From an uncultured bacterium (GTDB lineage: Bacteria; Cyanobacteriota; Vampirovibrionia; Gastranaerophilales; Gastranaerophilaceae), in NCBI GenBank assembly GCA_949284985.1, contig CASDWY010000035.1, positions 1 through 64,000 of the forward strand: DNA of 64,000 bases, read 5' to 3'. The stretch's first letter is position 1. Every line of letters starts with the position of its first letter. Positions 1 to 64,000 of the stretch are shown here, in pieces. The notes beneath the pieces are model-generated. The model was not told the DNA's origin, searched no databases, and saw nothing but the letters and a program-made list of their open reading frames with translations. The position numbers and the translations under genes were made by a program.

Positions 1-831
1 ACTAAAATAGCTTTAACAGTTAAAAACTATACTGAATTTGTTAATAAAACAGATTTTAATAAAAAAAGATTTAGCCTAAAAAAAGCTGCATTTACTTTAG
101 CTGAAACTTTGATTACTCTAACAATTATCGGTGTTATTGCTGCTTTAACCATTCCTAATTTAATCTCTAGCTACCAAAAACATACCTACGTTGTCGGGCT
201 TAAAAAAGCATACTCTCAACTTCAAAATGCTGTTAAAATGATTCCTATTACTCAAGGCTGCCCTCCTGGGGATTTTGACTGTGCAGGGTGGAATGACGGT
301 TATCACTATGAAAATGGGAGTTGGGTTTACACTCCTGTAACAAACATTGAGGGGCAGGAGTTTAACGGAAACAGCGAAAATAAACGTTTATATCTTCTCT
401 CTAAACAATTTAAAATTAATAAACTGTGTTACTATGGCTCAACTGATAAAAGTTGCAAAAACGTTAGTAAGATCTATAGCCCTACACACATTAACAATTA
501 CTTTATAACTAATGACGGAACTATTTATGCCCAAAATTCATCTTGGGGCATTGATATAAATGGATTTAGAGGTCCTAATAAATTTGGCAGAGATCAATTT
601 AAATTCGAATTATATAACTTACGGATAGCAATGAGTTATAACTGGCCAGATAATATAGCACAAGACCTGGTTATTCCGATAGGTTCAAAATTATATGCTG
701 ATATATACAATGATCCAAACTATTATTGGAGAAACAACAACAAATGCACTACAGAAATGGTTAACAAAGAACATGATGAAACAAGGTACTGCACAGGGCG
801 AGTCCTGGAAGAAAATGCGATGAATTATTAA
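1..831 (+). CDS. Type IV prepilin-like (pseudopilin) protein, 5' end outside window
   Basis: The frame is open from base 1 with no ATG, GTG or TTG before a TTG at 109. That TTG lies inside the hydrophobic helix, so the real start is upstream of the window. The visible N-terminus has a basic leader (KKRFSLKK) followed by AFTLAE and the hydrophobic stretch TLITLTIIGVIAALTIPNLI, the class III (prepilin peptidase) signal with Glu at position +5 of the mature protein. The rest is a soluble domain of roughly 200 residues rich in aromatic residues, Asn and Gly, with several cysteines that could form disulfides. Such proteins are cleaved and N-methylated by PilD and either build pilus/pseudopilus fibres or are displayed on them. 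The leader is long, at least 29 residues. The family is clear; the specific role is not known. A hairpin terminator follows. Confidence 0.75.
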   Translation, partial: TKIALTVKNYTEFVNKTDFNKKRFSLKKAAFTLAETLITLTIIGVIAALTIPNLISSYQKHTYVVGLKKAYSQLQNAVKMIPITQGCPPGDFDCAGWNDGYHYENGSWVYTPVTNIEGQEFNGNSENKRLYLLSKQFKINKLCYYGSTDKSCKNVSKIYSPTHINNYFITNDGTIYAQNSSWGIDINGFRGPNKFGRDQFKFELYNLRIAMSYNWPDNIAQDLVIPIGSKLYADIYNDPNYYWRNNNKCTTEMVNKEHDETRYCTGRVLEENAMNY

Positions 832-856
832 ACTAAACCTAAACATTTTTAACAAT

Positions 857-886
857 AAAAAGCCGCCCAAAGGCGGCTTTTTATTT
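857..886. terminator. Rho-independent terminator, probably bidirectional
   Basis: An inverted repeat (AAAGCCGCC / GGCGGCTTT) with a very short loop is preceded by A's and followed by T's. It lies between the convergent prepilin-like gene and the PPi-phosphofructokinase gene and can serve both strands. It is the only convergent junction in the window with a visible terminator. Confidence 0.85.
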
Positions 887-896
887 TAAACAACAG

Positions 897-2573
897 CTAT
901 ACTTTTGCCAACTTTGCTTCTGTTTCGTGTTTTAATGTATGAGTAGTTATATCACATACACTTGACGGCCCAAAATATTGAATCGCGCCAGGGAACACAT
1001 AACTATCATTTATTGCCCAATCTTCACGATTATCCTGCAACTTTTTAAACACCGGACCATTTAAATCAACAAGAGCTTTTTGAATAACAGGTTTCATTTT
1101 TCCATGACGTTTTTCCATATTCATCATCATAGTAAGAGGTATCCCACCGGCAATCCACTCAGAAGCAGGTGCGGTAAGATTCCTAATAGATGAAAGATAC
1201 CCTGTTAACCCAAATTGCATTAGAGCATATGCGTTATAACCTAATGAATAACAATAATCCGCATCAAAGTTAGATGGGAATGCACATCTGCCCTCATAAC
1301 CAAAGAAATGAGCTTGAGCTGCAAATTTTCCACTATATTTACCAGCTTTTTTCATATCTGCAAGCTTTTCCTCAATCATAGCAATCAGCAATTTTTCAGT
1401 TTCAATTTTTGATACTTGAACATTTCCATGCGGATCTCTATCCATAAGAAGTTGAGATTTAATTAAAACCGGTAAAGATTTAAACACTTTCGCATTAGCC
1501 GGTTCAAGTGCTGCTTCTATGATAACAAACTTTTCGTCATCATTTTTAGCCGCTGCTAACTTTGACTCAATTTCAGCCATTGTATCATTCAAGTTAGCAA
1601 TCATAGCTTTCATTTCCGGTACGAACTCAATCAAACCTTCAGGAATTAAAGCAATTCCGAAATTCTTTCCTACTGCAGCACGCTTTGCTATAACAGAAGA
1701 CATATAATCTACAATCGTTTCCAACGACATTTGTTTTGCTTCAACTTCTTCAGAAATCATTGTAATATTTGGCTGAGTTTGCAATGCTACTTCCAAACCT
1801 ACGTGAGTTGCACTTCTTCCCATAAGTTTAATAAAGTGCCAATATTTCTTAGCAGAATTTGCATCTCTTTGAATATTTCCCACAAGCTCAGAATAAGTCT
1901 TGCAAGCAGTGTCAAATCCAAAAGAAATTTCTATTTGCTCATTCTTCAAATCGCCATCTATAGTTTTAGGACAACCAATAACTTGAATTCCGGCACCTTT
2001 CGATGCAAAAAACTCAGCTAACATACAAGCATTTGTATTTGAATCATCTCCACCGATAATTACTATACCATTAATTCCAAGCTTTTTGCAGTTTTCCCAA
2101 GATTTCATAAACTGTTCTTCGGTTTCAAGCTTAGTTCTACCAGAACCAATTATATCAAATCCACCGGTATTCCTATAATCGTTTATAATTTCATCTGTAA
2201 ACTCAATATATTCACCATCAATAATTCCAGAAGGTCCGCCTAAAAATCCATAAAGCTTATTCTCAGGATTTGCTTGTTTTATCGCATCATATAACCCGGC
2301 AATAACATTATGCCCACCGGGAGCTTGTCCACCAGAAAGAATTACACCTATGTTTCTTTTCTCTGAAATTACTTCTTCATCTGCCGCTTTAAACGTTACT
2401 GTAGGTCCTCCATAACAATTTGGAAAAAGTGATTTAATTTCTTCTTGATCTCTTACAGACTCTGTTGCTGTACCTTCTATCAAATCAAGACTCTTAATGC
2501 CTGCTTGAAGCGACTTTGGCAACTTCGGCTGATACTTTAGCCTTTCAATTTGTAACGGTGATAATGTTTTCAT
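897..2573 (-). CDS. pfp: Pyrophosphate-dependent 6-phosphofructokinase (long form)
   Basis: Catalyses the reversible phosphorylation of fructose 6-phosphate to fructose 1,6-bisphosphate using PPi instead of ATP, a cytoplasmic glycolysis/gluconeogenesis step. The 558-residue length matches the long PFP class rather than the ~320-residue ATP-PFK. Visible motifs are the phosphate-binding GGQAPGG (81-87), GGDDSNTN (174-181), where the second Asp in GGDD marks PPi use, and PKTIDGDL (202-209) around the catalytic Asp. The start ATG has a good ribosome site (GGGAG) about 8 nt upstream. The gene stands alone and converges on the prepilin gene. PPi-PFK is typical of anaerobic fermenters, which fits a gut organism. 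Confidence 0.93.
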
Positions 2574-2617
2574 AAAAAATCTCCCTTTTATTCAAAACCT
2601 TTGTTTTATTTTAACAT

Positions 2618-2646
2618 AAAAATTCGGGAAAACTTTCCCGAATTAA
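2618..2646 (-). terminator. Terminator of the glycosyltransferase-like gene
   Basis: Near-perfect inverted repeat (AATTCGGGAAA / TTTCCCGAATT). Read on the minus strand it is followed by a T-rich stretch, just downstream of the stop of the 520-residue gene and upstream of pfp. Confidence 0.75.
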
Positions 2647-2652
2647 TAAAAT

Positions 2653-4215
2653 TTAACTGTTTCTAAAGTCATTTAAATCAATTACTTTGCCTAATTCTCT
2701 CGGCACATAATCCTCGCATGTCGACCAAATAAGAGTCTCTACTGCTTCTTTAATTTGCGGATTCATCTTACATCTTAGACAATCACCTTTAACCATATTT
2801 GTCGAACCATCAATTTTGGATGTAAACAAACCGCAAGAATGACATATCTTTATTCTAAAACCTATTTGATCAAGCTTCTCAACTATATCACTCACTGCAT
2901 CATACATTCTTATTTGACTTGATGAGGTATATTTTTTCTTTTTGTATCGCAAAACTGCTCTCGCAAGCCCATCTTCAGAAACCAAATCTAAATAACAATG
3001 AAGATTATTCTTCCCATCAGTAACAATTGCATCTACTGTTAAAACATCTCTATTAACAAATGTTTTTTTGGGGCTGAATATTTTTGTAAAATGTTTATAA
3101 ACCTTACTCTTCTCAAAATTTTTGCACGTTCTGTAAAATGGAAAAAGTAAAAGATATTTTATCTCTGATTTATCAAGCTTTGAAATAAACAAAGATGCAA
3201 TAAAACTCGTCATCAATATTAGCGCAAAAGTTATTATTACTGAAAAATCAAAAAAGAAATAATAATTGTAAGAAAAAGCAATTAGACCCAAATAACTAAA
3301 AATCAAAAACCATATATTCGGCTTTACACTATGCAGTACAAACTCTGCAAATTGCGGTCTGGACTTGAAGAAAAGTCTAAAACAATGTCTTACCATATCA
3401 AATCTGTACAAAGGACGAGCTTTAGTATTTTTAAAATCTTTTATATCTAATTGCGTAATAAGATTTGGATTATAAATACAATTGAAACCGCTTTTAATAA
3501 GCAACGTTGTATACTTAAGTTCTGATTCTACGTCTTTAAAATCTACACATCTGATTTTTTCAATAACTTCTTGCTTTATAACGCAAGCATCTGAATTTAT
3601 TATCGCACTCAACCCCATAACACTTCTGGAAAGCATGTTAATTCTGTTCGAATAATTACTGTACGCCAATTTAATTTTAGACGATAAAGTATTTTTAGAA
3701 TCTATTAAATCAGTTCTTGCCACAATAACATCATTTTTAAACAATGCCTTATTAACATTTGATAAATAATCATAAGAAATCTTACGTTTAGCATCAAGAA
3801 AGGCAAAAGCATTTACATTTTGCAAAGAAACAAGTCTTTCCAAAAGCCAAGAAACTGCTTCATCCTTACCTACAGGCTGCCCGTCACCAAGACGCCAAAC
3901 CTTTGCCCCCCCAATAAATTCCAATTTATTTGACACTTCATCAGAACCATTATCAAGTATAATATGCGTTTGATAATTAGTTTTGGGATAATCTTGTTTA
4001 TTCATCATCTCTAAAAGCGATACAACATCACCTTTATTGTCACCGGCATATATAACCATAATAATGTTATTTTCATATGGCGGTTCAAAATATTTATGAC
4101 TTGCAGTTATCCTGCGAGATTTTGATGCAAAATAAACACTTATAGCATAATAAAGTGTATAAATTCCAACGTAAATACTAATTAAAATCAATAAAAATAT
4201 ACAAATATCAGTCAT
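2653..4215 (-). CDS. Membrane GT2-fold glycosyltransferase-like protein with C-terminal zinc ribbon
   Basis: 520 residues. An N-terminal membrane helix (about 4-26) is followed by a GT-A-like region (NIIMVIYAGDN, then HIILDNGSDE), a DAK motif where active GT2 enzymes have DXD, two or three membrane helices around residues 295-345, and a soluble C-terminal part. The last 70 residues contain a zinc ribbon with CHSC and CLRC pairs (Cys 458, 461, 479, 482). The QxxRW motif of processive cellulose synthase-like enzymes is not visible. It may be an inactive or divergent sugar-transfer protein with a regulatory or nucleic-acid/protein-binding zinc module. A -10-like TATAAT (minus strand, 4236-4241) and AAGGAAAAGAG precede the start. 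Function unknown; the fold call is moderately secure. Confidence 0.6.
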   Translation of the reverse strand: MTDICIFLLILISIYVGIYTLYYAISVYFASKSRRITASHKYFEPPYENNIIMVIYAGDNKGDVVSLLEMMNKQDYPKTNYQTHIILDNGSDEVSNKLEFIGGAKVWRLGDGQPVGKDEAVSWLLERLVSLQNVNAFAFLDAKRKISYDYLSNVNKALFKNDVIVARTDLIDSKNTLSSKIKLAYSNYSNRINMLSRSVMGLSAIINSDACVIKQEVIEKIRCVDFKDVESELKYTTLLIKSGFNCIYNPNLITQLDIKDFKNTKARPLYRFDMVRHCFRLFFKSRPQFAEFVLHSVKPNIWFLIFSYLGLIAFSYNYYFFFDFSVIITFALILMTSFIASLFISKLDKSEIKYLLLFPFYRTCKNFEKSKVYKHFTKIFSPKKTFVNRDVLTVDAIVTDGKNNLHCYLDLVSEDGLARAVLRYKKKKYTSSSQIRMYDAVSDIVEKLDQIGFRIKICHSCGLFTSKIDGSTNMVKGDCLRCKMNPQIKEAVETLIWSTCEDYVPRELGKVIDLNDFRNS

Positions 4216-4321
4216 AACTCTTTTCCTTAAGTACTATTATATGTGAAAAAAATTAAATTACCAGCATAAATTTTCATATACTGTAAACATATGATATTAG
4301 AGTAAAAAAGACATAAAGATT

Positions 4322-4350
4322 TTGACTTTTTTGGCTACTACGCCTAAAAT
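4322..4350 (+). promoter_or_regulatory. Sigma-70-type promoter of mlaE operon, leaderless arrangement
   Basis: TTGACT (4322-4327), 17-nt spacer, TAAAAT (4345-4350). The ATG of mlaE begins 6 nt after the -10 box, so transcription is expected to start at or within a base or two of the ATG. No ribosome-binding site can fit in the predicted leader. Confidence 0.65.
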
Positions 4351-4356
4351 AATCCT

Positions 4357-5166
4357 ATGACATTCATACAAGAATATTTTAAACAATCTGCAACATATCA
4401 AGCTCTAATACTAATTTCCAAACAGTTACAAGATTTTCTTGAAACACTTGGTGTTATGTCACAACACTTTTTAAGCGCTCTTTTTTTTGCATTAAAACTA
4501 GATATTTCAAGAAAAGATTTAATCAATCAATGTTCACGCTTTGCCGTAGACAGCCTACCTATTACCTTATCCATAGTTGGCATGACCTCGATTATTATTT
4601 CAATGCAAACTGCAGGAGAAATGGTTAAACAAGGAGCAGGCTCATACGTAGGAATGCTGAGTGCCTTAGTTATGATAAGAGAGCTCAGTGCTATAATGTC
4701 TGGCTTCGCCATAATATCCATGATAGGTTCTTCATTTGCCTCAGAACTGGCAACCATGCGTGTTACTGAACAGATTGACGCAATAAAAGTACTTAAGGTA
4801 AACCCCATAAAATATTTGTTTACCCCTAAAATGCTTGCCGGATTTATTATGATGCCAATAATAGTTATTGTCGCATCTTTTGTTGGAATCATCTGCGCTG
4901 GATTAGCCGCAAAAATTGTTGCAGACATAAGTTGGCTAAACTTTATAAACTCCGTATGGCAAGGACTCGTGCTAAAAGATTTAAATATTTGTCTTTTAAA
5001 ATCTGCTGTCTTTGGCGCAACAATAGCCCTTATAAGTTGTTCTTGCGGCTATATGGCAGCTGGCGGAGCCAAAGGCGTAGGACTGGCAACTACAAAAGCT
5101 GTTGTATGGTCCTTTATCGCAATTGTAGTCTGGGATTACATTTTTGCACTCGTGTTTTATTTTTAA
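4357..5166 (+). CDS. mlaE: MlaE-type ABC transporter permease
   Basis: Inner-membrane permease of an MCE-type (Mla/Yrb) phospholipid transporter. 269 residues, the usual length, with about five hydrophobic segments and the conserved core that includes GAGSYVGMLSALVMIRELSA and GSSFASELATMRVTEQIDA; the latter contains the conserved Glu loop of MlaE. It is first in an mlaE-mlaF-mlaD-lpxK operon; the gap to mlaF is 14 bp. In diderms the complex moves lipids between inner and outer membrane. mlaA, mlaB and mlaC are not in the window, so the complex may be the minimal EFD type seen in cyanobacteria and plastids (TGD system). Confidence 0.92.
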   Translation: MTFIQEYFKQSATYQALILISKQLQDFLETLGVMSQHFLSALFFALKLDISRKDLINQCSRFAVDSLPITLSIVGMTSIIISMQTAGEMVKQGAGSYVGMLSALVMIRELSAIMSGFAIISMIGSSFASELATMRVTEQIDAIKVLKVNPIKYLFTPKMLAGFIMMPIIVIVASFVGIICAGLAAKIVADISWLNFINSVWQGLVLKDLNICLLKSAVFGATIALISCSCGYMAAGGAKGVGLATTKAVVWSFIAIVVWDYIFALVFYF

Positions 5167-5180
5167 TAAGTAGGTCTAAA

Positions 5181-5909
5181 ATGAGCATTAAAATAGAAAA
5201 TTTAACAAAATCTTTCAAAAATAAAAAAGTTCTTAATAATATTTCTTTTGAAGTCGCAGATGGTGAAACCCTGGCAATAGTAGGATTTAGCGGCTCAGGT
5301 AAAAGTACCATTCTTAAATTAATATGTAATTTAATTCAACCCGATAGCGGTAAAATAATCGCCTCTAAAGGAGATATCGCAATGTCTTTTCAATATTCCG
5401 CTCTTTTTGATAGCTTAAATATTGAAGATAATATCTCTTTTGCTCTTCGCGAGAGAAAAGACTTGAGAAAAAAATTCTCAGAACAAGAAATCCAAGAAAA
5501 AGTCAGCCAAAAACTTAAAATGGTCGGACTTGAAGGCATAGAAAAAAACTTTCCTCACGAACTTTCTGGAGGAATGCAAAAACGAGTTAGCTTTGCTAGA
5601 GCAATAATTACAGATCCAACAATTATTCTTTACGATGAACCCACAGCCGGTCTGGATCCTGTTTCCTCAACAATTATTGAAAACTACATTGTTACACTTA
5701 AAAATGAACTTCATGCAACTTCTATCGTAGTAACACACCAAATGTCCACCATTTTGAGGACGGCAGACAAGGTTATTATGTTGTATGATGGAAACATAGT
5801 TTTTCAAGGTTCAAAAGATGAGTTTTTAAAGCAAGATAACCCTTACACAAAACAATTCATCACTGCAAGTACAGAAGGACCAATGAAAGTACAAGCAAAA
5901 TCAATATAA
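5181..5909 (+). CDS. mlaF: MlaF-type ABC transporter ATP-binding protein
   Basis: ATPase of the MCE lipid transporter. The start at 5181 (MSIKIENLTKSF) is chosen because ABC homology begins there; the open frame continues upstream inside mlaE but that part is not ABC-like. 242 residues. Walker A GFSGSGKST, signature LSGGMQKR, Walker B IILYDEP followed by the D-loop AGLDP, and the switch His in VVTHQM are all present, so it should be active. It sits between mlaE and mlaD with short spacers (14 and 16 bp). Confidence 0.93.
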   Translation: MSIKIENLTKSFKNKKVLNNISFEVADGETLAIVGFSGSGKSTILKLICNLIQPDSGKIIASKGDIAMSFQYSALFDSLNIEDNISFALRERKDLRKKFSEQEIQEKVSQKLKMVGLEGIEKNFPHELSGGMQKRVSFARAIITDPTIILYDEPTAGLDPVSSTIIENYIVTLKNELHATSIVVTHQMSTILRTADKVIMLYDGNIVFQGSKDEFLKQDNPYTKQFITASTEGPMKVQAKSI

Positions 5910-5925
5910 GTAAAGAGAGTAAAAA

Positions 5926-7287
5926 ATGAAAATTTCTTCATCATTTAAAGTAGGATTATTAACTTTAGTATCAATAATTATCATGATCTTTGCTGTTATG
6001 TGGATAAAAGGTCGTGCACTCTCCTCCGGAGAAAGAATAACCGTAAATTTTAAAGATGTAAATGGGCTACGAGCAGGCTCAGGAGTCCAAATGATGGGCT
6101 TTAGAGTCGGTCAAGTTGAAGAAATTACGCCCATTATGCAAGGAGAAAACAGCTATGTCAAGGTAAAATTTGTTATAATTGAGCCCAATATTACAATACC
6201 TAATGCATCAGAAATTTCTATTCAACAGTCAGGCTTAATCGGGGAACAATTCTTGGAAATTATGCCCCCCAGAATTAGAACTATCTATCTGCCTGTTTTA
6301 AAACACGCTAAAGCACTAAAAATAGGCGATAAAACTGAAATGCTCTTAAGTAACGAAATGTATGATATTGGTGTAATTAAAGGAATTGAAATTATTCCAA
6401 CTGAATCGCTCTCAATTTTAAAACGAGAAAAAATCAATACAGAATACGCTTATAAAGTTTCATATATCGTAACAATGCCGGGACTTATACTTCCTGAAAA
6501 AATTCAAGGTACCATTGTTTCACAAGGAAAAACAACAAAATTAAAGCTTTATCCGGAATCTGACATAAAACTTTTGCTCCCAAAAACTGATTCAAAATAT
6601 ACAGTAATCGAACCAATGAGACTTTCTGATTTTATGGAGCTACAATACAGATCTGCAGAAGCACTTACAGAAACAAACCAAAGAATAAGTACTATCTTGT
6701 CCGACGAAGTTATTCATGATTTGCAAAATACTGCTAAAAACTTAGAAGATTTAACTGTCCAAGCAAAAAGTACATTTGAAAAAGCAGAAATGCTAATTGA
6801 AACCTCCAGAAAAGAAATTGAAATTACAATGACCTCTGTAAATAAACTTACAGACAAAGTTATTGTTATGACTGATAACATAAACAATATTGTCGGAGAT
6901 GAAAATTTCAAAGAACAAATTATGAATACAACAGCCCATGTTGAAAAATTATCTAAAAATTTAAATAACATACTTGAAGATCCAAAAACAAAAGAAACTT
7001 TAGATAATATAAATGCAATTTCACAAAACGTCAATGACATATCAGCCTTTGTTAATAGCATGTCACAAGACAAAGCACTTAAACAAAAGCTTACAAACAC
7101 TGTTGACAACTTCAATAATGCGCTTGTTCAACTAAACACAACTCTTTCTACTGTCAATACCATTACAGAAGGAGATAAGACTAAGATTAAAGACACTATT
7201 GATGATGCATACGAAACAACAAAAAATCTTAAAAAATTCTCTGAAAAACTTAACAAGCACTTCTTGATTTTTAGACTTTTATTCTAA
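5926..7287 (+). CDS. mlaD: MlaD-type MCE-domain substrate-binding protein
   Basis: 453 residues. One N-terminal membrane anchor (about 8-28, FKVGLLTLVSIIIMIFAVMW) is followed by an MCE domain (about 36-120) with FKDVNGLRAGSGVQMMGFRV and SGLIGEQFLEI, typical of MlaD/YrbD lipid-tunnel subunits. The C-terminal 240 residues are long helical/coiled-coil sequence (roughly 240-440), much longer than E. coli MlaD and closer to cyanobacterial/plastid TGD2-type or mycobacterial MCE proteins, whose helices extend the lipid tunnel across the periplasm. RBS AAGAGAG lies just upstream. Third gene of the mla operon; lpxK follows after 4 bp. Confidence 0.9.
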   Translation: MKISSSFKVGLLTLVSIIIMIFAVMWIKGRALSSGERITVNFKDVNGLRAGSGVQMMGFRVGQVEEITPIMQGENSYVKVKFVIIEPNITIPNASEISIQQSGLIGEQFLEIMPPRIRTIYLPVLKHAKALKIGDKTEMLLSNEMYDIGVIKGIEIIPTESLSILKREKINTEYAYKVSYIVTMPGLILPEKIQGTIVSQGKTTKLKLYPESDIKLLLPKTDSKYTVIEPMRLSDFMELQYRSAEALTETNQRISTILSDEVIHDLQNTAKNLEDLTVQAKSTFEKAEMLIETSRKEIEITMTSVNKLTDKVIVMTDNINNIVGDENFKEQIMNTTAHVEKLSKNLNNILEDPKTKETLDNINAISQNVNDISAFVNSMSQDKALKQKLTNTVDNFNNALVQLNTTLSTVNTITEGDKTKIKDTIDDAYETTKNLKKFSEKLNKHFLIFRLLF

Positions 7288-7291
7288 GAAA

Positions 7292-8323
7292 ATGAAAACA
7301 TTTTTTACAAAAATTCACTACAAAAAAAACCTTGACATACTTGAAATATTGCTGGTAACAAGCTTGTTACCGGCATCTTTTGCATACTTAATCATAAGCA
7401 ATTTAAGAACTTTTTTATATAAAAATAAAATTTTAAAATCATATAAGCCCAAAGCTTTCACCATCTCTGTAGGTAACATCACAACAGGCGGTACAGGCAA
7501 AACACCAATTACCGCTGCAATAGCAAATTACTTAACACAAAATGGTTACAAAGTTGCTATCCTTTCTCGTGGTTATGGTTCAAAACTTAACTCTAAACAA
7601 GTCAATATCATTTCTGATGGAAAAACAATATACTATGATGCCCAAACAGGCGGAGATGAGCCTGTTTGGCTCGCTGAAAATTGCCCTAAAACTATCGTTT
7701 TAACCTCCTCAAATCGAGTTAAAATAGCCAAATACGCACAAGAAATTTTTAACTGCAACGCACTTATCCTTGATGACGGATTTCAACATTTAAAACTTGA
7801 ACGCGATATAAATATAATAGTTGTAGATAGCGTAAAGCAATTCGGAAACAAACACGTTCTACCTGCAGGTCCGCTTAGAGAATCTATTAAAAACATCTCT
7901 CGAGCAAATAAAATTGTAGTAGTAAATAAAGGAAATATTGAAAAAATTGATAACTTAAATCTGCAAAACTACTTAATTTGTAATCTTACTACAGATTTTA
8001 TATACGAAATACACTCAAATTTAGAACTTAATCATAAAGACAAAACAGCTCTTGCCTTCAGCGCAATTGGGCAACCTCAACAATTCTATAAACTAATTAA
8101 AGAATATGGATTAAATCTGATAAAAACCATTGATTTTGCAGACCACCACTCATACTGCATTGAAGATTTAAACAAAATCAAAGCTATAGCCAAAGAAATA
8201 GGTGCAGAAATACTTATTACTACAGAAAAAGACGCTGTAAAAATTAAACACCTGGATAATTCAAATATTTACGCGCTTAAACTTAAATCAACACTGGATA
8301 TTAAAGAACTATTAAATCTTTAA
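7292..8323 (+). CDS. lpxK: Tetraacyldisaccharide 4'-kinase
   Basis: Phosphorylates the 4' position of the lipid A disaccharide precursor at the inner membrane. 343 residues with an N-terminal membrane-associated helix and the P-loop GGTGKTP in the LpxK signature GNITTGGTGKTP. SRGYGS, DDGFQH and DHHSY, further conserved LpxK segments, are visible. Its presence implies lipid A-type lipopolysaccharide. It ends the mla operon, linking phospholipid and LPS traffic. Its TAA overlaps the stop codon of the convergent gene (shared TTAA at 8320-8323). Confidence 0.93.
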   Translation: MKTFFTKIHYKKNLDILEILLVTSLLPASFAYLIISNLRTFLYKNKILKSYKPKAFTISVGNITTGGTGKTPITAAIANYLTQNGYKVAILSRGYGSKLNSKQVNIISDGKTIYYDAQTGGDEPVWLAENCPKTIVLTSSNRVKIAKYAQEIFNCNALILDDGFQHLKLERDINIIVVDSVKQFGNKHVLPAGPLRESIKNISRANKIVVVNKGNIEKIDNLNLQNYLICNLTTDFIYEIHSNLELNHKDKTALAFSAIGQPQQFYKLIKEYGLNLIKTIDFADHHSYCIEDLNKIKAIAKEIGAEILITTEKDAVKIKHLDNSNIYALKLKSTLDIKELLNL

Positions 8324-10749
8324 GCATTTGCTTTTATTTTTTTCTTACTTGCATCCGCAGAAACTGCTTTTTTCCCAGTCAAATCAGTCATAAATCTAAA
8401 ATATTTTCCTTTCAAGCCTGGAGCGTGAATATTTTTATACTCAAGTTCATTAATTTCATCTCTAGACATTTTAGAAACCGGTTTTCCTATTGATTTTCTT
8501 GTAAATATTTCACAAACAAACGTACAAGCACCTGTTACTGCTGACATACCAAGAAGTGAAGCATGATAGAGTTTTCTAAATGTATTATTAAACAAATCAA
8601 TAAACAATGTCTGATAGAAAATACCTGTAATCCTTTGTTGGAAACGTTCTTTGGCTTTAAGAGAAGCACCGGCTTCGTCTTGCCCAAGCGATTTCATCAT
8701 TACCATATTATAATCATCTGCAATAAGAAACCAGGTTGTAACTGTAGAAGCAAAAAGCTTAGTCAACTTACCCAAATCTGCATTACTATAGTCTGATTTA
8801 GATGTATTATTAAACGATAAACACATTGTTTTCTCTATATAATCCTTAAATTCTGCTGATGAAAGTTTTTTAGCATTCTCTTGAATATCCATCAAACTCT
8901 TTGTCATTGTTTCTATAACAGAAGAGTTTTTCACTGCTTTTTTGCTACCTAATGCCAAACTTACTATGTTATTTACTATTGTATAAGGGAACTTAAGGGT
9001 TGCCCATATAAATTTAAATGGTGCAATTACAAAATCTACTGCCGGTTTTATTTTTTTATCAATTTGTCCAAGCTTATACATTTCTGTTGGTGTATTTTTT
9101 AGCCGCTCAAGAGAATTACTTAAATGTTTTTTTGATACATTCGGTTTAATGCCATATTTTTTCAAAATAGCTTCATTTGCTTTTACTATGGACGCATATT
9201 CCGGAGTTTTAATTTTTTTGAGCATATCCTGCAGAAGACCAACAAGCTTAGTTGTATCTTCGCTATGCGTATTCATAAGCTCAACATATTTATTTGCAAT
9301 TTCATCAAACCCTGCTTTTTTGAGTTTTGAAATAATATCACCGAACTCTGCCTTGCCAATTACATAATCCCTCTTAACAAGCCTTGAATAATTTTCTTTA
9401 AAAATTCCAAAAAATGTATTAAATGCCTTATCTATAGACGCATTTTTTCTTGCCAGTTTAAGCCCAAATCCTACAGCAATTGAAGCTACAATTGCCTTTT
9501 TTAACATATCTACAGTTAAAATTGCATTATTTTTCTTATTTTTTTGATTTTCTATATCGCGCTTTGTTGTTACTTTTTCTACCAGTCCTGCCGTTTGGTC
9601 AACAACATTTTGCGGTATAAAAGAATTGAATGCCATCTTAGCTCTCGCACCTTTAAATGCCATAAATGCTTTTTCTGTTCTACTAAACGCTACAGGCATA
9701 GGATAATACTTATAGATTAATTCATTTTTGTCTGCTTCTTCATCTTTTATCTTAATTACACCCTGCTCTTTTGCCATTTGCTTAGCTTTATCTTTTGAAA
9801 TAAAAGTAATACTTTTACCATTCATAAGTCTGGAACTTGTTTCCGAAATTAAAACAGGGATTGTTGATGACAATGCAGTTCCTATCAAACTTGAATTAAC
9901 AAACTTTGTAAGTCCACCAAGAATAACAAGTTGAATATATGCTGTTATACCAACCCTTGAAACTTCTTGTTTAAATCTTGTTTTATGCTCTTTTTGTGCA
10001 AGATCCTGCTTATCATCACAATAACGTGATAAATTATAAGCATCATTTGCCAGGAAAAACGCAGGAATAATACCTGAAACTATCCTATTTAAAGCTCTTT
10101 CATGCACAGTATTATATTTACCTGTAGATGGGCTAAAATATTTTTGAGACAAATTAAAAATCCACTCATCAATATTTTTAACAGCAGGATCTTTCATTTT
10201 TTTTGATACTTGATCAAACATACCCATTACAGAGTTAAACTCTTCTTCTCTAATTGCTGCAAGTCTTTTTGAACTCAAAAACTTTGAGTTATACATAGAA
10301 TTTGCAATTTTTTTAACTCCCGGAACCTTTTTAAGTATATTTAAACCAAAATTCGCAAGATCAAAAGGCATTTTTACTAAAGGATAACTTAAACTTTCTC
10401 CAACCATTTGAAAAACAGATTTCCTTACAAACTCAATTGAATTCCCATTTTTTATTATTCTTTTGGGATAAAAATCAGAAAGTAAAGCATATTTTCTTTC
10501 AAATGTACTGCCTAAAACTTTACCAACCTTTTCAAGAACAGCTGCCGCATCATCAACTTTTACGTTAGATAAAGAAAAACCTTTAAAGCTTAATTCTCTC
10601 GAGTATTGTTTTAAAGGTTTTTCTTTTAAATATTTATTTTGTGGTAGATATGAAACATGACTGGATAAATCAGAAACGGAAAACTTACCTTTGGTCATTC
10701 GACCGGCTCTTACAGGCAAATTTGGAGTGTACGTTTCACTAATTTTCAT
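8320..10749 (-). CDS. Hypothetical protein with two diverged copies of one helical domain
   Basis: 809 residues, no recognised family. Two long segments resemble each other: about 119-330 and 570-770. Each contains a PF/LK hydrophobic stretch, then FFLANDAYNL or WFLIADDYNM, a charged linker, a hydrophobic stretch, and a Ser/Lys-rich end (RLMNGKSITFISKDKAK versus FTRKSIGKPVSKMSRDE). Hydrophobic helices suggest membrane contact, but no signal peptide is evident; the first 60 residues are polar and basic. Residues 53-57 read SFKGF. A weak ribosome site (AGTAGGTA) precedes the ATG. Single gene, convergent with lpxK. Lineage-specific family is an inference. Confidence 0.7.
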   Translation of the reverse strand: MKISETYTPNLPVRAGRMTKGKFSVSDLSSHVSYLPQNKYLKEKPLKQYSRELSFKGFSLSNVKVDDAAAVLEKVGKVLGSTFERKYALLSDFYPKRIIKNGNSIEFVRKSVFQMVGESLSYPLVKMPFDLANFGLNILKKVPGVKKIANSMYNSKFLSSKRLAAIREEEFNSVMGMFDQVSKKMKDPAVKNIDEWIFNLSQKYFSPSTGKYNTVHERALNRIVSGIIPAFFLANDAYNLSRYCDDKQDLAQKEHKTRFKQEVSRVGITAYIQLVILGGLTKFVNSSLIGTALSSTIPVLISETSSRLMNGKSITFISKDKAKQMAKEQGVIKIKDEEADKNELIYKYYPMPVAFSRTEKAFMAFKGARAKMAFNSFIPQNVVDQTAGLVEKVTTKRDIENQKNKKNNAILTVDMLKKAIVASIAVGFGLKLARKNASIDKAFNTFFGIFKENYSRLVKRDYVIGKAEFGDIISKLKKAGFDEIANKYVELMNTHSEDTTKLVGLLQDMLKKIKTPEYASIVKANEAILKKYGIKPNVSKKHLSNSLERLKNTPTEMYKLGQIDKKIKPAVDFVIAPFKFIWATLKFPYTIVNNIVSLALGSKKAVKNSSVIETMTKSLMDIQENAKKLSSAEFKDYIEKTMCLSFNNTSKSDYSNADLGKLTKLFASTVTTWFLIADDYNMVMMKSLGQDEAGASLKAKERFQQRITGIFYQTLFIDLFNNTFRKLYHASLLGMSAVTGACTFVCEIFTRKSIGKPVSKMSRDEINELEYKNIHAPGLKGKYFRFMTDLTGKKAVSADASKKKIKANA

Positions 10750-10961
10750 TTTACCTACTTTTCATGCTCATCCAAGTCTTTAATTTTCACTTTTCTTATT
10801 AACTCATATTTAAGAAAAATTAGCAAGTGTATATTTTATGCTTCTTAACTTAATTTAATAATGCCGTATTTCAACACCCACGTTTGTATTAATACAAAAA
10901 ATGCTTTTTTTTTTGCGCTTAAAAAATCATTTATTTACATGGCTTTACATAAAATTTTATT

Positions 10962-10990
10962 TAAAAAGCAAGGTTTTAAAAACCTTGCCT
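10962..10990 (-). terminator. Terminator of the small secreted protein gene
   Basis: GCAAGGTTTT / AAAACCTTGC inverted repeat, followed on the minus strand by TTTTT, directly downstream of the gene ending at 11017. The remaining 10750-10961 stretch is AT-rich and holds no gene I can support. Confidence 0.75.
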
Positions 10991-11016
10991 TATCTCTTTT
11001 TAATTTATATAATTTC

Positions 11017-11511
11017 TTATTTTTGCTCTGCTTGATGTTTTTTAGCTCCTGCTAAAATCGCTGTTTGATATGTATCCATAGATTCTTCTACAATTTTATA
11101 CTTACCTGATGCATCTTTACCTACCACAAAATATGCAGGCAACTTATAATCACTCATTGATGGTTTTCTTTTACAAGAAATTTTATAATTATTTCCAACC
11201 TTAGTAATCACCCTATCTGTATAAAAATTTTTATACTTATTCATTTTAGCAATTTTAGCACTCATTTTAAGCTGTTTCATATAAACCGCAGTATTCGTAA
11301 CGACACTTTCTTTTGTTCCGTCTTTTTTAATAACAACCCTAATAATTTTAGCATCCGGTGCATAAAACGATGGTAAATTTTCGCTGTATGAATTTGCAGC
11401 AGAAACGTAACTATCAAAAAATGCCGCTGCATCTTCCTTAGAATCAGCAAATGCTGCCATAAAACATCCTAAAAAAATGATAAAACTCAATACTAAGCAT
11501 ATTTTTTTCAT
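11017..11511 (-). CDS. Small secreted protein, possible NTF2-like fold
   Basis: 164 residues from the second ATG (11511). GGAG ends right at an earlier ATG (11517), too close to serve it, but is 6 nt before the ATG at 11511, so the latter is the likely start. The N-terminus is a Sec signal peptide (MKKICLVLSFIIFLGCFMAAFA, cleavage near AFA-DS). The mature part (DAAAFFDSYVSAANSY, FYAPDAKI, YKISCKRK) has the size and pattern of the SnoaL/NTF2-like cone fold, but that is only a suggestion. Single gene with its own terminator. Periplasmic or exported; function unknown. Confidence 0.75.
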   Translation of the reverse strand: MKKICLVLSFIIFLGCFMAAFADSKEDAAAFFDSYVSAANSYSENLPSFYAPDAKIIRVVIKKDGTKESVVTNTAVYMKQLKMSAKIAKMNKYKNFYTDRVITKVGNNYKISCKRKPSMSDYKLPAYFVVGKDASGKYKIVEESMDTYQTAILAGAKKHQAEQK

Positions 11512-11616
11512 TAACATCTCCTTTTTAATTCACAATTTGATTATACAATAAAAAATAAAGATAAAACATTACACTTTTAGACAAGCTCATTTAATATACA
11601 TTTCTAAAACCTACTA

Positions 11617-11650
11617 AAAATAAAGCGGCACCTACAGGTGCCGCTTTAGG
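11617..11650 (-). terminator. Terminator of the rpoBC operon
   Basis: A 12-13 bp inverted repeat (AAAGCGGCACCT / AGGTGCCGCTTT) is followed on the minus strand by TTTATTTTTAG, 14 nt past the rpoC2 stop. Strong intrinsic terminator. Confidence 0.88.
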
Positions 11651-11663
11651 ATAATCTTTTAAA

Positions 11664-14600
11664 CTATTCGATTGTAAAATCTGGCGAACCAAACATACCT
11701 TCGATTTCTTCAAGAATTGCAGACGGTTTTCTTGCTTGATTTTTAGCCGCCATTGCTCTTCTTTGAGCTTCTTTGTCACGTTCTTCATTAGCATTAGTCA
11801 AATGATAATATCCTGTACCTGCAGGAATTAAACGACCAATAATAACGTTTTCTTTCAAGCCTCTAAGCAAATCTTTTTTGCCCTCAACCGCAGCTTCAGT
11901 CAAGATTCTTGTTGTTTCTTGGAAAGATGCTGCAGAAATAAAGCTTTCAGTGTTCAATGAAGCCTTCGTGATACCAAGTAAAACAGGTTCATAAGTAGCA
12001 ACTTGACCGCCAGCAGCTTCTGTTACTTTGTTTTCATTTTCAACAATTTTTGCTTCTACCAACTCGCCGGGTAAAAGCTTTGTATCTCCTGATTCAATTA
12101 CTTTTACCTTTTTAGTCATCTGTCTTACAATTATTTCAACGTGCTTATCTGCAATTTCAACACCTTGTGAACGATATACTCTTTGAACCTCATCCAAAAG
12201 GTATTGTTGAGCAGCTTCAACTCCGCACAATCTGATAACATCATGTGGGTTTAAAGGTCCACTTGTCAAAGGTTGACCAACTTTTATCTCCTGTTTATCT
12301 TGAACAATAATATTTGAGTCAATAGGATATTTAATTTCTACTCTTCCATTATCATTTTTAATATATAATCTCGGAACATCATCCTCAATTTCTATTTCTG
12401 CAACACCATCTACTTCTGAAAGTATTGCAACTTCTTTTGGTTTTCTACCTTCAAGAAGCTCTTCAACCCTTGGAAGACCTTGAACAATATCCCCTGTTTT
12501 TTGTCTTTCAAATACCAAAGTAGCCAACATATCACCACGCAATACTAATGAATGATTGTCTACTTGAAGCATTGTACCCGGGCTAATCAAATATGGACGA
12601 CCAACTCTAATTGTTACAGAAGTTTTGCCAACCTTTGTAATTTGACCAGAAACAGGTGAAACCTCATTATCTGCAGAAAGAACTGTATCCATTTTTACAA
12701 ATTCTCCCACTTTCACAACTGGTTTAGCCTTTAAGTTAATTTCTGTTTCTGAATTGTTTGCTATAAGAAGCAATCTTCTAATTTCCTCGTCATTTGATTT
12801 GATACTTGCTGTTGCATCATTAATAGCCAAAACTTGAGTTTTTGCAACAGGCGTCTTCGAATCAATTGTTTGCCCGTTTTCAACAAGAAGTTCTGTCTGC
12901 ATTGAAGACAATGTTTTTGCAGAACCTTCAATTTCACGTCTAACAATCAACGTTTCCAAAACAACGATTCTTAAATTATCGTTCTTATCAAGTTCAACCA
13001 TACCTTTCAAATGGCTTAAATAGCCTTGCATTTGAAGTACTAAACTTGTTCTTGTAAGTGTCGCACCATCAAGATTTCTAACTCTCGAACCATCTTTATA
13101 CTGTAACTGTGTTACAGGAACAATATCAATAGCCTCATCAGTTGATGCAAATTTTATTGACACATCTTTTGGCTCTATTCTGAACTTTTGCACCGGTCTA
13201 ATCAAGATTTGAACTGGTTTGTTTGTAATTGAATCTTCATCCAATCCCATAGCATCCAATTCTTCATCAAGATCATCTATTTCAAGACTTTCGTTTTCAT
13301 TTTCAAGAATAGTTACAATTGATGTTTCTTTAGCCTTTATTTTTCCTGCAATAACTGTACCTTTTTCAACAACTTCGCCTTCTTCAACTTTTAATTCTGA
13401 AATTGAATCCAATGTATGAAGTGAACCAGGTCTTATTATAACTTCATGGATAATATCATTAAATTCTTTAATTTCTACAATACCATCAATATGAGTATAT
13501 AAGTCCTTAACTACTTCAGTACCAGCAGTTACAAAGGTTTGAGATTCTACCATTTTTAAACTTGCATCTTTTGAAATTTGATGAATTTCTTCAGGAATAA
13601 ATACAATATCACCGGCTTGTGTAATAATTTGATTTTCATCAACTTCAACATCAAGATATCTTATTTCACCTGAAGATTGAACAGCGCATTCATCATCTAC
13701 AAGTTCTGCTATAATCATGCCATTTTCTACTGTTGTATCAACAGGAGATTTAACAATATATTTTTCACCTGTTTTATTAACAAGCCAGAATTGTTCTTTC
13801 TTGGTATTTTCAAATGAAGCATTTTCGGCAGTTAAAGATGCAATTACAATAGTAAGCTCTTTACCTTGAACAATTTTCTTAATTTTTTTGCCTTCAAATT
13901 TCGTATCTTCTATAACAAGATTTTCGCCAACTCTAACTTCTCCACCATGCTCAGAAACAACATAAGTTTCAGCCAATTTCTCACCAGCCTTAACTTGTTG
14001 TCCATCTTTAACAAGAACTTTTGAACCTGTAGGAAGTGAATAAACATCGCCTCCCAAAATCCAAACAATTCCGTTTTTGTTTGCTGTTCTGGAAATATTA
14101 CCTTGACGATCTTTCTTTTCATCAGCAATAAAATCTTCAAAAAGAACTTCACCACTCAAATCTGAGTTAATATCTTTTGTTGCTTTTTCGGTTAAACGAC
14201 TTCCATCTCCGGAAGAAGCAGGTTCAAACTCAGCTATGTGATCGCCTTTCTTTACTTTAGAACCATTAACTATATGAACAACTGCCCCAGCAGGAACGTG
14301 GAATTTTTCAGTTTTCTTAGCAGATTTCACTTCAATGTCTGCTTCTGCTAAAGAAACTTGTACAACATCACCATGTCGAGTTCTCATTTCTTTGGTTCTT
14401 ATTTTAGAAACTATTTCACCATCAAATGGTGCAATAACCTGTTTCATAGCACCGGAACCCTTGAATACACCACCTGTATGGAATGTTCTCATTGTAAGCT
14501 GTGTTCCGGGCTCTCCAATTGATTGTGCAGCAATAATACCAATTGCTTCTCCAATATCTACCATTTTTTGAGAAGTCAATGCCCATCCATAACATTTTTG

Positions 14601-15515
14601 ACAAACACCATACTCTAACTCACAAGTTAAACCAGAACGAACTTTTAATGACTGTATTCCAAGTTTCTCAACAACTTTTACATCTTCTCTGTCCATTGTT
14701 GTATTTGCCGGAACTACAACATTTCCGTTACTATCTTTTATATCCTCTGCTATTGTTCTTCCCAATAGCCTTTCTGCCAAAGGAACTACTATTTTTTCAC
14801 CATCAGAAATAGCACTCATTGTAATTGCTTTTGTAGTATGACAATCTGCTTCTCTAATAATCACATCTTGCGCAACATCTACTAAACGTCTTGTTAGATA
14901 TCCTGAGTCAGCTGTTTTCAAAGCTGTATCTACAAGACCTTTACGAGCACCATATGATGAAATAATATATTCTGTAACTGACAAACCTTCTTTAAAGTTC
15001 GACTTAATAGGCAAGTCAATGATTTGTCCTTGAGCGTCTGCCATCAAACCACGCATACCTACTAACTGCGAAACCTGAGAAAGATTACCTCTCGCTCCGG
15101 AGAATGCCATCATATATACAGGATTTAATTTATCAAAATTCTTTACTACTTCATCAGTTAATTTAGCTGTTGTTTCAGACCAAGTGTCAATAACTTTTGT
15201 ATATCTTTCTACTTCCGTAATCTCACCTTTTAAATAACGATGAGTTGACTTATCTATTTCACTTTGTGCCTCATTCAACAAATTTTGCTTCTCCGGCGGA
15301 ACAGACAAATCACTAATTGAAATTGTCGTACCAGATTTTGTAGCATATCTATAACCAAGATTCTTCAAATTGTTTGCCAAAGTTGCTGTTTTAGCTCCAC
15401 CGTATTCCAAATACGACTGAGTTAAAAGATCCTTCAAGGCACCTTTGTTCATAACTTTATTAATAAATTCTACTGATTTTTTCTTTGAAGCTTTTGGAAC
15501 TAACGTATTGTTCAT
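11664..15515 (-). CDS. rpoC2: RNA polymerase beta' subunit C-terminal part (RpoC2)
   Basis: 1283 residues, corresponding to the second part of bacterial RpoC: it begins in the segment NKGALKDLL and [12 protein letters not shown], as in cyanobacterial RpoC2. The second zinc site is visible as Cys225, 298, 305 and 308. The bridge helix/trigger loop start ([21 protein letters not shown], 329-349) and its continuation ([16 protein letters not shown], 1013-1028) are separated by about 655 residues of repeated beta-rich modules, the SI3 insertion. C-terminal conserved parts ([15 protein letters not shown]) are intact. RBS AGAGGGA lies upstream of the ATG. It is cotranscribed after rpoC1 with an 80-bp gap that contains a hairpin. 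No sign of frameshift: both halves have their own start, stop and ribosome site. Confidence 0.97.
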
Positions 15516-15562
15516 TATTATATTTCCCTCTTCTATTAATTATTTTTGAAAGTTTTGTTTAT

Positions 15563-15587
15563 GCGAAAAGCTCTATGAGCTTTTCGC
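15563..15587 (-). promoter_or_regulatory. Intercistronic hairpin between rpoC1 and rpoC2
   Basis: Perfect 11-bp inverted repeat (GCGAAAAGCTC / GAGCTTTTCGC) with a 3-nt loop, 7 nt after the rpoC1 stop. No T-run follows on the transcript, so it is unlikely to be an efficient terminator. It could be an mRNA processing or stability element, or a partial attenuator setting rpoC1:rpoC2 ratios. Confidence 0.6.
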
Positions 15588-15594
15588 TTTAAAC

Positions 15595-17310
15595 TTATGC
15601 TGACAGAATAGATTCTCTAACAGTTTCATTAAATAAAATTCTACCAACAGTTGTTTCTATTCTTTCACCTTTTTCATCCCTTACAACAATTTTATCATGA
15701 AGCTTAATAACTCCGGATTCTAAAGCGCTTATAGCGTCTTCAAAAGAATAATAATAACCCTTAACCGGTGCATCTTGATCCTTAATAATTGTAAGGTAAT
15801 ACATACCCAATACCATATCCTGCGAAGGAGTAATAATTGGCTTACCTGTAGCAGGTGCAAGGATATTGTTTGTCGCCAACATCAACATTCTTGCTTCGGT
15901 TTGAGCCTCAATTGACAAAGGAACGTGAACAGCCATTTGGTCACCATCAAAATCGGCGTTAAATGCTGTACATACCAACGGATGAAGTTGTATTGCTCGA
16001 CCTTCTACCAAAATAGGCTCAAATGCTTGAATACCCAATCTGTGAAGAGTTGGAGCACGGTTAAGCATAACCGGGTGTCCATCAATTACTTCTTCCAATA
16101 TATCCCATACTACTGGCTCAGAACGTTCAATTTTCTTTTTAGCTGATTTTATGTTTTGAACGTGGCCTCTTTCAATCAATTTATTAACTACAAAAGGCTT
16201 AAACAATTCAATAGCCATTTCTTTTGGTAAACCACATTGATTTAACGCTAATTGCGGCCCTACAACAATAACTGAACGACCGGAATAATCAACACGCTTA
16301 CCCAACAAGTTTTGTCTGAAACGACCTTGTTTTCCTTCAATAATATTAGACAATGACTTCAACGGTCTATTATTAGGTCCAACAACAGTCCTGCCTCGTC
16401 TTCCGTTATCTATTAGCGCATCTACTGCTTCTTGTAACATACGCTTTTCGTTTCTTACTATAATTTCCGGAGCACCCATTTCTAACAATCTCAACAAACG
16501 ATTATTCCTGTTAATAACTCGCCTGTATAAATCATTAAGATCTGATGTAGCAAAACGACCACCATCTAACTGTACCATCGGTCTTAAATCCGGAGGAGTT
16601 ACCGGAAGAACATCCATAACCATCCATGTTGGCTCAGTATTGCTTTCCAATAACGCTTCTATTAATCTAAGTCTTTTGATTAATTTTGCTTTCTTTTGCA
16701 CTGATCCGCCTGCTTGTGCCAAATCACCTCTTATTTGATCAGCTAACTCAGACATATTTATTTCAGACAACAGTTCTTTTATTGCTTCTGCACCAATACC
16801 AACTTTTAATGTGCTTTCTTCGTTTTCAAGTATAAAATCCTCATACTCTTCTTCACTCAAAAGCTGTAACTTTTTAAACGGTGAGTCGCCACTGTCTAAA
16901 ACAACATAATTATTAAAATAAATAACCTGCTCTAAATCTTTTAATGTCATATCTAAAAGCAATCCCAAATATGAAGGAATTCCTTTCAAAAACCAAATAT
17001 GAGAAACAGGAGCAGCAAGCTTAATATGACCCATTCTATGACGTCTTACTTTTGAGTCTGTTACCTCTACTCCGCATCTTTCACAAATAATACCTTTGTG
17101 ACGTACTCTTTTATACTTACCGCAATAACATTCCCAGTCTTTTGACGGTCCAAAAATTCTTTCGCAAAATAAACCATCTCGTTCTGGTTTCAAAGTACGG
17201 TAATTAATAGTTTCCGGCTTTGTTACTTCACCATAAGACCATTTCATCACTCTTTCAGGCGACGCTATGCTTATTCGGATGTAATCAAAGTAATCTATAC
17301 TTGTAGACAA
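15595..17310 (-). CDS. rpoC1: RNA polymerase gamma subunit / beta' N-terminal part (RpoC1)
   Basis: 571 residues covering the clamp and catalytic core of beta'. The first zinc site is CYCGK...CERCG (Cys61, 63, 76, 79). The absolutely conserved Mg-binding motif NADFDGDQ is at 451-458, and [18 protein letters not shown] is intact. The protein ends about 110 residues after the active-site motif, where cyanobacterial RpoC1 ends. It lies 31 bp after rpoB in the same operon. Together with rpoC2 it makes the split beta' typical of Cyanobacteria and plastids. Confidence 0.97.
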
Positions 17311-17341
17311 TGTCTTATCTCCTTTATTAATTATTCTTTAA

Positions 17342-20300
17342 TTAGTCTTTAAATGTAGTCGGTGTCTCAAAGAAATTGATATTCAACAATTCTGAATCCA
17401 TATCTGAAAGAACACGTTTCGGTGCAGATCTTCTTAAATCATCTGTATCTGACATAAGATCAACCTCTTGTCCATCTTTCTTGGAGACTGTAATATCCAA
17501 ACCTATACTTTGCAGCTCTCTTACAAGAACTTTAAACGATTCCGGAATACCCGGTCTTGGAATATTATCACCCTTAACAATTGCTTCATATGCACGAGAA
17601 CGTCCGTTTACATCATCAGATTTGATTGTAAGCATTTCTTGTAATGTATATGCAGCACCGTATGCCTCAAGTGCCCAAACTTCCATCTCACCAAATCTTT
17701 GACCACCAAATTGAGCTTTACCGCCCAATGGTTGTTGCGTTACTAGTGAATATGGACCTGTTGAACGTGCGTGAATCTTGTCATCAACAAGGTGAACAAG
17801 TTTCAATATATAAGAAACACCTACTGCAACCGGTCTTTCAAACGGTTCGCCTGTTCTTCCATCATATAATGTAACTTTTCCGTCTTCTTGAACCCAGTCA
17901 CAACCTGATTCTTTTATACCACGTAAAAGCTCTGCATGAGTTGCAATTTCTGATTGGTTCTTACCATACATCTCGTCAAACGGCGGAGCTTCATAATAAT
18001 CCTTTGTAAGATATGACGCCAATCCTAATAAACATTCATATGTTTGTCCAACATTCATACGTGATGGAACACCAAGTGGATTTAATACAATATCAACAGG
18101 GGTTCCATCTGGTAAAAACGGCATATCTTCTTTAGGAAGTATTCTTGAAACAATACCTTTATTTCCATGACGACCAGAAAGTTTATCCCCAACTGATACT
18201 TTACGTTTTTGAGCAATATATACCCTAATAACAGTATTTGCACCAGGTGGAAGTTCATCGCCTTTTTCACGATCAAAAACTTTAACATCGACAACACGTC
18301 CGCCCTCTCCATGAGGAACTCTCAAAGAATTATCTTTTACATCTCTTGCTTTTTCCGCAAAAATAGCTCTAAGCAATTTCTCTTCAGGCGGATGCTCTGA
18401 CTCACCTTTCGGTGTAATCTTACCAACCAAAATATCATCAGCATACACCCTTGCACCTATACGAACAATACCTCTTTCATCTAGATGTCTAAGTGCCTCT
18501 TCTGATACGTTTGGAACTTCTCTTGTTATTTCTTCAGGACCAAGTTTTGTTTGACGAGCATCGATCTCAAGCTTTTCTATATGCACTGATGTAAATATAT
18601 CATCATGTACACATCTTTCAGAAAGCAAGATAGCATCCTCGAAGTTATATCCTTCCCAAGGCATATAAGCAACAAGAACGTTTTTACCTAACGATAACTC
18701 TCCACAATTTGTAGAAGCACCGTCTGCAATTACATCGCCTGCCTTAACCTTATCACCCTCTCTTACAATCGGCTTTTGGTTAATACAAGTATCTTGGTTA
18801 CTTCTTACATATTTCATCAAGGTGTGTTTAACAACCTTGCCCTCAGCAGTTTCAACAAAAATCTCTTCTCCGACAACTTTAATTACAGTTCCATCAACTT
18901 TAGAAACCATAACCATTCCGGAGTCTTTTGCAGCACGTGCCTCCAAGCCTGTTCCAACTACCGGTCTTTGAGTAATCAAAAGCGGAACAGCTTGACGCTG
19001 CATGTTTGATCCCATCAACGCACGGTTTGCGTCATCGTGTTCTATAAACGGTATCAAAGATGTCGCAACTGAGATAATCTGAATCGGAGACACCCCAACA
19101 TAGTCAACTCTTTTTGATTCGCCCATTGTAAATTCTGAACGATAACGAACAGGTACATATTCTGCTTTTATTTTCCTGTTTTTATCAAGCTCGACGTCAG
19201 AAGGAGCTACACGGTAGTTTTCTTCTTCGTCAGCTGTGAGGTATACAACTTCATCAGTTACAACGCCGTCTTTAACAACGAAGTATGGAGTTTCAATAAA
19301 GCCGTAATCATTAACTTTTGCGTGAGTTGCAAGAGAACCGATCAAACCTGCGTTCGGACCTTCCGGAGTTTCTACCGGACAAATTCTTCCGTAGTGTGAC
19401 GGGTGAATATCACGAACCGCAAATCCTGCACGCTCTCTAACCAAACCGCCGGGTCCCAAAGCAGAAATACGACGTTTGTGAGTCAACTCTGCAAGCGGGT
19501 TTGTTTGGTCCATGAACTGTGACAACTGTGATGAACCGAAGAACTCTTTCAAAGAAGCAACCAACGGTTTTGTGTTCAACAAGTTCAACGGAGTCAACGT
19601 GTCAGAATCCTGCAACGTCATTCTTTCTTTTACAATTCTTTCAATTCTTGAAAGACCAACTCTGAATTGGTTTTGAAGCAATTCGCCAACTGAACGAATT
19701 CTTCTGTTTCCAAGGTGGTCAATATCATCCACTGATCCTTCATCATATGTTAAATTAATCAAATACTCAATAGATGCAACTATATCTTGAACAGAAAGCG
19801 TTCTTTGCGTTTCAGGTACGTTTAAACCAAGCTTTTTATTCAGTTTATAACGTCCTACACGACCTATATCATATTTTTTCTCATCAAAAAATCTCGCTTC
19901 TATAATAGAACGTCCGCCAGCAGCTGATGCCGGATCTCCGGGTCTAAGTTTCTTATATACTTCAATCAATGCATCATCAGTTGTTTCTGCTGTGTCTTTC
20001 TCCAACGTCTTCTTGAGAAAATCATAGTGCGTAAAAATTGTTTCCATTTCCATTGGAGTAATTCCCAATGCTTTTAACAACGTTGTTGCAAGAATTTTTC
20101 TATTTTTATCTATCTTAACGTAAATCAAATCGTTAGAATCTGTTTCAATCTTAAGCCATGCTCCACGATTAGGAATAAGCGTTGCATTATACAAACGCTT
20201 TCCTGTCGGAGATACTTCTCTTTTAAAATAAACCCCCGGTGAACGAACAATTTGTGAAACAATTACACGCTCCGCTCCATTTACTATAAAAGTACCTTTA

Positions 20301-20653
20301 TCAGTCATGGTCGGAATATCACCAATATAAACTTCTTGTTCCTTTATCTCACCTGTATCACGGTTTACAAGACGCACCATAACTCGCAATTGCTTTGCAT
20401 AAGTAGCGTCATGGATACGAGCTTCTTCAATTGTATACTTCGGATTGTCAAATGTATAATTTGGCAAGAAGTGAAGCTCCAATCTGCCCGTATAATCCTT
20501 AATAGGAGAATATGAAAGAAATTCCTCCTTTAAACCTTCCTTAAGAAACCATTCAAATGATTTCTTTTGAACTTCAATCAAATCGGGTAAATCTGCCAAT
20601 CTGGTGTTTGGAATCCCCATTGGCGTAACTCTTTTAGCGTATTTTGTCGACAT
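17342..20653 (-). CDS. rpoB: RNA polymerase beta subunit
   Basis: 1103 residues, the compact form without the large E. coli lineage insertions, similar in length to cyanobacterial RpoB. The rifampicin pocket ([22 protein letters not shown], then [17 protein letters not shown]), the [12 protein letters not shown] and [13 protein letters not shown] motifs, and the C-terminal [20 protein letters not shown] are all present. RBS AGAGGTG is 5 nt before the ATG. First gene of rpoB-rpoC1-rpoC2; rplJ/rplL, the usual upstream partners, are absent here. The rifampicin-pocket coding part (about 19321-19620) is more GC-rich and uses mostly TTG for Leu, unlike much of the window. Confidence 0.98.
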
Positions 20654-20732
20654 TATTCACCTCTTATATTGTGGTTTTACGTTATTAAATTCAAATTATG
20701 TGCATAATTATTACATTTTACACTGTTATAAA

Positions 20733-20760
20733 ATTCTACCTCATAAACCATGCCAGTCAA
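20733..20760 (-). promoter_or_regulatory. Likely rpoB promoter
   Basis: On the minus strand TTGACT (20760-20755), 16-nt spacer, TAGAAT (20738-20733), about 80 nt upstream of the rpoB start, leaving a short leader with the AGAGGTG ribosome site. Confidence 0.55.
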
Positions 20761-21083
20761 GGGAATTAAAAATTTTTTTGTCAATTAACTAAACAAAAAT
20801 TTACAAATAATTCAAAAAGGATTGACAATCCCTAAATGAGTTCACTATTCGACCTTTTGATATATTTTTTATACTACTTTTTCGGTCTTAAACTTACATT
20901 TCTGTTCAAAACCTATATTAGTAAATAAAATCAATAATAACAAATTTGTTTATTTACTCTTTTCAAACATTATAAAAACTATAAAAATTAAATTTTTTAA
21001 TTGAATTATACTTTTTAATTAATACTTTTTCTATTATAAATATCATCTTCTCCTTTTAAAATAGCAAAAAAGGAAGATTAATT
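20761..21083. other. AT-rich divergent intergenic region between rpoB and the Hcp-like gene
   Basis: About 430 bp lie between the two divergent genes; this part holds no gene I can support. It contains several sigma-70-like fragments, for example TTCGAC (20848-20853) with a 16-nt gap to TATACT (20870-20875) on the plus strand. The plus-strand gene has a clear ribosome site (AAAGGAAG) at its end. No tRNA or structured RNA was recognised. Confidence 0.5.
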
Positions 21084-22670
21084 ATGTATAACTTTTTTAA
21101 TTTAGAATTCCCAACTGCTATGGAATGCTTAAGCTCGGGAAAACTTTCTATTGACCCTCGTAATATAGCTTTAAGCGAAACTTTTATCTATGAAACTCGA
21201 CAACTTACTTATTACATTCTAAAAATCAAAGAACTTGGTTATGAAAATCTAGCTATGGTCGAAACTGTTATTGATACCCTTTCTTCGGTTAATTTTGGTT
21301 TTGAATATCAAAAAAAAGATATTGAAAACCTTCTTGCTAATCTTTATGCTAAGAGAAATGAAGTTGCAGAATTTTATGAAACATTATGCCGTCAAAAAAA
21401 CCTCGACTGCCAACTTCTACACTCCGCTCAACCTAGTAATGATGATATCTCCCTCATTAAAGCTATTATGCGAGGTGAAAAACAATCCATTAAAAAAAAT
21501 ACTCAAATTTCCAGCTGCAAAAAAAACCTTTACCAAATAATGATTATGATGGCAAAATCAGCTTCAAGTCTTATTATGAAACTTAATGATTATAATATTG
21601 ACTGTATAAATGAAAGGTATCAAGTATTAGAATTTATAAATGCGTTGAATTTTCTTAACTTCCGAGAAGAAAAAATTGCAAAAAAAATTATAAAATTTGC
21701 TCAAATTAACTATGAACTTAATCTTTTGTTAAATGAAAAGTATAAAGAAAAATATTCTACCCCTAACCTTTGCAGTGTTTCATTTAACAGAAACAAAGGC
21801 AAAGCTATTCTTGTTTCCGGTGATAATCTCAACGAACTTGATTTGCTTTTACAAGCAACAGAAGGCACAGGTATAAACGTTTATACTCATGACTTAATGC
21901 TTCTTGCTTTTCAATATCCTTATTTTAGAAGATTTCCTCATCTGATAGCTCAATATCAACATAAGGAAAGAGATTTTCAGCTTGATTTTTCGGAATTTCC
22001 CGGTCCTATCTTATTAACAAAAGATTATACCAACAAAATTAACCCCATTTACAGAGGAAATATTTTCTCTACCGACTTTATTTCAGGTGTTGGTATAACA
22101 AAAATTAAAAACTACGATTTTGCGCCATTAATTAAATCCGCTAATAACTTGGATGGATTTTCCCAATCAGAAAAACGTACAAGCATTAAAATTGGTTATG
22201 ACATTAACGATATTTTTAACAAAATTGATACTATTTTAAAAATGTTCAACGATAATAAATACAATGATATTTATATAGTTGGCTTACTTAACTACGGCAA
22301 TTACTCTGGTGAATTCTTCGAAAAACTTTATCAAAAAATCGGTTCTGAAAACTTTATTATTTCTCTTGCTTACGACAAAAAAGCCGAAAATATTCTTCAT
22401 ATAAAATCTTTCTTTGATTTTTCTCTTGTTTATAAAATTATCCAAAGAATAAAAGAAAAATTAAATACCAATAAAAACACAATAAAAATAGTTCTAACTC
22501 AATGCACTAATGCAACTTTAACTAATCTGTTTATTATGAAACAACTCGGAATAAATGATATTTATATTTCTTGTTGCAATATCAACACCCTTAACCCATC
22601 TATTATGGATTGCTTAACAAAACAGTTTAGCGTAAAACAATTACAAGAAAATCAAAACTTTGAATTGTAA
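21084..22670 (+). CDS. Hybrid-cluster-protein (Hcp) homologue lacking all metal-cluster ligands
   Basis: 528 residues, close to the ~550 of Hcp. Similarity is clear in ILVSGDNLNELDLLLQATEG, TGINVYTH, YPYFRRFPHL, FPGPILLT and the C-terminal GINDIYISCCNINTLNPSIM segment, all recognisable against Hcp (hydroxylamine / NO reductase). Every ligand position I can align is changed: the N-terminal Cys cluster (MFCxQCEQT) is absent. His in SGHDL is replaced (SGDNL, 245-249), Glu in THGEML is replaced (THDLML, 268-273), and Cys in TxNC is replaced (LTKDY, 311-315). Cys of GGCD reads GLLN (400-403), the Cys of AGCxKYR is missing (near 428), and the QCND and ExK motifs are not found. The fold is probably kept without the iron-sulfur chemistry. 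RBS AAGGAAG supports the start. It converges on glgA with a 1-bp gap. Biological role unknown. Confidence 0.72.
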   Translation: MYNFFNLEFPTAMECLSSGKLSIDPRNIALSETFIYETRQLTYYILKIKELGYENLAMVETVIDTLSSVNFGFEYQKKDIENLLANLYAKRNEVAEFYETLCRQKNLDCQLLHSAQPSNDDISLIKAIMRGEKQSIKKNTQISSCKKNLYQIMIMMAKSASSLIMKLNDYNIDCINERYQVLEFINALNFLNFREEKIAKKIIKFAQINYELNLLLNEKYKEKYSTPNLCSVSFNRNKGKAILVSGDNLNELDLLLQATEGTGINVYTHDLMLLAFQYPYFRRFPHLIAQYQHKERDFQLDFSEFPGPILLTKDYTNKINPIYRGNIFSTDFISGVGITKIKNYDFAPLIKSANNLDGFSQSEKRTSIKIGYDINDIFNKIDTILKMFNDNKYNDIYIVGLLNYGNYSGEFFEKLYQKIGSENFIISLAYDKKAENILHIKSFFDFSLVYKIIQRIKEKLNTNKNTIKIVLTQCTNATLTNLFIMKQLGINDIYISCCNINTLNPSIMDCLTKQFSVKQLQENQNFEL

Positions 22671-22671
22671 T

Positions 22672-24117
22672 TTATTTTGAGCAAATTTCACGATATACTT
22701 CCATATATTTTGAAGCACTTTTATCCCAGGTAAAATCTGCCTGCATAGCACTTTTACGCATCGCATTGAATGTATATTTATCTTGAAAAACTTTTTCTGC
22801 ACGTTTAATTGCTTCAAGCATATCCCATCCGTTATAACCGTAAAACTTAAATCCGGTAGAACCATTTAACGGATATCCAACAATTGTGTCTTCTAATCCA
22901 CCTGTTGCTCTTGCAATCGGCAAACAACCATACCTCATTGCTATTAACTGCGATAAACCGCAAGGTTCAAACTTAGATGGCATTAAGAAAAAGTCCGAAC
23001 CTCCATATATCTTATTTGCCCAATCAGGTTTGTAATCTACCATAGCTCTTATATTCCAAGAATTATTCGATAGCCATATCATTAAATTCTCATATCCATA
23101 TTCACCTGTACCTAAAATTATGTACTGGGCGTTAACTTTCTGAAGTTCCCACTGCATGTCTCTAATTAGGTCAATTCCCTTTTGATAAACCAATCTTGAT
23201 ACCATGCCAATCAAAGGAGTATTCGGACAATACGGCATTCCAAATTTTTCTACTATTTCTTTTTTACAAGCTTCCTTTCCTGTCATATCCATCAAATCAT
23301 AAGTCTTAATTAAATTCTTATCAGTTTTAGGGTTGAACTCTGTATAATCAATTCCGTTTGTAATCCCCATAACCTTCCAAGCATTATCTCTGAGAGTGTA
23401 ATCCATTCCCTCTCCAAATTCTTCTCCCATAATCTCTTGAGCATACTTTTCAGAAACTGCAATAATTTTATCAGAACAATAAATTGCCCCCTTAACCCAA
23501 TTTACACGTCCATAATGCTCAAGACATCTATCATTGTATACATTGTCCCAACGCATATTTGCAAAATCAATTATTTTAGAATCACAAGAACCTTGATAAG
23601 CAAGATTATGTATAGAAAAAACTGTTTTAGTATCTTTATAAAAATCATCATACTTATAATTATTTTTAATATAAACAGGTATCATCGCAGTATGCCAATC
23701 ATTTGCATGAATAACATCCGGACGAAAATTTAAAAGTTTTGCATACTCTAATACCGCAAGTGAAAAAGCTACATATCTCTGCTGCTCGTACATTGTATCA
23801 ACCCATTGAGGATAAACACAATTAAAACAAGAATAATACTTTGGATTATCAACAAAAAATACATTTATTTTAGTACCCGGAAGTTTTCCTATTTTAAGTT
23901 TAAAAATATGCTCAGAATTGCCCATAGCAATTTTTAGCGATGAATTTTCCAACTCTTTTATTCTAAATTTTTCTTGATCTATTGACCCATAAAGCGGCGT
24001 AAAAATACAAATCTCTGCTTTTTTTTCTAAAGCTTTAGGTAAACTGCCAACAACATCAGCTAATCCACCAACTTTTGAAAAAGGTGCTACTTCTGCAGAC
24101 GCAAACAAAATTTTCAT
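22672..24117 (-). CDS. glgA: Glycogen (starch) synthase, ADP-glucose type
   Basis: 481 residues, GT5 family, transfers glucose from ADP-glucose to growing alpha-1,4-glucan. The N-terminal KVGGLADVVGSLP motif binds the nucleotide sugar; HANDWHTA and the C-terminal PSKFEPCGLSQLIAMRYG (with the catalytic Glu) are intact. RBS AGGAG lies upstream. ruvA and bioB lie upstream on the same strand, so bioB-ruvA-glgA may be one transcript; the ruvA-glgA gap is 38 bp. Indicates glycogen storage. Confidence 0.95.
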   Translation of the reverse strand: MKILFASAEVAPFSKVGGLADVVGSLPKALEKKAEICIFTPLYGSIDQEKFRIKELENSSLKIAMGNSEHIFKLKIGKLPGTKINVFFVDNPKYYSCFNCVYPQWVDTMYEQQRYVAFSLAVLEYAKLLNFRPDVIHANDWHTAMIPVYIKNNYKYDDFYKDTKTVFSIHNLAYQGSCDSKIIDFANMRWDNVYNDRCLEHYGRVNWVKGAIYCSDKIIAVSEKYAQEIMGEEFGEGMDYTLRDNAWKVMGITNGIDYTEFNPKTDKNLIKTYDLMDMTGKEACKKEIVEKFGMPYCPNTPLIGMVSRLVYQKGIDLIRDMQWELQKVNAQYIILGTGEYGYENLMIWLSNNSWNIRAMVDYKPDWANKIYGGSDFFLMPSKFEPCGLSQLIAMRYGCLPIARATGGLEDTIVGYPLNGSTGFKFYGYNGWDMLEAIKRAEKVFQDKYTFNAMRKSAMQADFTWDKSASKYMEVYREICSK

Positions 24118-24155
24118 AAAAAACTCCTATGCTAACTTTTATACTCATTTTACGA

Positions 24156-24782
24156 TTATTGAGCTAAATATGTCAAAGCCTGCTTCAATATTTCTTCTGA
24201 CTTCGGATTTTTACCAGCTTTAGCAACAGCTGATTTAATTGCCGGCTTAATTTCATCAATTGTATAACCAAGCGATACTAAAACTGCTTGAGCGTCTGAA
24301 ACATCCTCTGTATCTACATTTTGTGTTTCTACATCCGACAAATCCACAGGCATTTTCTCTTGCCAATTAATCAATTTATCTTTTAACTCAAGTATGATTT
24401 TTTGAGCCATTTTTTGCCCGACTCCTTTTGCTCTGGATAACGCCTTTGCATCCTCTTTTATAACCGCAGCAATCAACTCATACCCGGAAAATTCATCCAA
24501 TAATACCAATGCTACCTTAACACCAACACCGGAAACACTTTGCAAAATATTAAACAAATCTCTGTCTTCTTTACTTGAAAAACCGCATAGTCCCATAAAA
24601 TCCTCTCTATGTGTAAGCGAAACATAGATTTTGCAATCTTTACCAACCTCCTTAAATGCTGACATTGAACGTTGGTTTGTTTCTATTAAATATCCTATAT
24701 TATTGCATTCAAGTGTAACAAAATTACCCTTGGGAGTATTTTGATGTTTTTGAACTAAAATTCCTTTAATGTAATCATACAT
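24156..24782 (-). CDS. ruvA: Holliday junction DNA helicase subunit RuvA
   Basis: 208 residues. The N-terminal OB fold (MYDYIKGILVQK ... GYLIETNQRS, LTHREDFMGLCGF) is followed by two helix-hairpin-helix motifs (LQSVSGVGVKVALVLLD and LSRAKGVGQKMAQKIILELK) and a C-terminal three-helix domain that contacts RuvB. Its ATG overlaps the bioB stop by 8 bp (ATGTATGA), indicating translational coupling. ruvB is not in the window. Confidence 0.95.
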   Translation of the reverse strand: MYDYIKGILVQKHQNTPKGNFVTLECNNIGYLIETNQRSMSAFKEVGKDCKIYVSLTHREDFMGLCGFSSKEDRDLFNILQSVSGVGVKVALVLLDEFSGYELIAAVIKEDAKALSRAKGVGQKMAQKIILELKDKLINWQEKMPVDLSDVETQNVDTEDVSDAQAVLVSLGYTIDEIKPAIKSAVAKAGKNPKSEEILKQALTYLAQ

Positions 24783-25695
24783 GCGCTATAACTTTTCCTA
24801 ACTTATTAACCAAATCAATATCTTCTTTTGGTTCAATCCCAATTGTAGTAAGATAATTGCCAATCAAAATACCTTCTACGCAATATTTTAAAGCAAGCTC
24901 TTGATTTTTTGCACTCAATCTTAGTTTTCGTCCACCTGCAAACCTAATTACAGAATTTGGGTTGGCAATTTTAAAAATAGCAAGAGTTCTTAAAATATTT
25001 TCGTCATCAATTTTATCCCAATAATTTTCAAAAGGAGTACCCTCAATAGGTGTTAAAAAGTTTACAGGAATACTATCCGGAGCAATTTCTGCAAGTTCGA
25101 TCGCCATCTCTACTCGTTGTTCAGCAGTTTCTCCCATTCCAATTATCACTCCGCAACATAGCTCCATACCATATTTTTTTACAAGCTTTGCCGTATTTAC
25201 TCTGTCTTCATATGTATGAGTAGTACAAATTTGAGGATGATATGATTTACAAGTATTAATATTATGATGAAATCTCTTTAATCCTGCTTCCTTAAGACGT
25301 TTGGCTTGTTCTTCATTCAGAATACCTATACTTGCACAACTTTTGAGACCACCTATATTGTTAACAACCTTAATCATCTCAAGCATAGTATCAAAATCAC
25401 TTTCATCAGGTGTTTTTCCTGATGTGACTATTGCAAAATGTGAAGCCATATTCTCTTTGGCATGTTCTGCTGCCTTTCTAACTTTTTCTAAAGACACTAG
25501 CGGATGAGTTTCAATTTCTGTACGATAATACGAACTTTGAGCACAATACTTACAGTTTTGCGAACATTTCCCCGTCCTTGCACTAATTAGTGAACAAAAA
25601 TCCACATTTTTTGTAGTATATTGGGCTGCCTTTTGCAACAATAACTCTAATTCAGAGTTATATAATTCTAATAGTTTCTTTTTTGTCATATCCAT
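24775..25695 (-). CDS. bioB: Biotin synthase
   Basis: Radical SAM enzyme inserting sulfur into dethiobiotin. 306 residues from MDMTKKKL (start 25695; a second ATG 6 nt downstream is possible). The frame stays open further upstream into the divergent TPR gene, but that part is not BioB-like. The SAM cluster CX3CX2C is at Cys44, 48 and 51 within ARTGKCSQNCKYCAQSS; YNHN-type residues appear as HHNINT, and the C-terminal GNYLTT is typical. No other bio genes are nearby. A TACAAT -10-like box (25710-25705) lies 9 nt before the ATG, so the leader is very short. Confidence 0.95.
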   Translation of the reverse strand: MDMTKKKLLELYNSELELLLQKAAQYTTKNVDFCSLISARTGKCSQNCKYCAQSSYYRTEIETHPLVSLEKVRKAAEHAKENMASHFAIVTSGKTPDESDFDTMLEMIKVVNNIGGLKSCASIGILNEEQAKRLKEAGLKRFHHNINTCKSYHPQICTTHTYEDRVNTAKLVKKYGMELCCGVIIGMGETAEQRVEMAIELAEIAPDSIPVNFLTPIEGTPFENYWDKIDDENILRTLAIFKIANPNSVIRFAGGRKLRLSAKNQELALKYCVEGILIGNYLTTIGIEPKEDIDLVNKLGKVIAHV

Positions 25696-25741
25696 AATAT
25701 AATAATTGTAGAACAAAAAACTAATTTTTAAAGTTTTTATT

Positions 25742-26821
25742 ATGAGTGAAAGTAAATTAAAAGAATTTTTAATAGAATTACAAGAACACTGGACCGACTT
25801 TAAGGAAAAATTTAACGTACATAAAACTCGTATTTCTGATGTTCTCAGTGAGAATGTTTTTGTTAGCGGGTATGAAAATCTTTTTCTTGAAGGAATGAGC
25901 ACATATTCAAAAGGCAGATACAAAAGAGCTATATATTATTTTGAAAAAGCTAATAAAGAAAAACGTGAAAATTTTAGCTGTTTATACAACTTAGCTCTTG
26001 CCTATCAAGCTGACGGACAATTTGATAATGCAATTAATTTTTATTTAAAAGCACTAAAATACGAAGAACGAGATTATGATACAATTTATAATCTTGGTTT
26101 ATGTTATCTAAACAAACACGATGGAGAACTTGCTGAAAAATATTTAAAAATTTCTACTGAAAAAGCTCCAGAAGATTACAGTGCAAAAATGAGCTACGTC
26201 CTTGCTCTTATCGAATGCAAAAAAATTGATGAAGCTATTGAACAAACTATAGACATTGTAAAATCAAATAAAACATATTTGGATTTTACTTTAACCGTTG
26301 CAAAATATATTGAAAGCCAAAGTTTTGGTGAAAAAGACATAGAAAACATTTCAAAGGTTATTAAACTGCTTAACAGCTATTTAAAATTATGCAATACCAG
26401 TTCTATTGCACATCTTCAAGTTTCTATGTGTTATGGTAAAATAGGAAATTGGGATCTTGCACTAAAACACAGCTTAATGGCTCTTGAGCTTGATCCTAAA
26501 TCATATGAAATAAACAGTCATACCGGATTGGTACTTTATTGCAGCCATAATTATCAAGATGCCCTAAAATACTATGAAAAAGCTCTTTCACTTAAACCAA
26601 TTAAAAACTTTGAAACACATTATAATATAGCTATAACCTATGAAAAATTAGGAAAAATGTTGGACTTAGAAAAAAAGTTAAATTATATTGCAAAGAATTT
26701 TAAAAATCACCCGCAAATAAACACAATAAAAGCTCTTTTAAAAACTATTGAAGAATATAAGTCTCAAAATAAAAAAAGTAAACCTGAAAAACAGCCCAAA
26801 CAGCCCCACCCCAAAAAATAA
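25742..26821 (+). CDS. Tetratricopeptide-repeat protein
   Basis: 359 residues, cytoplasmic by sequence (no signal or membrane segment). At least five TPR units are visible between residues 50 and 330, for example YKRAIYYFEKANKEKRENFS, FDNAINFYLKALKYEERDYD and YQDALKYYEKALSLKPIKNF, ending in a Lys/Pro-rich tail. TPR arrays bind partner proteins; the partner is unknown. Divergent from bioB (46 bp apart), and it ends exactly next to the stop of the convergent small zinc-ribbon gene (no intergenic base). Confidence 0.8.
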   Translation: MSESKLKEFLIELQEHWTDFKEKFNVHKTRISDVLSENVFVSGYENLFLEGMSTYSKGRYKRAIYYFEKANKEKRENFSCLYNLALAYQADGQFDNAINFYLKALKYEERDYDTIYNLGLCYLNKHDGELAEKYLKISTEKAPEDYSAKMSYVLALIECKKIDEAIEQTIDIVKSNKTYLDFTLTVAKYIESQSFGEKDIENISKVIKLLNSYLKLCNTSSIAHLQVSMCYGKIGNWDLALKHSLMALELDPKSYEINSHTGLVLYCSHNYQDALKYYEKALSLKPIKNFETHYNIAITYEKLGKMLDLEKKLNYIAKNFKNHPQINTIKALLKTIEEYKSQNKKSKPEKQPKQPHPKK

Positions 26822-27061
26822 TTAAACCTGCTTAAATGGATTTTTGTCAATTTCCGAGAATTTTAATTTTTCATTTTTTATTACATATCCACATTTTACA
26901 CAGGCAAGAACGGTTTTTGTGCTATCTATCGGCATAAAAACATGTTTACACGTTAATACATCTTCAAGCTCATCTTGTTGTATACTTTCAACAGTATCTT
27001 GCGAGTTTAAAATTTGTTTTTTGCTTTCTTTTAATTTTTTTATAAGCTCCCAAATATACAA
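26822..27061 (-). CDS. Small zinc-ribbon-like protein, translationally coupled to the peptidase
   Basis: 79 residues starting at a TTG directly abutting the TAG stop of the upstream peptidase gene (TAGTTG). A GGAG lies 8 nt before this TTG, which supports the start. Residues include TCKHVFMP and ACVKCGYVI, so a CKH...CVKC zinc site is likely. N-terminal half is helical and Lys-rich. No known family. The back-to-back stop/start suggests coordinated synthesis with the peptidase. Confidence 0.6.
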   Translation of the reverse strand: MYIWELIKKLKESKKQILNSQDTVESIQQDELEDVLTCKHVFMPIDSTKTVLACVKCGYVIKNEKLKFSEIDKNPFKQV

Positions 27062-28273
27062 CTACAAAGCTCCATTAAATTGATAGAAAATATTTTTCAA
27101 AAATTCTGCACCTTTTTCCATAGAAGCGACATCAAGTTTTTCATCCGGAGAGTGCATATTATAAATATCTGCAACGCCAGCCAAATATGGTTTAAACTGT
27201 TGTCCTTTAGAATTTTTCTTATTAGCATACACATGTGTTTCCGCTCCTGCGTGGAAAGATGATACTTGAAGTTTAACACCACATTTATTCGCAGCATTTT
27301 GAGCAACTTCAATCATAGTATTATCATTTGCTCGCTCAAATGGTTTAAGATGCGTTTTAAATGTCACGTTAACTTCTGCAAGTCCTTTATACTTTTTGTT
27401 AAATTTTTCTATAGTTTTAATAATTTCATTACAAAGCTTTTGCTCCGCAGCAACATCAGAGCTTCTTATTGAATAAACTGCATAAGCATCTGTATTTATA
27501 ATATTATCCATAGCATTCTGTGCCAGTTCATAAGAATATGCCGCACCACTCTTATCCGAAGCAATATTTTTTACTCCGCCAGCTACAATAGCCCCTGCAT
27601 TTAAAGAGGTAATAGTACCGGTTCTATCTTTTTTATACACACCGGAAGGAAGCTTTGTTATAATTTCAGAAATAAGATTAACAGCATTTACCCTAGACTT
27701 ATCTTGAATATCCATGCCAGAATGCCCACCTTTATAGGTTTTAACAGCAAGAAGCATTTTGGTATACCCTGCACCGGAGACCTCAAGTTTACCAAGCTTA
27801 TCTGAGTCTAAAACAAGTATATACTGAGAATTGAGTTTGTTAAATTCTACATTGTTTATTCCCGACATACCCTGCTCTTCATCTCTGGTAAAAACAATTT
27901 CTAATCCGCCATGTTTAAGCTCGCTGTCTTCCTTTATCGTTTTAGCCAACCATATCGCTTGCGTAACACCAGCTTTATCATCAGCACCAAGTGTTCTTTT
28001 TTTATCTGTCTCTATAATTTTTTTATCTTTAGAAAAAACAATTTTTACAGGACTAGCATCTCCGACAACATCCATATGTGCAGAAAGCATAAGCGGTTGT
28101 TTGGTCTCATCTGTTGCCGGTATCTTAGCATAAACATTCCCATAAGAGTCTTGGTAAGTATCAATACAAAGCTCTTGAAATGTTTTTACAATTTTTTCTG
28201 CCACCGCTTGCTCTTGTAATGATGGTGACGGGATTTGTGCCAATGTGCAAAACAAACAAATTAAACTTTCCAT
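27062..28273 (-). CDS. M20-family metallopeptidase (tripeptidase PepT-like)
   Basis: 403 residues from MESLICLF (28273), chosen because AAAGGAAAT precedes it and because the longer frame runs into the upstream gene. Metal ligands of co-catalytic zinc peptidases are visible: SAHMDVV, GADDKAG, the catalytic DEEQGMSG, VLDSD, and a C-terminal MHSPDE. A lid domain lies between (about 180-300). Likely cytosolic di- or tripeptide hydrolysis. Two tiny Cys-rich genes flank it on the same strand. Confidence 0.88.
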   Translation of the reverse strand: MESLICLFCTLAQIPSPSLQEQAVAEKIVKTFQELCIDTYQDSYGNVYAKIPATDETKQPLMLSAHMDVVGDASPVKIVFSKDKKIIETDKKRTLGADDKAGVTQAIWLAKTIKEDSELKHGGLEIVFTRDEEQGMSGINNVEFNKLNSQYILVLDSDKLGKLEVSGAGYTKMLLAVKTYKGGHSGMDIQDKSRVNAVNLISEIITKLPSGVYKKDRTGTITSLNAGAIVAGGVKNIASDKSGAAYSYELAQNAMDNIINTDAYAVYSIRSSDVAAEQKLCNEIIKTIEKFNKKYKGLAEVNVTFKTHLKPFERANDNTMIEVAQNAANKCGVKLQVSSFHAGAETHVYANKKNSKGQQFKPYLAGVADIYNMHSPDEKLDVASMEKGAEFLKNIFYQFNGAL

Positions 28274-28295
28274 TTTAATTTTATTTCCTTTCAAC

Positions 28296-28475
28296 TTATC
28301 TCGCTTTAAAAAATCTTTGATTTGTTCCTCCATCACCTATAGGAACTTTTACTGTTCTAAGACAACGAGGACATCTGCCTACGTAGGCAGTACATTCTTT
28401 ATTTTTATAAATTCTGCCATAAACATTACAACATTCAAAATATATACCCAAAAAACTCTTTTTTTCTTTATCCAT
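28296..28475 (-). CDS. 59-residue zinc-ribbon protein
   Basis: Start at 28475 (MDKEKKSFLG), preceded by GAAAGG at a good distance. Cysteines: FECCNVYGRI, NKECTAYV and GRCPRCLRTV, forming a treble-clef/zinc-ribbon pattern, then a conserved-looking VPIGDGGTNQRFF end. It stops 22 bp before the peptidase start, so the two are probably cotranscribed. Function unknown; likely a structural zinc protein or nucleic-acid binder. Confidence 0.65.
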   Translation of the reverse strand: MDKEKKSFLGIYFECCNVYGRIYKNKECTAYVGRCPRCLRTVKVPIGDGGTNQRFFKAR

Positions 28476-28508
28476 ATTAAAGCCTTTCAAGTTATCTTAG
28501 TTTTATAG

Positions 28509-28514
28509 TACAAT
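28509..28514 (+). promoter_or_regulatory. -10 box of the glycosyltransferase gene (leaderless spacing)
   Basis: TACAAT at 28509-28514 ends exactly 6 nt before the ATG at 28521; an alternative TATAGT overlaps at 28504-28509. The -35 is weak (TTTCAA). No ribosome site precedes the ATG. Confidence 0.4.
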
Positions 28515-28520
28515 TTTCGT

Positions 28521-29384
28521 ATGAAAATATCAATAATTATAACAAGCTACAATTACGCAAACTTTATACAGGAATCAATAGAAAGCGTCATCAATCAAAC
28601 ATACCCACATTGGGAACTTATAATAATCGACGACGGTTCTAAAGACAATTCTTTAAATATTATAAAAAAATATTGCGATAACGACTCTCGAATAAAATTA
28701 TTTACTCATAAAAATAACGAAAACAAAGGACTTGTTGAATCAATAAAACTGGGAATTAAAAAATCACAATACGATTGGATTGCTTTTTTGGAAAGCGATG
28801 ATTGTCTATCACCCAATTATCTTGAAGAAAAAATAAAATTTTTATCTCGGCATCCGAAATGTAATTTTATTTATAATGACATCGAATGTTTTGGCAATCC
28901 GATTAAAATAAAGCAAATGCAAAAGTATTTCTCAAAATTAAACAACTTTTGGAATAAAGAAGAAATTAAAGATGTTTTTAATGAATTTGGAACTCAAAAT
29001 ATAATTCCAACATTCTCATGTGTAATGTGCAACAAAACCGAACTTTTAAAATACGATTTTGATACTGTTTGCTTACCAGTTATTGACTACTGGCTATGGT
29101 GGCAATTCTCTGAGAATAATCAATTCGGATATATAAACAAAAAACTCACACGCTGGAGACTTCATATATCAAGCTACTTGTCTGATGCAAGCAGAACACT
29201 TAAATACTACTTGCAAAGAAGCCGATTTATGCCAAAAATAATTAAAAAATTTACTCGCAAACCCAAATTATGCACACTTTATACTTTAGAAAAAAACCAA
29301 ATCTTAGGAACTATAATTTATACTTTATTCTTTATTACAAGAAAAATAACTATTATTCACAACAGGTTGAAGAAATATATCTAA
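28521..29384 (+). CDS. GT2-family glycosyltransferase
   Basis: 287 residues. GT-A core: ISIIITSYNYANFIQESIES, WELIIIDDGSKDNS, and the metal-binding acidic motif in FLESDDCLS (aligned with DXD/EDD). Predicted cytoplasmic sugar transferase for a glycan, capsule or glycoprotein. The C-terminus is basic with a hydrophobic stretch (about 258-272). Its 3' end overlaps the convergent glycosyltransferase-like gene by 32 bp, so both coding ends share DNA. Confidence 0.85.
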   Translation: MKISIIITSYNYANFIQESIESVINQTYPHWELIIIDDGSKDNSLNIIKKYCDNDSRIKLFTHKNNENKGLVESIKLGIKKSQYDWIAFLESDDCLSPNYLEEKIKFLSRHPKCNFIYNDIECFGNPIKIKQMQKYFSKLNNFWNKEEIKDVFNEFGTQNIIPTFSCVMCNKTELLKYDFDTVCLPVIDYWLWWQFSENNQFGYINKKLTRWRLHISSYLSDASRTLKYYLQRSRFMPKIIKKFTRKPKLCTLYTLEKNQILGTIIYTLFFITRKITIIHNRLKKYI

Positions 29385-30033
29385 TTTTATGTTTTGCCTT
29401 AACGTATTTAACACTTCTTTCAAACTCTTCATCTTGACAACCGCCACTCAAATGCCGGCAATTTAATTGCAAAACCCTTGAAGCAACTCCACGTTTTTTG
29501 GCAGTATGACAAAAATCTTCCACATACATATGAAATTTTAAATTTTCATCAAACATTAATTTTTTCTTCTTGAAAAGTGAAGAATGAACAATGCAACAAC
29601 AACAATCCAGAGTAGTAACTTTGGGTTGATTTTTTACTATATTTCCTACAGTTCTATCCCCTTCTCCTTCATATATTCTCCCTAAAGCAACTCGTCGTCT
29701 AAAGATTCTTAAAATCAATTTTGGAAAGAGCTGCAAGAAAAATAATGACCGCCTAACTCCAATCGCCCCATATATACTATTTTTATCCATATTCTTAAAA
29801 CGCAAATTTAAATCCTCACAAAAAATAAAGTCTTGATGAATAAATGCTACCCAAAAATCATCACTTTCTTTTATTGTGTCAATAAACGTATTGTAACGCT
29901 CTGCTATACCTATATTTTCTACTGTATTATCATAAACAATTATTTCTGCATTTTTAAGAAACTCGTTCCCTTTAATACACCTATCAAAAATTTCAAAATT
30001 ATTTACAACCGAAACAATTTTTAACCCACTCAT
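29353..30033 (-). CDS. Glycosyltransferase-like protein (StrF/GT2_5 type)
   Basis: 226 residues resembling the glycosyltransferase-like family that includes StrF: KIVSVVNNFEIFDRC, EIIVYDNT, AERYNTFID, WVAFIHQDFIF (acidic motif after HQD), and a C-terminal Cys/His-rich part (LDCCCCIVH, NCRHLSGG). RBS AGAGG precedes the ATG. It follows mscS by 9 bp in the operon RHH regulator - CMP-sugar synthetase - mscS - this gene. Likely adds a sugar to a surface glycan; the substrate is unknown. Confidence 0.65.
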   Translation of the reverse strand: MSGLKIVSVVNNFEIFDRCIKGNEFLKNAEIIVYDNTVENIGIAERYNTFIDTIKESDDFWVAFIHQDFIFCEDLNLRFKNMDKNSIYGAIGVRRSLFFLQLFPKLILRIFRRRVALGRIYEGEGDRTVGNIVKNQPKVTTLDCCCCIVHSSLFKKKKLMFDENLKFHMYVEDFCHTAKKRGVASRVLQLNCRHLSGGCQDEEFERSVKYVKAKHKIRYISSTCCE

Positions 30034-30042
30034 ATCAAACCT

Positions 30043-30912
30043 CTATTCACATTTAATCAAATGTACATCTCTTTGTGGAAAAGGAATCTCAATCCCCTCT
30101 CTATCAAAAGCCTCTTTCAACAACTTATTATATTCTCGCTCAATAAACCACTGATGAATAGGCGAAGTCTTTATGGTTGCACGAATGACAATTGCACTGT
30201 CTTGAAACTTATCAAGCCCCAAAATTTCCATATCAGAAAGAATAAGCTGTTTATATTTTTCATCCTTACGCATATCATCCGCAACAGCTTTCATTACTGA
30301 CATAACCTTGTTTACATCAGAGTTATAGGCAACTCCAATATCAAACAAAGGACATGCAAACTCTCTGGTCTTATTCGTTATAACATTTATCATTCCATTG
30401 CGAATATAATGAACATGACCTTTCATGTTTCTGATAATTATCATTTTTAAGGTAACTTTTTCAACCGTACCATTAAAATTGTCTATAGTAACAATATCAC
30501 CTACTCTAACTTGTCCCTCAAGAAGTATAAATATCCCCATAATAATATCTTCAACAAATCTTCGTGCAGCAAAACCAACAGCTACGCCAACAACACCTGC
30601 TGCCGCCAAAAGAGGTCTTATATCAATATTATACCTTGCTAATAAATTCATCACGATAATAATTACGACAACACCATTTGCTAAAGATTTAACAAGGTTT
30701 TTAATCGTTGCAACTTGCTTTTTATAATCATGGTCATCCCTCACCTTTAAAAGTCTTATAAACATTCTGTCAACCAGCTTATTAACTCCATTTATAAGAG
30801 CTGCGGTAACCAATATATATATTGCAATTACAAAGAAATTTATTATACAACCATGTAAAAACTCTAAAATTTGCTCTGTTGTATATATTTTAAATCCCAA
30901 AATTGTTCTCAT
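30043..30912 (-). CDS. MscS-family small-conductance mechanosensitive channel
   Basis: 289 residues with membrane helices at about 15-42 and 70-90, then the pore helix region AAAGVVGVAVGFAARRFVEDIIMGIFILLEG, matching the MscS TM3 Gly/Ala pattern, and the beta-domain VGDIVTIDNFNGTVEKVTL. Releases solutes after osmotic downshock. The start overlaps the stop of the cytidylyltransferase gene by 4 bp. Confidence 0.92.
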   Translation of the reverse strand: MRTILGFKIYTTEQILEFLHGCIINFFVIAIYILVTAALINGVNKLVDRMFIRLLKVRDDHDYKKQVATIKNLVKSLANGVVVIIIVMNLLARYNIDIRPLLAAAGVVGVAVGFAARRFVEDIIMGIFILLEGQVRVGDIVTIDNFNGTVEKVTLKMIIIRNMKGHVHYIRNGMINVITNKTREFACPLFDIGVAYNSDVNKVMSVMKAVADDMRKDEKYKQLILSDMEILGLDKFQDSAIVIRATIKTSPIHQWFIEREYNKLLKEAFDREGIEIPFPQRDVHLIKCE

Positions 30913-31583
30913 AATAATTCTTCTGCCTTTTTAAAATCTTCAACAGTATCTATATCAATCGACTCTTCTACAACGTGAAAAACAGGGGTTTCTCCGATAA
31001 AATCATTGACCTTCATTAATACATCGGTCTTAACAATATATGTTTCACCTGTTTCTTGCATAAGAGCATAATGCTGGTCAACATCTTGTCTTCTGGGTCT
31101 ATTTCTATATTTATAAAGACCGCTAACAGTTCCATCATGATTTTGACGCCACAATGCATGAGTAGTTCCAATCTTTTTAACAGTGAAAACTGAATCGCAC
31201 TCAGGATTATTCAAAAAAACTTCTATAGCTTCATCTAACTTTTTTGCATCTCTTAGTGGACAAGTCGCTTGCAAAAGGACAACAACATCCGGATAATAAT
31301 TTTTCTCCTTAAGTTTATTTATAACATCAACAAGAACCGGAGCTGTTTTTGTTTCATCTTGCGCAAGCTCTATTGGACGCTTAACGACCTGCGCACCATA
31401 ACCTTTGGCAATATCTGCAATTTCTTTATCTTCAGTAGATAAAATAACCCTATTTATGTACTTAGAATCCAAAGCCGCTTTTATAGTATAGTAAATTAAA
31501 GGTTTACCTTTAAGCAATTTAATGTTTTTTCGTGGTATACCCTTTGAGCCGCCTCGAGCCGGAATAATCGCCAAAATTTCCAT
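30909..31583 (-). CDS. CMP-sialic acid-type cytidylyltransferase (NeuA/PseF/LegF family)
   Basis: 224 residues. The nucleotide-binding start IPARGGSKGIPRKNI and RPRRQDVDQHY are family signatures; VVLLQATCPLRD is also conserved. It activates a nonulosonic acid (sialic, pseudaminic or legionaminic) with CTP. Which sugar cannot be told from the sequence. The nearby flagellar genes make flagellin or surface glycosylation possible, but the synthesis genes are not in the window. RBS TAGGTA upstream. Confidence 0.88.
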   Translation of the reverse strand: MEILAIIPARGGSKGIPRKNIKLLKGKPLIYYTIKAALDSKYINRVILSTEDKEIADIAKGYGAQVVKRPIELAQDETKTAPVLVDVINKLKEKNYYPDVVVLLQATCPLRDAKKLDEAIEVFLNNPECDSVFTVKKIGTTHALWRQNHDGTVSGLYKYRNRPRRQDVDQHYALMQETGETYIVKTDVLMKVNDFIGETPVFHVVEESIDIDTVEDFKKAEELL

Positions 31584-31594
31584 AATTTACCTAA

Positions 31595-31783
31595 TTAATC
31601 TAAAATTTGATCGAGAATTTCAGCATTAGATTTTGCTTTTTCAACATTAGTAATTCTTGAACGTCTTATGTAAGAACGCAAAGCTTCTCTTATAAGTTCA
31701 CTTCTAGAACGTTGCTCCCCGTCAGCAACAGAATCAACTTTACTTAAAAACTCATCGGGCATTGAAATTAAAATACGTGCCAT
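31595..31783 (-). CDS. Ribbon-helix-helix (CopG/NikR-like) transcriptional regulator
   Basis: 62 residues from MARILISMPDE (31783), 8 nt after GGAG; a longer frame has no ribosome site. The N-terminal strand (RILISMP) and two helices (LSKVDSVAD, SRSELIREALRSYIRR) are a typical ribbon-helix-helix DNA-binding unit. It lies first in the operon with the cytidylyltransferase, MscS and a glycosyltransferase. A perfect 9-bp palindrome overlaps its -10 box, suggesting autoregulation. Could also be an antitoxin-like protein, but no toxin gene is adjacent. Confidence 0.8.
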   Translation of the reverse strand: MARILISMPDEFLSKVDSVADGEQRSRSELIREALRSYIRRSRITNVEKAKSNAEILDQILD

Positions 31784-31814
31784 TTTTTTCTCCAACACAA
31801 TTTAGAACTTAAAT

Positions 31815-31839
31815 ATTATAACATATAAAGATATGTTAT
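31815..31839 (-). promoter_or_regulatory. Promoter and palindromic operator of the ribbon-helix-helix gene
   Basis: ATAACATAT (31818-31826), AAAG, ATATGTTAT (31831-31839): perfect 9-bp arms with a 4-nt centre. The minus-strand -10 TATAAT (31820-31815) overlaps one arm. Its position and spacing fit a dimeric RHH repressor site. It sits 155 bp upstream of the divergent motA. Confidence 0.6.
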
Positions 31840-31886
31840 CTATATACTTTTTGCATGCATTTTACATTATTTAACTTTTTTTGTAG

Positions 31887-31913
31887 TCAAATTAACCTAA
31901 AATTCTCCGAAAT
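31887..31913 (+). promoter_or_regulatory. Possible sigma-28 (FliA/SigD)-type promoter for motAB
   Basis: TCAA (31887-31890), 15 nt, TCCGAAAT (31906-31913), compared with the flagellar consensus TAAA-N15-GCCGATAT. Six of eight bases of the downstream box match. It is about 80 bp upstream of motA. Tentative, as no sigma factor gene is in the window. Confidence 0.35.
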
Positions 31914-31994
31914 AAACTAATTATATGATTTTATCCAAGCATAAATATTATTTAATAATAATACATGTAAGAAATTTTTTATCATGGAGTAAAA

Positions 31995-32759
31995 ATGGAT
32001 TTAACATCAATATTAGGTTTTATAGTTGGAACAGCAATGCTTTTGGGTGGACAAGCACTCGAAGGAGGGAACATTGGTCAGCTAATGCAAATAACAGCAG
32101 CAATGATTGTCCTAGGTGGCACCTGCGGTGCTGTTATTATAAGCTTTCCTGCCAATCAACTAAAAGATGCATTTATATTTCTTAAAGATGTTTATGGAAG
32201 CTTAACGGTTGATTTTGATGAAATTATTGCAGAAATTATCAAACACGCAACAAAAGCAAGACGTGAAGGTATTATAGCATTAGAAAAAGATGCCAGAGAA
32301 GCTTCAGATTCGCTTTTACAACTTGGTTTAGAAGCTGTAGCAGATGGTGTTGATCCATCACTGGTTAAAGAAATACTTGAAACACAGTTTGGTCAACTTG
32401 AAGCACGAGTTGCTGGCGGTGCAAAAGTCTGGGAGTCTGCAGGTGCATACTCACCAACTTTTGGTATTATAGGTGCAGTAATGGGCTTGATTCAAGTTAT
32501 GCAGAATCTTTCTGATCCTACAAAATTAGGTGCAGGTATTGCAGTTGCTTTCGTTGCAACAATATACGGTTTGTTTGCTGCAAACCTTGTTTTCATACCT
32601 TTTAGCACAAAAATTAAAACTAAATATGCAAAAGTTTTCACAAAAAAAGAAATAATTATTGAAGGAATTTTATCTATTCAAGCAGGTGAAAGCCCGGCTT
32701 TGATTGAACGAAAACTTAATGCATACGTACTCGACAAACACCTTGAAAAATCGGAATAA
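31995..32759 (+). CDS. motA: Flagellar motor stator protein MotA
   Basis: 254 residues, proton/sodium channel subunit of the stator. Four membrane segments (about 4-22, 32-52, 150-170, 182-205). PTFGIIGAVMGLIQVM and the region GIAVAFVATIYGLFAANLVFIPF carry the conserved Pro and Thr/Ala channel pattern. RBS GGAG lies upstream of the ATG. motB follows after 4 bp. Confidence 0.94.
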   Translation: MDLTSILGFIVGTAMLLGGQALEGGNIGQLMQITAAMIVLGGTCGAVIISFPANQLKDAFIFLKDVYGSLTVDFDEIIAEIIKHATKARREGIIALEKDAREASDSLLQLGLEAVADGVDPSLVKEILETQFGQLEARVAGGAKVWESAGAYSPTFGIIGAVMGLIQVMQNLSDPTKLGAGIAVAFVATIYGLFAANLVFIPFSTKIKTKYAKVFTKKEIIIEGILSIQAGESPALIERKLNAYVLDKHLEKSE

Positions 32760-32763
32760 TTAA

Positions 32764-33783
32764 ATGGGAAGAAAACCAAAACACGAAGAACATGAAAATC
32801 TTGAACGTTGGCTTGTATCATATGCCGATTTCATAACGTTGCTTTTTGCTACGTTTGTTGTTTTGTATGCTCTTTCACAAGTTGATATTAGTGCATTTTC
32901 AAAACTTGAAGAAGCACTAAAAAATGCATTTGAAGCACCAAGCATCATGCAAGGTAACCCTGGTATTATGACAGATGCCGGAGATAACATGCTTGAAAAC
33001 ACCAGCGCAGACTCCGTAATATCTGCACTAATGCTTGAGTATATGAGTCCTAAATACGAACAAGAATCATACGAATCTATAAAAAAAGAAATAGAAGAAT
33101 TATCTAAATCAAAAAAACTAGATGGAGTAAGTGCAACTATTGACGAACGTGGGTTGGTAATAAGACTAAACGACTCCAATATATTATTTAAATCAGCTTC
33201 TGCAAACCTTGAACAATCCGCAAAAGAAAAACTTGATAAAGTTGGATTATTAATTGCCGAAAAATTTTTAATGCACTCTATAAGAGTAGAAGGAAATACT
33301 GACAACTTACCATTTTCCAATAACGTTTATCCGTCAAATTGGGAACTTTCAAGTGCCAGATCTTGTGCAATTGTAAGATATCTTATTGATCGTTTTAAAC
33401 TCCACGCAGATTTATTTACACCAATTGGATTTAGCTCTACAAGACCTATTGCCGATAACAAAACTCCAAAAGGTCGAGCTCAAAACAGACGCGTAGAAAT
33501 TATCGTACTTAGAAATAAGTTCAAAAAAAATGAAAGTGCCCAAAATACTATTCTAAAAATGAATAAAAAAGAACAAGAAGCCTACAGAACAGAACATATA
33601 AAAGCTATAAACAAAGTCAAAGGACTTTCTGATGCAGCACTGAAACTTACAGGCGATGACGAAGAAGCAGCTAAAAATGTACTTATTTTAAATGAGATTT
33701 ATTCTTCTGAAACTAAAAGAATAAATACTGTTAAACTTCTTGAACAAAACAAACAAACTCAAACTGTAACAAGCAAACCATAA
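32764..33783 (+). CDS. motB: Flagellar motor stator protein MotB
   Basis: 339 residues. The N-terminus ERWLVSYADFITLLFATFVVL is a single membrane helix with the proton-binding Asp at 22. The C-terminal OmpA-like peptidoglycan-binding domain (about 130-255: RVEGNTDNLPF, NWELSSARSCAIVRYLI, GFSSTRPIADN, GRAQNRRVEI) is complete. An additional ~85-residue polar tail (255-339) is longer than usual. Follows motA by 4 bp. Confidence 0.94.
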   Translation: MGRKPKHEEHENLERWLVSYADFITLLFATFVVLYALSQVDISAFSKLEEALKNAFEAPSIMQGNPGIMTDAGDNMLENTSADSVISALMLEYMSPKYEQESYESIKKEIEELSKSKKLDGVSATIDERGLVIRLNDSNILFKSASANLEQSAKEKLDKVGLLIAEKFLMHSIRVEGNTDNLPFSNNVYPSNWELSSARSCAIVRYLIDRFKLHADLFTPIGFSSTRPIADNKTPKGRAQNRRVEIIVLRNKFKKNESAQNTILKMNKKEQEAYRTEHIKAINKVKGLSDAALKLTGDDEEAAKNVLILNEIYSSETKRINTVKLLEQNKQTQTVTSKP

Positions 33784-33811
33784 AATTTCAAACAATTCTA
33801 AAGAGATAAAA

Positions 33812-34888
33812 ATGAATTTTATAAAAAATTTATTTAAAAAAACAGCAGCTAAAGTAACTACAGTAATAATTCTTGTACTGTTAATCCTCAGTGTTTTTAT
33901 CTTTTGGGGATGGTACGTAAAACAAATTAATAAAGTTCGTGGAATGTATTACGTTTACAAGGGAGACAAAGCCTTTGCAAAAAATAAACTTCAATCTGCC
34001 ATTAATAATTATAACAAAGGACTTAAACTTTATCCGGAACATGCAATTGCCCGCTGTAATCTGGGCAATATTTATGTAATGTACGAAGATTTTTTTTCCG
34101 CTACAGAATCATACGAAGAAGCCTTGAAACATAAACCAAACTTTTTAGTTTGCAGAATGAATTTAGGTATTATAGAAGCTGAAAAATTATCAAATTATGA
34201 TGCCGCCATTCGTAATTACGATAAAATTATTTCTGCAAAACCAAGAATTCTACAAATTCCATTTATCTACAGCAATTGGAAAAGTACAAAACAAAACCGC
34301 GCAATTGCAAGTTATAACAAAGGACTTGCCTATCGAGGAAAATCAATTTATGTCGGAGAAAGATCTTTTATTTCAAAACAATATCTTGAAAAAGCAGAAG
34401 CTGCATATAAACAAGCACTTAAAGTACTTAAAAAAGATTATAAAACACACTATAACCTTGCTCTAACCAATCAACTTATGGGTGATTATAAAGAAGCAGG
34501 TCTTGAATACTGCAAAGCAATAAATATTGAACCAATGAATTTTGAAGCACATTACAACCTTGCTATTCTGCTTAGGAAAATCGGACACTACAAAGAATCC
34601 TTGATTGAATTTGAAAAAGCAGGTATGCTATTAGATGCAAAGGGTGAATTTACCATGACAAAACATGTTTACGATGTTTTAAATGAAGTAAATCAAAGAC
34701 TTGTTCAAACAGGTGAATATGAGTTTGTAAAAAACAGACAAGAAAGCTATCAACCTACAAAAGAAGAATCTATTTTCCGTCATGGAAAAGTTGTAGTAGA
34801 CAGACACGATAAACATAAACTTCAACGCTACTTAAAAGATTGCCCAAGCAAAGCATTATTTAAGGATTATGAAATTGATGAAAAATAA
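33812..34888 (+). CDS. Membrane-anchored TPR protein
   Basis: 358 residues. One N-terminal membrane helix (about 15-36), then TPR repeats (AINNYNKGLKLYPEHAIAR, ATESYEEALKHKPNFLVCR, YKEAGLEYCKAINIEPMNF, YKESLIEFEKAGMLLDAKG). It lies in the motA-motB-TPR-GGDEF cluster, so it could be a motor- or c-di-GMP-associated scaffold. That role is an inference. RBS AAAGAGA upstream. Overlaps the next gene by 20 bp. Confidence 0.75.
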   Translation: MNFIKNLFKKTAAKVTTVIILVLLILSVFIFWGWYVKQINKVRGMYYVYKGDKAFAKNKLQSAINNYNKGLKLYPEHAIARCNLGNIYVMYEDFFSATESYEEALKHKPNFLVCRMNLGIIEAEKLSNYDAAIRNYDKIISAKPRILQIPFIYSNWKSTKQNRAIASYNKGLAYRGKSIYVGERSFISKQYLEKAEAAYKQALKVLKKDYKTHYNLALTNQLMGDYKEAGLEYCKAINIEPMNFEAHYNLAILLRKIGHYKESLIEFEKAGMLLDAKGEFTMTKHVYDVLNEVNQRLVQTGEYEFVKNRQESYQPTKEESIFRHGKVVVDRHDKHKLQRYLKDCPSKALFKDYEIDEK

Positions 34889-36335
34889 CCAACTGGACTT
34901 TTTATGGGATGTATCAAAAACACTTTCTGACAGCTATGATGCAGAAAAAATCGTCTATTCAATACAAAAATGTCTAAAAAAATACATAAATTGTGAGAAA
35001 GCTGAAGTTTTTATTTGGGATAAAAATACAAAAACTGTCAAAAATTTTTCAAAAAATTGGATTGCAATAGATTCAACTAAACAAGACTACTATCTACACC
35101 AAATTCTTGATACATTTGAAATACTTAAAAATGCTATTATATATAATGATACTGTTTATAGTCTTGTTACCGGCGAAAAAACAAATCTTACAATCAAAAA
35201 ATTAAAAAATAATAATTTAATAAAAATTTATCTTCCCTTAATTCGAAAAGACAGCGTCTTTGGCTTTGTCGAGTTAGATATTGTGCAAGAAAAAGAAAAA
35301 ATTTCTTCAGAACTACTAAAAACATTCGGCGTTTTGCTCTACCAGCTTTCTTCGAGTATTCTCAACAATATTCTAAACAACCGCATGCAAATAAATGTTA
35401 ATTTCCATGACGCAATGAAAAATATTGCCAAAATAATAGAAAGCCAATACGAACTTAGCTACATAATACCACTTATTGGAGAAATGATAGATAGGTTTGT
35501 TTCCAGTCACTTGATTTATATCTTTTTACACAACGAAAAACAAGGTTTTCAGCTACTTTGGCCGAATGCATGCCACGAAAAACATATAGGTGAAATGCTA
35601 AAACACATAAACAAAAACAGTGAATTTATAATATCAGAAGATAAACACACAGGAATTTTTCCACTAATACAAGAAAAAAAACTAATTGGCGCAATAGTTG
35701 CATATAGTAATATAGATGTATTATCAAATAACGATATACAATATCTGCAGCAACTTTCAAATCAATCCTCAATAACTATTCAACGAGCAAGCGTCTATGG
35801 TGAAATACTAAAACACGCAACACTGGATGCGTTAACCGGATTAAACAACAGACGCCAGTTTGATGTTCGGCTGGGACAAGAAGTTTCCACAGCTAAACGT
35901 AAAAAAACATCTTTGTGCTGTATAATGATAGATGTCGATTATTTTAAAAAAGTCAACGATACTTACGGTCATATTGCTGGAGACTGTATTTTAAAACAAG
36001 TTGGCAAAATTATTCCAAAAGAATTACGTGAATATGACATTGCTGCAAGATACGGAGGAGAAGAATTTTCCATTCTTTTACCATTTACGAGCATACAAGA
36101 AGCATTTGCTGTTGCGCAACGTCTTAGAAAAGCCATTGAAGAAACAGAAATGGATATTTCAGAAGCACGTGTCCCAAACACCAAAACAATTAAAGTTACC
36201 GCTTCCTTTGGAGTAAGCGAATATGTTGAAACAATTAAAGACCCAAAAGAACTATATAAAATGGCTGACTCAGCATTATACGAAGCCAAAGAAAGAGGCC
36301 GCAACAGAGTTATTGTTTACTATGCAAAAAATTAG
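34869..36335 (+). CDS. Diguanylate cyclase with GAF-like sensor domains
   Basis: 488 residues. Two GAF-like sensor regions (about 20-150 and 165-310) precede a GGDEF domain (about 320-485): LDALTGLNNRRQFDV, MIDVDYFKKVNDTYGH and the catalytic GGEEF (396-400), all intact, so it should make c-di-GMP. An inhibitory RXXD site five residues before GGEEF is absent (YDIAARYGGEEF). The start could be ATG 34869 or 34878. The stop overlaps the convergent gene by 4 bp. In this neighbourhood it may influence motility. Confidence 0.9.
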   Translation: MKLMKNNQLDFLWDVSKTLSDSYDAEKIVYSIQKCLKKYINCEKAEVFIWDKNTKTVKNFSKNWIAIDSTKQDYYLHQILDTFEILKNAIIYNDTVYSLVTGEKTNLTIKKLKNNNLIKIYLPLIRKDSVFGFVELDIVQEKEKISSELLKTFGVLLYQLSSSILNNILNNRMQINVNFHDAMKNIAKIIESQYELSYIIPLIGEMIDRFVSSHLIYIFLHNEKQGFQLLWPNACHEKHIGEMLKHINKNSEFIISEDKHTGIFPLIQEKKLIGAIVAYSNIDVLSNNDIQYLQQLSNQSSITIQRASVYGEILKHATLDALTGLNNRRQFDVRLGQEVSTAKRKKTSLCCIMIDVDYFKKVNDTYGHIAGDCILKQVGKIIPKELREYDIAARYGGEEFSILLPFTSIQEAFAVAQRLRKAIEETEMDISEARVPNTKTIKVTASFGVSEYVETIKDPKELYKMADSALYEAKERGRNRVIVYYAKN

Positions 36336-37093
36336 TTCTTTCTGCACGCCAAAAACGCCAAGTTTTTAGGTCTAACTTCAGTTACATCATTTTGGTATAC
36401 AGTTGACGAACGAGAGGCATCAAAACTTAATACCGTACCTGAGGAATTTGTACCGATAACTGTAGCCCCACCTCCAGTCACTGCAAAAACGCCACTTTGC
36501 AAAGCTGGGACAATACCTGCAACACCCACTATATTAGGCGCAGCTGATTCTTGAAACAAACCTCGCGAACTCCCAGTTTCACCAATATTTCTCAAAAATG
36601 CTCCACTTGCATTAGCATAAGTGGAAGAAAGTGCCGTCCATCCTAGAGGGCAACTATCTAAATCAAAAAACATTATTGCACCGGAAGGAACAGCGAAAGA
36701 TGAACCTCCACTCGGAGTAATATATGCCGTTTCTGTACCGTTTTGCTGTATACTCAATGCCCGATTGGGAGAATTTTGTATATTTATTGTTACAGTACCA
36801 TTAGCATCAATCTTAAAAACCTCATTGCTACCTTTTTTTATCGACACAAAATTATCATTATTAGAAGATATTGTAAGCATTGAATCCGGATTTGTTGAAA
36901 CAGGCAAACCTATACCAACTTTAGACTGACGTGTAATATCGTCTCCATTACGAGTATACATCCACTTTGATACCCCATTCAAAGCTGCTGTGTTTCTTTT
37001 TGAAAAAATTGGGGCAATTGCAGATAAAGCTATACTTACTATCAACAATGTTACCATTGCTTCCGCTACAGAAAATGCTTGTATCTTCTTCAT
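36332..37093 (-). CDS. Fusion of prepilin N-terminus with phage tail-collar domain
   Basis: 253 residues. The N-terminus MKKIQAFSVAEAMVTLLIVSIALSAIAP is a class III signal: basic leader, cleavage before Phe, Glu at +5, long hydrophobic helix. The middle (about 60-130) is beta-rich and repetitive. The C-terminal half matches the tail-collar/tail-fibre tip: VPSGAIMFFDLDSCPLGW (about 137-155), then GAFLRNIG, and the classic end EVRPKNLAFLACRK. Likely a pilus-displayed adhesin tip with a phage-fibre-like knob. RBS AGAAAGGA upstream. Convergent with the cyclase gene. Confidence 0.8.
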   Translation of the reverse strand: MKKIQAFSVAEAMVTLLIVSIALSAIAPIFSKRNTAALNGVSKWMYTRNGDDITRQSKVGIGLPVSTNPDSMLTISSNNDNFVSIKKGSNEVFKIDANGTVTINIQNSPNRALSIQQNGTETAYITPSGGSSFAVPSGAIMFFDLDSCPLGWTALSSTYANASGAFLRNIGETGSSRGLFQESAAPNIVGVAGIVPALQSGVFAVTGGGATVIGTNSSGTVLSFDASRSSTVYQNDVTEVRPKNLAFLACRKN

Positions 37094-37151
37094 ATAATAT
37101 ATCCTTTCTGCCTACATAATAACAATTTTCATTAAACTTGACAAGTTTTTA

Positions 37152-39716
37152 TTAATCATCTCGACTAAAAACTAAGCTCAATTGAGGCACCTGCACATCA
37201 GTATTTTTAGCACTTCTACCTTTTGAAAGATCTTTTGAAAAATCCTTTTGCATTTTAACCATAAGTTTTTCTGCATTTTCAACAACTTCTTTAGGCAAAC
37301 CTGCCATCTTGGCAACTTGTATACCGTAACTTTTTGACGCAGACCCCTCAACAACTTTTCGCAAGAATACAATTTCACCATTGTTTTCCGAAATAGTTAT
37401 ACGATAATTTTTTATTGACGGAAAAGACTGAGGCATAACATTAAGCTCATGATAATGCGTAGCAAAAATAGTACGAGCCTTTATCTTTTGACTTATATAC
37501 TGTGCAACACTCCAAGCTATAGCCACACCATCATATGTACTTGTTCCACGTCCTATTTCATCTAGCAAAATCAAACTTTTTTCAGTTGCAGTATTTAAAA
37601 TAAACGAAGTTTCGTTCATCTCAACCATAAAAGTAGATTGACCCAACGACAAATCATCAACCGCACCTACTCTTGTAAAAATTTTATCAACTACACCAAT
37701 TTTGGCACAATCTGCAGGAACATAGCTTCCTATCTGCGCCAAAAGTGTAATAATAGCCTGCTGCCTCATATATGTTGATTTTCCTGCCATATTAGGACCG
37801 GTCAATATCATAAATTCTGCCGTATCTTTTTCCCCATCTCCTCCAACAAGCCTTAAATCATTTGGTACATATTCACCAAGTGGCAAAATCTTTTCCACAA
37901 CCGGATGACGACCATTTTTAATATACAATTCATTATCATCGGTAATTTGCGGCCTTACATAATGACTTTCCACAGCACATACTGCAAAAGATAACAAAAC
38001 ATCTATCTGAGCAAGATTTTGTGCAATTGTTCGAATTATCTCAATAAATTCCTTGGAATATTCTCTTAAATCACAAAAAATTCTATACTCCAAATCAGCC
38101 GACTTCGTTTGTGCCGAAAGAACATCATCTTCATGCCGTTTTAATTCTTCTGTAATAAAACGCTCTGCACCAGTTAATGTTTGCTTGCGAATATAATTTG
38201 ACGGAACCTGAGATAAATTTGAATTTGTTACTTCAATAAAGTATCCAAATACTCTACTATATCCAACTTTTAAATTCTTTATACCGGTTCTTTCTTTTTC
38301 ACGCTCTTCAAAATCACTGAGCCAATTTTTTCCATTATGCAAAAGCCCTCTAAAATAATCAAGCTCACTATTTACGCCAGATTTAATAAGTCCTCCCTCT
38401 TTTATTAGAATAGGTGGTTCCTCTACTATTGTTTTTTCAATTATTTGCGCAAACTCAACAACCTTGACTACATCCGAATAAACTTCAAAATATTCTGATT
38501 TTATTTCTTTCAAAACTTCCTTAAAATCCGGCAAAAGCAAAAGGGTATTCTTTAAAGCAACAAAATCACGAGGATTTATACTATTATTGCTTGAACGTGT
38601 TGCTAATCTTTGAATATCAACAACCTTGTCCAATAATGCTGAAAGCTCCAGCCGAACTTGGGGATTTGCAATTAAACTCGACACCGCATCTTGCCTGCTC
38701 TCAATTTCTTTAATATTTTTTAATGGCTGCGCAATCCATTTTTTCAATAACCTTGCACCCATATTAGTTTTCGTTCTATCTATAGCCCACAACAAAGAAC
38801 CAAATTTTTTCTTTTCTCTTACCGTTTCAAGTAACTCCAAATTTCTACGAGTTCCTGCATCCATCAATACATACTCTGAAAGATCATACGCATCAATCCC
38901 GGATATTTTAGGCATATTATCTTTTTGAGTGTTTAACAAATACTGTAAAATTGCACCTACTGCACAAAATCCCGACTTGTATTGCTCAAAAGGCAAAACA
39001 TCAACACTTTGAATTTTTAATACTTCAACAATGTTATTTTTTGCTCTATTCTCATCAAAAAAATTAGCTGCAACACAAGAACAATTATAATTTTTAGTAA
39101 TCTCATCCGGCAAATCAGCTTTTTGCTCAGGTACAATTTGAAAAGGTAACAATGTTTGAGCCACTTTAGGTGCAATAATTTCAGATGGAGCTATTCTAGC
39201 GAGTTCTGCAATTATCTGAGAATATACTGTTTGCGTTACTTTAAATTCTCCTGTTGAAATATCTACATACGCCAAACCCCATTTGTTGGATTTTTTATCT
39301 TCATAAACAGCAGCCAAATAGTTATTAGTATTCGATTTTAACAAACTATCTTCTGTTAAAGTCCCTGCAGTGATAACACGAACAACGTCTCGCTTGACTA
39401 AACCCTTAGCTTTGCTCGGATCCTCAAGTTGTTCACATATTGCTATCTTATAACCTGCATCTAACAATTTAGGCAAATAATTTTCAATAGATTTAACAGG
39501 AATTCCTGCCATAGGAACTTTGCCTATCTCACCACCATCTCTAGCAGTCAATGTCAACTCTAACAAATGTGAAACAGTAACAGCATCCTCCATAAAACAT
39601 TCATAAAAATCACCCAATCTGTACAATAATATTGCCTCTTGCTGTTTTAACTTTACAGAAAGGTATTGTCGCATCATTGGTGTTGTTTTTTCCAAATCTA
39701 CTTCATAACTGTTCAT
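37152..39716 (-). CDS. mutS: DNA mismatch repair protein MutS
   Basis: 854 residues from MNSYEVDL (39716), preceded by GGGGAAG; a longer frame starting at 39740 lacks a ribosome site. Mismatch-recognition motif YRLGDFYECF (aligned with the GxFYE Phe), lever domains, then ATPase with GPNMAGKSTYMRQ, LDEIGRGTSTYDG and ATHYHEL. Complete. The gene is monocistronic. Confidence 0.97.
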   Translation of the reverse strand: MNSYEVDLEKTTPMMRQYLSVKLKQQEAILLYRLGDFYECFMEDAVTVSHLLELTLTARDGGEIGKVPMAGIPVKSIENYLPKLLDAGYKIAICEQLEDPSKAKGLVKRDVVRVITAGTLTEDSLLKSNTNNYLAAVYEDKKSNKWGLAYVDISTGEFKVTQTVYSQIIAELARIAPSEIIAPKVAQTLLPFQIVPEQKADLPDEITKNYNCSCVAANFFDENRAKNNIVEVLKIQSVDVLPFEQYKSGFCAVGAILQYLLNTQKDNMPKISGIDAYDLSEYVLMDAGTRRNLELLETVREKKKFGSLLWAIDRTKTNMGARLLKKWIAQPLKNIKEIESRQDAVSSLIANPQVRLELSALLDKVVDIQRLATRSSNNSINPRDFVALKNTLLLLPDFKEVLKEIKSEYFEVYSDVVKVVEFAQIIEKTIVEEPPILIKEGGLIKSGVNSELDYFRGLLHNGKNWLSDFEEREKERTGIKNLKVGYSRVFGYFIEVTNSNLSQVPSNYIRKQTLTGAERFITEELKRHEDDVLSAQTKSADLEYRIFCDLREYSKEFIEIIRTIAQNLAQIDVLLSFAVCAVESHYVRPQITDDNELYIKNGRHPVVEKILPLGEYVPNDLRLVGGDGEKDTAEFMILTGPNMAGKSTYMRQQAIITLLAQIGSYVPADCAKIGVVDKIFTRVGAVDDLSLGQSTFMVEMNETSFILNTATEKSLILLDEIGRGTSTYDGVAIAWSVAQYISQKIKARTIFATHYHELNVMPQSFPSIKNYRITISENNGEIVFLRKVVEGSASKSYGIQVAKMAGLPKEVVENAEKLMVKMQKDFSKDLSKGRSAKNTDVQVPQLSLVFSRDD

Positions 39717-39741
39717 TTTACAAACTTCCCCTGTTAACAAT

Positions 39742-39769
39742 TTGCCATATTAATAATTTAGTATAAAAT
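39742..39769 (+). promoter_or_regulatory. Promoter-like sequence for the small membrane protein / ribD pair
   Basis: TTGCCA (39742-39747), 16 nt, TAAAAT (39764-39769) in the 88-bp divergent gap with mutS. The downstream ATG has a clear GGAG site. Confidence 0.35.
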
Positions 39770-39804
39770 TATAATATAAGCAATTTTTATTTAGGAGTTT
39801 TAAG

Positions 39805-40410
39805 ATGGGTTGTCTAAAATTTATTATAAAAATTATAATTCTCACTCTTGCAATTGTCGGTTTTAAGGCAATAGGAGGTTTCGGAATTTTAAAAGGAGAC
39901 TTTAATTTTAATTTTTTTGAAAAACCATCTCAAGAAAAACTTCAAGAAAAAGCATCCTCTATTGCGGATTTGTCAAAAATTAATGATGAATACAAAATAA
40001 ACAGAACAGCAAATTTATTTGGCGTAAAAGCAGTTATAGCTGACCATCAAGGTAGCGGACAAAAAATGATAATAGCTGACATGGGCAAAAAAGACTTATT
40101 AACAAAACAAGATTTTGCAACAAAAGAAGTAGACACAAAACTTAAAGATTTAGCAGAAAAAATGCAATATCAATTTATTCGTCTCGAAGACCTTAAAATT
40201 ACCCAACGAGGTTCAATCTACACAATGGGACAAAATGTACCTTATGTAAAGTTTGAAGCTGCTACTGTAAATCTTCCTATTGCCGAAGTTCAAGGTATAA
40301 TTGGTGCAATAACAGACAAAAACAACAAAACAAAGCTAATTCTTTCAGTAAATGACGGAACAAAATACTCCCAAATTATAGCCCAACAATTCTTTAAAGA
40401 TGTTAAATAA
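39805..40410 (+). CDS. Membrane-anchored hypothetical protein
   Basis: 201 residues; one N-terminal hydrophobic helix (about 5-27, FIIKIIILTLAIVGFKAIGG) without a clear signal cleavage site, then a hydrophilic beta/alpha domain on the outer face (predicted). No recognised motif. It overlaps ribD by 11 bp, indicating coupling, but no riboflavin role can be inferred. RBS TAGGAG. Confidence 0.65.
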   Translation: MGCLKFIIKIIILTLAIVGFKAIGGFGILKGDFNFNFFEKPSQEKLQEKASSIADLSKINDEYKINRTANLFGVKAVIADHQGSGQKMIIADMGKKDLLTKQDFATKEVDTKLKDLAEKMQYQFIRLEDLKITQRGSIYTMGQNVPYVKFEAATVNLPIAEVQGIIGAITDKNNKTKLILSVNDGTKYSQIIAQQFFKDVK

Positions 40411-41506
40411 AACAGAACAAATATACAAACATTATATGAAACGCTGCTTATCTATTGCACTGAAAGGTGCAGGTCATACTTCACCCAACCCAATGGTAGG
40501 CGCAGTTATTTTAGACAAAAATTTAAACTTTGTCAGCGAAGGTTACCACCAACAGTACGGTCAAGCTCATGCAGAAGTAAACGCAATAAACGCAGCAAAA
40601 GCCAAAAACGCAAATATTAAAGGTGGGACGATTATAATCAACTTGGAACCCTGCTCGCACTTTGGTAAAACGCCACCATGCGCAGATTTAATCATTAAAA
40701 GCGGGTTAAAAACAGTTGTTGTCGGATGCCTTGATAAAAATGAAAAAGTCCTCGGTAAAGGAATTAAAAAATGCCAAGATGCCGGGTTAAACGTCATCGT
40801 AGGTATTCTTCAAAAAGAATGTCAAAAACTTAATGAAATATTTTTCTTTAACCAAACAAAAAAATTACCCTTTATTACATTAAAAACTGCTTGTACTTTA
40901 GATGGCAAAATTGCTACTCAAACAGGGTCATCAAAATGGATAACTTCAGAAAAATCACGCCAAGACGTTCAAAAATTGCGTAACCTATATGATGCCATTT
41001 TAACTTCCTCAGAAACAGTAATAAAAGACAATCCATCTCTAACTTGCCGAATGAAAAACGGAAAAAACCCAATCAGAATAATAATAGACAGCAAACTAAA
41101 TACCCCTGCAGATTCAAAAGCATACTTAGATGACGGAACAAAAATCTATATTGCTACTACTATCGAGCCTAATAATAAATATCCATCAAACGTAGAAATA
41201 CTAAAAATTAGCCCAAATAAAGATTTTGTTGATTTGAAAGAACTCACTCAAAAACTCTTTGAAAAAGGTATTTACTCAATTCTTGTTGAAGCAGGAGCAA
41301 AACTTAACGGGGCTTTTATAAAACAAAAACTCGTTAATAAACTTATTAAATATACGGCACCTAAAATTCTTGCAGACAACTCCGGCAAATCATTTGCTGA
41401 AGGATTTGACATTAAAGATATCAATAAGTGCGAAAAACTTGAATTAATTCAATTAAAAAAACTCGGACAAGATGTCCGAGCTGATTATTACTTTAATTTT
41501 TATTAA
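40400..41506 (+). CDS. ribD: Bifunctional riboflavin deaminase/reductase RibD
   Basis: 368 residues. The N-terminal deaminase half has the zinc site HAEVNAI and the PCSHFGKTPPC motif (canonical PCxHxGxTPPC). The C-terminal half is the NADPH-dependent reductase (FITLKTACTLDGKIATQTGSSKW, VEAGAKLNGAFI). Makes the ribitylamino-pyrimidine phosphate of riboflavin. No FMN riboswitch was recognised upstream, and the other rib genes are not in the window. Confidence 0.95.
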   Translation: MLNKTEQIYKHYMKRCLSIALKGAGHTSPNPMVGAVILDKNLNFVSEGYHQQYGQAHAEVNAINAAKAKNANIKGGTIIINLEPCSHFGKTPPCADLIIKSGLKTVVVGCLDKNEKVLGKGIKKCQDAGLNVIVGILQKECQKLNEIFFFNQTKKLPFITLKTACTLDGKIATQTGSSKWITSEKSRQDVQKLRNLYDAILTSSETVIKDNPSLTCRMKNGKNPIRIIIDSKLNTPADSKAYLDDGTKIYIATTIEPNNKYPSNVEILKISPNKDFVDLKELTQKLFEKGIYSILVEAGAKLNGAFIKQKLVNKLIKYTAPKILADNSGKSFAEGFDIKDINKCEKLELIQLKKLGQDVRADYYFNFY

Positions 41507-43608
41507 AACAATTGTTTTTTCTTAGCCTCATCTGTTTGATTTTTTTGCTCAACCGGTTTAGCTTGTTGCTCATTATTTTTATCTTGAGTTTTTTGTTGCG
41601 TATTTTGATCTTTATTGTTAGCTTCATTAGCTTCGCCTTTGTTGTTTGCTGCTGCTTGAAGTGCTTGGAAACTGCCAAATCCACCAAATCCTGCAACTGC
41701 TGCTGAACCTGTCATAGGAGCAGATGCCGCTGCAGAAGAATTTACTGATCCTACAGATTTAACTCCACCTTGGGATTGAACATTTACTGATGATGCATCA
41801 CCTGTAGAAGCCAAACGATTAGCTGCGCTTAGTGATGCAGATAATCTTGATTGACCTTGCGTAGCATTTGTTTTAGCTGTCTGAGCTTTTTGGCTAGCTG
41901 AAGATGCAATATTCAAATAAGCTTCTTTTTGTGAGCTTAAAGATGCCTTTTGTTCAGTCAAAGATTGAACTTCTGAATTTGCACCATCTGCTATAGATTT
42001 ATATTGATTTACAGTAGATGTCATATTACTAGCCATCATATCATATGCTGAAGCTTGGTTTGAAGCCGCTGCTGCCCCTTCAGCGGCACTTTGCATTTTT
42101 TGTTGAGCTGTTTGTGCGTGCTGTTGACCGTTAGTAGACATTACAGAACCTGTAACTGTTGTCGCAACACCTGCTGTCACTGTAGCCGCACCTTTTACAA
42201 TTCCAACAGTACCTGAAGCTGACGTTACTTTACCAAACCCGATTAATGCCATGCCGGGAAAATAAGTAATCGGATTGGACAACATTCCTGTTCCTGTACC
42301 TATCATAGACTTCCCTTTAAGCACAGTGGAGTAGCCTGTTCCTATAAGCGTTCCGCCAATACCAGTTGCGACTCCGCCTGCTGATTGCATAGCCATACCT
42401 GCAATATTCTGAGCTTGGGCATGTTCTTTAGAAGATTTTGCATCTTTTCTTGTTTTTTCATATTGACTTGCAGCCTGTGAAGCAGAATTTGATAAATTTT
42501 CTAAATTTGCTTGTTTTGTTTCTGCTTCTTGAGCAATACTTTGAGCACTTTCTGCTTTAGCCTGTGCATTTTGAATTTGTGAATCTATATTTGTAATTTG
42601 ACTGCCCAATTGCTTTACAGTTGCTGTTGCGCTTGCTGCTTGAGCAGAAAGACTTGCTGCTTCGGAATTGCTTTTTTGTACCTGCTGTTCAGCATTAGCT
42701 TTTTCTGTATTAATTTGATCAAACTTTGCTGAAACTTGTTCTACTTCTTTATCTTTGTCTTCTTGATTTTTAGCATCTTTTTCATTTTTTGCTTCTTGCT
42801 CTCCTTGAACTTTTTTCATAGCTTCATTTTGCTGAGCAGAAACATCTTGAGCCTGAACTTGTTGGGTTGACTCTTGCTGTGCTTGAGCTTGTTGTGGCTG
42901 ATCTTGCACTGCGTTAGCAGAAGAATCATTACCTTCCAATTGCCCCTCTACAGAATCATCTGTATCTCCAGATGAAGCTTGCGCAAATATATTTTCCGCA
43001 CTATTTAAACCTTTTTCGGTGTTTTGATTATTTTTTACAGATTTATTATTAGTTTCTTCAGATTCAGTCTTAGACTCAGACTCTTGCTGCTCTGTTTTAC
43101 GCGCCTGATTTTTAGAGTCAGATTCAAAATTCTTTGCCTCATTTGCCACAGATTCTGAATTTTGATTACTTATATTAGCCTGCTCTGCCGCTTTAGCACC
43201 TTGATATAATGCCAAATCATCAGCAGAAACTCCTGCAGTAGCTTGTTGCATAGTCAATGTAGCTTTAGCTAAGCTACCGCTAATATTTTGTGCCGCAAAT
43301 GCTTGCGTTCCGTATTCAGAAGAATTATTAACATTTTCAATAACATCTTTGTTGTTATCAACACTCATTTTGCCAAAAATACTATTATTCATATCCATTC
43401 TGTTGTAGCCATTTTGTACATCAGAACGATACATTTCATTAGCACGAAGGCTCATTTTTTGAGCTTTTTCAAGCTCTAATGGATTTTTATCCCAAATACT
43501 TCCGGATTTGGAAGAAGAGGAAGATGAAGCTTGATAGCTTTTCTCTGTTGACTCTGTGCTTTTTACTTGTTGTAATTTTTGTATAATTTGTTGTCTTATG
43601 CCACCCAT
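41503..43608 (-). CDS. Cysteine-free Gln/Ala-rich coiled-coil protein, paralogue 1
   Basis: 701 residues with no Cys and one Trp. Order: N-terminal conserved MGGIRQQIIQKLQQ; low-complexity Ser/Asn/Gln region (about 20-270); heptad-like coiled coil (about 270-420); glycine-rich hydrophobic stretch (about 425-505, including GGVATGIGGTLIGTG); second coiled coil (about 510-610); GSAAVAGFGGFGSFQALQAA; Gln/Asn/Lys tail ending KKKQLF. No signal peptide. It resembles no family I recognise. The neighbour gene 43830-45725 is a clear paralogue. Coil-hydrophobic-coil order recalls membrane-inserting translocators, but this is an analogy only. RBS AAAAGG. Confidence 0.75.
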   Translation of the reverse strand: MGGIRQQIIQKLQQVKSTESTEKSYQASSSSSSKSGSIWDKNPLELEKAQKMSLRANEMYRSDVQNGYNRMDMNNSIFGKMSVDNNKDVIENVNNSSEYGTQAFAAQNISGSLAKATLTMQQATAGVSADDLALYQGAKAAEQANISNQNSESVANEAKNFESDSKNQARKTEQQESESKTESEETNNKSVKNNQNTEKGLNSAENIFAQASSGDTDDSVEGQLEGNDSSANAVQDQPQQAQAQQESTQQVQAQDVSAQQNEAMKKVQGEQEAKNEKDAKNQEDKDKEVEQVSAKFDQINTEKANAEQQVQKSNSEAASLSAQAASATATVKQLGSQITNIDSQIQNAQAKAESAQSIAQEAETKQANLENLSNSASQAASQYEKTRKDAKSSKEHAQAQNIAGMAMQSAGGVATGIGGTLIGTGYSTVLKGKSMIGTGTGMLSNPITYFPGMALIGFGKVTSASGTVGIVKGAATVTAGVATTVTGSVMSTNGQQHAQTAQQKMQSAAEGAAAASNQASAYDMMASNMTSTVNQYKSIADGANSEVQSLTEQKASLSSQKEAYLNIASSASQKAQTAKTNATQGQSRLSASLSAANRLASTGDASSVNVQSQGGVKSVGSVNSSAAASAPMTGSAAVAGFGGFGSFQALQAAANNKGEANEANNKDQNTQQKTQDKNNEQQAKPVEQKNQTDEAKKKQLF

Positions 43609-43780
43609 AATAAAACCTTTTTTACAATACTCTTATATACATGAAAAAAAAAACTTATTATATATTGCTTTATCTACTTTGTATATACAATATTTTTAAC
43701 AAAAGTTTACAATCCCCGCAATTAGCCTTTTCCGCTGCATTACCTGTAAAAAAATATTATATACTCCACACTTAATAAAA

Positions 43781-43811
43781 AATACGACATGCTATTTTGA
43801 CATGTCGTATT
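43781..43811 (-). terminator. Terminator of paralogue 2
   Basis: AATACGACATG / CATGTCGTATT inverted repeat (11 bp) with a 9-nt loop, followed by T's on the minus strand, 19 nt past the stop of the 631-residue gene. It separates the two paralogues into distinct transcripts. Confidence 0.8.
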
Positions 43812-43829
43812 TCAATTAAAAGTTATTAG

Positions 43830-45725
43830 CTAAAAAAGTTGTTTTTTCTTAACTTGATTTGCTTGATTAGTTTGTGTTCCTGATGTATTTACTTGGTTTT
43901 GAGCATTAGTATTATTAGCATTATTATCTTTATTTTCTGCATTTTTATTTTGTTCTTCTTTACCTACTGCATTAGATGCAGCTTGAAGAGCTTGGAAGCT
44001 GCCAAATCCGCCAAATCCGGCAACTGCTGCTGAACCACTCATCGAATTAGACGTTGTTCCTTCTGCTGCTGATACTGTTCCAGCCGATTTTGCAGAACCC
44101 TTTGATTGTATATTAACACTAGACGCATCGCCTGTTTGTGCCAGCCTATTAGCTGCACTCATAGCATTAGCCAATCTGGATTCTCCTGAAGAAACATTTG
44201 TTTTTGCAGTTTGTGCTTTTTGACTTGCGCTTTGTGCAACTTGTTGTTGAACAGTTTTCTGAGCCTGTAACGAAGCTTTTTGATCCATTAAACCTGTTAC
44301 CTCAGAATTTGCATTTTCTGCTATTGACTTGTATTGCTGCACTGTAGAAGACATATTTGTCGCCATTGCTTGATATGCTTGAGATTTTGCAGTTGCATCA
44401 GCCGCCCCTTGCGCAGCTGTTGTCATTTTTTGCTTTGCTGTAGAGGCATGTTCTTGACCATTTTGAGCCATAACAGATCCTGTGGCAGTAGTCGCTATAC
44501 CTGCAGCTGTAGTTGCAACTCCTGCTGCTGAAATAGATACCCCTGAAGCTGTTGTAGTAGCCCCAGAAGCTAATACCGGGGGAGCCAATGACGCTGTAAA
44601 CGGATTAGATGCTAAAGACATACCAAAAGCTGTAATTCCTGCGCCTGTCGTCTGTGTTGTTCCACCAGTTACAATATTTGTTGTACCAATTCCAGTTGTT
44701 ACTTGTCCAACCGCTTGCATGCCTTGTCCTGCAATAGTTTGTGCTTGTGCATGCTCTTTCGATTTCTTTGCATCTTTTTCTGTCGATTTATATTGTGCAG
44801 CAGCATCTGCAGCTGTATCAGACAAGGTATTTAAATTAGACTGTTTAGTTTCTGCCTCTTGCGCTATTTTTTCCGCACTTGCTGCTTTAGCTTGTGCATT
44901 TTGAATTTTAGAATCTATATTTTGAATATTTCCATCTATAACATTAACTGCTGCACTTGCATTCGCTGCTTGTGCAGAAAGATTTGCTGCTTCTGCGTTG
45001 CCTTTTTGAACTTGTTGCTCTGCATTAGCCTTTTCAGTATTAATTTCTTCAAATTTAGCTGCAACTTGTTCTACTTCTTTATCCTTATCATTTTGCTCTT
45101 TTGCTTGTTTATCTTCTTTGTCTTGCTTATCATCTTGAACTTTTTGAATAGCTTGATCTTGCTGAGCTGAAACGTCTTGCGACTGACTTGATGTATTACT
45201 GTCATTTTTTACACTCTGCTGTTGAACCTCATTATTTTGTTCCTGTTTTGTCGAATCATCTCCTGCAAGTGTTTCATTAACTGTATTATCACCATTGTCA
45301 TCTTGTACTTTGGTAAATATATTTTCTGCATTATTTATATTTTTATCATCTTTTTTATTATTTTTAACCGACTTGTTATCAGTATTTTCAGACTCTGTAC
45401 TTGCTTCACTCTGATAGCTTTCCGACCTTTTTTGCTTAGCTTCAGAATTTTTAGCCGTAGCTACTGATTTATCGGCAACAGCTGCGTGATCCTCTTGGCT
45501 TGCCTTTGCACGTTGTACTGCTTTCTGCGCTTCATATTGTGCTAATTCTTCATTTGTAACAGTAAAATCAAGTTTGGATGAAAAAGCTGATGCTTGTGTA
45601 AAAACACTAACATCTTTATATGATTTTTTTGACACAGATTCTTTATTAGCACTACTTTCAGAATGGTTGCTAACATAATCTGTTTGCTTAATCTGTTGAA
45701 TTAATTGTTGCTTAATTCCACCCAT
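43830..45725 (-). CDS. Cysteine-free Gln/Ala-rich coiled-coil protein, paralogue 2
   Basis: 631 residues, no Cys. Same plan as paralogue 1: MGGIKQQLIQQIKQ start, Ser/Lys/Asn-rich region, coiled coil (NTEKANAEQQVQK identical in both), a glycine/alanine/threonine-rich hydrophobic region (about 345-425), second coil (QYKSIA, EVTGL), SGSAAVAGFGGFGSFQALQAA (identical) and a KKKQLF end. The hydrophobic middle differs more than the coils. RBS AAAAAAGG. Separate promoter and terminator. Likely secreted or structural; unknown. Confidence 0.75.
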   Translation of the reverse strand: MGGIKQQLIQQIKQTDYVSNHSESSANKESVSKKSYKDVSVFTQASAFSSKLDFTVTNEELAQYEAQKAVQRAKASQEDHAAVADKSVATAKNSEAKQKRSESYQSEASTESENTDNKSVKNNKKDDKNINNAENIFTKVQDDNGDNTVNETLAGDDSTKQEQNNEVQQQSVKNDSNTSSQSQDVSAQQDQAIQKVQDDKQDKEDKQAKEQNDKDKEVEQVAAKFEEINTEKANAEQQVQKGNAEAANLSAQAANASAAVNVIDGNIQNIDSKIQNAQAKAASAEKIAQEAETKQSNLNTLSDTAADAAAQYKSTEKDAKKSKEHAQAQTIAGQGMQAVGQVTTGIGTTNIVTGGTTQTTGAGITAFGMSLASNPFTASLAPPVLASGATTTASGVSISAAGVATTAAGIATTATGSVMAQNGQEHASTAKQKMTTAAQGAADATAKSQAYQAMATNMSSTVQQYKSIAENANSEVTGLMDQKASLQAQKTVQQQVAQSASQKAQTAKTNVSSGESRLANAMSAANRLAQTGDASSVNIQSKGSAKSAGTVSAAEGTTSNSMSGSAAVAGFGGFGSFQALQAASNAVGKEEQNKNAENKDNNANNTNAQNQVNTSGTQTNQANQVKKKQLF

Positions 45726-45857
45726 AATTTTATCCTTTTTTCATGGTATTCTTATATATATAAAGTTAAAAGCAAATTATATATTGATATATTTAAATAG
45801 TATATATTAAAATTTTTACAATTGTTTACATTTAATACTTATCTTAGGGTAAAAGCA

Positions 45858-46595
45858 TTGACCAAAGACAATCTTATACAAAATGAAGAAAAAAAGAAAA
45901 ATATATATCGGGAAATATTTTTAAAAATAAATGATGCATTTTTAATGCGTTTTAACTCAGAAAAAAAACACTTATCCTGCTCGCAATGCAAAAATTACTC
46001 AACAGTTTGTAAACATAGTCCGAAAAACCCAACAGAAAAACTCCCTAAAGACTGTATTTACAGGTTTTGGCAAGAAAAATGTTTGTATGAACTGGAAACA
46101 ACTATTTCTAACAGCATAATAAAAGAAATTAAAAAAATAAATCAACTAAGAAACAAATACACCTGTCAAAAATGTGCCGCCTGCTGCAAACTCGCTTCGA
46201 GCGAATATTCTTATGAGCAGTTGAAAGAACGTGCACAAAATGGGGATATTTTTTCAAAACAATTTATATCTATTTTTGTACCATATAAGAACAAAGAGGC
46301 TGCAAGAAAAGTTTATCCGGAATTTTTTGACCTTTTGGAAACAAAATACAAACAAGACGAACAAATTTATTTTTACTATTGTCCAAAACTCGATAAAAAC
46401 GATTTATGTACAGATTATGAAAACCGACCGGATATTTGCAGAGACTTTCCTAACAATCCGCTTGTTATTTTCCCAAAAAGCTGTGGTTACAGGCAATGGC
46501 AGGATGAAGTTGATGTTAAAGCTCTTACAATACATGCTATGGTGGAAATAACAGAGTTTTACAAAGAAAAAATATCAATAGCACTAAAGGACTGA
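45858..46595 (+). CDS. YkgJ-family CxxCxxCC metal-binding protein with duplicated half
   Basis: About 245 residues. The C-terminal half has the UPF0153/YkgJ pattern: TCQKCAACCKL, FYYCPKLDKNDLCTDY, RPDICRDFP. The N-terminal half contains a second, shorter Cys set (SCSQCKNYSTVCKH, PKDCIYRFWQEKC) that mirrors the end of the C-terminal half (PKSCGYRQWQDEV). Probably binds iron-sulfur or zinc; the activity is unknown. The start is uncertain: TTG at 45858 (used) or TTG at 45822, neither with a ribosome site. It converges on mutS2 with a 1-bp gap. Confidence 0.75.
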   Translation: MTKDNLIQNEEKKKNIYREIFLKINDAFLMRFNSEKKHLSCSQCKNYSTVCKHSPKNPTEKLPKDCIYRFWQEKCLYELETTISNSIIKEIKKINQLRNKYTCQKCAACCKLASSEYSYEQLKERAQNGDIFSKQFISIFVPYKNKEAARKVYPEFFDLLETKYKQDEQIYFYYCPKLDKNDLCTDYENRPDICRDFPNNPLVIFPKSCGYRQWQDEVDVKALTIHAMVEITEFYKEKISIALKD

Positions 46596-46596
46596 T

Positions 46597-48969
46597 TTAA
46601 TTTATATCTATAACAGTAACTCCATCTCCGCCCTCAGCTTGTTCACCTGCTCTATACTTACATACATATGGTGAAGTTGAAATATATTCTCTCAAAACCG
46701 ACTTCAATGCACCTGTTCCATGTCCATGAATAATATATACAGGAGTAACATTAACAAGACTTGCTTTATCAAGATAAGATTCAAGCTCCTCTAGAGCTTC
46801 GTCCACCCTATATCCTCTTAAGTCAAGGGTTTGAGACAACTCATGCCTATCAAAACACAATTTTTTTGTCGGCTGTTGATATATTGTTTTGGAAGATTTT
46901 TTAATTATATTTGAATTATATTGTGCGAGTTTATTTTGCTTTACTTTAGTTTTTATAAGCCCTATTTGAATTTGGACATTCCCATTTTTATCAGGAAGTG
47001 ATATAATTTCAGCCTTTTGATCCAATCCTTTTACAATAACTTTATCACCTATTTTAATTTCATCCCAAACAATATTTTGATATTTCTGAGCTACCTCATC
47101 CATATCATCAGAAAATTGCTGATAAGCTTGACGCTCCAATTCTGCTAAACGAGCATACGCTCTTCTGGCAACTTTTTCTGACTTTTCTTTTCGCAATTCA
47201 TCAAGTATTTCTTTTATTTCTTTACGTGCATAATGAATTTTAGACTCATATTTTTTCTTATAAACTTCAATATTTTTTTTCTTTTGTTTTTTTATTTCAT
47301 CAACTTTTTCTTTATACTCATGCTTTAAATTTTCAGCATTTTTTTCATGCTGTTCAGCTTCTTTAGCCGATCTGGAAAGTGCTTGTTGGGTTGATTGCAA
47401 TTCTTGTAAAACTTCTGCTGTAATATCTTTTTGATTATAATGAATTTGTCTTGCTTGCTCTACTATCTTTTGAGGCAACCCAAGGTTTTGGGATATATAA
47501 ATAGCATTACTTGCCCCCGGAATATCCATAAGCAACTTATACGTCGGACATAGTGTTTGTGTATTAAACTCAACAGATGCATTTTTAAAACCACTTTTTG
47601 TATAAGCAAGAGATTTTAACTCACCATAGTGAGTTGTACACAAAACAAAAGCTCCTATATTATTAAAATACTCTAAAATAGCCTGTGCTAATGAAGCACC
47701 TTCCCTTGGATCAGTACCTGCAGCTATTTCATCCAAGATAATCAAACTATTTGCATCTGCAGAATTTACTATATTTATAATATTTTTCATATGGGCAGAA
47801 AAAGTAGAAAGACTTTGCACAATACTCTGCTCATCTCCTATATCTGCAAATATTTTATCAAATAAATATAATTCCGCTTCATAACAAGGAACATGAAAGC
47901 CTGCCCTTGCCATAACAACAATAAGCCCTACTGTTTTTATTAAAACTGTTTTTCCGCCTGTATTTGACCCGGTAATTATTAAACAACTTTTGTCTGTATT
48001 AAGATAAAAATCGTTCTCCACAACATTTTCAGTTATACTCATTAAAATCGGATTTTTAATCCCTTTAAAATTCAATATTTTCTGCTCAGAAACTACAGGA
48101 CAAACAAAATCATTCTTTAAAGAATATCTCGCTCTTGCAAAAATAAAATCAAGCTCTGCCAATATCTTCAAATTATCACATAACTCAGAAAAATTTTTAG
48201 CAACCATAGCACTAAGCTCTGATAAAATTCGATTAATTTCAGCTAAAATAGATACCTTCACTTCGCGTATTTTATTATTCAACGCAACAAGAGATTTTGG
48301 CTCTATAAAAAATGTTTGACCTGATGCAGAAGTATCATGAACAATTCCACCAACTTTGCTCTTGCACTCTGCTTTAACTTGAAAAACTACTCTGTCGTCT
48401 CTAGTTGTCCAAAGAGTGTCTTGCAAATTATTGACAAAAGTAGAACTACTTAAAAGACGAGCTACTTCGATTTTTAAATTTTGCTCTGTATCACGCAAAG
48501 ACGCTCTTAAAGATTTTAAAACTGTAGACGCACTATCTTTAACATTACATTCAGAATCGAATGTATCAAAAATCTTATCTTCTAACTCTTTGTTAATTTT
48601 TAGAGCTTCTAAAAAATTTGCATTAAGCTCTGTCGTATAAGAAACATTTTTCTCTAAATAATTATGCATTAACCTAACAAGCTTCAAAACATTTGCAATT
48701 TCTAAAAGTTCTTTCGCATCCAAAGCCAAACCTTTTTTAGCATCAGATAATAAATTTGTTATATCCGAAAAAACTTCCAAAGGGGGCTCTATACATTTAT
48801 TTAATAAAACTCTTGCCTCACTGGTAAAATTTAATTCACGATTTATGTCAGACTTATTTTTATACACAACTGCCTGTTTACAATTTTGTTTACCAAGTAA
48901 ACTTATTGCAAATTGCGACACATAATCTAAAACTTTGTCAAATTCTAATAATTTAAAAGTTTTTTCCAT
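46597..48969 (-). CDS. mutS2: MutS2 family ATPase/endonuclease
   Basis: 790 residues. Lacks the MutS mismatch-recognition domain; has the lever/coiled-coil region, ATPase (GSNTGGKTVLIKT, LDEIAAGTDPREG, TTHYGEL), a long coiled coil (about 515-640), a KOW-like segment (DKVIVKGLDQKAEI) and a C-terminal Smr nuclease domain (DLRGYRVDEALEEL, IHGHGTGALKSVL). Known MutS2 acts in recombination suppression or ribosome rescue of collided ribosomes. TATAAT ends 6 nt before the ATG (GGGGAT between, also SD-like). Confidence 0.95.
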   Translation of the reverse strand: MEKTFKLLEFDKVLDYVSQFAISLLGKQNCKQAVVYKNKSDINRELNFTSEARVLLNKCIEPPLEVFSDITNLLSDAKKGLALDAKELLEIANVLKLVRLMHNYLEKNVSYTTELNANFLEALKINKELEDKIFDTFDSECNVKDSASTVLKSLRASLRDTEQNLKIEVARLLSSSTFVNNLQDTLWTTRDDRVVFQVKAECKSKVGGIVHDTSASGQTFFIEPKSLVALNNKIREVKVSILAEINRILSELSAMVAKNFSELCDNLKILAELDFIFARARYSLKNDFVCPVVSEQKILNFKGIKNPILMSITENVVENDFYLNTDKSCLIITGSNTGGKTVLIKTVGLIVVMARAGFHVPCYEAELYLFDKIFADIGDEQSIVQSLSTFSAHMKNIINIVNSADANSLIILDEIAAGTDPREGASLAQAILEYFNNIGAFVLCTTHYGELKSLAYTKSGFKNASVEFNTQTLCPTYKLLMDIPGASNAIYISQNLGLPQKIVEQARQIHYNQKDITAEVLQELQSTQQALSRSAKEAEQHEKNAENLKHEYKEKVDEIKKQKKKNIEVYKKKYESKIHYARKEIKEILDELRKEKSEKVARRAYARLAELERQAYQQFSDDMDEVAQKYQNIVWDEIKIGDKVIVKGLDQKAEIISLPDKNGNVQIQIGLIKTKVKQNKLAQYNSNIIKKSSKTIYQQPTKKLCFDRHELSQTLDLRGYRVDEALEELESYLDKASLVNVTPVYIIHGHGTGALKSVLREYISTSPYVCKYRAGEQAEGGDGVTVIDIN

Positions 48970-48975
48970 ATCCCC

Positions 48976-48981
48976 ATTATA
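48976..48981 (-). promoter_or_regulatory. Extended -10 of mutS2
   Basis: TGTTATAAT on the minus strand (TG-N-TATAAT, hexamer 48981-48976), ending 6 nt before the mutS2 ATG. Back to back with the divergent promoter at 49025-49030. Confidence 0.45.
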
Positions 48982-49024
48982 ACAAAATTATAAAAATAAA
49001 TTACCCAAATAATCAAAAAGATGC

Positions 49025-49030
49025 TATACT
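49025..49030 (+). promoter_or_regulatory. Extended -10 of the histidine-phosphatase gene
   Basis: TGCTATACT (TG-N-TATACT, hexamer 49025-49030), ending 6 nt before the ATG at 49037. No ribosome site can fit in the predicted leader. Confidence 0.5.
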
Positions 49031-49036
49031 GTAATC

Positions 49037-49657
49037 ATGTTTAAAAGAAAATGCAAAATAACCTTTATAAGACATGGCTCAACAATATACTCCGATGAAA
49101 ATCGCATGAGTGATAACATAAATTACCCGCCACTTAATGAATTGGGCAAAATTGAAGCCGCTAAAATAGCTCAATGGGTGCAAAAAAGATCTCCCAAAGT
49201 TGATAAAATATATACAAGCTCTGATTTGCGAGCAATACAAACATGTCAATTTGTTGCAGATGAATATCAAAAAGACTTTGAAATAATAGATGGTATTCAT
49301 TCTCGCAGAACAGGTCACTGGAACGGTTTAACTTTCAACCAAGTAGAGCAACTTTATCCTGAAGAATTAGCCAAATATCATCAAAATAGAGACTCCTACT
49401 GGCCAGAAGGTGGTGAAACAACAATTCAACTCCGAGAGCGTGTAAGACAAAAAATTTCTAAACTTATATCAGAAAATATAGGAAAAAGAATTATCATTGT
49501 TACAAATGGTGATGTAATTCAATCAGAAATATGTACGGCACTGGATATTCCATTAGAAAATCTTGGCAGGATATATATACCTTGCGGTTCAGCTTCACAA
49601 CTTAGCTATTTTACAGATTGGACAAGTTTAGTTTACAGTGGACATGTTCCCTACTAA
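49037..49657 (+). CDS. Histidine-phosphatase (phosphoglycerate mutase-like) superfamily protein, degenerate
   Basis: 206 residues. The N-terminal phosphohistidine motif FIRHGSTIY is present, as are LNELGKIEA and IYTSSDLRAIQT. The acid/base Glu normally in LxExxxGxWxG reads HSRRTGHWNG, so Glu is not there, and the second His (VSHGG-like) reads VTNGDVI. GGETTIQLRERV keeps the GES-like segment. The protein may therefore be inactive or use other chemistry. Divergent from mutS2. Family secure, activity doubtful. Confidence 0.8.
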   Translation: MFKRKCKITFIRHGSTIYSDENRMSDNINYPPLNELGKIEAAKIAQWVQKRSPKVDKIYTSSDLRAIQTCQFVADEYQKDFEIIDGIHSRRTGHWNGLTFNQVEQLYPEELAKYHQNRDSYWPEGGETTIQLRERVRQKISKLISENIGKRIIIVTNGDVIQSEICTALDIPLENLGRIYIPCGSASQLSYFTDWTSLVYSGHVPY

Positions 49658-49696
49658 TTATAGCTAATTTTACATCTGTATGATAATATAAATTTT

Positions 49697-50728
49697 ATGG
49701 AAAATACTGCACAGGTTTTTAAAATTCATAGTGACTTTTATTATGTACACCTTGACGGTAAGATATTCGAGTGCAAGCTTAAAGATACGCTCAAGAAACA
49801 ACAACAAGAAGTTTTCACAGGGGATATCGCAATTCTCGAAGAAATAAACTTAAACTCTCAACAAGCTTTTATTTCTCAAATACAAGAACGTAAAAATTTT
49901 ATGCCAAGACCTAAAGTAGCAAATGTTGAACAAATGATTATTGTCAGCTCTATTAAAGAACCTCCTTTAGACTTTAATCAATTAGACAGATATTTATGCC
50001 TTTGTGAATACTACAAAATAAAACCAATTTTATGCTTTAATAAAAACGACCTTATCAAAGATTCAAATTTAATAACACACATTTTAAATACCTACAAACC
50101 CCTTGGGTATAAAATAATATTCACTTCTGCAACTGATAAAATAGGGATAGATGATTTAGAAGAAATTATTGAAGGTAAAATATCAGCCTTATGTGGAATG
50201 TCCGGAGTAGGTAAATCCACTCTTATCAACACACTAAACCCTAATTTACATCTAAAAACCAATAAAATAAGTGAAAAAACTAATCGTGGCACCCACACAA
50301 CAAGACACTGCGAGATAATTCCATTAAAATTACAAAATGGAAAAACCGCAAATATAATAGATACCCCAGGGTTTAGTTACCTTAAGTTTGATTTTCTGCT
50401 ACCGACGGAGGTATACAAACTCTTCCCTGAAATAGCAAAATACAATAAATATTGCAAATTCAACGACTGCCTGCATATCACAGAAAGTTGCTGCAGCGTT
50501 CTTGATAATATTAAAAAAATTCCGCAATCACGCTACCAAAGTTACATCACCTTTGTAGAAGAAGCACGAGAATACAAAGAAAAATTAAGCCAACAAGGAC
50601 ACAAAAAAGAAGATAATTTTAAAATTTTAAATGATAAAAAAATTACTAAAATCAATACAAAACATAGAGAAAAATCTCGTAACGTTGAAAAACAAACAAT
50701 AAAAATGAAAGAAGATACAAATGAATAA
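49697..50728 (+). CDS. rsgA: Ribosome small-subunit GTPase RsgA
   Basis: 343 residues with circularly permuted GTPase order: OB domain (about 1-70), G4 NKNDLI, then G1 GMSGVGKSTLIN, G3 DTPGF, and the zinc knuckle CKFNDCLHITESCCSV. A basic C-terminal tail (KKEDNF... HREKSRNVEKQ) is a little longer than usual. Late 30S maturation factor. Overlaps the prenyl synthase start by 8 bp. A -10-like TAATAT (49684-49689) ends 7 nt before the ATG. Confidence 0.95.
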   Translation: MENTAQVFKIHSDFYYVHLDGKIFECKLKDTLKKQQQEVFTGDIAILEEINLNSQQAFISQIQERKNFMPRPKVANVEQMIIVSSIKEPPLDFNQLDRYLCLCEYYKIKPILCFNKNDLIKDSNLITHILNTYKPLGYKIIFTSATDKIGIDDLEEIIEGKISALCGMSGVGKSTLINTLNPNLHLKTNKISEKTNRGTHTTRHCEIIPLKLQNGKTANIIDTPGFSYLKFDFLLPTEVYKLFPEIAKYNKYCKFNDCLHITESCCSVLDNIKKIPQSRYQSYITFVEEAREYKEKLSQQGHKKEDNFKILNDKKITKINTKHREKSRNVEKQTIKMKEDTNE

Positions 50729-51593
50729 AAAATTAAATTATTACAAAAATCTAATTACCAAAAAGCTTGATGAATACATTCCTCAAGGCTATCCTCAATC
50801 AATTTTTGATTCTATGCGCTACTCTGTTTTGGCAGATGGAAAAAGGATTCGTCCCATACTGGCAATAGAAACCTTTAAATTATTTTCCAGTAAAATAGAA
50901 GAAATTTTACCAACAGCATGCGCAATAGAAATGCTACACGCTCAAAGTCTCATCCATGACGATTTACCCTGCATGGACAACGATGACTATAGACGAGGCA
51001 AACTAACCAACCACAAAGTTTTTGGAGAAGCAATTGCAACGCTTGCAGGAGATGCATTACTAAGTTTTGCTCCACAAATAATAATACAAAAAACTCCAGA
51101 AACAGTTTCGCCGGAAAAAAAATTAAAAATATTGGAAGAATTTATGCTTGCAGCAGGTGCCTATGGAATAATTGCCGGGCAAGTTGTAGATATTGAGTCT
51201 GAGGGAAAAATTGTAGATAAATCAACACTAAATTTTATTCATAAACACAAAACAGCAGATATGTTTAAGTTTCCAGTACGTGCAGGCGCAATTCTTGGCG
51301 GAGCAAATGATTTTCAACTGGAAGAACTTACTGCATATGCTAATAAAATCGGACTCGCATTCCAAATAGCAGATGATATCCTAGATGAAACCTCCACCCT
51401 GGAAACTCTTGGGAAAACTCCAGGTAAAGACAAACTCGCAGGAAAAGCAACTTACCCAAGTATTTATGGTATTAATGAAGCTAAAAAGACTTTACACTCG
51501 CTTATTGAGCAAAGCTGTGGTATAATCAAAAACAGCTACAACTCAGAGCTGCTTATTTATCTGACAAAAATGATTGAAACAAGGATAAAATAA
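50721..51593 (+). CDS. ispA: Polyprenyl (geranyl/farnesyl) diphosphate synthase
   Basis: 290 residues. First aspartate-rich motif DDLPCMDNDD (80-89, DDxxxxD type), second DDILDE near 220, and GKRIRP. The size and the DDxxxxD motif fit an IspA-like short-chain synthase (GPP/FPP or GGPP); product length cannot be fixed from the sequence. Overlaps rsgA and is followed by the DUF212 gene with a TAATG stop/start overlap. Confidence 0.9.
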   Translation: MNKKLNYYKNLITKKLDEYIPQGYPQSIFDSMRYSVLADGKRIRPILAIETFKLFSSKIEEILPTACAIEMLHAQSLIHDDLPCMDNDDYRRGKLTNHKVFGEAIATLAGDALLSFAPQIIIQKTPETVSPEKKLKILEEFMLAAGAYGIIAGQVVDIESEGKIVDKSTLNFIHKHKTADMFKFPVRAGAILGGANDFQLEELTAYANKIGLAFQIADDILDETSTLETLGKTPGKDKLAGKATYPSIYGINEAKKTLHSLIEQSCGIIKNSYNSELLIYLTKMIETRIK

Positions 51594-52045
51594 TGATTTA
51601 TAACAACGGTCTCGAAGTAATTTTTAATGGTATATTTGCCGCAATAGTTGCACAAGTTCTAAAACTTATCGGTTATATCATTGTTCACAAAAAAATAGAC
51701 TTTAAAATACTCACTACCACAGGCGGCATGCCAAGCTCACATTCAGCAGGTGTTATAGGAATGTCTGCAACAGTAGGAATTATAGATGGCTACACATCTG
51801 TTGCATTTGCAATAGCTTTTGGTTTTTCTCTTGTTGTTATGTATGATGCTGCAGGTGTAAGAAGAGCTGCAGGTAAAATTGCTGCCGTATTAAACCGAAT
51901 TAAAGAAGACATTTATTACCACAAGCCTGAACTTATTGGTGAAAAACTTAAAGAACTTCTTGGACATACTCCGTTTGAAGTTTTTGTTGGAGCTTTATTA
52001 GGTTTTGCTTTAGCATATGTTAATCATTACTTGATTCTTGGATAA
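51593..52045 (+). CDS. DUF212 / divergent PAP2-family membrane protein
   Basis: 150 residues with three hydrophobic segments and the family motif TTGGMPSSHSAGVIGM plus MYDAAGVRRAAGKIAAVLN. This family is related to acid phosphatases (PAP2); SSHS corresponds to the phosphatase motif. Located directly after a prenyl synthase, so a lipid-phosphate role is plausible but unproven. TAATG overlap with ispA. Confidence 0.88.
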   Translation: MIYNNGLEVIFNGIFAAIVAQVLKLIGYIIVHKKIDFKILTTTGGMPSSHSAGVIGMSATVGIIDGYTSVAFAIAFGFSLVVMYDAAGVRRAAGKIAAVLNRIKEDIYYHKPELIGEKLKELLGHTPFEVFVGALLGFALAYVNHYLILG

Positions 52046-52092
52046 TTTTTCAAGCGTGTGGCATAATTTAACTGCCAAAACTAGGAAACTTT

Positions 52093-53766
52093 ATGTATAA
52101 TACAAACTCTTATAATAATCAGCCTCTACCTATTATGGTTCTTGATTGCAAAAAAAATATTCTGTACACTAATATTGCTTTCAAACAAGTTTTTGGTACT
52201 GTTAAAAACTTTGACAGATTTTCTCAAAGATTCTTTTTTAATGTTTGCCTTTTAAATTCAGAAAATATTGAAAACCACAACCCAATTATGTTTGCACTTA
52301 AATCCAAAGAAAATTTTTTTGCACAAACAAGTTATCAAACAAATAAAAATGAATATCTAAACTTTGATATTACTTCATATCAAGACAAAGAAAACACAAT
52401 AATTTTATTTAACGATACAACTTTTAAAAAAAAATATAACTCTGTATTAAAAGATTTTTTATCGATAAAAAAAGATTACACAGAACTTTTGAATGAAAAT
52501 AAAAAATACTCAGAAATTCAACAAAAAGCTCAAACACAAGCCATTAAAATGGCTCTTCTCAATAGATTTACAAACCAAATTAGAGAATCTGTAGATATTA
52601 ACAAGGTTATAACCTCAGCATTAAAAGAACTTAGCTCTCTTTTAGGCGGCTTCAAGGCATATTTTGCTGAAAATGAAGGATTTAAATATAAAATAAAAAT
52701 AACCTACCCCTCCCAATATTCCTATGAAGAAGGAAAAGTTATAAGTTTTGATGATTCTGTAAATAAATCAATAACATCAAGAACAGTCCACATATCCTAC
52801 TGCCTTAAAGAATACAACGAAAGTTCAGAAAGATTTAAAACAAATACAGACAGAATTATACTCCCAATTTATCATCAATCAAGGCTTTTAGGTATCTTGA
52901 TTGTTCTATCCTATCAAAAGATCAACTTATCTTACGACGATGATGTATTAAAAAGTATTACTGCACAACTTTCAAGCGCAATTGTTCAAGCTTCTTTATT
53001 TGAGCAAATTAACGAACAAAACATACAACTCGAAGAAACACTTAAAGAATTAAAAGAAACTCAATTACAATTAATTAACTCAGAAAAAATGGCATCTTTG
53101 GGACAACTTATTGCAGGTGTTGCGCACGAAATTAATACTCCACTGGCATCAATAAGTTCTAACAATTCGATATTAGAAAAACTTATCAAAAAAATTCCAC
53201 AAACTGATGACACTTCAACAATAATTGACACACTAAAAGAAGTTAACAATATTGATAAAGAAGCCATAAAACGTATCAGTAAAATTGTTGTATCACTCAA
53301 GCAATTTGTTAGACTTGACGAAGCAGAACTACAACTGGCTAACATAAATAAAGAATTAGACCTAACCCTTGATCTTATACGCCACGAAACTAAAAATAAA
53401 ATTGAAATAAAAAAAGAATACGGAAACATAAAAGAAATAAAATGTTATCCCAATATGCTAAATCAGGTTTTTATGAACCTTTTAATGAATGCTTGCCACA
53501 GCATTACAGACAAAGGAATTATTACAATTACAACAGAATCTGACACTAAAAATTTAACCATAAAAATTAAAGATACGGGCTGTGGAATTAAAGAACTTGA
53601 TAAAGAAAAAATTTTCTTAGCAGGATATACCTCAAAAGGAGTTGGAGTTGGAACAGGATTAGGCTTAGCAATTTCTAAAAAAATTATAGAAAAACATAAT
53701 GGACAAATAACCTTTAATTCAGAGCTTGGGAAAGGAACAGAGTTTATAGTCACAATTCCATATTAA
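52093..53766 (+). CDS. Soluble sensor histidine kinase (PAS-GAF-HisKA-HATPase)
   Basis: 557 residues, no membrane helix. PAS-like N-terminus (about 10-120), GAF domain (about 160-300), coiled coil, HisKA with phospho-acceptor His345 (MASLGQLIAGVAHEINTPL), and HATPase (NLLMNACHSI, DTGCGI, GTGLGLAISKKIIEKH) all intact. No response regulator is adjacent on the same strand. Extended -10-like TGGCATAAT and AGGAAAC precede the ATG. Converges on fliI with a 4-bp stop overlap. Confidence 0.92.
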   Translation: MYNTNSYNNQPLPIMVLDCKKNILYTNIAFKQVFGTVKNFDRFSQRFFFNVCLLNSENIENHNPIMFALKSKENFFAQTSYQTNKNEYLNFDITSYQDKENTIILFNDTTFKKKYNSVLKDFLSIKKDYTELLNENKKYSEIQQKAQTQAIKMALLNRFTNQIRESVDINKVITSALKELSSLLGGFKAYFAENEGFKYKIKITYPSQYSYEEGKVISFDDSVNKSITSRTVHISYCLKEYNESSERFKTNTDRIILPIYHQSRLLGILIVLSYQKINLSYDDDVLKSITAQLSSAIVQASLFEQINEQNIQLEETLKELKETQLQLINSEKMASLGQLIAGVAHEINTPLASISSNNSILEKLIKKIPQTDDTSTIIDTLKEVNNIDKEAIKRISKIVVSLKQFVRLDEAELQLANINKELDLTLDLIRHETKNKIEIKKEYGNIKEIKCYPNMLNQVFMNLLMNACHSITDKGIITITTESDTKNLTIKIKDTGCGIKELDKEKIFLAGYTSKGVGVGTGLGLAISKKIIEKHNGQITFNSELGKGTEFIVTIPY

Positions 53767-55076
53767 GCATGCTCAGCAAGTTTTAATAATGCGTTCACTG
53801 TATTTTCATAATCCATATGCTCATCAACAGATTGACACAAGAAGAAATTAATACTTTCCATAAGCGCAATAGCTTTGTCAGTTGCTGGGTCAGTACCTTT
53901 AACATATGCACCTATATTAATCAAGTCTTCATTTTTTCTATAAACAGCCAATAAGTTCCTAATTTTTCCGGCAGCAATCTTATGCTCCTTTGTTACAACA
54001 TCATTCATTACACGAGAAACACTTTGCAGAACATCAACTGCAGGGTAATGGTTTTTATGAGCTAACTCCCGAGAAAGCATAATATGTCCATCTAATATAC
54101 TTCTTGCGGTATCAGAAATAGGCTCATTAAAATCATCACCCTCAACCAAAACGGTATAAAGTCCGGTTATAGTACCTTTTTCATTACTTCCTGCTCTTTC
54201 AAGCAATTTAGGCATAAGGGCAAAAACAGACGGAGTATATCCCCTGGTAGCAGGAGGCTCCCCAACTGCCAAACCGACTTCACGCTGTGCCATCGCAATA
54301 CGAGTAACACTATCAAGCATAAATAAAACATCTTTACCTTCATCTCGAAAATATTCTGCAATTGCCATAGCCACAAAAGCAGCTTTTATTTTTACCAAAG
54401 AAGGTTGTTCACTTGTTGCAGCCACAACAATTGAGCGTTTCATTCCATCTGCACCCAAAGTTGACTCTATAAACTCACGCACCTCACGACCACGCTCACC
54501 AATCAAGGCAATTACATTTAAATCCGCATTTGTATTTTTTGCCATCATTGCCAAGGTTGTAGATTTACCGACTCCCGAACCCGCAAATATACCGACACGC
54601 TGTCCTTTACCAATGGTATTAAAACCATCCACAGACCTTATCCCCAAAGAAAGCGGTTCTCTAATCAATGAACGTTTCAAAGGATTAATTGCCTCCGCTT
54701 GTGTTGAATATAAATATTGTGAATTAATTTCACCCAAATTATCTATAGGGCGGCCTAATCCATCCAATACTCTGCCCAAAAGCTGCGGTCCAACTTGGAT
54801 TTTCATTGATGAACCAGTATTAATTACATTTGCCCCCGGTCGCAATCCATCCATTGTCCCCAATGGCATAAGCAAAATCCTATCTTCTTTAAACCCAACT
54901 ATCTCTGCAGAAACGACAAAATCATCTTTATCTGCATAAATATAACATAAGTCACCTATACTACCTTTAGGTCCATCTGCTTCTATTATTAAACCTATTA
55001 TCTGAATAACTTTACCTAAAGGTCTAATAGTATTAGTTGTTTCTATTATTTCTTTGTATCTTGCTAAATTAATCAT
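53763..55076 (-). CDS. fliI: Flagellar export ATPase FliI
   Basis: 437 residues from MINLARYK (55076), whose ATG overlaps the fliH stop (ATGATTAA). A TTG at 55106 gives an unlikely longer form. Walker A GSGVGKST, ALIGERGREVREF, Walker B VLFMLDSVTR, and the type III ATPase signature GEPPATRGYTPSVF. Powers flagellar type III export together with FliH. Last gene of the flgB-fliI operon. Confidence 0.95.
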   Translation of the reverse strand: MINLARYKEIIETTNTIRPLGKVIQIIGLIIEADGPKGSIGDLCYIYADKDDFVVSAEIVGFKEDRILLMPLGTMDGLRPGANVINTGSSMKIQVGPQLLGRVLDGLGRPIDNLGEINSQYLYSTQAEAINPLKRSLIREPLSLGIRSVDGFNTIGKGQRVGIFAGSGVGKSTTLAMMAKNTNADLNVIALIGERGREVREFIESTLGADGMKRSIVVAATSEQPSLVKIKAAFVAMAIAEYFRDEGKDVLFMLDSVTRIAMAQREVGLAVGEPPATRGYTPSVFALMPKLLERAGSNEKGTITGLYTVLVEGDDFNEPISDTARSILDGHIMLSRELAHKNHYPAVDVLQSVSRVMNDVVTKEHKIAAGKIRNLLAVYRKNEDLINIGAYVKGTDPATDKAIALMESINFFLCQSVDEHMDYENTVNALLKLAEHA

Positions 55077-55848
55077 GCTGTTCATCTTGAGGGGTAACCT
55101 CTGCAACTAGCTTATCCTCGCTCAAAGTTTGCAAACCTGTCAAAAGCTTTTGCGTTATTTCATCAATCTGAGATGAAACCCTACTATCTACTCTTGAACT
55201 TATTGACTCTACTATTGTTCCATCTGCTGAGACATTTGAGTCTTCAATAATTTTTATAGATTTCAACGATAGTATGTCTTGCTTCAAACCTTCAGAAATA
55301 TCGTATATCCTCTGCGCCATAATCGGATTAACTATTATATTAACAGACTCTTTGTCGTTTAACTCATTTATTGCCGCTTTAGTAATATTATACAAAACTT
55401 CACTATCAAGTTCTAATTTCTTTCTACAAACTTTATCTGCTATAGTTACAACAAGATTTATTATATCGTTATGTGCAGATTTTATAATTCTTTTTTTTAT
55501 ATCAAATTCAGAAAGCACAAATCTATCTAAATTATTTATCTGATCAATTAAATCATGCTTAATCTTAGCCATTCCTTCCTGATAGCCTTGCTCAAAACCG
55601 CTTTTTCGAGCTTCTTCTCGTATGGATTCAACTTGTGAATTTGCCTGTGCAATAGCGTCATCCAAATGCTTTTGAGCTTTTTTTTGAGTTTCTGCAACAA
55701 GTTCTTGAGCTTGACCACGAGCTTGGGTAATAATATCTCCTGCCACAGTCTTAGCATTTACAATTTCCTGTGCTTTCATTTGCTCATCACTGGTTGTTAA
55801 AATATAAGATGAACCAAGATTAACTTTTTCACTATCAATCCTATTCAA
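55069..55848 (-). CDS. fliH: Flagellar assembly protein FliH
   Basis: 259 residues. Position between fliG and fliI, long Glu/Gln/Ala helix (about 30-110), GFEQGYQEG motif and a C-terminal globular region typical of FliH/V-ATPase E stalk. Regulates FliI. Overlaps fliG by 8 bp and fliI by 8 bp. Sequence conservation is low, so the call leans on context. Confidence 0.85.
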   Translation of the reverse strand: MNRIDSEKVNLGSSYILTTSDEQMKAQEIVNAKTVAGDIITQARGQAQELVAETQKKAQKHLDDAIAQANSQVESIREEARKSGFEQGYQEGMAKIKHDLIDQINNLDRFVLSEFDIKKRIIKSAHNDIINLVVTIADKVCRKKLELDSEVLYNITKAAINELNDKESVNIIVNPIMAQRIYDISEGLKQDILSLKSIKIIEDSNVSADGTIVESISSRVDSRVSSQIDEITQKLLTGLQTLSEDKLVAEVTPQDEQHD

Positions 55849-56878
55849 TTAACTCGTCCTCTTGAGATTCTCTGACAATAAATATTTCACCTGCTGCCTC
55901 AAGAGCTCTAATTATACCAACAATCTTAGTTTGAACTTCTTGTACACTCTTAGCTCTAACCGGTCCCATATACTCCATATCTTCTCGCAACATAGCTTGA
56001 GCACGCTCTGACATATTACGCATAATCTTATCTTTAATATCATCCTTAGCACCCTTAAGCGACATAGCAAGATCCTTAGTATCAACCTCACGCAACACAC
56101 GCTGAATGTCACGATCTTCAATCTTAATAATATCTTCAAATACAAACATAAGTTCGCGAACTTCTTCCGCCAATTCCGGATTTTGTACTTCTAAAAGCTC
56201 TATAACATTTCTTTCTGTAGCGCGATCCGCTCTGTTCAATATATTAGCCAATGCAGAAACACCACCTGTTTTTGAAAAATCCTGTACAACCAATGATGAA
56301 AATTTACTCTCAACAATTTTTTCAACTTCAGCTAAAATTTCAGGATTAGTTGTATTCATATCAGCTATTTTTACGGCAACTGTCGCTTGTACACTTGGAG
56401 GCAAAAAGTTTAAAACTTTTGCAGAATGTTCAGGCTTGAGATATGCCAAAATTAACGCTATCAACTGCGGATTTTCATTCTGAAAAGATGATGCTAACTG
56501 TGCAGGATCCGCATCATTAAAAAACTGAAAAGGATTGGTGTTCATCAACGTTACCAATCTATCCAAAATACTGCTGGCTTTATCAGGTCCGTATGCCTTT
56601 TCTAACAATGTTTGTGCATAATTCATACCACCTGATTGTAAATAATCACTTGCTAAAAAAATTGTATGAAACTCTTCTAAAATACCATTCAATATATCAG
56701 TCGGTATTTTATTCAAACTTGCTATATCAAAAGTAATTTGCTCCAAAAGTTCTTCATCATTTATATTTTTCATTATTTCTGACGCAGTACTTGGTCCAAG
56801 CGCAATCATAAGCGCTGCAACTTTTTGAGTTGGCGTCATATAATCAAAATTAACTGTAGTTTCCGGTTGTATTCCCAT
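55841..56878 (-). CDS. fliG: Flagellar motor switch protein FliG
   Basis: 345 residues. TPTQKVAALMIALG at the start, EHSAKVLNFLPPSVQATVA in the middle domain, and the C-terminal torque domain (LMFVFEDIIKIEDRDIQRVLREVDTKDLA, with charged residues contacting MotA). Rotor component mounted on FliF. Start follows fliF by 2 bp. Confidence 0.97.
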   Translation of the reverse strand: MGIQPETTVNFDYMTPTQKVAALMIALGPSTASEIMKNINDEELLEQITFDIASLNKIPTDILNGILEEFHTIFLASDYLQSGGMNYAQTLLEKAYGPDKASSILDRLVTLMNTNPFQFFNDADPAQLASSFQNENPQLIALILAYLKPEHSAKVLNFLPPSVQATVAVKIADMNTTNPEILAEVEKIVESKFSSLVVQDFSKTGGVSALANILNRADRATERNVIELLEVQNPELAEEVRELMFVFEDIIKIEDRDIQRVLREVDTKDLAMSLKGAKDDIKDKIMRNMSERAQAMLREDMEYMGPVRAKSVQEVQTKIVGIIRALEAAGEIFIVRESQEDELIE

Positions 56879-56880
56879 TT

Positions 56881-58443
56881 TTAATCCTTAATATACGATA
56901 TAAGCAATCTTGTAGCTTCCGCTGTATCGTTTAAAATTGTTTCATTAAGATCATTTTTAATTCGCTCTAACTCAGGATCTAACTTAGCTTCAAGCTGAGG
57001 AAGAGATTCGATATCTGACAAATCAGCCAATTCATCTTTAATACTAGGATAATGCTCATATTCAGCTCCGCCCTGCTCATCAGCAGAATTATATGCAACA
57101 GCTGTAGATGCGATACCCTTAAATAAAGACCTAAACACTATTATAGCTGCAAGACCTAAAACAAGAATAACAAACATTGGTGCTATCTCGTTTAACCATA
57201 TACGTATTGTTGTAGCATTTTTAGCTTCTTTGGCAATATTTTCTTGTTCTGTTTTTTCTTCTTCCAATCCCAAAAACTGCAAACTTGAAATTGTAACCGC
57301 ATCTCCACGATTAACATCCATACCGCTTGCTGTTACTACAAGATCATTAAGCTCTTGTTTCTCTTGTGTAGTAAGTATTTTGTTTACAGCAACCGCAATT
57401 GTCATTCTTTTTATAGTTCCTGGAGCATATATAACCTGTTTAATTTCTTTTGATACACTATAATTTGTTAAATTTTTCTGTTTTGTATAATTAAGATTTT
57501 TTTTCTGAGCGTTTTCTGTTGACGCAACACTATTTGGGTTATCATAAATTTCATTTTCACTCTGTTGTGAAGTCAAAACCCCTTCGGTCTTTCCCTCTAC
57601 CGGAATGTAACTCTCAATTGTAGCCTTTGCTGAGTTAAAATCTATATCTGCACTAACTTGGACAGAAACATTGCCTTTTCCAACTATTTTTTCTAATACA
57701 GATTGAACTTTTTTGGCAGTTTGATTTTCTACATTTGTCTTATAACTTTCAATATCACTAGAGTTTTTGCCAACTTCATCCGTTAAACTATTTCCGCTTT
57801 GATCAGTAATAAAAACACGATCCGGAGTCAATCTCGGAACTGCATAAGCTACAAGATTTTTTATTGCCTTAACTTGTTCAGTTTTAATCCTATATCCTGG
57901 TTCCAAAATTAAAATAACAGACGCTGTAGGTGCCTCATCTTTGTCTGCAAATACCGAACGTTCCGGTTCTGCTATTTGCACACGAGCCTTTGATATTCCA
58001 TTTATTCTTTCTATAGAACGAGTTAACTCACCTTGAAAAATCCTTTGTTTCGTCAATTGATTTTTAAAATCAGTTGAACCAAGTTGCAAATCATCTAAAA
58101 GCTCAAATCCATGTTCTCTATCTTGAATAAGGTCGTTTTCTGCAACATAAAGTCTCAAATCATCCTGCATATTTGACGGCACAAGAACTGCTTTTCTATC
58201 TTTACTAACCTTTACAGGATAACCGCTTTTTTTCAAGCTTTCTGAAACAGCTACCGCATCCCCCTCACTCAAATCTGAATACAAAACTGTCCAATTTGGT
58301 TCAGTAGACTTTATTAAAAGAAAAGTTAACGCTACAAGGGTAATAGCCATCAACGCACTTATGCCAAACTTTTGCCCTATATCAAGCCGGCTCCATAAGC
58401 GTTTCATATCCTCTAATATCATTTTAAAATAATTATTACCCAA
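56881..58443 (-). CDS. fliF: Flagellar MS-ring protein FliF
   Basis: 520 residues. TTG start at 58443, supported by AAGGG 9 nt upstream; an ATG 7 codons in lacks a ribosome site. Two membrane segments (about 32-48 and 425-445), YscJ-type domains (VLYSDLSEGDAVAVSESLKKSG, QRIFQGELTRSIERINGISKARVQIAEP), and a FliG-binding C-terminus. Scaffold of the motor. A TTGAAT-N16-TATATT promoter-like sequence lies in the 98-bp gap after fliE. Confidence 0.95.
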   Translation of the reverse strand: MGNNYFKMILEDMKRLWSRLDIGQKFGISALMAITLVALTFLLIKSTEPNWTVLYSDLSEGDAVAVSESLKKSGYPVKVSKDRKAVLVPSNMQDDLRLYVAENDLIQDREHGFELLDDLQLGSTDFKNQLTKQRIFQGELTRSIERINGISKARVQIAEPERSVFADKDEAPTASVILILEPGYRIKTEQVKAIKNLVAYAVPRLTPDRVFITDQSGNSLTDEVGKNSSDIESYKTNVENQTAKKVQSVLEKIVGKGNVSVQVSADIDFNSAKATIESYIPVEGKTEGVLTSQQSENEIYDNPNSVASTENAQKKNLNYTKQKNLTNYSVSKEIKQVIYAPGTIKRMTIAVAVNKILTTQEKQELNDLVVTASGMDVNRGDAVTISSLQFLGLEEEKTEQENIAKEAKNATTIRIWLNEIAPMFVILVLGLAAIIVFRSLFKGIASTAVAYNSADEQGGAEYEHYPSIKDELADLSDIESLPQLEAKLDPELERIKNDLNETILNDTAEATRLLISYIKD

Positions 58444-58541
58444 GACTAAAATCCCTTATATGTTCTATTAATAATATAACCTAATTTTTATGCAATTCAA
58501 CTATGTAAAGATTGCTTAAAATCTTGACATAAAAGATTTTT
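58444..58541 (-). promoter_or_regulatory. Gap between fliE and fliF with possible internal promoter
   Basis: Minus strand TTGAAT, 16 nt, TATATT, about 35 nt upstream of the fliF start. It may uncouple fliF-fliG-fliH-fliI from flgB-flgC-fliE. Confidence 0.4.
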
Positions 58542-59054
58542 TTATATTTTCACGTTATAAAGTTCATTATACGCTGCAAGAATTTTATTTCTTAATTGCA
58601 AGCCCATTTGCATCGAAAGATTTGCCTTTTCTGCAGCAATCATAACCTCATGCACACTAATATCCCCACCCGAAGCCAATGTCTCTACCGCATGCTCAGC
58701 ATCCATTTGTTTGGCATTTATATCTTTAACCCCATCTGAAAAACTCTCTCCAAAATGATTTAAAGCTTTTTGCACTTCACTTTTTGCTTCAACTTTTGTT
58801 GCTTGTTCAACATTTAACCCCATATCAAGATTAGGAATATTAACATACCCTGCATTTATCTCTATACCACTTTTTAAAGGTTGTGACATATGCAACTGTA
58901 CCTCTTGATTTTTTTGTTCCAAAATGTCCTCAAAATTATTAACTGCAGACTGCTCAAAACTTTGATCAATATTTTGAAGATATTGGTCAAAAACTTTGTT
59001 GAAATTAGCTATCGAATTTTGATTTGCAAAACTATTACCTAAACCTTGAACCAT
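58542..59054 (-). CDS. fliE: Flagellar hook-basal body protein FliE
   Basis: 170 residues, longer than the usual ~100-115; the extra part is a polar N-terminal region. The C-terminal half is clearly FliE (DAEHAVETLASGGDISVHEV, AAEKANLSMQMGLQLRNKIL). Joins the MS ring to the rod. RBS AGGTAGG. Confidence 0.88.
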   Translation of the reverse strand: MVQGLGNSFANQNSIANFNKVFDQYLQNIDQSFEQSAVNNFEDILEQKNQEVQLHMSQPLKSGIEINAGYVNIPNLDMGLNVEQATKVEAKSEVQKALNHFGESFSDGVKDINAKQMDAEHAVETLASGGDISVHEVMIAAEKANLSMQMGLQLRNKILAAYNELYNVKI

Positions 59055-59066
59055 AATAACCTACCT

Positions 59067-59570
59067 TTAGATTTTTAATGCCGCATTCAACATGGATTTT
59101 GTTGTTTCGGCAGCTGCAGCATTCGCTTCATATGCTCTTGATGCAGAAATCATACCTACCATCTCTTCAACTATATTAATATTGGGCAATTTAACATACC
59201 CATCCACATCAGCATCAGGATGAGATGGATCATAGACTGTTTTAAACGGTTCTTTTGACTCAGAAATTTCAGCTACACCAACACCTTGGGCAAGATTTTT
59301 TTCATCAAAAGAAATACCACCTGAAAGAATCATCTGCCCCTGATTTTGACTAAATTTTGCCTCATGCTGACCATTTGGAAATGCAGGAGAGGCCGATAAC
59401 TTATCGTTATAAATTGCCTTAAATGTTACATCTTTTTTTACATAAACACCAGGAGATCCATCCGGGTTTCTGGTTGTATTTATATTTGCAACGTTGCTCG
59501 AAATGGTGTCCATTTTTAACCTTTGAGCATACATCCCTGAGGACGAGACATCAAAAACATTAAAACTCAT
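59067..59570 (-). CDS. flgC: Flagellar proximal rod protein FlgC
   Basis: 167 residues. N-terminal rod motif FDVSSSGMYAQRLKMDTISSN and the C-terminal NINIVEEMVGMISASRAYEAN pattern are diagnostic. The ribosome site GGGGGA spans the flgB stop, coupling the two. Confidence 0.95.
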   Translation of the reverse strand: MSFNVFDVSSSGMYAQRLKMDTISSNVANINTTRNPDGSPGVYVKKDVTFKAIYNDKLSASPAFPNGQHEAKFSQNQGQMILSGGISFDEKNLAQGVGVAEISESKEPFKTVYDPSHPDADVDGYVKLPNINIVEEMVGMISASRAYEANAAAAETTKSMLNAALKI

Positions 59571-59573
59571 TTA

Positions 59574-60029
59574 CTATCCCCCACTCTTTATAACATCTGA
59601 TAAACTCTGAAACATCTTACCCTCAAGAGTTGAAAGCACGTTATACTGAATACCTGTTTTAGTCATATCCATCATTTCTGCTTCGACATTTACATTATTT
59701 CCATTTTCCGGATTTGATGCTGAATAATCTCTAATAATTTCTGGTTTATATCCATCAAAGCTATTTTGACTTAACAATTTTAAATCCTTAACCGGTGTAA
59801 CCGTATCAAGACTCTTGTGCGAGTAATATGCACTATTTATAGCTTTTACTTCTCGTTTAATATCATCTTTTTTCAACATTTCTTGAAGCTGATCTTCAAA
59901 AACAACATCCTTACGCTGATAATCCGGCGTCATAACATTTGCCGTATTTGAAGCAATTGCTTGTTGCCTTTGGATTAAACCATCAAGCGCAAGCTTCGCT
60001 ACATCCATTGCTCTGGTTGAAATTTCCAT
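59574..60029 (-). CDS. flgB: Flagellar proximal rod protein FlgB
   Basis: 151 residues. LALDGLIQRQQAIASNTANVMTP and the C-terminal MDMTKTGIQYNVLSTL match FlgB. Its ATG abuts the stop of the histidine kinase gene, with AAGGAGGT just before, tying the kinase to the flagellar genes. Confidence 0.95.
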   Translation of the reverse strand: MEISTRAMDVAKLALDGLIQRQQAIASNTANVMTPDYQRKDVVFEDQLQEMLKKDDIKREVKAINSAYYSHKSLDTVTPVKDLKLLSQNSFDGYKPEIIRDYSASNPENGNNVNVEAEMMDMTKTGIQYNVLSTLEGKMFQSLSDVIKSGG

Positions 60030-61283
60030 CTAACAACCTCCTTGTGCTTTTTTGAACTTCAGTTCAAAAATCGTCATTTTTTCATCCGAACTTATCAAGT
60101 TTAAATTTCCACCCATAGATAACATCGACGCTTTGGAAATTGACAATCCTAATCCTGAACCTCCATCCATTTTTTTTGTAGTAAATCCTTCATCGAAAAT
60201 CTTACTTAGAACCTCACAAGCAATTGCTGCCCCATCATTCTCTACAAAAATACTTACTGTTCCATCATGATTTTCAGATGAACTTACCTTCAACTTACCA
60301 TTTTCTTTAAGAGCATAAATTGCATTGTTTATAATATTTAATAACACGCCCAATACTTTTGTTTCATCGCCCAAAATATTGACATCATTCAACTGAATTT
60401 GGACATTCAAATCTTTTTCTGCTATTTTTGGGGCAACCAATTCCAAAACCATTTCTACAATATCTGACAAGTTTAATTTTTCCAACTTAAACTCTGCTGT
60501 ATCTTTCAACTCATCCAACAAAACATTTATTATTCTTGTAGATTTTTCAACTATACTACTGGCGTTTATAATTTTTTGAGCAGCATCTGAATTTGTTTTT
60601 TCTGCTCTTTTTTCTATAATTTTGGAATGTAAATCAATAACAGAAAGATTATTCCTTATTTCATGAATAATTTTTCTTACCTCTACACCAAGAATCGGTT
60701 TATCCTGCCTGTTAACTACCGCCTCAACGTTAACAGTATTTTCCATAACAGCATCATTTAAACAATCAACCACCTTATGCAATGCATCACACATAAGCTC
60801 ATTTTCCCGTCTCTCAAGTGAATATGGCTCGACATCAGGCATAAAATCAATACGTGAATTATCCAAAACAATTTTCAAAATATCTTGAATTCTACGTGAA
60901 TTTAAATAAAAATTTATATTAGAATAACCTTTTATCTCAGAAATACCATAATCCCAAACCAATGCCGCACAATATCTAGGAGCAAGAACTATTGCAAACT
61001 CCGTACTCTCCCAAATATCTTCTTGAGATACATTTACAATATTTTCCCCAATATCAGAATAAAAATATACTCCTGCTTTTGCATAATCCAATCTTTTTAA
61101 AAGACCATCAAGCCCTTTAGTATCAAACAACCTAATAAGAACCACTCCATCCGAATTATTTTCGATAACAGGTTCTACTATTGAGCGGAGCAAACTTTTA
61201 ACAGTTTGCTCGCTCGATTGTTTCATTCCGCTTTTAAATATAAACTCTCTTAAGAGATTTTTTTTAGGCTTAAATTTTCTCAT
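60030..61283 (-). CDS. Histidine kinase heading the flagellar operon
   Basis: 417 residues, soluble. N-terminal ~190-residue region includes a DICT-like segment (LIRLFDTKGLDG ... VYFYSDIGENI ... EFAIVLAPRYCAALVWD). Kinase core: His207 in KIIHEIRNNLSVID, N-box NIINNAIYAL, and GSGLGLSISKASML. Follows the response regulator by 29 bp. No membrane helices, so the signal is probably internal, perhaps assembly state. Confidence 0.88.
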   Translation of the reverse strand: MRKFKPKKNLLREFIFKSGMKQSSEQTVKSLLRSIVEPVIENNSDGVVLIRLFDTKGLDGLLKRLDYAKAGVYFYSDIGENIVNVSQEDIWESTEFAIVLAPRYCAALVWDYGISEIKGYSNINFYLNSRRIQDILKIVLDNSRIDFMPDVEPYSLERRENELMCDALHKVVDCLNDAVMENTVNVEAVVNRQDKPILGVEVRKIIHEIRNNLSVIDLHSKIIEKRAEKTNSDAAQKIINASSIVEKSTRIINVLLDELKDTAEFKLEKLNLSDIVEMVLELVAPKIAEKDLNVQIQLNDVNILGDETKVLGVLLNIINNAIYALKENGKLKVSSSENHDGTVSIFVENDGAAIACEVLSKIFDEGFTTKKMDGGSGLGLSISKASMLSMGGNLNLISSDEKMTIFELKFKKAQGGC

Positions 61284-61312
61284 ATCCCTAATCTTTTAAC
61301 TTATGCTGAACC

Positions 61313-62023
61313 CTAAATCGCAACTTTCATTCTTTTTCTATTGCCAAATCCGTTATTCAATGCATAAAGAACGGCTTGCGTTCTATCATTTACTTGTAAT
61401 TTTTGGAAAATATTATTTACGTGAGTCTTAACTGTAGTTTCAGAAATAAACAACTGACTTGCTACACCCTTATAAGTAACACCTTGTGTCAAAAGCTCAA
61501 GCACTTCTTCTTCTCTTGCAGTAAGATAAGAAAGAAGATTATCTTCATCAGAAACCTCATTCATTTCTTCTTTAAATGATTTTTGGAAATAATCAAAGAA
61601 TCTTGAAGATAAAGCTGCCGGCAAATAAATTTTTCCATTTGCCACCTCTTCAATAGCATAAATTAATTGTGCAGATGCCATAGTTTTTAAAATATATCCT
61701 TTAGCACCTATCTTCATTGCACGAAAAATTAAATCCGGATCATCATAACCGGTTAATGCAATAACTTTCACATCCAATTCTAATTTTTCAATTTCTTGTA
61801 TTGCAGACAAACCATCTTTTTCAGGCATATTAATATCCATCAAAACAATATCCGGACGATACTTTTTAATTAATGAAATACCAACATTTGCATTTGTCGC
61901 TGTTGCAATAACATCATAATTGCTTTCCATGTTAATTAGTTCTTTTACTCCTGAAAGATGATCAAAATTATCATCTATGAGCATGATTCTTGCTTTCTTT
62001 TTAAATTCTCCTATTCTTCTCAT
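61313..62023 (-). CDS. NarL/FixJ-type response regulator
   Basis: 236 residues. Receiver with acidic pair Asp17/18 and phospho-acceptor Asp63 (DIVLMDINMPEKDG), ALTGY and GYILK; LuxR-type HTH (LTAREEEVLELLTQGVTYKGV, SETTVKTHVNNIFQKLQV). Strong RBS AGGGGGAG. First gene of the operon with the kinase and flagellar genes, probably controlling flagellar expression. Confidence 0.93.
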   Translation of the reverse strand: MRRIGEFKKKARIMLIDDNFDHLSGVKELINMESNYDVIATATNANVGISLIKKYRPDIVLMDINMPEKDGLSAIQEIEKLELDVKVIALTGYDDPDLIFRAMKIGAKGYILKTMASAQLIYAIEEVANGKIYLPAALSSRFFDYFQKSFKEEMNEVSDEDNLLSYLTAREEEVLELLTQGVTYKGVASQLFISETTVKTHVNNIFQKLQVNDRTQAVLYALNNGFGNRKRMKVAI

Positions 62024-62368
62024 TTACTCCCCCTAAAGTTTTATTTAATTACGTTGAAACATACAAATCGTGTTTTCACACTATGTATATTACCTCTATT
62101 TGGTGGAGTTCCTCATCGACATTAAGGTTTAAATTAAACTAATTTAAGGATTATTTTATGGTTTAAACCTTTAGATCTATTTATAGCCTAAAAGCTTTAC
62201 AACAGTAACTTTTTTGAATTGTCAATCTCTCTAATTTAAATATATTACTCCTTTTGAGCTATTGAATAAAAATATCCTCCTATTAGAAAAATAATTTCAT
62301 CTGCAAAGATGATTGTATACATTTTTAAATATTGTATATTTTGTAATAGGAAAGAGACAAGGGGATTT
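62024..62368. promoter_or_regulatory. Divergent regulatory region upstream of the flagellar operon and the STAS-like gene
   Basis: Holds no gene. A 10-bp inverted repeat AAGGTTTAAA (62124-62133) / TTTAAACCTT (62162-62171) with a 28-nt centre and a GTGTTTTCACAC-like palindrome (62070-62081) could be regulator sites. On the plus strand TTGTAT-N16-TATATT lies just before the STAS-like gene. Confidence 0.45.
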
Positions 62369-62665
62369 ATGAATACAATTTTTGCAGATAAATTATTTCA
62401 AGACAAAAATTTTTTAAATTCTATTGATATAGAATCAGAAAAAAATCTTATACTTGACTTTAGCCACGTTAAAGATTTCAACCTCAAAAATCTATACACA
62501 CTTTTAGACCTGCAAAAGCTTGCTTTGTTCAATGATACAAAACTAAAGATTAAAAATACAACACCTATAATAGACAAAGTTTTTTTTGAAACCGGATTGT
62601 ACAAAACATTTGACAACTTTACATCAAATCCGATTTTAAATAGCAAGAGGCCTAGTTTTTCATAA
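62369..62665 (+). CDS. STAS-like protein, no phosphorylatable Ser motif
   Basis: 98 residues from MNTIFADK (62369), with AAGGGGA upstream; a longer frame lacks a site. LILDFSHVKDFNLKNLYTLL and KLKIKNTTPIIDKVFFETGLYKTF match the beta-alpha order of STAS anti-sigma antagonists, but the DSxG loop, whose Ser is phosphorylated, reads DFNL. Stop overlaps the rsmI start (TAATG). Role unknown; possibly a structural partner of a sigma/anti-sigma or flagellar switch. Confidence 0.6.
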   Translation: MNTIFADKLFQDKNFLNSIDIESEKNLILDFSHVKDFNLKNLYTLLDLQKLALFNDTKLKIKNTTPIIDKVFFETGLYKTFDNFTSNPILNSKRPSFS

Positions 62666-63495
62666 TGAGCGGCATACTTTATACTGTAGCAACTCCAATA
62701 GGGAATCTTGGTGACATAAGTTCACGTGCCATAAAAACTCTTGAAAAATCAGATTACATTCTTTGTGAAGACACTCGAGTCAGCTCAAAACTCTTATCCT
62801 ACCTGAATTTAAACAAAAAACTTATTCCCTACCATAAATTTAACGAAAAAGAACAGTTAAATCGTATTATAAATGATCTTAAAACCGGATTAAATATTGC
62901 CCTAATATCTGATGCCGGAACCCCATGTGTATCTGACCCGGGACGTGTTCTAATCAACGAACTTTATAAACAAAATATAAAAGTATCACCAATAAGTGGT
63001 CCATGTGCAATTTCAACTTTTCTGTCAGCAGTTCCCAAAAATAACGAACTATACACGTTTATAGGATTTATTCCCAGACAAAAATCTGAACAAAAAGCAA
63101 TTTTTGAAAAATACTCACACTCCGATTTAATTTTTTACGATTCACCAAACAGAATAATAAAAACTCTCGAAAACATTGCAGAATTTATTTCACCAAAAAC
63201 AAAAATAGCTATTGGACGAGAATTAACTAAAATATATGAAGAAATACTTGTCAACAGTGCTGAAAATTTACTTTTACACTTCAATACAACTTTTCCCAAA
63301 GGCGAAATAGTAGCAATGCTATATAAAGAAGAACAAGCTGTAGATCACCCCATCGACAAAGAAACAATAAATAAAATTAAAACCTTAATAGAAAAAGGTT
63401 TCTCCACAAAAGAAATTTCTATAATCCTTGCTACCCTATACAATTTGAAAAAAAATGAAATATATAAACTTGTAGAAAATATTCAAAACAAATAA
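62665..63495 (+). CDS. rsmI: 16S rRNA (cytidine-2'-O)-methyltransferase RsmI
   Basis: 276 residues. LYTVATPIGNLGDIS, CEDTRVSSKLLSYL, LISDAGTPCVSDPG and ISGPCAI are the SAM-binding family motifs. Methylates C1402 of 16S rRNA. TAATG coupling to the STAS-like gene. No terminator evident after it. Confidence 0.95.
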   Translation: MSGILYTVATPIGNLGDISSRAIKTLEKSDYILCEDTRVSSKLLSYLNLNKKLIPYHKFNEKEQLNRIINDLKTGLNIALISDAGTPCVSDPGRVLINELYKQNIKVSPISGPCAISTFLSAVPKNNELYTFIGFIPRQKSEQKAIFEKYSHSDLIFYDSPNRIIKTLENIAEFISPKTKIAIGRELTKIYEEILVNSAENLLLHFNTTFPKGEIVAMLYKEEQAVDHPIDKETINKIKTLIEKGFSTKEISIILATLYNLKKNEIYKLVENIQNK

Positions 63496-63608
63496 AACTA
63501 TTAAGTTTCTTTATAAATTTATATTAAATAATTATAAGTTTAGCAACTTTTTATAAAAACCTTGTTTAATATAAATACATAGGTTAGATTTACTTTAAAA
63601 TATTTAAA

Positions 63609-64000
63609 ATGAAAGCAACTACAACAACTACTTCTACACCAAATTTTGCTGTACAAATACCAATTAATAAAGACAGCACTACAAAATCTTCAAAACCAGG
63701 AGTATTAAAAACTACCTGTGCAATAACTGCAGCCATAGGTAGTTTTAGTGCTTTTAATGCACTAAGCAGCATAGCAGCAAATAAATATTTAAATGAAAGT
63801 ATTTTAAAGAATAACTTTCAAATTCCTCAAGACTATTACGAAAAAATATTGGAGTCTGCAAAACCAAACAAAAAAGTTACCATTATTCATAATACAGAAG
63901 AAATATACAGCAAAACTAAGGAATTTTATAACATACTTCTTCATAAAAAAGGATTAAATAAATACCCCAAACTAAAAAACAAAATACAAGCCATGATACT
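63609..64000 (+). CDS. Unknown gene, runs off the window end
   Basis: An ATG at 63609 opens a frame that stays open to 64000 (at least 130 residues). Ser/Thr-rich N-terminus, a hydrophobic segment around residues 33-58 (AITAAIGSFSAFNALSSIAA), then a Lys-rich helical region. No ribosome site, but TAAAAT (63596-63601) lies 7 nt before the ATG. No known family. Partial, so uncertain. Confidence 0.5.
   Translation, partial: MKATTTTTSTPNFAVQIPINKDSTTKSSKPGVLKTTCAITAAIGSFSAFNALSSIAANKYLNESILKNNFQIPQDYYEKILESAKPNKKVTIIHNTEEIYSKTKEFYNILLHKKGLNKYPKLKNKIQAMI

Follow-up and report, generated by a model that had tools for sequence, protein, structure and literature searches.

A conserved Gastranaerophilales lineage of Hcp-fold proteins that lacks the Hcp cluster ligands

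The hybrid-cluster site of Hcp, in D. vulgaris numbering, is formed by H244, E268, C312, C406, C434, C459, and E494 together with K496, with C406 as the persulfide ligand. The closest described relatives of the protein analyzed here are the class I/II Hcps (TIGR01703, PF03063) of E. coli and Desulfovibrio, with which it shares full-length homology, a predicted fold, its length of 528 amino acids, and the order of its domains. It differs from them in having neither the hybrid-cluster ligands nor the [4Fe-4S] motif and in carrying the new cysteines C474 and C498 (and C102). Metal ligands are conserved throughout all Hcp classes, and even class III Hcps, which are homodimers that lack the middle region, keep every ligand (PMC10502027). 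Class III Hcps, such as those of Methanothermobacter marburgensis and Pyrococcus, share Hcp-domain homology and the fold with our protein, which in contrast is as long as class I/II Hcps and carries none of the ligands. The [NiFe] CO dehydrogenases (CODHs), including CODH-V, are more distant members of the superfamily. Their fold match is weak (TM, 0.30 to 0.38), and the ligand positions that CODH and Hcp have in common are empty here; judged on C-cluster ligands and fold, the protein is not a [NiFe] CODH.

A full-length Hcp homologue and its cluster positions

The gene lies in the window, by which we mean the whole 64,000-nucleotide stretch of DNA that was analyzed, on contig C35 of a 1.78-Mb genome (Table 1). 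TIGR01703 covers residues 15 to 524 of the 528-residue product (E = 9.9e-51), although the score of 172.8 bits is about half the equivalog cutoff of 360.8 bits. PF03063 is matched above its gathering score (E = 2.1e-19), and the E. coli Hcp structure 7de4 is matched with an E value of 1.6e-31. The protein is a genuine full-length Hcp homologue, as the first-pass annotation had argued from long Hcp landmarks spread over about the family length of an intact gene with a good ribosome-binding site: the profile search on which that homology was to stand or fall gave strong matches, and the frame has both an ATG start and an upstream aaggaag. A match to PI3K_p85B (E = 0.03) was weak and was taken as chance.

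Table 1. Coordinates of the clusterless gene and of the residues discussed in the text
Feature	Position	Strand	Basis
Likely ribosome-binding site, aaggaag, 7 bases 5' of the ATG	21070..21076	+	Sequence
Gene for clusterless Hcp-fold protein, 528 aa	21084..22670	+	ATG start; TIGR01703, PF03063, and 7de4 matches
C15, remaining Cys of the old N-terminal [4Fe-4S] motif (106/113)	21126..21128	+	Alignment
C102, helical domain (107/113 in clade)	21387..21389	+	Alignment
D247 replacing ligand His244 (SGHDL to SGDNL)	21822..21824	+	Alignment to canonical Hcp
L271 replacing ligand Glu268 (THGEML to THDLML)	21894..21896	+	Alignment to canonical Hcp
Y315 replacing ligand Cys312 (TTNC to TKDY)	22026..22028	+	Alignment to canonical Hcp
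L402 replacing persulfide ligand Cys406 (GGCDG to GLLNY)	22287..22289	+	Alignment to canonical Hcp
Y430 replacing ligand Cys434 (ACGKYR to AYDKKA)	22371..22373	+	Alignment to canonical Hcp
C474, new conserved cysteine (110/113), beside T475	22503..22505	+	Alignment
T475-N476-A477 replacing Glu494-Gln-Lys496	22506..22514	+	Alignment to canonical Hcp
C498, new conserved cysteine (110/113)	22575..22577	+	Alignment

Structure prediction, which had been proposed as a second check on the homology, agreed with the profiles. The AF2 model was built from a seven-row alignment that included canonical Hcp rows and is of moderate quality (pLDDT, 65.6; pTM, 0.66); its top Foldseek matches were 11 chains, all of them Hcp (E, 6e-23 to 5e-18; TM, 0.57 to 0.70), and the predicted structure has an Hcp fold. 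Homology and fold make the protein a member of the Hcp superfamily, but it stands outside Hcp proper, which is defined by the seven ligands and the [4Fe-4S] motif.

The same genome also encodes an ordinary Hcp (L001; contig C10, positions 42339 to 43859) in which 12 of 12 cluster residues are intact (four N-terminal cysteines, seven hybrid-cluster ligands, and the lysine), and ligands were called by aligning the window protein to this canonical Hcp, in D. vulgaris numbering. None of the eight hybrid-cluster residues is kept in the window protein: in addition to the replacements in Table 1, the C459 position is occupied by F443 or falls in a gap, and E494 and K496 correspond to T475 and A477, respectively. 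The initial claim that every metal ligand had been lost is therefore exact for the hybrid cluster and almost so for the N-terminal [4Fe-4S] cluster, where C15 survives and three of the four cysteines are gone. Because clusterless proteins are only ~20 to 27% identical to canonical Hcp, an ordinary Hcp enzyme could in principle look like this if its ligands were missed by misalignment, but this is a very improbable account, since the motifs that flank the ligands align clearly (SGDNL, TEGTGINVYTHDLML, FPGPIL), 113 sequences concur, and the window sequence has none of the missing His, Glu, and Cys residues close by. Ligand loss of the same kind recurs in these 113 family sequences, which is far beyond chance.

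Distribution, phylogeny, and selection

Matches were obtained in 53 of the 59 relatives examined. Across the family, TIGR01703 was matched in 271 of 288 genomes, but its cutoff was reached in only 108, and a canonical Hcp above the cutoff was absent from 163 of the 271 matching genomes. A profile built from the clusterless proteins indicated a clusterless copy in ~267 of the 288 genomes of this "Ca. Gastranaerophilales" family; this figure is our own count and omits, from the 271, four genomes with a best match that was canonical looking or a fragment. The clusterless gene is usually the sole Hcp-type gene of its genome. Among 113 clade sequences, the number of hybrid-cluster residues kept (of eight) was zero in 89, one in 21, and two in 3, while the N-terminal cluster cysteines usually numbered two of four, the first two never being kept.

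In a maximum likelihood tree, 37 clusterless proteins from 32 genera grouped together with 100/100 support, separately from the canonical Hcps, and this grouping was unchanged when Hcps from four further phyla and from two viral contigs were added. The 12 class-level matches from outside the order that we read are canonical Hcps with all ligands, apart from one whose trimmed frame did not extend to the first N-terminal Cys. When 84,980 species genomes were scanned with a single sequence, a search sensitive to close relatives only, one relative was returned. Scanning of viral contigs revealed no clusterless relative. A plasmid search returned 45 records, and the ten listed were 21 to 23% identical, nine of these being annotated as ordinary Hcp.

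The clusterless clade is under strong purifying selection. Between the window gene and its orthologue in a "Ca. Gastranaerophilales" MAG, whose protein is 87% identical, dN was 0.071 and omega was ~0.02 with dS saturated; for the same pair, the neighboring genes glgA, ruvA, and rpoB gave 0.022, 0.022, and 0.016, respectively. In 20 less saturated clade pairs, which are not independent of one another, omega ranged from 0.029 to 0.139 (median, 0.083). These values and the loss common to relatives in 32 genera, with omega as low as that of glgA and ruvA, bear out the suggestion that the protein is kept rather than decaying. The possibility that orthologues would retain the Cys ligands, which would have marked this copy as mere decay, was not borne out either, as orthologues in the clade share the ligand loss. 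That every catalytic residue is gone from the window copy might still suggest a former Hcp gene on its way to becoming a pseudogene, but we reject this explanation as one that can hardly be right, given the long open frames in all 113 clade sequences, dN/dS values of 0.02 to 0.14, retention in ~267 of 288 genomes, and the appearance of new conserved residues. The clusterless state anticipated by the first-pass annotation was thereby confirmed, although it is a family-wide lineage rather than a one-off paralogue.

Several arrangements were observed alongside this survey. Diverged clusterless genes occur in tandem arrays with a single direction, three in G013 (L069, 4620 to 9485) and two in G017 (L070, 483 to 3688). 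In G010 (L066, 4642 to 6210), a canonical Hcp gene is broken by an in-frame TAA, and the clusterless copy there is open. A sub-clade from genera g3, g21, and g26 (L035, L040, and L051) has a shortened C-terminal domain (~474 to 488 aa), with gaps near the old C406/C434 region and with C474 and C498 retained. The IMG/VR contigs L103, L105, and L112, which are classed as viral, bear full-length Hcp homologues.

Conserved cysteines, glutaredoxin neighbors, and candidate roles

The clade is not merely stripped of ligands but has a new conserved set of cysteines. Five positions (15, 21, 102, 474, and 498) are Cys in 94 to 97% of the 113 sequences, and three of the five lie outside the old motifs. 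Positions 15 and 21 are remnants of the former N-terminal motif. Position 21, the partner of C15, is Cys in 106 of 113; the window protein has L21, a loss that it shares with its nearest relative. Position 102 is a gap in the genome's canonical Hcp, and some canonical f8 Hcps carry a Cys there. In the genome's canonical Hcp, position 474 is a Tyr adjoining the ligand E494, and position 498 is a Thr. C474 and C498 have a common fate, both being present in 110 sequences, both absent in 3, and neither ever occurring singly. A fourth joint loss was found in a further genome (G119, L241), which brings the number of independent joint-loss events to at least three. Losses of C102 and of the C15/C21 pair fall on different branches. 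The AF2 model has C474 just after the strand at residues 467 to 471 and C498 just after the next one, at residues 493 to 495 (local pLDDT, ~56 to 60); in a sheet domain of this kind, such a strand order would bring the two cysteines to the rim of the pocket in which E494 once bound the hybrid cluster.

The gene directly upstream on the same strand encodes a glutaredoxin/GST_N-family protein with a CPYC or CPFC site in 63 of the 111 loci with enough upstream sequence. In ten examples this gene has 74 to 94 codons, and it mostly lies <60 bases away. It was the most recurrent of the neighbors compared; others (ribosomal protein genes, rpo genes, and glgA) differ from clade to clade and were left out of account. 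The neighbor is missing from 48 of the 111 loci, and the genus to which the window belongs lacks it at this place; the window's own clusterless gene stands alone and divergent from rpoB, and elsewhere in its genome there is just a weak glutaredoxin-like match. A glutathione-synthetase ATP-grasp gene was present in 34 of the 36 family genomes that were tested, among them the genome of the window, so that glutathione is plausibly available. The likeness of the clade to thiol-disulfide proteins consists of a covarying Cys pair together with a genetic link to a reductant, the link not being seen at the window locus. Upstream of the clusterless gene, two sister species have a divergent open reading frame of 161 to 177 aa from an unknown family (L075, 6433 to 6918; L074, 498 to 1031), of which no counterpart was found in the window's intergenic region (20654 to 21083).

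We infer a thiol-based role from these features. The reading we favor, tentatively and as one nearly as apt to be right as wrong, is that an Hcp paralogue has kept the fold, has given up both metal clusters, and is now a thiol protein coupled to glutaredoxin. At the pocket that once held the hybrid cluster, C474 and C498 would act as a disulfide/dithiol redox pair, with C15/C21 as a possible second pair in most members. The protein would cycle between an oxidized state and a reduced or glutathionylated one and would be reduced by glutaredoxin with glutathione. It might serve as a thiol-based sensor or as a reductase of disulfides or nitrosothiols, operating in the same stress territory as Hcp and replacing the metal-based role of NO/hydroxylamine reductase. 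Sensing or reduction of nitrosothiols or disulfides is a natural guess because Hcp has been placed in NO and S-nitrosylation metabolism (PMC10210160).

The main rival, which we consider rather unlikely, is that a new metal center (Zn, [2Fe-2S], or other) has arisen in or near the old sites, held by C15, C21, C102, C474, and C498 and perhaps by His at positions 276 and 290. The 94 to 97% conservation of the five cysteines fits such a center, as does the presence of His at position 276 in 103 of 113 clade sequences and at position 290 in 90 of 113; the paired fate of C474 and C498 would also suit a shared metal. However, the losses of C102 and of C15/C21 are independent of those of C474/C498, so that no fixed set of at least four ligands covaries, and the window protein lacks C21, H276, and H290 and is nonetheless strongly constrained. 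Glutaredoxins can deliver or share Fe-S clusters, but this is established for monothiol glutaredoxins, whereas the neighbors here are dithiol types with a CPYC/CPFC site. Since a new metal center at the conserved cysteines and histidines is possible, "metal free" here means no more than "lacking the Hcp clusters." To that extent the earlier proposal of a new, metal-free role holds only in part: the Hcp clusters are gone and the protein is conserved, but its five conserved cysteines could bind something.

A pure scaffold role comes third and is the less probable of the two. The protein would then be a pseudoenzyme without redox chemistry of its own, acting as a scaffold or partner, for example by regulating canonical Hcp or by binding a small ligand in the vacated pocket. 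Loss of all the catalytic residues with invariance of the fold positions G246, L256, D301, F305, and G307 would be expected of such a protein, and in the window's genome a canonical Hcp is at hand. Since most matching genomes, the 163 of 271 noted above, have no canonical Hcp over the cutoff, the clusterless protein appears to be independent of that partner, and the idea that it assists canonical Hcp was set aside as unlikely. The conserved cysteines and the glutaredoxin linkage also point to thiol chemistry rather than to a purely structural part.

Partly degenerate relatives and implications

Partly degenerate Hcps (INTERMEDIATES) occur in two other families of the order. They resemble the clusterless clade in belonging to the same superfamily and in having lost ligands within the same order. 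L043 retains the four N-terminal Cys residues together with E268, C312, and C406; its family mates L049 and L053 retain two N-terminal Cys residues, E268, and C312; and L056 and L060 (family f6) retain C406 and C434. C474 is absent from all five of these forms, and a Cys at position 498 is present in L043 only. In the tree they fall between the clusterless clade and canonical Hcp. The spread of canonical proteins over phyla implies a root among them, which would place all noncanonical forms on one side of a 100/100 branch. If the root is canonical, a single stepwise loss of ligands is the simplest reading; the pattern is only suggestive, as long-branch attraction could also group these proteins.

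The half-degenerate Hcp genes of family f7 adjoin rpoC2 (L043, 2577 to 6014; L049, 6659 to 11450; L053, 7159 to 11950), and the clusterless gene in the window adjoins rpoB (15595 to 20653), which lies at the opposite end of that operon. The adjacency may reflect an ancestral location or may be coincidence.

The fuller version of our preferred thiol reading is that the Hcp/CODH scaffold has become a thiol enzyme or redox sensor that is metal free, is coupled to glutaredoxin, and carries a new dithiol in the emptied pocket, the conversion being traceable residue by residue through the half-lost forms of two sister families; we offer it as a possibility that invites some doubt. In the open literature, we found nothing relevant on Hcp in Gastranaerophilales or Melainabacteria, on Hcp pseudoenzymes, or on an Hcp without clusters, in keeping with the earlier supposition that a clusterless Hcp paralogue had not been described.

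Clusters are what define Hcp and CODH, and the literature treats the ligands as invariant across all Hcp classes. A conserved branch without any of these ligands, kept almost throughout its family, indicates that the scaffold is useful without clusters. Annotated by profile matches to the hydroxylamine reductase family, these gut Gastranaerophilales would be assigned a nitrosative-stress enzyme that is missing from most of them. With half-way forms surviving in neighboring families, the loss of a metallocluster becomes a traceable evolutionary case.
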